A DNA stretch of 26,107 nt from a virus. Positions within the stretch are counted from its first letter, which is position 1, and each line of letters starts with the position of its first letter. The notes beneath the pieces were generated by a model. The model worked only from the letters and a program-made list of their open reading frames with translations. It ran no database searches and was not told the origin of the DNA. Location: positions 1 through 26,107 of IMG/VR virus record IMGVR_UViG_3300038463_000106; one strand, 5' to 3'. Of this stretch, positions 1-26,107 are shown in pieces. The translations under genes and the position numbers were made by a program.

Positions 1-65
1 TTTAATCGGCAAAACTCTCGGCTTTGACCCGAGCGTTGTTGGATCATACCCAGCATTGCCTGCCA
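1..65 (+). tRNA. tRNA-Gln (UUG), 5' end outside window
   Basis: The anticodon arm is CTCGG/CCGAG around the loop CTTTGAC, with anticodon TTG at 24-26. The T stem is GTTGG/CCAGC. The 3' acceptor strand ATTGCCT is followed by discriminator G and an encoded CCA at 63-65. The 5' acceptor strand and the start of the D arm lie before position 1. The T loop (ATCATAC) is unusual for a canonical TTCRANY loop, so the tRNA could be diverged. It is the first visible member of a five-tRNA phage array. Confidence 0.85.
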
Positions 66-71
66 ATTTTT

Positions 72-148
72 TGTGGGATAGTTTAGAAGCCTAAAACGTT
101 GGTCTCATAAGCCAATCATCGCTGGTGCGAATCCAGCTCCCGCAACCA
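72..148 (+). tRNA. tRNA-Met (CAU)
   Basis: A complete cloverleaf can be drawn. The acceptor is TGTGGGA/TCCCGCA with one G-U pair. The anticodon arm is TTGGT/GCCAA around CTCATAA, with anticodon CAT at 106-108. The T arm is GCTGG/CCAGC with loop TGCGAAT. The discriminator is A and CCA is encoded at 146-148. It lacks the mismatched first pair and the GGG/CCC anticodon stem typical of bacterial initiators, so elongator Met or a lysidine-modified Ile(CAU) tRNA is more likely than fMet. Confidence 0.92.
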
Positions 149-152
149 TCTT

Positions 153-218
153 CTTTGTGAGATAGTCTGCTAGTCAGTCAGGCCGAGAGCAGCGCAGTCT
201 GCCACCTGTCTCACAAAG
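153..218 (+). other. long hairpin, tRNA-like remnant without T arm
   Basis: Positions 153-165 (CTTTGTGAGATAG) pair with 206-218 (CTGTCTCACAAAG) over 13 bp with one G-U pair, and 167-171 can pair with 188-192 inside. Its 5' part (TGTGAGATAGTCT) closely resembles the start of the neighbouring tRNA-Met (TGTGGGATAGTTT), and the ends form a 7-bp acceptor-like stem. However, the element is only about 60 nt, has no T arm and has no CCA. It may be a decayed tRNA, a spacer processed from the tRNA transcript, or the 5' part of the large structured RNA downstream. Confidence 0.5.
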
Positions 219-231
219 TATTTTCAAACAC

Positions 232-307
232 ATGTCATTGGTCCAGCAGCTACGACGCGGGTCTCCAAAACCTTGAGACGCGAGTGCAATTCTTGCATGA
301 CATGCCA
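232..307 (+). tRNA. tRNA-Trp (CCA)
   Basis: The acceptor ATGTCAT/ATGACAT pairs perfectly. The anticodon loop CTCCAAA carries CCA at 265-267 in the GGTCTCCAAAACC context that is characteristic of bacterial tRNA-Trp. The T arm is GCGAG/CTTGC with loop TGCAATT. The discriminator is G and CCA is encoded at 305-307. The lower anticodon stem has a mismatch. The gene sits immediately upstream of the large structured region. Confidence 0.9.
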
Positions 308-310
308 AAA

Positions 311-722
311 GTTTGGCGTAACAATGGGCTTCGTCCCAAAACGCCAACGATGAGATGATCCCTATGGGGACGCTCATTTAAAGACTCACCCTGTAGATCC
401 TGTCCTGAGGGACGGTATGACAGTGCTGGTGAGACTACCCGTATGCGATGCGGGGCTGAGACGCGCACCACTTGCGCGTACAATAGTCAGAAGCGTGTGA
501 CCGTTTTCTGACAAAGTCCGATTGGCCTCTTGTCACACATGAGGATAAGGACAAGGTGATAATGGCGAGTCACGTACGCCTTGCGCGCGCGCAAAACGCT
601 GCTGCTCAGCGAGTGACAAAAGGGTCTTTAGGCATTTTCGTCCCAAGTACAATACGAAATATCCAAGTCTTTTAAGCCACGAGAGAACCGATGCGCTGAA
701 CTTGAGCGTAAGTTTTCGTGGA
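311..722 (+). ncRNA. large structured noncoding RNA candidate between tRNA genes
   Basis: There is no convincing gene here, but helices are dense. Those I can draw are 313-319/341-347, 350-354/373-377 with 359-362/367-370, 385-390/428-433 with 391-394/420-423 and 400-405/410-415, 438-444/448-454, 461-467/473-479 (7 perfect pairs), 495-501/532-538 (7 perfect pairs), 569-573/613-617 enclosing 581-585/590-594 and 597-601/607-611, 636-641/654-659, and 677-682/716-721 with 685-688/712-715 and 692-697/705-710. AAAGA at 380-384 can also pair with TCTTT at 668-672 and close the whole domain. T-G wobbles (401-414, 442-450, 693-709) favour the + strand as the RNA. The size, complexity and position among phage tRNAs recall ROOL and GOLLD RNAs. 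The family assignment is inference; the folding is read from the sequence. Confidence 0.65.
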
Positions 723-734
723 CAGCAGCACAGT

Positions 735-810
735 GGGCGATTAGCTCAGTTGGGAGAGCGGGTGCTTTGCAAGCATCAGGTCGCAGGTTCGAACCCTGTA
801 TTGTCCACCA
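735..810 (+). tRNA. tRNA-Ala (UGC)
   Basis: The acceptor is GGGCGAT/ATTGTCC with G-U pairs. The D arm is canonical (AGCTCAGTTGGGAGAGC). The anticodon arm is GGTGC/GCATC around TTTGCAA, with TGC at 768-770. The T arm GGTTCGAACC is canonical. The discriminator is A and CCA is encoded, ending at 810. This is the most canonical tRNA in the array. Confidence 0.96.
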
Positions 811-815
811 AGTTT

Positions 816-890
816 TGGCGCGTAGCCAAGTGATAAGGCAGCTGACTGTTAATCAGCCCATCGGTGGTTTGAATCCATCCGTGCCAGCCA
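816..890 (+). tRNA. tRNA-Asn (GUU)
   Basis: The acceptor is TGGCGCG/CGTGCCA with one G-U pair. The anticodon arm is GCTGA/TCAGC around CTGTTAA, with GTT at 848-850. The T loop contains TTTGAAT. The discriminator is G and CCA is encoded, ending at 890. It starts five bases after tRNA-Ala, so the two are probably processed from one transcript. It is the last tRNA before the terminator. Confidence 0.95.
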
Positions 891-948
891 AATGTACACA
901 AAGAGAGGAAGCTGGAAATCCTATTGAACCAGCAAACAGAAATACCCT

Positions 949-980
949 AGCTTAAGCGCTCACGCGCTTGGGCTTTTTTT
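949..980 (+). terminator. intrinsic terminator of the tRNA/ncRNA transcript
   Basis: AGCTTAAGCGC (949-959) pairs with GCGCTTGGGCT (964-974) around a TCAC loop. This gives 11 bp including two G-U pairs, followed directly by a run of T. It is a textbook rho-independent terminator and closes the tRNA region before the protein-coding block. Confidence 0.9.
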
Positions 981-1037
981 GTGCCGTAAATAGTTCGAAA
1001 GTGCGAGACACGCACGGTGGGCCTCGGAGCAAACGCA

Positions 1038-1406
1038 ATGCGTAGCGACCGTACCTTGAAGCGCTGGTACAACTTCATCAACCATAAATTTTTTCTGGAC
1101 GATCTGCCGAGCAACGTATGTGTGCGCTGGTCCAACGAGGACGACGACCCAGACGGCTTCGAAGACAAATACTTTGGAATCGCACAGCACGCAGATGACG
1201 GCAGGCACAAATATGAAATCGTCCTGTCGCGTAAGATGAACATCCCGGCATCCACCCGGCTGACTTCCCTAGCACATGAGATGTGCCACATAGCCACAGA
1301 GCTCAAGGACAATCACGGTCCCATTTTTTCAGCATGGCATATGCGGCTCACAGCTAGAGGATTCTTCACAAAGGGTGCCTGCAGAAAAGATCTAACAATT
1401 TTTTAG
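1038..1406 (+). CDS. SprT-like zinc metalloprotein
   Basis: The 122-aa product carries HEMCH at residues 80-84, the HExxH zinc site, followed by H93 in an N-H-G-P-I-F context. The spacing matches SprT-like proteins, in which a third histidine completes the zinc site. SprT/Spartan relatives act on DNA-protein crosslinks or are phage proteins of unknown substrate; the role here is not known. The ATG at 1038 is preferred because GGAG at 1026-1029 sits nine bases upstream. An in-frame GTG at 1017 would add seven residues but lacks a good site. This is the first protein gene after the tRNA terminator. No clear promoter is visible in the short gap before it. Confidence 0.8.
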   Translation: MRSDRTLKRWYNFINHKFFLDDLPSNVCVRWSNEDDDPDGFEDKYFGIAQHADDGRHKYEIVLSRKMNIPASTRLTSLAHEMCHIATELKDNHGPIFSAWHMRLTARGFFTKGACRKDLTIF

Positions 1407-1420
1407 CAACAAAAAAAACC

Positions 1421-1432
1421 AAGGAGACTCAG
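1421..1432 (+). promoter_or_regulatory. extended ribosome-binding motif GGAGACTCAG (recurrent)
   Basis: AAGGAGACTCAG precedes the ATG at 1435. The same core, GGA(GA)CTCA(G), lies just before the starts at 2939, 4640, 9854, 14288, 14594, 14818, 15202 (as GGAGACTTAG), 15486 (GGAGTGACTCAG), 16883, 19107 and 24170. An inverted order, GACTCAGGAG, precedes 9678 and 25024. GGAG is an ordinary Shine-Dalgarno core. The attached ACTCA is not complementary to the usual 16S 3' end, so it needs another explanation. Confidence 0.7.
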
Positions 1433-1434
1433 AA

Positions 1435-1821
1435 ATGACTACATTAGCAACAGAGATTCAGGAAATTGAAAGCAAGGCTGAAGCAGTGGCCTCAGAAGTG
1501 AAAACGGAAGGGGTCCACGTTGTCGAGGAAGTCAAGGCAGAAGCGGTGAAGATCGCCGGGGACGTAAAAGCTGATTTCGGCGCAGCAACGAAAGCGATTG
1601 AGGCCACCATTCAACACATCTCTGCCGAAGAGAAGCTGGCAATCCGAGAAATCGAGAACACGTACCTGAAGGCGCAGATTGAAATCAATCGCCTGTCGCA
1701 GATCACGCAGAAGGCGCAGCAGGACTTCACCAAGACGGTAGAAGACTTGACCAAGAAGTACGTTATTTCCCCAGCAGAATTTGTCTTCGATAATGTCGAG
1801 CTGGCGTTTAAGCGTAAGTAG
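1435..1821 (+). CDS. coiled-coil protein of unknown function
   Basis: The 128-aa protein is rich in Lys, Glu and Ala. Residues about 1-55 contain VKxE/VKAEAV-like repeats, and residues 60-110 form a long amphipathic segment consistent with a coiled coil. No enzymatic motif, signal peptide or membrane segment is seen. The ATG is well supported by AAGGAGACTCAG 3 bases upstream of it. It could be a minor structural or DNA-associated protein. I do not recognise a family. Confidence 0.75.
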   Translation: MTTLATEIQEIESKAEAVASEVKTEGVHVVEEVKAEAVKIAGDVKADFGAATKAIEATIQHISAEEKLAIREIENTYLKAQIEINRLSQITQKAQQDFTKTVEDLTKKYVISPAEFVFDNVELAFKRK

Positions 1822-1831
1822 TTTGAATAAT

Positions 1832-1884
1832 CTCTGGACTAATTACCCAGAGCTAGGGCAGACGGTGCCATATACACCGTCTGC
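1832..1884 (+). other. two adjacent intergenic hairpins upstream of the HNH gene
   Basis: CTCTGG (1832-1837) pairs with CCAGAG (1847-1852). GCAGACGGTG (1858-1867) then pairs perfectly with CACCGTCTGC (1875-1884) over 10 bp with a 7-nt loop. No T run follows the second, so it is not a standard intrinsic terminator. The second stem ends 13 bases before the GGAGG of the HNH gene. It may stabilise upstream mRNA or modulate HNH translation, as hairpins do for some phage homing endonucleases. Confidence 0.6.
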
Positions 1885-1906
1885 TCGACCTTATATGGAG
1901 GAAGAA

Positions 1907-2398
1907 ATGCCCTACAAGAACATAGAAGACAGAAGAGCATACGACCACTTCAGATACCACAACAATCCGAAGAGGAAAGCAGCAACATTAGCGTATCAAA
2001 AAGCCCATGCAGAGCAAAACCGCTTGCGAACAGCAAAGTGGAGAGAAGAAAATCCAAACTACCAGAGAGAACGTTACAGGGCTAACCCAGAGTACATGAA
2101 GTCAAAAGTAAATAAGAGAAGAACAGAAAAGACAAAAGCGGGCGGAAGTTACTCCGTGGAAGAGTTCTTAACTTTGTGTGAACTGAGAGAGTATAAATGC
2201 CTATGTTGTGGAAAAGTCAGAATTCTCACAGCAGACCACGTTGTGCCTGTGTCTAAAGGTGGAACCAGCAATATTGAAAACATACAACCCCTCTGTAGGC
2301 CTTGCAACTCTAAGAAGAGAGCAAAGGACACAGATTACAGGAGCAAGAAGTGGAAGACTCAGGCGACAATGAGGTTAAAACTCCTACAGAAACAGTAG
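1907..2398 (+). CDS. HNH endonuclease (free-standing, homing type)
   Basis: The 163-aa protein has a very basic N-terminal half, as in DNA-binding regions of phage homing enzymes. A clear HNH domain follows: C98/C101, D110-H111 (ADHVVP), a GG turn, N126 as a possible Asn of the motif, then C130/C133 and N134. The four cysteines form the structural zinc site; H111 is the likely general base. The ATG at 1907 is chosen because GGAGG (1897-1901) is ideally spaced. The open frame extends back to 1781, but that part overlaps the previous gene. The 3' end overlaps the small terminase gene by 49 bases. It probably nicks or cuts DNA near its own insertion point beside the terminase genes. Confidence 0.88.
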   Translation: MPYKNIEDRRAYDHFRYHNNPKRKAATLAYQKAHAEQNRLRTAKWREENPNYQRERYRANPEYMKSKVNKRRTEKTKAGGSYSVEEFLTLCELREYKCLCCGKVRILTADHVVPVSKGGTSNIENIQPLCRPCNSKKRAKDTDYRSKKWKTQATMRLKLLQKQ

Positions 2399-2925
2399 AG
2401 TTGGTAAGACACATGGGCACCGATAAACTCACAAAGCGCGTGCGCGGTGAGGGCGGGAAATTTAAAAAGCAGAAGACCACGATGCCAAAGACCTTGGACG
2501 TGACTCGTCTTCTAAGAAATCTATTGCTGCAGTCTGTGGCCGGTCCAGACGGTAAGATGCGTAAAGGTGACAAGACACGCATCCGAGCGATGTTCGATAA
2601 CATATTCGAGATCGCTTCCATGTCACCCGAGCAGCCCGTGTTCGATAAGTTTGGAAACCCCATAGTAGACGAGAATGGAAAAGCAGTGACTGCCAAGGAT
2701 GCAAAGATTGCCATGGCGTCGGTGCAGGCGTTCAAAGAATTGATGTCCAGAGCGTACGGTATGCCGTCCAAGAGCGACGAGGAAATGGATGCACTGAAGA
2801 CACAGGGCGTCAAGATTGTTGTGATCGCACCACCGAACATGATGGACAAAGAAGTATATGAAGAGAAACCAAAGGAGAAACTAGTACCCGCCTTCATAGA
2901 CGCAGAGATTGTAACCAAGAGCTGA
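2350..2925 (+). CDS. putative terminase small subunit
   Basis: The 191-aa protein lies directly before the large terminase, the usual place of the DNA-recognition subunit. A basic segment (GEGGKFKKQK, near residue 34) and a helical middle region resemble small-terminase-like phage proteins, but I see no diagnostic motif, so the call rests mainly on position. The GTG start at 2350 is supported by AGGAG at 2339-2343. The next in-frame ATG at 2413 lacks a comparable site. The start lies inside the HNH gene, in another frame. The stop at 2925 is followed at once by the terminase ribosome-binding motif. Confidence 0.6.
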   Translation: MEDSGDNEVKTPTETVELVRHMGTDKLTKRVRGEGGKFKKQKTTMPKTLDVTRLLRNLLLQSVAGPDGKMRKGDKTRIRAMFDNIFEIASMSPEQPVFDKFGNPIVDENGKAVTAKDAKIAMASVQAFKELMSRAYGMPSKSDEEMDALKTQGVKIVVIAPPNMMDKEVYEEKPKEKLVPAFIDAEIVTKS

Positions 2926-2938
2926 GGACTCAGAACCC

Positions 2939-4627
2939 ATGCCGCGTAAAAAAGTAGTGGAAGAGAAAGCACGACCAGCGTACTTAAACGCGGACGGCAC
3001 ACTTGAGATCTCAAAGATTTTCAAGCACCAAGAGAAGCAGACAGAACTGTTGCAGATACGAACACGCGACGGTTTGCCCTACATCATGACCCGAGCCCCA
3101 CAGTGCCTCAGCGTCGGAGGATTCCGATCAGGCAAGACGGTGGGGTGGTTGATGTATTTTGTCATGAACTATTCACTGGCTTATGACAACTGCGACATCC
3201 TCGTTCTACGAAGGACTTTCAAAGAATTAGAATCAGGAGCTATCAAGGATTTTTTAACGTTCTGTCCTCCTGAGCTGTACACGTACGACCAGACCAAGCA
3301 CGTCGCCACATTCATGAACGGTTCCCGCGTAGTTTTCGGCCATTGCCAAAACAACAAAATGCGAGACATCGAGCAATACTTAGGACAGGCCTACCCGGCC
3401 ATCCTGATTGATGAGTGCGGACAGTTTTCTCCAGACGCTTGGATGATGTTGTACGCTCGTAACATCGTAAACGCGGCCTGCAAGCCCAACACAGCGGCTC
3501 TTGCAAAAGGTTTCGAACATTTTCCAATCCCAACCATTGTTGGATGCACCAACCCTCTCGGCCCTTACTACGAATACTACAGAACAGTGTTCGTGCAGAA
3601 AGAACCTTGGGAAAAACCTGAGGGTGCTCGCCGCGACGACAACGGCGCGTGGTGGGTAATAGAAAACGGCGAGTTCATTAACATTTATGACCCGGCACTG
3701 TACGCATACCAACGTTCTACCGCGATGGACAACCCAGAGTTCCTTAAGAGGGACCCGGGATTCCTGACGCGTATGAACAGTATGCCCAAAGCGAAGCGTG
3801 ACAAAATGCTTTTGGGCTTGGATGGGACAGTAGAGGGACAGTATTTCGACTGCTTTGACCCGTGGGAACACGTTATCGACCTCAGAGAAGACCCAACAGC
3901 CATCATCTGGCAGCCTTGGCAACCTGTCTGGGGCTCACAAGACTGGGGAATGGGCCACGCCAACGCGGCATACCTCTTTACCAAAGCGCTTGTGAAGACA
4001 ATCGGCACAGATTATAGGCTGAAAACTGTTTGTTTCAAAGAAACAGTGACGCAAGGTGGCAAAACACACAAAGAATGGGCAGCACTGTTCAACAACATGT
4101 GCGTTTTGCCTACGAAGCCCACAGCGCAACGAGTCATTCCCAAAGCTATTTTCTTTTCGCACGAAAAATTCAGCAAACAAGTAACCGCACACACGCCTGC
4201 CGACGAGTATTCGAGAGAATTACGTACGTACGGCTTGCCCTCGGTGACCAGAGCAACGCAAGATCGCATAGGCTCGGCTTCGATGATGTACAACGCGTTC
4301 AAAAATGGCGAACTTGTCATTTTGGACAACTGCAAAGACATCATCAACGCTATCCCGTCGCTAATGCGCGACCCAGATCAGATGGACGACGTACTAAAAG
4401 TCAACACACGAGGTGATGACTGCTACGACGCGTTCAGGTACGGCCTGTATGGCATGTACGGTCCTAGAAAAAAGCCAGAAGAAATCTCAATTGAGGAACA
4501 CGCTAAGACTTTGGACCCGATGGCGGCTCATTTCTACCGAATGAAGATGTTGCACAATCGAGTAAACGCAAATGCTCCATTCGTGCAGAAAGAACAGCCG
4601 GTGTGGCAAGGAAAATGTGGACTGTAA
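2939..4627 (+). CDS. terL: terminase large subunit (packaging ATPase/nuclease)
   Basis: The 562-aa protein is a full-length packaging motor. Walker A is GGFRSGKT (residues 60-67). Walker B is AILIDE (154-159) with D158-E159. A coupling-motif-like GCTNPLG lies near 202-208. The C-terminal RNase H-type nuclease shows GSQDWG with D335, and an acidic DDCYDAF motif at 493-499. It pumps DNA into the prohead through the portal and cuts concatemers. It forms an operon with the small subunit, 13 bases upstream. TerL is the best marker here for placing the phage by phylogeny. Confidence 0.96.
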   Translation: MPRKKVVEEKARPAYLNADGTLEISKIFKHQEKQTELLQIRTRDGLPYIMTRAPQCLSVGGFRSGKTVGWLMYFVMNYSLAYDNCDILVLRRTFKELESGAIKDFLTFCPPELYTYDQTKHVATFMNGSRVVFGHCQNNKMRDIEQYLGQAYPAILIDECGQFSPDAWMMLYARNIVNAACKPNTAALAKGFEHFPIPTIVGCTNPLGPYYEYYRTVFVQKEPWEKPEGARRDDNGAWWVIENGEFINIYDPALYAYQRSTAMDNPEFLKRDPGFLTRMNSMPKAKRDKMLLGLDGTVEGQYFDCFDPWEHVIDLREDPTAIIWQPWQPVWGSQDWGMGHANAAYLFTKALVKTIGTDYRLKTVCFKETVTQGGKTHKEWAALFNNMCVLPTKPTAQRVIPKAIFFSHEKFSKQVTAHTPADEYSRELRTYGLPSVTRATQDRIGSASMMYNAFKNGELVILDNCKDIINAIPSLMRDPDQMDDVLKVNTRGDDCYDAFRYGLYGMYGPRKKPEEISIEEHAKTLDPMAAHFYRMKMLHNRVNANAPFVQKEQPVWQGKCGL

Positions 4628-4639
4628 GGAGAACTCAGA

Positions 4640-5044
4640 ATGTCTTTTGAATACGTGGAAACTTTTGGAGCTACAATTCGTCAATTCCTTAGGGAGTTGT
4701 TCGGTTCTAGGCTAACAGAGCGACTAGAACTCGATCTTATGAATTTGCGTAACGACATGGATAGGCAACTCCACGACAAAGACGTTCAGATTGCATCCTT
4801 GAGAGAAGAAAAGCAAGCTCTCCAGTCCAAAATGCTCACATACGAGCTCGTCGTCATGCCTAGAGCATCGCGTGAAGGCGCAGAGTATGTGAAAGCACAG
4901 AAACCAGTAAAACCTGCCTTCAGTTTGATGGATCTGCCGCCGACTAAGTCGCGTTGGCAGGTTCTTCAAGACGAACATGAAGCACAGATGGTAAAAGAAA
5001 TTTCAGAGGAGAAAGCAGCCACCGCAACAGCTGCGAAAGAGTAA
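4640..5044 (+). CDS. unknown protein with central coiled coil
   Basis: The 134-aa protein has a helical, heptad-like segment at about residues 28-70 (LELDLMNLRNDMDRQLHDKD and onward), then a Pro-rich linker and an Ala/Glu-rich tail. No known domain is recognised. Translation starts from an ATG with AAGGAGAACTCAG just upstream. It follows the large terminase by 12 bases in the same operon. A role in virion assembly is only a guess from position. Confidence 0.75.
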   Translation: MSFEYVETFGATIRQFLRELFGSRLTERLELDLMNLRNDMDRQLHDKDVQIASLREEKQALQSKMLTYELVVMPRASREGAEYVKAQKPVKPAFSLMDLPPTKSRWQVLQDEHEAQMVKEISEEKAATATAAKE

Positions 5045-5046
5045 CT

Positions 5047-5292
5047 ATGGCAGATAAAAAGGAAAAAAAATGTAAGTGCGGAGATTTTTCTAACTTCTCC
5101 GTAAATAAAGCCGAAAACGGGTACAAAATCAGTGCTTGTTTTGAGAAGAAAAACAAGTCTCTCTCGGAGAGAGCAGGTTGGTGTCCTACTAGCGGCGGCT
5201 CTTACAAAGAATACGTTGCTACGAGCAAGCCAGAGATGTTTAATCGGCTTGAAAAGATCATGGGCGGCGACTGCGGCTGCGACAGCAAGTAA
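5047..5292 (+). CDS. small cysteine-containing protein, unknown
   Basis: The 81-aa protein begins with a lysine-rich stretch and a CKCGDF motif. It has further cysteines mid-protein (ACFE, WCPT) and ends in DCGCDSK. The paired cysteines could bind a metal, but their spacing matches no zinc finger I recognise. It starts two bases after the previous stop. Its ribosome-binding site is weak, so coupled translation is likely. Confidence 0.65.
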   Translation: MADKKEKKCKCGDFSNFSVNKAENGYKISACFEKKNKSLSERAGWCPTSGGSYKEYVATSKPEMFNRLEKIMGGDCGCDSK

Positions 5293-5320
5293 GAGGCCTG
5301 AGGCCTAGGAGATCAAAGAA

Positions 5321-5782
5321 ATGTTTCAATCTAAGGATGGTAAGAAGTTTGGATCTGCTTTTGTGGCGAAGCGCCGAGACAAAGAGCACGAGCAGAGCAT
5401 GGGTGTGGATCAGCCCACTAAAGGCACGGAACCCAAGGAAGAGCCCCGTACAGACATGAATGGGGAAGCCCTGATGTCCAAAGCGAACGCCAACGCCCCC
5501 GACAACAATGTGAAGGCCAGCCCAGAAGGCGTAGACGCTGGTCAGGTAGCAGCAGAGCATGGACCGGCCAACACTGTGCACGTCGCACATGACCACAAGG
5601 CTAACAAGCATCACGTCACGAGTACGCATTCTGATGGACACGTCCACACAAGTGAGCATGGATCATCCAAAGAAGCGCATGACGCGGCCTCGCAGCTCTC
5701 TAATGCTGGGGACCAGCCTAACGAGAACCAAGAAAACGAAGCCCCAGAATCAGACGGGTTCTCGATGCCTAAATTGGCGTAA
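5321..5782 (+). CDS. His-rich acidic protein, paralogue A
   Basis: The 153-aa protein begins with a KKFGSAFVAKRRD segment. Its middle is full of histidines (VHVAHDHKANKHHVTSTHSD, then GHVHTSEHGSSKEAHDAASQL) and its tail is acidic, ending in SMPKLA. The next gene has the same layout: KFGSAF.GKR start, VHFVHDHAGNKHTV, TEHGSAKEAHDSAAQL and a QMPDLM ending. The two are a tandem duplication that has diverged. The regular HxH and HxxxH spacing suggests metal binding or a beta-strand repeat. The function is unknown; low complexity suggests partial disorder. Confidence 0.8.
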   Translation: MFQSKDGKKFGSAFVAKRRDKEHEQSMGVDQPTKGTEPKEEPRTDMNGEALMSKANANAPDNNVKASPEGVDAGQVAAEHGPANTVHVAHDHKANKHHVTSTHSDGHVHTSEHGSSKEAHDAASQLSNAGDQPNENQENEAPESDGFSMPKLA

Positions 5783-5793
5783 GGGAGAAACAG

Positions 5794-6198
5794 ATGGCAT
5801 ACCAGAGCACAACAGATCCTAGCAGAAAATTCGGTAGCGCTTTTCGCGGCAAGAGATTCGACTCTTATCACGGAGGAGAACAGCCCGAAGTGGAGAGCAA
5901 GTCGCAAGACGCAGGCTCCAGTGCGGCAGACGTAGCCAAGGCGCACAGCCCGGTCACCTCGGTGCACTTCGTGCACGATCATGCCGGTAATAAGCATACT
6001 GTCAATATGACACATGAAGACGGCAGCTCTACCGCTACGGAGCACGGAAGCGCCAAAGAGGCGCACGATTCCGCAGCTCAGCTGGCCTTGGAAGAGGGTG
6101 GCAAAGAGCAGGCCACCGACGTTAAGAAAAGAGAGCACCCAGATCAGCAAGGCGCAGAGTCAGAAGAGCGCGGCTATCAGATGCCCGATTTAATGTAA
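5794..6198 (+). CDS. His-rich acidic protein, paralogue B
   Basis: The 134-aa paralogue of the preceding gene shares the basic N-terminal KFGSAF motif, the central His-rich block with HDHAGNKHTV and TEHGSAKEAHDSAAQL, and a C-terminal MPDLM that mirrors MPKLA. It has fewer histidines than paralogue A. The ATG follows AGGGAGAAACAG. Conservation of both ends and the core, while linkers drift, suggests that each part is used. Its position between terminase and portal fits a virion-associated protein, which is inference. Confidence 0.8.
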   Translation: MAYQSTTDPSRKFGSAFRGKRFDSYHGGEQPEVESKSQDAGSSAADVAKAHSPVTSVHFVHDHAGNKHTVNMTHEDGSSTATEHGSAKEAHDSAAQLALEEGGKEQATDVKKREHPDQQGAESEERGYQMPDLM

Positions 6199-6209
6199 GG
6201 AGAAACACA

Positions 6210-6362
6210 GTGCCGTTCGCTAGCAAAGCGCAGCAAAGATTTCTACACGCCAACCCAGAAAAGGTCGGCGGCGAAAAGAAATTAGCAGAGTGGGACAAGA
6301 GCACGGACTTCAAAACACTCCCAGAGAAGAAAAAGAAGTTCACGTACGCAAAGAAATCCTAA
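6210..6362 (+). CDS. small conserved phage protein (PFxSKAQQRF type), GTG start
   Basis: The 50-aa basic protein begins PFASKAQQRF and has a DFKTLPEKKKK segment. I recognise this as the very small protein common in phage and prophage head regions, with an SKAQQRF start and a D/F-x-LP-E/R-K end. Its function is not established. AAGGAG at 6197-6202 is well placed for the GTG at 6210. The gene is short enough to be missed by length cut-offs. It ends 10 bases before the portal start. Confidence 0.8.
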   Translation: MPFASKAQQRFLHANPEKVGGEKKLAEWDKSTDFKTLPEKKKKFTYAKKS

Positions 6363-6372
6363 GGAGGGCATA

Positions 6373-9021
6373 ATGGCAGACGAAGTAAACAGTGTAACTA
6401 CAAACGCACCATCACCTGCTCCCTCTGCCAAGCCCGAGTCACCTAATGACAGTCCTCTTGGAGTCTATGCCCCTTTTGATTATTCCTCGGAGCCGTTCGC
6501 GGAGCTGAGTGAAGACGCAAAAGGTGCGCTGATGCAATTAGACATCATCGCCACAAAGACGGACGTAGCTGCTCGACGATTTGAAGTTGAGCAAGCGTGG
6601 GAAGCCCTGCACTTTGACCGAGGATACCAACATCTCCTCCGAGGTAAGCAGGGTGGATGGATTTTGCCGGGACAAGCCTCAGGGTTTGGAGCAACGTCGC
6701 AGAAAAATAACAACACCATTTACGACACTAACGTGTACGGATCGAAGGGAGACATTATTGTCTCTTCTCTCTCCAGAGAAGTTCCCAAGGTGGAATTTTT
6801 CCCAGCCAATCCTGATTTCGGTCCAGACATTGTGGCCGCAGAAGAAGCTGAGGTGTTCAAAGAGATTTGGTCACGCAACAATAATCTGCACGCTCTGCTT
6901 ACAGAGTGCGCCCGTATCTTCTGGAACGAAGACAGAGTTCTAGCATGGACGCGCTATGAACTCAACGGACAGCTCTACGGTTTTGACGGAGATGAAGACG
7001 GAGATAAGGCACCAGTAGTGCCTGAGGACATCCTCAATCCTCCCGAGGACACTCCCACCGGCCAAGAAGGCTTGGACGATTTCTTAGGACAGATGGAATC
7101 ACCCATAGAAGAGGGTGGGGAAAATATCGAAGGAGATGAAGACGCTGTAGCGTTGCCTCCTTCAGAAGCAGCAAAGAAGCCGCGTGGTAGAGAAGTCACC
7201 ACATTGCACGGCAAGCTCGACCACAAAGTACCAATCGCGGTAGACGCTATTAAGGACATGCAGTTTGTCCAGCTCTACGAAGATCTCGACGTAGCTATTG
7301 CGCGCGCCAAGTTTCCTTGGATCGCAGAGAAAATCAAGCCGGGGTCCGATGGAAACTCAGAAGTTGAGCTAGACAGGATCGCAAGAGAGAACACAAGGCA
7401 AGCGGTTTTAGGAGCGTACGTAACAGGCGACTCCTTGCAGAGACATACAGTAGTCAAGCACACTTGGTTTCGTCCTGCAATGTTCATGGACGAAAAAGTA
7501 AGCGACGTTGCACGCGCAGAGCTCCTTGAGAATTTTCCCAATGGAGCACTCCTCGTCAAGGCCGGTGCAAACTACGCATTCTCTCGCAACGAGAGCATGG
7601 ATGCACACCTCGCCATTGCTCACCCGTTCTCAGGAAAAGGACAGAACCGAAGAGCTTTAGGAAGTTCCCTGATATCGGTGCAGAAACGCATCAACGACTG
7701 GGTAGACTTGCTAGACGACTTCTTCAAGAGAACCGTCCCCAAGAAGTGGATGAATGCAGAAGCGTTTGATCTGGAAGCTATCAAAGGACAGACAAACATC
7801 CCCGGCAGCACTGGAGGCTTCCAGCCGCAGCCCGGTCTTACTACTGCAGATCAGTACATCATGGTTGAGCCTACACCACAGCCTCAATCGGCTATGTGGG
7901 ACGCCATCAAGTACTTCCTAACCACTTTGTCAGAAGACATCACAGGCGCTTTGCCCTCACTGTTCGGAGCAGCCACGGGAGAAAATACCGTAGGTAATGC
8001 ACAGATCCAAAGAGACCAAGCGTTGCAAAGAATTGGATGCCCATGGAACAGTATTCAGTTGCTGTTTGCTGAGTGCGCCCGACAAGCCGTAGGATGCGCT
8101 GCAGATTGCAGAGAAGGCAAAGTCATTTCCCAGTCCTTCAAGGACATCGGAAGAATCAGAGTCAACACCAGCAATCTGTCAGGCAACGTACTGTGTTACC
8201 CAGAGAGTGATCCAAGCTTCCCAGAGAGTTCCGCTCAACGAGAAGCCAAGCTCACATCTATGGTGGACACCAGCACTTCAAATCCTCAGCTTGCCGCTTG
8301 GATATTTGCACCAGAGAATTTGCCGGTGCTTCAATCCGGCCTACGTATGAAGGGCTTCAAAGTAATCGGAGCATCCTCCATCACCAAGCAGAAGACAGAG
8401 TTCGAATTGCTTCTGCGTAGCGGCCCGATGCCCAACCCTAAGGTCATGCAGATTCAACAGACTTTGCAGCAAGCCGCAGAAGAGATGCAACCCGGCATTG
8501 CTCAAGGCTTACCGCCAGATCCTAAAGAACTGGCGATGGTGGCACAGTTACAGCAAATGGAAAAGACGCTTCCTCCTTTAGTGAGCACAGTACCCGTGGC
8601 GCAAGACGAGAGCGAACTCCATACGTTGGAAGCATCACAGTGTTTGTCGTGGTTGAATAGCTCCGAGGGTCAGAAGTTTAAATACGGAACACCCGAACAG
8701 CGCGCAGCCTTCACAAACGTGAAGCTTCACTGGTCCGAGCACATGGCAATGGCTAAGCAGATAGCGCTGGCTAACGCACCTCCGATGGACAAGCCTCCGT
8801 CTGAGTCGATCAGCGTAGATGTGAGCAAGATGCCTGCTAACGTAGCAATACAGGCCTTGGCGAAGATGAAAATCAACGCCAGCCCAGCAGACTTTGCACA
8901 GCACGCCGCAGATCAGCTCAACCAAAAAGTACAAGCCAAGGCTATACCAGAGGCACTGAAGGGTGAGAAACCAAAACCCCCAGCACCTCCCGGTGGACCG
9001 CCCCGGCAGCTGAGACGATAA
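6373..9021 (+). CDS. portal protein
   Basis: The 882-aa protein is assigned as portal from size, composition and position just after terminase and before the scaffold and capsid. Residues about 45-170 resemble the portal N-terminal region (Trp-rich RGYQHLL, then NTIYDTNVYGSKGDIIVSSL). Residues about 430-480 carry the RALGSSLISVQKRINDWVDL helix, like the portal stem. A Gln/Pro-rich tail of about 180 residues follows. An acidic insertion (about 205-270, many Asp/Glu/Pro) is an unusual extra. Twelve copies would form the DNA channel at one capsid vertex. AAGGAGG lies just upstream of the ATG. Confidence 0.85.
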   Translation: MADEVNSVTTNAPSPAPSAKPESPNDSPLGVYAPFDYSSEPFAELSEDAKGALMQLDIIATKTDVAARRFEVEQAWEALHFDRGYQHLLRGKQGGWILPGQASGFGATSQKNNNTIYDTNVYGSKGDIIVSSLSREVPKVEFFPANPDFGPDIVAAEEAEVFKEIWSRNNNLHALLTECARIFWNEDRVLAWTRYELNGQLYGFDGDEDGDKAPVVPEDILNPPEDTPTGQEGLDDFLGQMESPIEEGGENIEGDEDAVALPPSEAAKKPRGREVTTLHGKLDHKVPIAVDAIKDMQFVQLYEDLDVAIARAKFPWIAEKIKPGSDGNSEVELDRIARENTRQAVLGAYVTGDSLQRHTVVKHTWFRPAMFMDEKVSDVARAELLENFPNGALLVKAGANYAFSRNESMDAHLAIAHPFSGKGQNRRALGSSLISVQKRINDWVDLLDDFFKRTVPKKWMNAEAFDLEAIKGQTNIPGSTGGFQPQPGLTTADQYIMVEPTPQPQSAMWDAIKYFLTTLSEDITGALPSLFGAATGENTVGNAQIQRDQALQRIGCPWNSIQLLFAECARQAVGCAADCREGKVISQSFKDIGRIRVNTSNLSGNVLCYPESDPSFPESSAQREAKLTSMVDTSTSNPQLAAWIFAPENLPVLQSGLRMKGFKVIGASSITKQKTEFELLLRSGPMPNPKVMQIQQTLQQAAEEMQPGIAQGLPPDPKELAMVAQLQQMEKTLPPLVSTVPVAQDESELHTLEASQCLSWLNSSEGQKFKYGTPEQRAAFTNVKLHWSEHMAMAKQIALANAPPMDKPPSESISVDVSKMPANVAIQALAKMKINASPADFAQHAADQLNQKVQAKAIPEALKGEKPKPPAPPGGPPRQLRR

Positions 9022-9037
9022 ATCAAAAGGAGCCATG

Positions 9038-9583
9038 ATGGCTGATAAAAAGCTAATTGCCGTTTTTCAACGTCATGGCTCTACTACTTTGAACGAAGAC
9101 AACAAGTTCCGAGCTCGTCTCGATCCCCCTCTGGACGACAAGGGTTTGAAGCAAGCAGAAGATGCTGCCAAGAACCTGAAGAAGTTGGAAATCGAATTGA
9201 AGCGCATCGTATCCAGCCCGCTACTTAGGGCCTGTCAAACAGCAGATGCATTTGCTGAGGAATACGGACTAGAAGTTGAGCAGGACAGGGCTTTGATTTC
9301 TTGGGCACTGGGATTCTTGAGCGGAAGAGACAAAGATGAATACGCAGACATCTTGAACCTCTATGTAGAAAATCCTAAAATGACAATCCCAGACGGGGAG
9401 TCACTCGATGACTTTGAGCAGAGAAACTTTGAGTACCTAGACAAAGAGCTGAAGAAAGACGACAACCTGACGCTCTACGTAAGTCATAACAGTAACTGTG
9501 TGGCTCTCAACAAAATGATAGATGAAGCTTCACAGGAAAAGCAGAGAGCGATGAGGTCTCAGTTAAGCCCGGTGGAACCTTAG
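9038..9583 (+). CDS. histidine phosphatase family protein, apparently frameshifted
   Basis: The catalytic set of the phosphoglycerate mutase-like superfamily is complete: RHG at residues 12-14, R64 in SSPLLRACQTA, E121 in GES, and H150 in VSHNS. It should be a phosphomonoester hydrolase; the substrate is unknown. ATG 9038 fits AAGGAG (9027-9032) better than the ATG at 9035. After GAAAAG (9536-9541) the reading frame turns into an unconvincing 12-15 residues and stops at 9583, while the -1 frame continues with a natural-looking C-terminus to 9663. This may be a programmed shift, a real mutation or a sequence error. It lies between portal and scaffold, an unusual place for such an enzyme. Confidence 0.85.
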   Translation: MADKKLIAVFQRHGSTTLNEDNKFRARLDPPLDDKGLKQAEDAAKNLKKLEIELKRIVSSPLLRACQTADAFAEEYGLEVEQDRALISWALGFLSGRDKDEYADILNLYVENPKMTIPDGESLDDFEQRNFEYLDKELKKDDNLTLYVSHNSNCVALNKMIDEASQEKQRAMRSQLSPVEP

Positions 9584-9663
9584 GGGTATACGTTGATGGG
9601 AAAGGAAACTACAGCGTAGACATACTCTTTGGCAAGGAGAAGTCAGCAGAATTTGGAACGTAA
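9526..9663 (+). other. -1 frame C-terminal extension of the histidine phosphatase
   Basis: The -1 frame is open from 9526 (after a TGA at 9523) to the TAA at 9661. If the ribosome slips back one base around GAAAAG at 9536-9541, the product continues AESDEVSVKPGGTLGVYVDG, then a short Gly/Asn turn, SVDILFGKEK and SAEFGT. This reads as ordinary protein, unlike the frame-0 tail. The slip site is weak by X-XXY-YYZ rules, so mutation is at least as likely as programmed frameshifting. Confidence 0.55.
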
Positions 9664-9677
9664 GACTCAGGAGCAAC

Positions 9678-9854
9678 ATGAATCATAACGATATTCGCAT
9701 TGCGCGACTGATGCAAGTAGCTGCCATGCTAACAAACAGCGGACACTGTAGAGCAGACGCAGTTTTGGCAGTACAGCAAGCCTTAGAGCTTGAGAAACAA
9801 GTCGTAGAAGCAGTAAAGAACTCAGAACCGACAAATGTCGAGGAGACTCAATAA
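9678..9854 (+). CDS. small protein of unknown function
   Basis: The 58-aa protein begins MNHNDIRIARLMQ, has an Ala/Val-rich helix (AVLAVQQALELEKQVVEAV) and ends in VEETQ. A GACTCAGGAG ribosome-binding motif precedes the ATG. Its stop codon overlaps the start of the scaffold-like gene (TAATG at 9852-9856), so the two are probably translationally coupled. No family is recognised. A small helical protein next to a scaffold could be an assembly partner, but that is only positional. Confidence 0.7.
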   Translation: MNHNDIRIARLMQVAAMLTNSGHCRADAVLAVQQALELEKQVVEAVKNSEPTNVEETQ

Positions 9855-11293
9855 TGTCAGAATCAGTTTTGGACTTCGCAAGTTTAGACACAGCCGCAGC
9901 AGAAGTTGACGCGCCTGTAGTTGATACCACCACCACAACCGACGCCCCGGTCGTTGATACCACAACCACTGACAAGGCTGATGCGCCCGTAGTTGACAGC
10001 ACAAAGAAAGAGGCAAAGCCGCAATACAACAGCGACGGATCTCCTAAGACGGACGACACTGCAAAAGCAGAAGATCTCCCCGGCTCAGAGAAGACCCCGC
10101 AAGAGATCCGCAAAGCACTGAAGGCGTTCCGTGATATCGACCCGGTAGCCAACGGTAACGCCGTGAAGCAGCTCCACGGAGCCTTCGAGCGCTGGGAAGC
10201 AGCCAAGGCCATTTATCCCGGTGGCGTCAAAGAAATGCAGCAGGCGAAGGAATTTGCTGAACTAGTCGGTGGCGCAGAGGGCTACGAAAAGCTCACAGGC
10301 ACGGTACAGGCAGCAGAAGCCTCTGACGCCAAGCTGTACGAAGGAAATCCTGAGCTCATCCAGAACATCGTAGACGACCTGAAGGCGCAAGGCAAGTTAG
10401 ACGCTCTCGGAAAGTTAGCACCGTCGTTCTTGGATGCGGTTAAGGCGCACGACGAAAAAGGATACTACTCTGCGTTCGCCCCTCATTTCTTGAGCGGCCT
10501 AGAAACAGTGAACATGCCGGGAGCCATCAACGGACTCGTCAAAGCACTGGCAGATCCAGACCCAGCCAAAGCAGTTGCCGCAGCCAAAGAGATTGCTGAC
10601 GGACTGAGTGGTTGGTACAAGAATTTGGAAACAGAGAATAAGAAATCTAAGGACGCTGTGATTTCACCCGAGCGCAAGCAGCTCGAAGCAGATCGTGCAG
10701 CCTTCTTGAAGCAGCAGGAAGATTTCAAGACCAACCAGAGCACAGAGTTCAAGAACAACGTAGCTAAGACGTGCGAGAGTGTTAACAACAAGACTCTCGG
10801 TTCCCATCTTGGGGCATACCTCAAGATGCCGTTCTTCAAAGGCTTTGGACGAGAGAATCTGATGCCTCTTGGAAACACCATCAAGCAGAACCTGTACGAC
10901 ACACTCAAAGCTGATGGCGCATACCAAGCACAGATGAAGGCTATGTGGGGAGCAAAGACCCCAGATCGCGCCAAGATCGAAGAGTATCACAAAGCGCGCG
11001 TGGATTCTATCTCGGAAGAGATCGTCAGGAACACAGTTCAGAAGATGTATCCCGGGTACGCCAAGGGAGGTGCAGCAGCAGGCCGAGTAGCCGCAGCCAC
11101 AGAAAAGAAAACAGTGGCCGGTAAAACAGACGCCGCAGCTGCCACCGCAACTGCCGCAGGTAAGCCCACATATGTGGCGCAGAAGCCAGCATGGGATTCC
11201 ATTGATTGGGACAAGGACCCTAAGCAGCTCATGTACATCACAGGCAAAGCCTACTTGAAGGGCAAAGGAACACTCGTCACATGGAGGAAGTAA
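9854..11293 (+). CDS. putative capsid scaffolding protein
   Basis: The 479-aa acidic, helical protein lies between portal and major capsid genes, where phage scaffolds usually lie. Its N-terminal 50 residues hold three copies of DAPVVD separated by Thr runs. The middle is Lys/Ala/Glu-rich with a coiled-coil-like stretch (about 270-300, ERKQLEADRAAFLKQQEDF). The C-terminus has an Ala/Thr linker before a basic end. High charge and helix content fit a scaffold, but no family motif is visible, so position carries the call. GAGGAGACTCA lies just before the ATG. Confidence 0.65.
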   Translation: MSESVLDFASLDTAAAEVDAPVVDTTTTTDAPVVDTTTTDKADAPVVDSTKKEAKPQYNSDGSPKTDDTAKAEDLPGSEKTPQEIRKALKAFRDIDPVANGNAVKQLHGAFERWEAAKAIYPGGVKEMQQAKEFAELVGGAEGYEKLTGTVQAAEASDAKLYEGNPELIQNIVDDLKAQGKLDALGKLAPSFLDAVKAHDEKGYYSAFAPHFLSGLETVNMPGAINGLVKALADPDPAKAVAAAKEIADGLSGWYKNLETENKKSKDAVISPERKQLEADRAAFLKQQEDFKTNQSTEFKNNVAKTCESVNNKTLGSHLGAYLKMPFFKGFGRENLMPLGNTIKQNLYDTLKADGAYQAQMKAMWGAKTPDRAKIEEYHKARVDSISEEIVRNTVQKMYPGYAKGGAAAGRVAAATEKKTVAGKTDAAAATATAAGKPTYVAQKPAWDSIDWDKDPKQLMYITGKAYLKGKGTLVTWRK

Positions 11294-11296
11294 CCC

Positions 11297-11530
11297 ATGT
11301 ACTTTTTGGAAAAGATTGAAAAACAACTGGAGAAACTAACAATGTCCACACAAGCTCTTACCGCAGCCGTTACCAAGCTCTCGGCTGATGTCGCCTCCCT
11401 CGTCGCACAGTCTGCCGCCAGCGTTCCTCAGGCAGATGTTGATGCAGTCACCGCATCAGTCACCGCTTTGGATGCAACGGTCGTTGCCGCACTGGCACCA
11501 GCCGCACCCGCAGCTACGCCAGCAGCGTAA
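11297..11530 (+). CDS. small Ala/Val-rich coiled-coil protein
   Basis: The 77-aa protein has repeated heptad-like segments (TALTAAVTKLSADVASLVAQ, then VDAVTASVTALDATVVAAL) and an Ala/Pro tail. The first ATG (11297) has GGAGG at 11283-11287, and an internal ATG at 11342 also has a GGAG, so two starts are possible. Such small trimeric-looking proteins occur beside phage capsid genes. The function here is unknown. It starts three bases after the scaffold stop. Confidence 0.7.
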   Translation: MYFLEKIEKQLEKLTMSTQALTAAVTKLSADVASLVAQSAASVPQADVDAVTASVTALDATVVAALAPAAPAATPAA

Positions 11531-11537
11531 ATCTTAA

Positions 11538-11606
11538 CCCAGTGTAGTGCTGGGAAGGGGTCCGGTGGAACCTAGGGGAAACCCGAATCCACCAAGAATT
11601 CCTAGG
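11538..11606 (+). other. intergenic hairpins before the 84-aa gene
   Basis: CCCAG (11538-11542) pairs with CTGGG (11550-11554). A second element, GGTGG...CCACC, encloses GGG-GAAA-CCC, a GNRA-type tetraloop. There is no T run. The pair fits an mRNA processing or stability element between two highly expressed structural genes. Confidence 0.45.
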
Positions 11607-11616
11607 AGAATATATC

Positions 11617-11871
11617 ATGGCAGGACAAACTCGGAACGGCAAGCCCGTTCAAGTCGGAGATCAGGTCAGCATTGTTGGCGTGGTCACAGCAATCACAGGC
11701 ACAGGTGGCGCAGCCAACCTCACAGTGCAGTGCTCGGGAGCCCTGAACGGCCCTCTGGACACAACCACTGGAGCGTACAGCTACTCCATCGGAGTGCCTC
11801 TCGGTGGTGGCACCAACGCCCCCGCGACTGGCGTGTACGCAGCTGATGTTGCGGCATCACAGTCTTTGTAA
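11617..11871 (+). CDS. small beta-rich protein, possible capsid accessory
   Basis: The 84-aa protein is Gly/Thr/Val-rich with alternating hydrophobic strands (VGDQVSIVGVVTAITGTG, then LTVQCSG and YSYSIGVPLG). The composition suggests a small beta-barrel. It sits directly upstream of the capsid leader, where head-decoration proteins often lie, but no known fold can be assigned. AGGAG precedes the ATG. Confidence 0.7.
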   Translation: MAGQTRNGKPVQVGDQVSIVGVVTAITGTGGAANLTVQCSGALNGPLDTTTGAYSYSIGVPLGGGTNAPATGVYAADVAASQSL

Positions 11872-12169
11872 CAAACATACACAGGCTTAATTGACTAAGA
11901 GGATAACGCCTGTGGGGAGCACACAAAAGATGTGCCTCCTACAGCAAGCTACGCACGGTCACAAGCCGGTGACCACAAGGGCCAAGCCCTCAGCGTAGTT
12001 GTTGTAGGAGCTACATCTAAACCTCTCACGCCAACTTCCAGAATGGTCTCGAAGACTCTAAATCTCGACAAGGAACAAGGAGTGAAAACAGTACGACTCA
12101 GCGCTAGCCCAGTTGACCCTTTAGAAAGGTCTGCTACGTGGGACTTCCGCAACAAAGAAGTGAATTTTT
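11872..12169 (+). promoter_or_regulatory. structured leader region of the major capsid gene
   Basis: These 298 bases contain successive hairpins: 11881-11886/11908-11913, 11919-11923/11931-11935, 11957-11962/11969-11974, 11978-11982/11986-11990 and 12002-12006/12010-12014, all perfectly paired. The start codon of the capsid gene at 12170 has only a poor AAGAAG-like site about 13 bases upstream, which is surprising for the most abundant virion protein. One frame stays open across the region (see next entry), so coding cannot be excluded. No promoter was found. Confidence 0.45.
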
Positions 12170-12288
12170 ATGCCATTACTAGAAGCAGCTGTAGAAGCAG
12201 TCGAACTCGACGCTTTTGCAAAAGAGATCCCCGATCTCGTATTCCATGGCACGACAGCGTACTCGCTGTTCAAGGCCGAAGCAACTAA
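11932..12288 (+). CDS. doubtful ORF overlapping the capsid gene start
   Basis: A GTG at 11932 opens a 118-codon frame in the leader. Its first 80 residues look protein-like (for example VDPLERSATWDF and VSKTLNLDKEQGVKTVRL), but the last 40 are an Arg/Ser-rich reading of the capsid gene in the wrong frame. GGGGAG lies 12 bases before the GTG, which is too far for a good site. It could be a genuine small gene, a decayed gene, or a chance frame across an RNA element. Confidence 0.25.
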   Translation: MPPTASYARSQAGDHKGQALSVVVVGATSKPLTPTSRMVSKTLNLDKEQGVKTVRLSASPVDPLERSATWDFRNKEVNFYAITRSSCRSSRTRRFCKRDPRSRIPWHDSVLAVQGRSN

Positions 12289-13697
12289 CGTCCCGGTCAG
12301 CAACCAGAGCAATGCTGGTGGCACTGTCCGCGCGTCCTTCCGTGTGCCGTTCCGCGTGCAGTCTGGTTCGGCAATTTCGCAGGGAACTGGTAACGCAGAT
12401 GCAATGGGTCGCGGTACGGGCTCGCAGTGGGCATCGTTCGCGTTGGCCCCGGTTTACCTGTTTAACGTTTGCGAAATCTCGTGGCTCGCTCAGGCGTCCA
12501 CCGACAGCAAGCAGAAGGGACTGTTCGCAGTCAAAGCTCAGGAAATGAAGAACTCGCTCGATGCCGCTATGCAGGGTATCGAAGGGTTGATCAACTCTGA
12601 CGGCTCTGGCATGATTGATCAGATCCCGGCAACAGCGGTCATCAACAACGGTACAGGCGTCGGAGCACAGACTTCCAGCATCGTTGGCGTGAACGTTGCG
12701 GTCGCTTTCTCGGATCAGCAAGTTGTTCAGTTCTTCACCACGGGTGGAGTGAACCGTGGCGGCACCGCGACGATCTCGTACGTCAGCGGCCCCGACAACA
12801 CTCTGTATTTCAGCACGGCACTTCCTGCCGGAACCGCAGTGACCGATTACATCGTGGTCAACGGCGCAACCTACGGAACTGGAGCATCCATCCTCGGCAT
12901 CAAGGCTTGGGACGTGAACTCCAACAGCGGAACCATCGCTGGTCTGAACCGTGCGTCTTACCCCGGTCGTCTGAGCACACCTACCATTAACTTGGCTGGT
13001 GCAGCAATCACCCCGGGCATCGCACAGCGCGCTGAGGTCCTCTTGGGCCGCGCACTGGGTCCTGACGCCGACAGCATCAAGTCCGGCATCTGGTACGGTC
13101 CCCCTGAGCAGGCTTTCGCTCAGAGCAACTTGATGTACAACGTTCAGATCGTCAACGCTCAGGAAATTCAGGGCGACAAGACGCACGATATGTCCAAGAA
13201 GTATTTCTCGGACACGTTCGGTGGACGCAAGTACCACAAGTCGTGGACTGCGATCAACAACCGCATGGACCTGTTGGTATTAGACAGCTGGTACATTGGT
13301 GAGTTAAGTCCTCTGGAGCTGTATGACTTCGGTGGTGGCAACGTTGTGGCACCAGTGCCCGACATCAGCTCGACAACCGGCACCGCGAGCTACCTTACCA
13401 GCCACATGTTCGCCTTGACAAACGTTAGGGGCGAGTAAAATTCTCTCTGATTGACTTGAACGCTGAAATGCCAACAAGGGGCAAGCGAAAGCAGCCTGAA
13501 CGACTAAGCGAGAGAAAACTCTTCGGAGTTATGCGATAGTCTGTTCTCATGGGAACAACAACCATGAGAGACCAACAGAAATGATTGGTCTGCTCCACGC
13601 CGGAGCATAACAAATAGATAACACCTGTTTCAACTTGGCGAACGCAGCGCCGCGCGCTGGCCTTTACATCCAAAACGCTGCGGTCCCAACTGTCTAA
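12170..13697 (+). CDS. major capsid protein, split by a group I intron (join 12170..13415, 13618..13697)
   Basis: Exon 1 encodes an abundant-type virion protein: balanced composition, Gly/Thr/Val-rich strands and a position after the scaffold. Unspliced, it would end at TAA 13436-13438 (422 aa). A group I intron begins inside a codon after T13415. Joining to A13618 restores the frame (codon TAT) and adds a C-terminus beginning YNTCFNLANAAPRAGLYIQN and ending AAVPTV, 441 aa in all. The capsid assignment is from context and size; no fold motif was matched. Splicing is therefore needed for the full protein, and splice failure would give a variant ending in VRGE. The ribosome-binding site is weak and the leader is structured. 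Confidence 0.85.
13416..13617 (+). ncRNA. group I self-splicing intron in the major capsid gene
   Basis: The 202-nt intron has the expected parts. P1 is exon CGCCT (13411-13415) with GGGCG (13429-13433), ending in the required U-G pair. P10 is exon TAAC (13619-13622) with GTTA (13424-13427) of the same guide. P3 is TTCTCTC (13441-13447) with GAGAGAA (13510-13516). P5 is 13469-13472/13480-13483. P7 is GACTA (13502-13506) with TAGTC (13537-13541), extended by GAAC/GTTC. P8 is AACTC-TTCG-GAGTT (13517-13530). P9 is 13546-13552/13562-13568, followed by hairpins 13570-13575/13585-13590 and 13592-13596/13602-13606. It ends in the conserved G at 13617. It encodes no protein. Confidence 0.92.
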
Positions 13698-13792
13698 TTC
13701 TAAAGCACTTACACCAGTTTTGTCTAGGGTTTTCTGCAGAGAACCCGTGGGCAGGAGTCCTGCTGCAGCGGGATTCCTTCTCAAAACAGAGC

Positions 13793-13821
13793 TTGTGCTG
13801 TGCTCACAGTTGTGGTATACT
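13793..13821 (+). promoter_or_regulatory. sigma70-like extended -10 promoter for the HNH gene
   Basis: TTGTGC (13793-13798) and TATACT (13816-13821) are separated by 17 bases, and TGG directly before the -10 makes it an extended -10. The HNH start is about 60 bases downstream. This is the clearest promoter in the window and implies transcription by the host polymerase independent of the capsid operon. Confidence 0.65.
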
Positions 13822-13830
13822 GTTTTCAAG

Positions 13831-13860
13831 GGTGGGGAGACGCCTCGAACGTCTCCCTGC
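13831..13860 (+). other. GC-rich 5' UTR hairpin of the HNH gene
   Basis: GGGAGACG (13835-13842) pairs perfectly with CGTCTCCC (13850-13857), and flanking GGG and CCC can extend it. It lies between the promoter and the GAGGAG ribosome-binding site and is not followed by a T run. Leader hairpins of this sort are known to limit or stabilise mRNAs of phage homing endonucleases. The role here is inferred. Confidence 0.55.
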
Positions 13861-13881
13861 CCGATCTTTCGAGGAGATCAA

Positions 13882-14295
13882 ATGGAAGAACGAAAGAAGT
13901 ATCTTCACGAGTGGCGCATGGACGCGCAGATTAAAGATCCAGATTACCTAAGAAGGAAAGCACTGAAAGAACTCTACCACACGACTGTGGAATGGTATGA
14001 GGAAAAGTTTTTAGAACAAGACAAACACTGCGCTCTGTGCCCAGCTACTCAGCAGTCTGATTCAGGGAAGAGACTGAGCGTGGATCACGACCACAATTGT
14101 TGCTCTGGAAAAAGAGCGTGTGGGGAGTGCAACAGAGGCTTGTTGTGCTTCAACTGCAATAAGAAGTTGGGAATGCTGGAAATATTCATGAGGGAATGCA
14201 AGATCTTCCATATGGAACCAAACCCAGACTCATGGACTTTCCGAGCGTTGAAGTATCTCAAATCGTACGACAAAAAAGGACTCAGTAATGAATAG
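13882..14295 (+). CDS. HNH / endonuclease VII-like nuclease next to the intron
   Basis: The 137-aa protein resembles the phage recombination endonuclease VII group: a CxxC pair (C50, C53), the catalytic DHDH motif at 68-71, a CGEC-NRG-LLCFNCNKKLG segment with further zinc cysteines, and a closing helix. Enzymes of this family cut branched DNA or act as homing nucleases. It follows the second capsid exon by 184 bases and has its own promoter and leader hairpin, so it looks like a separately acquired cassette. It may cut intron-less capsid alleles and spread the intron. GAGGAG precedes ATG 13882. Its end overlaps the next gene by eight bases. Confidence 0.88.
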   Translation: MEERKKYLHEWRMDAQIKDPDYLRRKALKELYHTTVEWYEEKFLEQDKHCALCPATQQSDSGKRLSVDHDHNCCSGKRACGECNRGLLCFNCNKKLGMLEIFMRECKIFHMEPNPDSWTFRALKYLKSYDKKGLSNE

Positions 14296-14575
14296 GTTTT
14301 ACATCGAAGAAGAAGGCTGGCCCCAAGTGCACGGTGAAGTTTCCCGTGTGACGTTCCAAACACAAAGTGGACCCATTAAGGGATTCGGAATAAACGGTGG
14401 GCAGATTGACGACATCATCGAATGGGCCAAGGAAAAGATTGAAGAACTCAATAAAGCGTTTCCGTGCCGAGAGAATGCCATGGTAGTGACCAAGCTGGAC
14501 GAGGCGCTGCTCTGGTTGGTGAAGCGCAAGCTGGACCGCGAGAAGAGAAACGTAGAAGGACAAAATAAGGCGTAG
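14288..14575 (+). CDS. Acb2/Tad1-like cyclic-nucleotide sponge (anti-CBASS/Thoeris)
   Basis: The 95-aa protein has an N-terminal variable part (with NGGQIDDIIEWA at 36-47) and a C-terminal helical hairpin with CRENAMVVTKLDEALLWL (60-77). The R-E-x-x-x-A-x-T-x-L-E/D-x-A-hydrophobic-W pattern is what I know from the Acb2/Tad1 hairpin domain. Acb2 binds cyclic di- and trinucleotides and blocks CBASS effectors; Tad1 binds Thoeris signals. The family call is from recall of the motif, not alignment. AAAGGACTCAG lies before the ATG. It is the last gene of a pair with the HNH gene and opens a set of small accessory genes. Confidence 0.72.
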   Translation: MNRFYIEEEGWPQVHGEVSRVTFQTQSGPIKGFGINGGQIDDIIEWAKEKIEELNKAFPCRENAMVVTKLDEALLWLVKRKLDREKRNVEGQNKA

Positions 14576-14593
14576 TACCCAAAGGACTCAGCA

Positions 14594-14845
14594 ATGATTT
14601 ACGCAACAAACATCTGGCGCACTAACCGGCAGGAAACCTTGGAGCTAATAGCCGAGGAGATTGACGGGCTTCTGGCTGGAAGCACTACAGGGTGTTTCAT
14701 GATCGACGTACTCGGGCCTGTGGCCGGAGGGACATGGATGGCACCAGAGGACGAAGCTGCCGCATTAGTACGCGCCACAGAGATGATGAATTCGTTGTAC
14801 CCAAGGGAGACTCAGCAATGGCAAGATTCAGAAAGAAACCCGTAG
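14594..14845 (+). CDS. small unknown protein
   Basis: The 83-aa protein has a helical first half and an acidic, Ala-rich second half. No domain is recognised. AAAGGACTCAG gives a clear start at 14594. Its last nine codons overlap the next gene in another frame, and its C-terminus is read from that gene's ribosome-binding region. This is typical of compact phage accessory genes. Confidence 0.65.
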   Translation: MIYATNIWRTNRQETLELIAEEIDGLLAGSTTGCFMIDVLGPVAGGTWMAPEDEAAALVRATEMMNSLYPRETQQWQDSERNP

Positions 14846-15129
14846 AGATTGATGCGGTGCAACTCACATGGGACACATGGTCAGCGATCTGTGACTTCGT
14901 TCCCAGACCATGGTTCGTACGAGGTACGTACCTAGATCGTGAGGGGAAACCCACAGAGCATGCGTTTTCTGGCAATGAGAAAGACAACAGTGACCTAGGA
15001 CTGATCCTGAAGACGCTGGAGAGCCAAGAGTTCTTAGCGACGGGCGGGGACTGGATCATCAAGGGAGTGAACGGAGAATTTTACCCGTGCAAGCCTGACA
15101 TTTTCGAAAAGACATACGAAGCAATCTAA
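14818..15129 (+). CDS. conserved small phage protein (MARFRKKP...FYPCKPDIF type)
   Basis: The 103-aa protein starts MARFRKKPVEIDAVQLTW and ends DWIIKGVNGEFYPCKPDIFE plus a short tail. I recognise this as a widespread small phage and prophage protein with an RKKPVxIxAxQ start and a D-W-I-I-x-G-V-x-G-E-F-Y-x-C-K-P-D-I-F end. Its function is unknown. The ATG at 14818 follows GGGAGACTCAG. An upstream in-frame extension to 14692 lacks such a site. A terminator follows directly. Confidence 0.85.
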   Translation: MARFRKKPVEIDAVQLTWDTWSAICDFVPRPWFVRGTYLDREGKPTEHAFSGNEKDNSDLGLILKTLESQEFLATGGDWIIKGVNGEFYPCKPDIFEKTYEAI

Positions 15130-15138
15130 GCAGTACCC

Positions 15139-15174
15139 AAGGGACTCCCGAGAGAATCGGGCGTCCCTTTTTGT
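15139..15174 (+). terminator. intrinsic terminator
   Basis: AAGGGAC (15139-15145) pairs with GTCCCTT (15163-15169), and CCCGA (15147-15151) with TCGGG (15157-15161) inside. A T-rich tract (TTTTTGTTT) follows. It is a strong rho-independent terminator ending the accessory set that starts after the HNH promoter. Confidence 0.9.
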
Positions 15175-15201
15175 TTGCCCGAAATACCAAGGAGACTTAG
15201 C

Positions 15202-15447
15202 ATGACCAAGCAAGAAATCAAAGAACTGAAGCACGAGCTAATCAGGATGCAGAAAGCAATGAAGAAACTCAGGGAGACGCTGAGCAGAAAGCCACAAGTC
15301 ATTTACGTGAATCCTCCGTTTGCCCCAGCACCGTACGTGGCCCCTAACCTAGCACCGTACGTGACTCCTAACCCGGCACCGTGGAATAACACTCCCGGCA
15401 CAGTTCCTATCAACACGACTACCATCACCTGCAACTCAACAACGTAA
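15202..15447 (+). CDS. small coiled-coil protein with Pro-rich tail
   Basis: The 81-aa protein has a charged helix at residues 1-33 (KQEIKELKHELIRMQKAMKK), then an AP-rich stretch (APYVAPNLAPYVTPNPAP) and a Thr-rich end. No family is recognised. The ATG follows AAGGAGACTTAG, one base off the recurrent motif. It is the first gene after a terminator, yet no clear promoter is seen in the short gap, so read-through or an unusual promoter may serve it. Confidence 0.7.
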   Translation: MTKQEIKELKHELIRMQKAMKKLRETLSRKPQVIYVNPPFAPAPYVAPNLAPYVTPNPAPWNNTPGTVPINTTTITCNSTT

Positions 15448-15485
15448 CACCCCGCCTAAACGGCGAGACTCAGGAGTGACTCAGC

Positions 15486-16334
15486 ATGAAACTTTTTTCA
15501 GCAATACAAAAATGGCTCAGAGAGCCGGAGTACCAAGCAACGTACGACCGAGTGGAAGCCATGATAGCTGCTGTAGAGCCCATGGTTTTGGAAAGCGCAC
15601 CAGAGAAGCAAGAACGTCTCAAAGCCAACACTTCGGCACCTATGCTCAACACAAAGATAAGTGAGTGCATGAGCAAAAGCATGAACGTCCGTCCTTACAT
15701 AGACTTCATGCAGCTCACGGCTCCACAAGTAGACCACAGAATATGGGTTTACAACTGCAGCAGAGAGACTCACGTAGTGGATCACCCAACCCTTGGCACA
15801 GTCAAGATACCCGGCAATACATCGCGTAAGAAATACGCCCTGTACACCAGTTTCCCCGGCGTGGTGTCAGTGCCCAGTGAAAGTTTAGACGAAAATTCCA
15901 TGGGCGTTAACTTCACCTCAGGTGAACGCTTCGCTATGGATTTGATCAACCCAGACAACTTGGGCACGGATCAAAATACGTCTCCAAAGTGGAGCGTAGG
16001 TATTGGCAGAAACCTAGGAGTCAAAGGTGTTTTCTGGTCGCGCCATAATCCTCCCAAAAGAGAGGAAGTTGCCGCACCCGTGGCCCGAATGGAAGCTCGT
16101 TACAAAGATCTTTTGGAGAGAGCGCAGATCATTCTGGAAAACAACATCATCTCAGCAACAGGCATCACGAAGTACATGGTGCAGCATGATTGCTCCTTGG
16201 ACACGGCTCTGATTCGTTTGCAGGCCGAGAGAATCAAGGACTACATCACGCCTGAGCACCACGCAGCGGCTGAGTACTTCAAGGTGACCAGCCCTTGGCA
16301 CCCGGCCCTGACAGGCAAGGTGCCCAATGTTTGA
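15486..16334 (+). CDS. unknown 282-aa protein, paralogue of 19107..19955
   Basis: The 282-aa protein shares with the later gene a core pattern: MDxINPDNLGxDQN, then NLxxKGVFWSxHNPPxxEE, then RMEAxY and an EHHAAAEYF-like segment near the end. The N-terminal region (HRIWVYNCSRETHVVDHP) is matched in outline by YWVYLYNLSEQAHDVFRP in the paralogue. No catalytic motif is visible. The ATG at 15486 is preceded by AGGAGTGACTCAG. The next gene overlaps its last three codons. Its function is unknown, but duplication within one window implies a useful structural or regulatory role. Confidence 0.8.
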   Translation: MKLFSAIQKWLREPEYQATYDRVEAMIAAVEPMVLESAPEKQERLKANTSAPMLNTKISECMSKSMNVRPYIDFMQLTAPQVDHRIWVYNCSRETHVVDHPTLGTVKIPGNTSRKKYALYTSFPGVVSVPSESLDENSMGVNFTSGERFAMDLINPDNLGTDQNTSPKWSVGIGRNLGVKGVFWSRHNPPKREEVAAPVARMEARYKDLLERAQIILENNIISATGITKYMVQHDCSLDTALIRLQAERIKDYITPEHHAAAEYFKVTSPWHPALTGKVPNV

Positions 16335-16674
16335 TCCTAACAAACCCGTGGACACCTACTGTCACGCATGCGGCGGTTGCCTCACCCCTTCTTTGGTAGC
16401 CTTCGCACTTCTCAAGGCTGGGATCACATGGGCCATGCCGACCGCGCAGTTGTTTGCTCTGTTCTCAGCGGGATTGCAAAACGTCTCAGTAGTAGAATCA
16501 GACATGAAGGAAGAGGCGTACGAACTGTTAAAGAGCGTTAAGCCAACGACGATCACATGCTACGGTTTACCCGTTGAGGTGGACAACACACTTCCCACGA
16601 GCACTGTAGAACTCAGACTCAAAGGCGAGGTTCTATACAGGATAGAAGCCCTAACAATACCAAACGGGTTTTAG
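16327..16674 (+). CDS. small protein with CxxC/Cys-rich start
   Basis: The 115-aa protein begins with a YCHACGGC segment, giving three cysteines and a histidine at about residues 12-18, then a hydrophobic helix (VAFALLKAGITWAM), then a mixed region. The clustered cysteines suggest a zinc or redox site, but no family is recognised. It overlaps the previous gene by eight bases, so translation is probably coupled. A weak AAGG site lies upstream. Confidence 0.65.
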   Translation: MFDPNKPVDTYCHACGGCLTPSLVAFALLKAGITWAMPTAQLFALFSAGLQNVSVVESDMKEEAYELLKSVKPTTITCYGLPVEVDNTLPTSTVELRLKGEVLYRIEALTIPNGF

Positions 16675-16681
16675 TTTGTCA

Positions 16682-16761
16682 GTGCTCTTTTCCAAGAGAA
16701 GCTCTGGCACATAACACTGGGACGAGGGCCTCTGTTCTTGGAGCGAGCGCCCTACCCAGTG
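16682..16761 (+). other. structured RNA segment upstream of a small membrane protein
   Basis: GTGC (16682-16685) pairs with GCAC (16707-16710). CACTGGG (16715-16721) pairs perfectly with CCCAGTG (16755-16761), enclosing AGGGC (16725-16729) with GCCCT (16749-16753). A further CTCTT-AAGAG hairpin competes within the first. The region is 25-40 bases from the AGGA of the 25-aa gene. It could be a leader that senses a ligand or controls translation; no known riboswitch is recognised. Confidence 0.5.
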
Positions 16762-16776
16762 GCAAAGGAAAAAAAT

Positions 16777-16854
16777 ATGCATCATGGACTTTTGGCAGTA
16801 CTTCTCGTGTGCGCTTTTATAGCCGCATGGATTGGCTACAACAGCATCGAATAA
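16777..16854 (+). CDS. 25-aa single-pass membrane peptide
   Basis: The 25-aa reading frame begins MHHGLLAVLLVCAFIAAW and ends in a short polar tail. A single hydrophobic helix covers most of it. AAAGGA lies six bases upstream of the ATG. Small membrane peptides are common among phage accessory genes (spanin-like, holin regulators, superinfection factors), and none can be chosen here. The good ribosome-binding site and hydrophobic composition support it, but its length limits confidence. Confidence 0.5.
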   Translation: MHHGLLAVLLVCAFIAAWIGYNSIE

Positions 16855-16882
16855 ACCCTTAACTCAGAAGGAGACTCAGTAA

Positions 16883-17614
16883 ATGAATAACGGTGGAGAT
16901 GTATTAGCGCGTGGAAACGCTACGGCGCAATTTGCCGGAGCCAGCAGCACCATCACAGATTTTGAAAACGATTTTATCTACATGACCGTGGTCGAGATCA
17001 CCACGAAGTACGGACTCACGCTAGAGGAATATGACCAATACGCGGCCCTCAGAGCAGAAGGTAAGCACCTTCCCGACCTGACCTCGGTGGATCTTCAGGA
17101 TAAACTGGACGTTGGCTTCTCGGTCACAGATCATCGAAAGAATTACTTGGCGACTGATGAAGAAGATGTCAAAGAAGCCAAGGCCCCGGTAAAAAAGTTC
17201 CCAGACCCGGTGTATGAGCCCATTCAAACTTTGATGGACCGCATCATGGTCATGGTCATCTCGGACGATCCCAACGTAGTTCTGTTGGAAGACGGTTCCA
17301 CACTCAACAAGACCACAGGCATCATACAGACAGCCAAGTATCGCCAGCATTCCAACGTTGGTATCGTGCTGCTGGCCGGTCAATGGGTGATCACAGGCGG
17401 GGTCAAGACTCCCCTAAGCGAGCTGGTGAAGCCGGGAGACAAAGTGATCTACGGAGACTACGGCTCGGAGAAGCTTTCCGACGTGTTCGACAAGAAAGCA
17501 GAAGCCCTCTGCGAAAACCTCGGCGTTAACTACGAGAAAACCGAGCAGGGCATTCGTATCGTGCGTATTCAAGACGTTCGTACCATCGAGCGCAGGACGG
17601 TGACCAATGGCTAG
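16883..17614 (+). CDS. GroES-like co-chaperonin with extra N-terminal domain
   Basis: The 243-aa protein has about 108 unrecognised N-terminal residues, then a GroES/Cpn10-like domain: IQTLMDRIMVMV (114-125), a mobile-loop-like segment (about 131-148), VGIVLLAG (149-156), VKPGDKVIYGDYG (172-184) and a closing RIVRIQDVRTI strand. Phage co-chaperonins such as T4 gp31 replace host GroES to enlarge the GroEL cage so that the capsid protein can fold. Location downstream of the capsid gene fits that job. The usual length is about 95-110 aa, so the N-terminal extension is unusual. AAGGAGACTCAG marks the start. Confidence 0.78.
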   Translation: MNNGGDVLARGNATAQFAGASSTITDFENDFIYMTVVEITTKYGLTLEEYDQYAALRAEGKHLPDLTSVDLQDKLDVGFSVTDHRKNYLATDEEDVKEAKAPVKKFPDPVYEPIQTLMDRIMVMVISDDPNVVLLEDGSTLNKTTGIIQTAKYRQHSNVGIVLLAGQWVITGGVKTPLSELVKPGDKVIYGDYGSEKLSDVFDKKAEALCENLGVNYEKTEQGIRIVRIQDVRTIERRTVTNG

Positions 17615-18029
17615 TCCAGCAGTAGGCAGACCGAAAGGTCCTACCTGTAGGTTTGGGCACCCTTACACACAAGGTACTAACCGTCAGTTTTGTCAGGTGT
17701 GTAAAAACGAAGCTACCAAACGTTGGAAAGAAGCCAATCCCGAAACAAACTCAGAAATGCGCAGAGAAACCATGCTCAAGAGTAAGTACAACATTACCAT
17801 AGAGCAATACCAACTCATGTGGGAAGAGCAAGAGGGTCTTTGTGCCGCATGTGGAGAGGCTATGCCTACCAAGGATGATAGAGGCTACTTTCCACCAGTT
17901 GATCACGACCATGAAACGAACAAAATCCGTGGTATTGTGCACACAAAATGCAATCGAGGAATTGGTCTGTTTAATGACAGCCCAGATCGTATGCGTAAAG
18001 TGGCGGACTACTTGGAGAGAAACCAATGA
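17607..18029 (+). CDS. HNH / recombination endonuclease VII-like protein
   Basis: The 140-aa protein has a treble-clef-like N-terminal part (C14, H18, C29, C32), then a helical linker, then the catalytic region: C79/C82, DHDH at 99-102, H112 with C115-N116 (HTKCNRGIG), and a LFNDSPDRMRKVADYL helix. This is the phage Endo VII group, which resolves branched DNA before packaging or acts as a mobile nuclease. It overlaps the GroES-like gene by eight bases and the next gene by four (ATGA), so it is embedded in an operon. It is the third HNH-type gene in the window. Confidence 0.88.
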   Translation: MASPAVGRPKGPTCRFGHPYTQGTNRQFCQVCKNEATKRWKEANPETNSEMRRETMLKSKYNITIEQYQLMWEEQEGLCAACGEAMPTKDDRGYFPPVDHDHETNKIRGIVHTKCNRGIGLFNDSPDRMRKVADYLERNQ

Positions 18030-18322
18030 CTCAGTTGATACAACAACCGTATGATAAGTACTGGGATGAACCGGGACAAATCACCCGCAGGGAGATGCAG
18101 AAAGTCTTTAACAAACTCGCTGGCAACGATTCAGAGTTGATGGGCATGGCAGACACAGCCGCCCTCGTACTCAACTTTATCCTAGAGGTCAAGTTTGGCA
18201 TCAAGGACAAAGAAGAACTCGAAGTCTACGTTGCAGCCAAGAAGTTGCAGATTGACGAAGCCCGAGCGAAGATGAAAGCAGAAGCCGCACCCGCACCTGC
18301 CCCCAGCATAGTGGAGGGCTAA
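18026..18322 (+). CDS. small unknown protein
   Basis: The 98-aa protein is mostly helical, with a VLNFILEVKFGIKDKEELEV core and a Lys/Glu-Ala/Pro tail. No motif is recognised. Its start overlaps the stop of the endonuclease gene (ATGA), and its own stop overlaps the next start (TAATG), so it sits in a chain of coupled genes. GGAGAG is just upstream. Confidence 0.75.
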   Translation: MTQLIQQPYDKYWDEPGQITRREMQKVFNKLAGNDSELMGMADTAALVLNFILEVKFGIKDKEELEVYVAAKKLQIDEARAKMKAEAAPAPAPSIVEG

Positions 18323-19089
18323 TGAGCAACCCGACCGACAGCTACGAGCAGTATGAAGTTCCAGAGTGGTTCCAAGAAAAGCTCACCGAAATCGGAGGAG
18401 TGAACCAATTTGACGAGCCCAACTTCAGAGTGGTGTGGGGTCAGGGAGGACAAGCAGAATGTCTGTACAAAGGTGGAGGAGCTTGGAACGTTGAGGGTCA
18501 GCCCTCATTCTACGGCTACCGAGACCTTTTGGTTGGTGGAGGAACACCGAGTTGGTGTCTTTTGCAATGGCACCCGGCAATTCACTTCGGCACTCCAGAG
18601 TCCTACTACGTAGGCAACTTGGACGAAGAAACCAACCTGCAGATCTTAGGAGAATATCCCTACTTCGGAAAATACACTCTGCTTTACAACATGTGCTACC
18701 GAGATATGAGCCAAGGCAAGATGAGGATAGAGGCAATGCCTCTCAACTCTTTCGTGCTCGATTCGGTGGTACCGATCATCTTGGAAGCCAAGGACATCTC
18801 TTACGAGAAGACCATGGCAGCTCTGAAAGCAATCAAAGACGAGGAAGACAAGCAAGATGTGGACATGGTAGAAGACGCCATGCGCGACTCAAAGCTGGCC
18901 TTTAAAGGTCCAGTGTCATACGCGCGTCAAGGATGCCGCACATCAATCATCGACAGAAAAGTAGAACAGATGACTAGGCACTGGAACAGCATGGTGTCAA
19001 ACGCACGCGTTCTAGGCAAAGGACTCAGTAGTCAAGCGGAAGATTCAGCGCTTACTCAGCAGCTCCTACGAAATAAACTCAGAAAGTAA
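18322..19089 (+). CDS. unknown 255-aa phage protein
   Basis: The protein starts with a polar N-terminus, then EPNFRVVWGQGG, WNVEGQPSFYGYRD and WCLLQWHPAIHFG, rich in aromatic residues. A Lys/Glu-rich helical region and a C-terminal DRKVEQMTRHWNSMV segment follow. Aromatic-rich N-terminal parts of this kind recur in phage structural operons, but I cannot name a family. The TAATG overlap couples it to the previous gene. GGAGG is close to the start. Confidence 0.75.
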   Translation: MSNPTDSYEQYEVPEWFQEKLTEIGGVNQFDEPNFRVVWGQGGQAECLYKGGGAWNVEGQPSFYGYRDLLVGGGTPSWCLLQWHPAIHFGTPESYYVGNLDEETNLQILGEYPYFGKYTLLYNMCYRDMSQGKMRIEAMPLNSFVLDSVVPIILEAKDISYEKTMAALKAIKDEEDKQDVDMVEDAMRDSKLAFKGPVSYARQGCRTSIIDRKVEQMTRHWNSMVSNARVLGKGLSSQAEDSALTQQLLRNKLRK

Positions 19090-19106
19090 TCTCAGGAGAC
19101 TCAAGA

Positions 19107-19955
19107 ATGCCACAACCAAACGCAACCTCGCCGGTCTATAACGCCCGACTCAGCGATAGCATGAACAAAGGCAACAACAGTAGCTTCAATTACTACTTGC
19201 AGGATTATTTGTACAGTCGCAAGCCCGATTACTGGGTCTACCTGTACAATCTCTCCGAGCAGGCGCACGACGTGTTCCGTCCACCCCTCTTCGCCAACAT
19301 TCACATCCCCGGGCGCAAGCGCGGAGAAGAGTATGTTCTGGCGGCTCGTCTGCCTAGCCCTCTTCTGGCCCCTCAAGGCAGCGTGGATTCCGATGACCTC
19401 AAGACTGAGCTGTTGGACACACGACGCGTAGTCATGGACATGTGCAACCCTGACAATCTTGGTTTGGATCAGAACGCTGTTGGCTTCACAGTCACCAACG
19501 TGGGAAACAACCTGAGCAAAAAGGGTGTTTTCTGGTCTCTGCACAACCCTCCGACAGAACAAGAAATCAAGGACGCAACCAAGCGTATGGAAGCGTACTA
19601 CAATTCGGTTCTGGAGAAGATGAAGGCTCTGGAGACTTCGAACCCTAAGGAACTGTTGGAGCACCTTGGACCAGAGGCACATACCGCAGCGGATTACTTC
19701 GGTATCGAGACCAGCTGGCACGGTAAGCGCAGCCGCCCGATGGATTGCCCGAATTGCGGCGACCGCATCAAGGCCGGTGTCGCGTTCCACAAGACCGAGG
19801 AAGGCACACTCTGTATCCTCGACTGGAAGCGCGCAGTGGCTTCAGGAGTGCGTACCAAGCAGCAAGCTATCGACGCAGGAGCACCCGGCTTCGAAGCAGC
19901 AGCAGAGCCTGCCAAGGCTTCAGCACCAAAATCTCAGCTTCCTACGGAAGACTAA
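19107..19955 (+). CDS. 282-aa paralogue with C-terminal zinc ribbon
   Basis: This protein shares with the 15486 gene the MDMCNPDNLGLDQN, NLSKKGVFWSLHNPP and RMEAYY patterns, and then HLGPEAHTAADYFGI. Unlike it, the C-terminus holds CPNCGDRI (residues about 214-221) and LCILDW, a zinc-ribbon-like piece with one CxxC clear and the second pair incomplete, then an Ala/Pro/Lys tail. The zinc part may be a recent addition to one paralogue. AGGAGACTCA precedes the ATG. Function unknown. Confidence 0.8.
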   Translation: MPQPNATSPVYNARLSDSMNKGNNSSFNYYLQDYLYSRKPDYWVYLYNLSEQAHDVFRPPLFANIHIPGRKRGEEYVLAARLPSPLLAPQGSVDSDDLKTELLDTRRVVMDMCNPDNLGLDQNAVGFTVTNVGNNLSKKGVFWSLHNPPTEQEIKDATKRMEAYYNSVLEKMKALETSNPKELLEHLGPEAHTAADYFGIETSWHGKRSRPMDCPNCGDRIKAGVAFHKTEEGTLCILDWKRAVASGVRTKQQAIDAGAPGFEAAAEPAKASAPKSQLPTED

Positions 19956-20012
19956 GACAAAGTCGTGGAGACAACTCAGAAGGTTTCCACGCAAATTTCA
20001 GTAATAGACCTT

Positions 20013-20079
20013 GGTACCCAAAGGACCGTCCGTGTAAGTCGTCTGAGTCCGACCGAAAAGTCAGGCTTCTGAGGGTACC
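20013..20079 (+). other. structured RNA segment before the terminator
   Basis: GGTACCC (20013-20019) pairs perfectly with GGGTACC (20073-20079) around 53 bases that can form at least one more small stem (for example GTCG/CGAC). The closed junction resembles a riboswitch-type aptamer, but no known class is recognised. It is followed 13 bases later by a terminator hairpin, the arrangement expected of an attenuator or of a small transcript end. Confidence 0.45.
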
Positions 20080-20092
20080 ATGTAAAATCAAT

Positions 20093-20119
20093 GCTCCCTA
20101 CGTGAACAGCGTAGGGGGC
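20093..20119 (+). terminator. terminator-like hairpin
   Basis: GCTCCCTACG (20093-20102) pairs with CGTAGGGGGC (20110-20119) over 10 bp with one G-U pair. The following tract, TATTCGTGTTT, is only moderately T-rich, so termination may be partial. The next gene begins 24 bases later behind AAGGAG, so read-through must occur or a promoter overlaps the hairpin. Confidence 0.6.
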
Positions 20120-20142
20120 TATTCGTGTTTAAGGAGCGTTTC

Positions 20143-21006
20143 ATGTCTTCACCTACAATCAACATAGGAACAGTTTCTGGTGGAGGTTCCTACCCATCTC
20201 TCGAAGATATTAGCAATTATGTCCGCGCCTTAATCAACGATTCTCAGGCAGGGGCCACAGATACTCCCGGGGAAGGTCAGATATTCACAGACAACCCAGC
20301 AATTTCCCCATTCGTTCTGCCCTTGCTGAACGCATCAATACGAGAAGTATACCGAGAGCTGAGAAACATTGGAGCACCTACACTGATTAAGGACAACGTG
20401 ATCATTTCCGGCCTGACACCAGTGAATGGAAAAAACGGCCAAGGCTTGGCCGACCCTGCAGTGCAGGTTTACTTGGGATTCGGTGGGTACTTTGACGGCA
20501 CCACGATCAACGGCAATCTCTTGCTCCCCAGCGATGTGCTCTACATGGAGCGCGTGTGGGAGAGACAGACCAACACCAACAACACATTCGTACTGATGAG
20601 CCAAGACCAGTCAGGCCTGCCTTCTAGACCGCAGCAACCGACGTTAGTGCAATGGGAGTGGCGTAACGACAACATCAACATGGTAGGCAGTACGCAGACG
20701 AACGACATCCGTCTTCGATACTATTGCTCATTACCACAGTTTTTCAGCCCCACCCTAGACTTCTCCGCAACGTTCGTGCCAGTCATGGACAGTCTAGATG
20801 CCATTGCATTGAAGACAGCCGTAAAGTACGCGCGCATGCTCGGCTCTCCCGGTCTGCAAGATTTGATAGGTGAAGCCAAAGAGCAGATGTTTCAGCTGAA
20901 GAACCAATACACACGAAGAACACAGACCACGGACTACCAGAGAAAGCCTTACGGAAGCTACGGCAACAATGACACAAACAACCAGTTCTTTCTGGGTTGG
21001 AATTAA
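20143..21006 (+). CDS. putative head-tail adaptor protein
   Basis: The 287-aa protein lies just before the fibre genes. A middle segment with VYRELRNIGAPTLI, then an NGNLLLPSDVLYMERVWER strand-helix part and a C-terminal Asn/Gln-rich tail, fits head-tail adaptor or neck proteins in general shape, without a decisive motif. Adaptors bind the portal and carry the tail. The ATG at 20143 follows AAGGAG; a GTG at 20125 in the same frame lacks a site and is rejected. Function is inferred from position and composition. Confidence 0.5.
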   Translation: MSSPTINIGTVSGGGSYPSLEDISNYVRALINDSQAGATDTPGEGQIFTDNPAISPFVLPLLNASIREVYRELRNIGAPTLIKDNVIISGLTPVNGKNGQGLADPAVQVYLGFGGYFDGTTINGNLLLPSDVLYMERVWERQTNTNNTFVLMSQDQSGLPSRPQQPTLVQWEWRNDNINMVGSTQTNDIRLRYYCSLPQFFSPTLDFSATFVPVMDSLDAIALKTAVKYARMLGSPGLQDLIGEAKEQMFQLKNQYTRRTQTTDYQRKPYGSYGNNDTNNQFFLGWN

Positions 21007-21015
21007 GGAGAAACA

Positions 21016-22215
21016 ATGGCAACGTACTACAGAGCAGACGGCTGGGTCAAATCAGTACTCGGTCAGGCGATAGCGGGGGCCAGCATCTACATCTGCACCC
21101 AACCCGCTGACACATCGTACGTGCCACCAGTTCCTCTCGCTCAGATCTACTCAGATCCAGCCGGTCTTTCTCCCATCACCCAGCCCATCCTTACCGATGG
21201 GTTCGGGCACTACGACTACTACGCGGCCACAGGCACGGCGTACACAGAGGTCGTGGTCAACGGTGGAAAAACGCAGGCCGTGTATCAAGACCAGATTCCT
21301 ATGGGAGCCACCTTGGGAGGTGGAGGTGGAGGAGCAGTCTCCTCAGTCTTCGGTCGCACAGGAGACGTATTAGCTACCACGGGTGACTACAACGTTTCCC
21401 AGATAACGGGAGCAGCCCCCACAGCGTCCCCAACGTTCACAGGAACGGTACAGGTTGCAAACGAGGTAGTCACAGGGACAATACAAATAGTCAACGCGTA
21501 CATCACGGGCACTCTGAGGGACGGTACAGGGTCAGTAGGCACCGCTGGACAAGTCCTCAGCTCCACCGTGTCAGGCACAGCGTGGGTTAACGCTTCTAGT
21601 GGAGGAGGAACCAGCTGCCCATCTCTAGCCAGTTTCACCTTCATCAATCAAGGGACCTCCACAGCTATCCAAAACGGCACCTCATCCGGCCCGATACTAA
21701 TGACTGTTGCAGATAGCGCATCTTTGAATTGGAGAGGGCTGTTTGTCAATCAACCTGCAACCCCGTACAAAGTCATAACCCAAATACGTCTGAGCACTGC
21801 CAAAGGGTTTGTCAACTCACAAACTGGTGGGGTTTACTTCTACAACGGTACGAAGTTCATGGGTCTGGAAGTTCTTCTTCAGTCCACAGGGGCTCTCGCT
21901 AGGGTAGAAAAAATAAACAACATCAACACTGACGGCTCCACAGTAGCCAGCTTGGGTAGTCAGTCAACCTCGGTAGCTTATGCCATTCCTTTGCAGGCCC
22001 CTTTTTGGATTCAGCTACGAAACAGTGGAAGCACTATATACTTCGACTATGGGTTCGACGGAAGCAACTTTATAAACCTGTACTCGGAGTCGGTTGGGAC
22101 ATTCATCACTCCTACTATGATTGGTTGGGGAGGTCTGAGCGCTACTAACGACGTTACCAACTTCCTGATGAATGACCTGATGAACTGGACTACAGTTGGA
22201 AACGCTAACTTGTAA
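21016..22215 (+). CDS. fibre-like tail protein 1
   Basis: The 399-aa protein has an N-terminal domain (about 1-95: YYRADGWVK, GASIYICTQPA, ITQPILTDGFGHYDYY) shared with the next gene, then a Gly run, then a short VSSVFGRTGDV segment followed by Thr/Gly-rich repeats often seen in phage tail fibres, and a C-terminal beta-rich part (ISRL/IQLR strands, IYFDYGFDGSNF), which could be a lectin-like receptor-binding domain. The shared N-terminus probably attaches to the virion. GGAGAAAC precedes the ATG. Confidence 0.75.
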   Translation: MATYYRADGWVKSVLGQAIAGASIYICTQPADTSYVPPVPLAQIYSDPAGLSPITQPILTDGFGHYDYYAATGTAYTEVVVNGGKTQAVYQDQIPMGATLGGGGGGAVSSVFGRTGDVLATTGDYNVSQITGAAPTASPTFTGTVQVANEVVTGTIQIVNAYITGTLRDGTGSVGTAGQVLSSTVSGTAWVNASSGGGTSCPSLASFTFINQGTSTAIQNGTSSGPILMTVADSASLNWRGLFVNQPATPYKVITQIRLSTAKGFVNSQTGGVYFYNGTKFMGLEVLLQSTGALARVEKINNINTDGSTVASLGSQSTSVAYAIPLQAPFWIQLRNSGSTIYFDYGFDGSNFINLYSESVGTFITPTMIGWGGLSATNDVTNFLMNDLMNWTTVGNANL

Positions 22216-22227
22216 AGAGGAGACAAC

Positions 22228-23316
22228 ATGCCATCGAATTATTACCGCTCTGACGGTTGGGTGAAGACAACACAGGGACCAGCTGTACCGGGAGCGCAGA
22301 TATACGTCTGTCTCCAACCTGCTAACGTTACGCCACCCATCACTCCTCCTCGGACCCTCCCAGTACCTTGGGCAGGACCAAATCCTCAGGCTCTGATTTA
22401 CTCGGACGAAGGCCTCACCCCCATCACACAGCCCATCATCACAGACGGGTTTGGACACTACGATTTTTATATACTGCCCGGGCTCTACACGGTAGTGGTC
22501 ATGTACAACAACGTGGTGCAGCAAGTGTACGTGGACCAATCCGTAGGAAACGTGGGAAGCAGCTTGGGATCGTCGGTTTTGTTCTCTACCAACGGCACAC
22601 CCAATTTCAACCAGCTGGTGCAGAACCTAGTGCAGGGTACCGGCGTAATCATCTCGACCGACAACTTAGGAAATACTACGATCAGCGGACAGGCCACTGC
22701 TCCTGTATTGCCTACACCCACCACAGCAAGATTTTCCATGTGGCAAGCAACCTCCACACTGAACTACAATTTCTACCCCATCAACGACTCTATAGCCGTG
22801 GGTAATGTGGGAGTGTCCACGGTCAACCCTCCCACAGCATTGGCCGGAGAGTCAGTGACGATGAATCAGGGAGGGTGGCACGGAGAACCCTTCATATGGC
22901 CCACCAGAGATACTACCTACAGCACCTTAGCATCCCTGAGTGAGCTGGGAAATTCAACAGTGTATTTTGGCATAACCAATCAACGCACGGACGAAGGGCA
23001 AATACCAACCGCAGGGGATTTTATTGGAATCGTATACTACCCAACGTCCTCGCACTGGCAACTAGTAACATCCACCAGCGGAGTAGTTACCACAGTGGAT
23101 AGTGGCATCACTATCGTACCTAATCAGCGCTATAGATTGGTGGTAACGGTGCACGCCGGAGTAGCCACACTGTCCGTGAATGGAAACAATGTGGTGAGCA
23201 CTAACATTTTGCCGACATCTAACCCTTTGGCCATTTCTTGGTACAGCAACGGTACTGGGCCGACGCAAACACTTAACACCGTGGAGTACATGTACGCCAC
23301 CAACGCCACTCCTTAA
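22228..23316 (+). CDS. fibre-like tail protein 2
   Basis: The 362-aa protein starts with the same domain as the previous gene (YYRSDGWVK, GAQIYVCLQPA, ITQPIITDGFGHYDFY) with a Pro-rich insertion near residue 35-50. After that the sequence is different: a Thr/Ser/Asn-rich region and a C-terminal beta-rich part (RYRLVVTVHAGVATLSVNGN). This is a shared anchor with divergent binding ends. It would let one phage recognise two receptors or provide a swap point. AGAGGAG precedes the ATG. Confidence 0.75.
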   Translation: MPSNYYRSDGWVKTTQGPAVPGAQIYVCLQPANVTPPITPPRTLPVPWAGPNPQALIYSDEGLTPITQPIITDGFGHYDFYILPGLYTVVVMYNNVVQQVYVDQSVGNVGSSLGSSVLFSTNGTPNFNQLVQNLVQGTGVIISTDNLGNTTISGQATAPVLPTPTTARFSMWQATSTLNYNFYPINDSIAVGNVGVSTVNPPTALAGESVTMNQGGWHGEPFIWPTRDTTYSTLASLSELGNSTVYFGITNQRTDEGQIPTAGDFIGIVYYPTSSHWQLVTSTSGVVTTVDSGITIVPNQRYRLVVTVHAGVATLSVNGNNVVSTNILPTSNPLAISWYSNGTGPTQTLNTVEYMYATNATP

Positions 23317-23323
23317 GGATTTT

Positions 23324-23512
23324 ATGAACCTCAACGTTGACGATTTTGTGAAGAAAACAGACTCCCTGTTCGGTGTTCTGTTCAAATACGAGATACACGC
23401 TTTCGTGCTTCTGATAACCGGGGTTTTTTTGGTCATCAAGGGTATCAGAGAAGAGGGCTTTGCCGTAATCGGAGCAGCCCTCACAGTGTTCAAAGGAAAA
23501 GCCGGTGCCTAA
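23324..23512 (+). CDS. small membrane protein
   Basis: The 62-aa protein has a soluble start (VDDFVKKTD) and one clear hydrophobic segment (about 26-41, HAFVLLITGVFLVIKG), then a second weaker one (FAVIGAALTVFKG). A holin-like or glycan-linked membrane protein is possible; no lysin is in the window to support holin. Translation overlaps the next gene by eight bases. A TAAGGA site lies just before the ATG. Confidence 0.7.
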   Translation: MNLNVDDFVKKTDSLFGVLFKYEIHAFVLLITGVFLVIKGIREEGFAVIGAALTVFKGKAGA

Positions 23513-24170
23513 AATTCTCTTCGCCATACTGAGCTGTCACTCCTTGAGACATTTCGAGCAAACACAGCGAGAAACGTGGCTGAGAGACATACCCTCGGGG
23601 GATTACAAGTTTTTCCTCGGAAACCCTGAGGGCACCGCAGAAATTGACGAGGTTTTCCTGAATGTAGGGGACGGCTTCGAAGATATCACAGAAAAGACAG
23701 TAGCTCTGTACCGCTGGGCCTTGGAGCGCGAGTATGACTTCGTGTTCAAAGCCGATTTAGACACTTTCGTGCGCCCCCGGCAGCTTCTGCAGAGTGATTT
23801 CCAGCAGCACGACTACACGGGAGGTCAAAACAGCTTCTTTGCCTCCGGTGGAGCAGGTTATTGGCTCTCTAGGAGAGCCCTGCAGCTCGTTGTGGACTTT
23901 TCGTACACCAAAGGCCCCGCCGAGGACGTACACACGGCACAGGCCCTGCATGCAGCAGGAATAAGCCTTCACGCTGATCATCGGTACCTCTTTATCCCGG
24001 GACAGACTCTAGGCCCCCAAGATCTCACTATGCACCTGTCCAGCGTACGTGGTTGGGCAGAGAAATACCAACCCTACATGATGGTCGAAGCCTACACCTC
24101 GACCGGCACACACCAACCTCTTGTAACGCCTCAGGAAGCGCCTAAAAGAGTGTTTAGGAGACTCAGATAA
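23505..24170 (+). CDS. Fringe-like glycosyltransferase 1
   Basis: The 221-aa protein has features of the GT31/Fringe fold: an N-terminal strand (KILFAILSCHS), then FKADLDTFVRP with a DxD at 84-86 (metal and nucleotide-sugar binding), GGAGYWLSRRAL at 115-126, and an ED at 140-141 that is often catalytic or substrate-binding in this fold. It should transfer a sugar to a glycan or protein. The GTG start at 23505 is supported by AAAGGA. It has a paralogue two genes on. It is cytoplasmic; no signal peptide is seen. Confidence 0.8.
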   Translation: MPKILFAILSCHSLRHFEQTQRETWLRDIPSGDYKFFLGNPEGTAEIDEVFLNVGDGFEDITEKTVALYRWALEREYDFVFKADLDTFVRPRQLLQSDFQQHDYTGGQNSFFASGGAGYWLSRRALQLVVDFSYTKGPAEDVHTAQALHAAGISLHADHRYLFIPGQTLGPQDLTMHLSSVRGWAEKYQPYMMVEAYTSTGTHQPLVTPQEAPKRVFRRLR

Positions 24171-25024
24171 TGTCACTCACAATACTCGGAGGGCATGGCT
24201 TCGTAGGTAGCGCCTACGTTCGTGCGTATTACCACCACGCCGTCGCCAACATCAAAAGCATTAACGCAAGGAACGATTATGAAGTGTACAGTGAAGATGT
24301 CCTGCACCTCATATCCACCGTCCACAACTACAGCGTGTTCGACAACCCGCATCTCGATATCGACACCAACTTGAGCCTGTTAGTCAAGGTTCTGGAGAAC
24401 TGGAAGCGCTACCAAGAGAGCACAGGAAAGCGCGGAGTGTTCAATCTCGCCAGCTCTTGGTCAGTGTACGGCAATCAAGAGCACCTCCCAGTAGCAGAAG
24501 GCGCTGCGTGTGATCCCAAGGGCTTCTACATCATCACCAAGCGTTGTGCCGAGCAGCTGCTGATAAGTTATTGCGAAACGTTCGGACTCAAGTACAGAAT
24601 TCTTCGCTTCGCCAACATTGTCGGACCCGGGGACTCCAAAGTCTCCCCCAAGAAGAATGTGCTTCAATGGAACATTAACCAGCTGGCAGAAGGCAAGACT
24701 GTAGAGCTGTTCGGGGATGGAAAATTCTACCGAGACTTCATGCATGTAGACGACTGCGTGCGCGCCGTAGAGCTGGTGATGAGCAAGGGAGCAGTCAACG
24801 AAATCTTCAATATCGGCAATGGGCCGACTTGGTACTACTCAGAGATACTAGACTATCTGAACACAGCAGGAAAGATCGTGTACAAAGAGCCCACGGATTT
24901 TCAGAAGAAAGTACCCGTGCAAAGCTTTTACATGGACGTGACGAAACTTAAGAACTTAGGATTTGTTCCTGAATACGTTGATGGAAAGTTGTACGAAACC
25001 TTGAAACCGACTCAGGAGCAGTGA
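24170..25024 (+). CDS. NAD-dependent sugar epimerase/dehydratase
   Basis: The 284-aa extended short-chain dehydrogenase starts with GGHGFVG (7-13, dinucleotide binding) and has Y120 and K124 (YIITK), with S95-S96 (ASSWSVYG) as the catalytic Ser region. The C-terminal half binds the nucleotide sugar. The RDFMHVDDCVRAV segment is the usual extended SDR motif. It should convert a nucleotide sugar for the neighbouring transferases. AGGAGACTCAG precedes the ATG; the ends overlap neighbours by a single base on each side. Confidence 0.85.
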   Translation: MSLTILGGHGFVGSAYVRAYYHHAVANIKSINARNDYEVYSEDVLHLISTVHNYSVFDNPHLDIDTNLSLLVKVLENWKRYQESTGKRGVFNLASSWSVYGNQEHLPVAEGAACDPKGFYIITKRCAEQLLISYCETFGLKYRILRFANIVGPGDSKVSPKKNVLQWNINQLAEGKTVELFGDGKFYRDFMHVDDCVRAVELVMSKGAVNEIFNIGNGPTWYYSEILDYLNTAGKIVYKEPTDFQKKVPVQSFYMDVTKLKNLGFVPEYVDGKLYETLKPTQEQ

Positions 25025-25794
25025 TGAAAGTTCTGATAGCAATAATCAGCTGGATAGAAGGATGCAAAAAAGGAGTACACAAAGCACAGCGAGACACTTT
25101 TCTGAAAGACATCGCTTTGTTTCCCAACCTAGGATACAAGATCTTTGTTGGAGATGGCACACCCACAGGAGAGGACGAGTACGACATCAACAAGTCATTT
25201 GAAGCCGCACACCCACTCACTCAAGGAAAGAATGCCAAGAATTTGCAAAAGTGGCCGTTCGACTATTCCCCCAAAGAAGACGAAGTGGTACTGCACGTAC
25301 CAGACGACCTTGTTCACATTTCATACAAGGCTAAGGCAGCTTGGAGGTGGGCATTAGACAATGGTTACGACTACGTGTTCGCCTGTTTCTGCGACACTTA
25401 TGTAGACATCGTGAAATTGAGAGACAGTAACTTTCAAGAGCACGATTTCATAGGTATGACCTACGACTCCAACAGATGCCCTCAAGGAGGCGCTGGATAT
25501 TGGCTTAGCAAGAGAGCCCTGCAAGTACTATCCACAGCACATGTTGATTTTTGGGCAGACGACGGTTGGGCTGGATGGACTCTCCCTAAAGCAGGAATAC
25601 ACCTCCACCATGATCCTAGATATGGTCAGTATCCAGACGCCGTGCCCACGAAGCATAACGACGTTATATCCTCCCACCTAGGTAAGCATCCCTATAAAAT
25701 AATGAGGGACATATATGCAGGTACTTGGAACGGTCCTGTTTTGAACGGAAAAGTGTACGTAGAATGGTATGAGCAGGGACAGGTGGAAAAATGA
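25024..25794 (+). CDS. Fringe-like glycosyltransferase 2
   Basis: The 256-aa protein parallels transferase 1: KVLIAIISW start, a CDTYVD acidic motif at about 123-128 in the place of the DxD, GGAGYWLSKRAL at 155-166, and a DD at 179-180 before a W-rich part. The DxD is changed, which may alter metal use, but the protein looks complete. ATG 25024 is preferred over GTG 25021 because AGGAG lies at 25014-25018. It overlaps the epimerase stop by one base and the next start by four. Confidence 0.78.
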   Translation: MKVLIAIISWIEGCKKGVHKAQRDTFLKDIALFPNLGYKIFVGDGTPTGEDEYDINKSFEAAHPLTQGKNAKNLQKWPFDYSPKEDEVVLHVPDDLVHISYKAKAAWRWALDNGYDYVFACFCDTYVDIVKLRDSNFQEHDFIGMTYDSNRCPQGGAGYWLSKRALQVLSTAHVDFWADDGWAGWTLPKAGIHLHHDPRYGQYPDAVPTKHNDVISSHLGKHPYKIMRDIYAGTWNGPVLNGKVYVEWYEQGQVEK

Positions 25795-26107
25795 ATTCGA
25801 CTCAGGACGTAATACTGGGTGTACTAGGCACTCATTGGGAGCGCACGCGTGCTGGTGGAGTAAACACGTACCTTGAGAGCATAAGACGCAGTGGCTTCCT
25901 AGGCCGCAAAGTAATGATTGTGTTTGACATCCACCCAGATACCAGAAAAGATCTCTTACGCTACGGGTTCGAACTACAAGAAGTACCCACCCCAGCAGAG
26001 CCTTTTTTCGTAGCGCGTGTAAGGCTTGTGTGGGAGTACCTAAGAGACCATTACAAAGAGTTTAGGTTTGTGCACTGGCTTGACGTGAAAGACCTAGTGT
26101 TGCAGAA
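25791..26107 (+). CDS. putative glycosyltransferase-like protein, 3' end outside window
   Basis: The open frame from ATG 25791 reads 105 codons to the window edge. The visible part begins NSTQDVILGVLGTHWER, continues with KVMIVFDIHP and reaches FRFVHWLDVKDLVLQ, which looks like the acidic core of a transferase. The ATGA overlap with the previous gene and the cassette context support this, but the C-terminal half is missing, so the call is tentative. Confidence 0.6.
   Translation, partial: MNSTQDVILGVLGTHWERTRAGGVNTYLESIRRSGFLGRKVMIVFDIHPDTRKDLLRYGFELQEVPTPAEPFFVARVRLVWEYLRDHYKEFRFVHWLDVKDLVLQ

Follow-up and report, generated by a model that had tools for sequence, protein, structure and literature searches.

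The tRNA cluster of phage T4 encodes the stable small RNAs C and D, to which the RNA described here is likened as a probably stable RNA within a phage tRNA cluster. GOLLD and ROOL, which lie in a comparable context, both form homo-oligomers (PMC12286853). GOLLD (RF02032) resembles our RNA in being phage-encoded near or inside tRNA islands and in combining a variable 5′ region, a conserved 3′ region, and large peripheral insertions (PMC12286853), but many of its members exceed 800 nt, versus about 150 to 500 nt here. ROOL (RF03087) likewise shares the phage, tRNA-island context and multiple pseudoknots (PMC12286853), whereas its model spans 574 positions, has a different architecture, and gave no match. 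Membership in one of these two classes had been suggested from the sequence alone; neither model, however, matched any of nine records at E ≤ 10 (GOLLD, 0/9; ROOL, 0/9, with the ROOL control genomes also silent and its sensitivity to diverged members unproven). Because the context is like that of GOLLD and ROOL but neither model matches, we treat the RNA as one of a family of folded RNAs not catalogued before, new within the tRNA-island-linked ornate phage RNAs.

The sequence under study was IMG/VR virus record IMGVR_UViG_3300038463_000106 (26,107 bp; hereafter the window, meaning the whole stretch of DNA analyzed), whose left end is a + strand tRNA array. On the 3′ side of the array lie a metallopeptidase-like gene (its SprT-type label comes from the HExxH motif alone), an HNH endonuclease, a probable small terminase, and the large terminase (2939–4627). 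The array and the RNA within it are laid out as follows:

1–62, + strand, partial tRNA, member of the array
72–148, + strand, tRNA-Met, member of the array
232–304, + strand, tRNA-Trp (CCA anticodon) upstream of the RNA, 41.9 bits with the Rfam tRNA model
311–665, + strand, structured noncoding RNA, the complete unit, P1 through the 3′ CCA, ~355 nt, with homologous units in relatives
735–810, + strand, tRNA-Ala downstream of the RNA, from tRNA searches
816–890, + strand, tRNA-Asn, member of the array
949–974, + strand, intrinsic terminator closing the array, with similar ones at the matching site in L008, L009, and L032

The tRNA-Trp was detected by Rfam and missed by ARAGORN. The tRNAs at 232–304 and 735–810 bear out the noncoding stretch that the sequence-only reading had placed between tRNA-Trp and tRNA-Ala. 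As for the extent it gave, 311–722, the part from 311 to 665 stood, but the CCA at 663–665 makes a better 3′ end, and 677–721 is a separate small element.

Judged by sequence comparison, the reading holds up: 311–665 is a genuine + strand noncoding RNA whose structure is conserved. Relatives were TerL-related phage contigs in IMG/VR, in which the unit occupies the matching site, with tRNA-Thr, -Met, or -Trp on its 5′ side and usually tRNA-Ala on its 3′ side. Homologues, first picked by eye and then confirmed with covariance models built from few sequences, were found in L004, L005, L009 (with L026/L027), L011/L012, L015, L020, and L024/L031/L035; with L032, which model R2 added, there are about nine lineages, eight of them in tRNA arrays and one (L032) without tRNAs. 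Beyond its training set, model R2 matched at the expected site in L020 (E = 8.7e-11), L009/L026/L027 (1.2e-3), L015 (0.011), and L032 (1.7e-7), the last being the ninth lineage, which came from a whole-record R2 search. Each record held one strong match, oriented with the array; a second, weak R2 match in G001 (E = 0.05) is probably due to chance, and weak R2 matches in two other records (E of about 0.01 to 0.02) were judged to be chance. The L032 RNA (about L032:4432–4582) is flanked by an ORF and the terminator; neither ARAGORN nor Rfam detected a tRNA near it, and TTCACCA, perhaps a tRNA remnant, lies on its 3′ side; this lineage appears to have kept the RNA after tRNA loss. The RNA is missing from several related phages, for instance L095, in which a protein gene appears to occupy the gap. 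Two cases are unconfirmed members: L006 shares no more than several hairpins and the junction closed by P1, and a 450-nt stretch at 640–1090 of L108/L109, between tRNA-Asn and tRNA-Gln, has a similar terminal pseudoknot (GGGA...UUCCCAAG) and resembles the RNA by eye but is not detected by R2.

Because of indels, a whole-RNA MAFFT alignment was unusable in the 3′ half, and models R1 and R2 were used instead. Hand alignment underlies the tables for P1, P4, and S1 as well as the triplex register, and the covariation comes from about nine lineages only, which permits no proper ancestry correction. The 5′ domain comprises the following elements:

313–347, + strand, P1 hairpin domain, helix 313–318/342–347 with inner hairpin 325–328/335–338
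349–378, + strand, window-specific hairpin after P1, from the fold, with none seen in homologues
380–384, + strand, AAAGA motif before P2, invariant in six lineages, complementary to UCUUU at 625–629
385–433, + strand, P2 arm, with P2 at 385–390/428–433, P2b at 391–394/420–423, and the bulge UGMU at 424–427
438–454, + strand, P3 hairpin, 438–441/451–454, with a conserved 9-nt loop of the AAUNCRAUG type

P1 begins just 3′ of the upstream tRNA CCA and a spacer; it is paired in 8/8 rows, among them the unconfirmed L006, with double changes at 4/6 pairs (strands hand-picked), and, as read from the sequences, it closes a three-way junction in L004, L006, L020, and L024. P2 (CUCACC/GGUGAG) is nearly invariant, with all cells paired, and P2b is also paired in all cells, with double changes at three of its four pairs, while P3 joins a variable stem, double-changed at 4/4 pairs, to a constant loop. 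Single-sequence folding did not favor P2 in L004, L005, and L024. In model alignment A9, 97.5% of the cells of the 5′ domain were paired, versus 79.4% after shuffling and 23 to 49% in slid registers, and half of the pairs (7/14) change on both sides. The covariation score was reached by 0/500 shuffles and the number of double-changed pairs by 1/500.

A possible long-range closing helix, 380–384/668–672, had been read from the window, and it fails in the homologues, which lack the 3′ partner GTCTT at that place; what they conserve as a complement to AAAGA is UCUUU (625–629) instead. Pairing of AAAGA with this UCUUU fits six lineages, one of them with a mismatch. It is rated weak, since one of its pairs is broken in L011 and it cannot apply to L009, L015, and L032, from which the AAAGACUCACC motif is missing. 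Moreover, pairing of AAAGA with loop 1 would compete with the triplex described below.

Modular changes were also observed in this part of the RNA. Between P1 and AAAGA, L011 (3045–3109) has an extra hairpin of ~58 nt; L012, although nearly identical, is without it, which makes this a natural insertion or deletion within the RNA. L005 (1230–1365) has a second, tandem copy of the GACUCAC...GGUGAGACU arm and the hairpin after it, so that its P2/P3 domain is duplicated.

The middle region is variable in size, with insertions of varied length after P3 and almost none in L020:

461–479, + strand, P3b hairpin, 461–467/473–479, from the fold
486–552, + strand, two hairpins, 486–492/506–512 and 516–519/549–552 with 526–529/541–544
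569–573 with 613–617, + strand, P4, GUCAC with GUGAC, from the hand table

At the P3b site, hairpins of different sequence occur in L004, L005, and L024, and none in L020. The loops of the two following hairpins are complementary over 7 bp in the window (495–501 with 532–538; 0.0006 for shuffled loops), and the equivalent loops of L011 over 6 bp (0.007); the stems of the two are unrelated, and the loop complementarity is kept. We regard this region as a candidate kissing-loop pair. P4 is paired in all nine lineages, and its variants (GUC/GAC, GCU/AGC, UUG/CAA, and AUG/CAU) give double changes at 3/3 pairs in the hand table. Unconstrained single-sequence folding did not favor P4 in the window, L004, L005, or L024.

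The RNA ends in a pseudoknot:

622–665, + strand, H-type pseudoknot, 3′ end of the RNA
622–624/642–644, + strand, S1 of the pseudoknot, GGG/CCC
625–630, + strand, loop 1 of the pseudoknot, UCUUUA
631–632/663–664 and 636–641/654–659, + strand, S2 of the pseudoknot
645–653, + strand, loop 3 of the pseudoknot, AAGUACAAU
663–665, + strand, 3′ CCA, end of the pseudoknot

Double changes were found at 7 of the 11 pairs of S2, and 88% of the cells in the S2 region were paired, versus 72.9% after shuffling and 30 to 63% in slid registers. S1 varies in a single lineage, L032, which has a compensatory AGG:CCU inside GAGG:CCUC (hand-aligned). In six full-type lineages, the CCA end is followed by an A/U-rich trailer as also found after tRNAs, and L009 and L015 have CCG instead of CCA after S2. 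A 10-nt direct repeat, TTCGTCCCAA, pointed out from the sequence alone, is indeed present at 330–339 and 637–646, but it is near chance (6% of shuffles) and uninformative; its 3′ copy alone is conserved, as part of the pseudoknot.

Loop 1 lies parallel to the purine strand of S2, with a GAAA strand facing a CUUU loop; in L011 the purine strand is AAAG and loop 1 is UUUC, i.e., both are altered in step. Across nine lineages aligned by hand, 32/36 positions fit parallel U·A-U or C·G-C triples, versus 7 to 15 in other parallel registers (permutation value, 0.004, for a hand alignment with ancestry uncorrected). These data are suggestive of a parallel pyrimidine-motif triple helix between loop 1 UCUUU and the S2 purine strand, so graded because the alignment was made by hand and ancestry was uncorrected, and the triplex covariation rests chiefly on L011. 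Plant-virus tRNA-like structures also have a 3′-terminal pseudoknot, in which a short stem leads to a final CCA, but, unlike them, our RNA has no tRNA-like arms. In the telomerase RNA pseudoknot, a pyrimidine-rich loop 1 runs parallel to the stem 2 purine strand, and loop 3 is A-rich. The guanidine-III riboswitch is likewise an H-type pseudoknot with a triple helix (PMC5696562). Our pseudoknot, with its predicted triple helix, is similar to both, but it closes an independent phage RNA at its 3′ end rather than lying upstream of a gene and has no Rfam match.

Consistent with the earlier claim that the structure belongs to the + strand only, the + strand of 305–734 gives a better fold than its shuffled versions (z = −2.46, 0/100), with no clear folding excess over shuffles on the − strand (z = −0.93, 15/100). 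For the homology-defined unit 311–666, the advantage over shuffled sequences is only modest (z = −1.84, 4/100). At the level of sequence analysis, the strong evidence for the RNA is comparative rather than the single-sequence fold. The Rfam model searches proposed beforehand were negative for GOLLD, ROOL, and other families: the families of Rfam 15 gave zero matches over the RNA up to E = 10 (cmscan of 140–1020), permissive scans of the window region, L020, and L032 returned tRNAs or chance matches to unrelated families outside the RNA, and the tRNA/tmRNA models were unmatched over 311–665. In addition, phage and plasmid collections searched by blastn with the cores of the window RNA and its homologues gave no match, and blastn of the homologues against the window found nothing inside the RNA unit and one short match, 673–698, outside it. 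Pattern scans of viral contigs with the 5′ and 3′ motifs recovered TerL relatives and chance matches and nothing else, and scans of genome contigs for the RNA gave no match.

Further noncoding elements occur in and around the arrays. Window positions 677–721, before tRNA-Ala, form an outer stem (CCACGA/UCGUGG) around conserved AACCGAUG and UAAGUUU, with counterparts at about 500–545 of L096 (stem CCUCAG/CUGAGG) and at 2704–2729 of L015, and are probably a second structured RNA. Inter-tRNA elements with a long closing stem lie at 149–231 of the window (CUUUGUGAGA/UCUCACAAAG) and 3435–3519 of L024 (UAGCUCGC/GCGAGCUA), both rejected by tRNA models. A conserved noncoding element, GUCAGUGCRUUGG...CAACUGACCCRACGC, follows the array in L020 (4480–4560), L032 (4600–4675), L015 (3030–3100), and L037 (about 235–310), and its strands GUCAG/CUGAC and GCGUUGG/CCRACGC stand in pseudoknot order.

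We infer a stable trans-acting phage RNA that would be freed by tRNA-processing enzymes and, going by its anatomy only, would carry a protective 3′ pseudoknot and a scaffold (probability of about 0.6). The RNA would be co-transcribed with the tRNA array to the terminator at 949–974; a cut after the upstream tRNA CCA would leave its 5′ end beside P1, and RNase P acting at tRNA-Ala, together with trimming, would produce a 3′ end at or near the CCA. The 3′ H-type pseudoknot, most likely with a triplex in which loop 1 lies along the S2 major groove, would shield this end, and the P2/P3 arms, with the kissing-loop pair in larger members, may be the scaffold for a partner from the phage or the host. 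A more specific proposal, that the RNA is a new class in which a telomerase-like triplex pseudoknot closing on CCA protects the released RNA and kissing loops provide intra- or intermolecular assembly, is tentative and falls well short of even odds.

A cis-acting element of the tRNA precursor, whose fold merely spaces, stabilizes, or processes the polycistronic transcript, would suit an RNA that is nearly always found in the array, directly upstream of tRNA-Ala, and whose flanks resemble tRNA flanks. However, L032 keeps the RNA without detectable tRNAs, and it is therefore not merely a tRNA spacer; the modular build, the conserved 3′ pseudoknot, and the peripheral insertions would be needless for a spacer, and most spacers between tRNAs here are only a few to tens of nucleotides long. 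We thus consider this reading unlikely, and a cis-regulatory role is also unlikely because tRNAs or a terminator, not an ORF, follow. The pseudoknotted CCA end, with its tRNA-like trailer, could instead make the RNA a tRNA-like decoy that engages tRNA-handling enzymes or tRNA-targeting host defenses, and phage tRNAs have been proposed as a counter to tRNA-cleaving defenses (PMC10264068); yet an anticodon-arm mimic is absent, no tRNA covariance model matches over the RNA, and the CCA itself is replaced in L009 and L015, which makes a decoy less likely still.

The shared phage, tRNA-island context, the GOLLD-like division into a variable 5′ and a conserved 3′ region, the candidate kissing loop, and the known homo-oligomers (PMC12286853) would all accord with a homo-oligomeric RNA cage built by a GOLLD or ROOL that has diverged strongly, but the failure of RF02032 and RF03087 to match (the ROOL control genomes being without signal) and a length half or less of that of many GOLLD RNAs render this quite improbable. 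Finally, single homologues contain open frames of up to 113 codons, as a small protein-coding region or decayed gene might, but stop codons interrupt all six frames of the window stretch, no reading frame is conserved across the homologues, length varies freely, and substitutions preserve base pairs. A coding role is excluded because of the stops, free indels, and covariation, and its likelihood is close to nil. The helices covary across about nine lineages and no frame is conserved, which sustains the sequence-only reading of an ornate noncoding RNA in a phage tRNA array, possibly of a new class.

GOLLD and ROOL, large structured RNAs beside phage tRNAs, are themselves without known function. 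A much shorter, modular family in this setting, whose minimal form is ~150 nt long and one of whose members outlived its tRNAs, would offer a tractable system, and the predicted triplex pseudoknot, precise in structure and placed at a defined 3′ end, would lend itself to testing.
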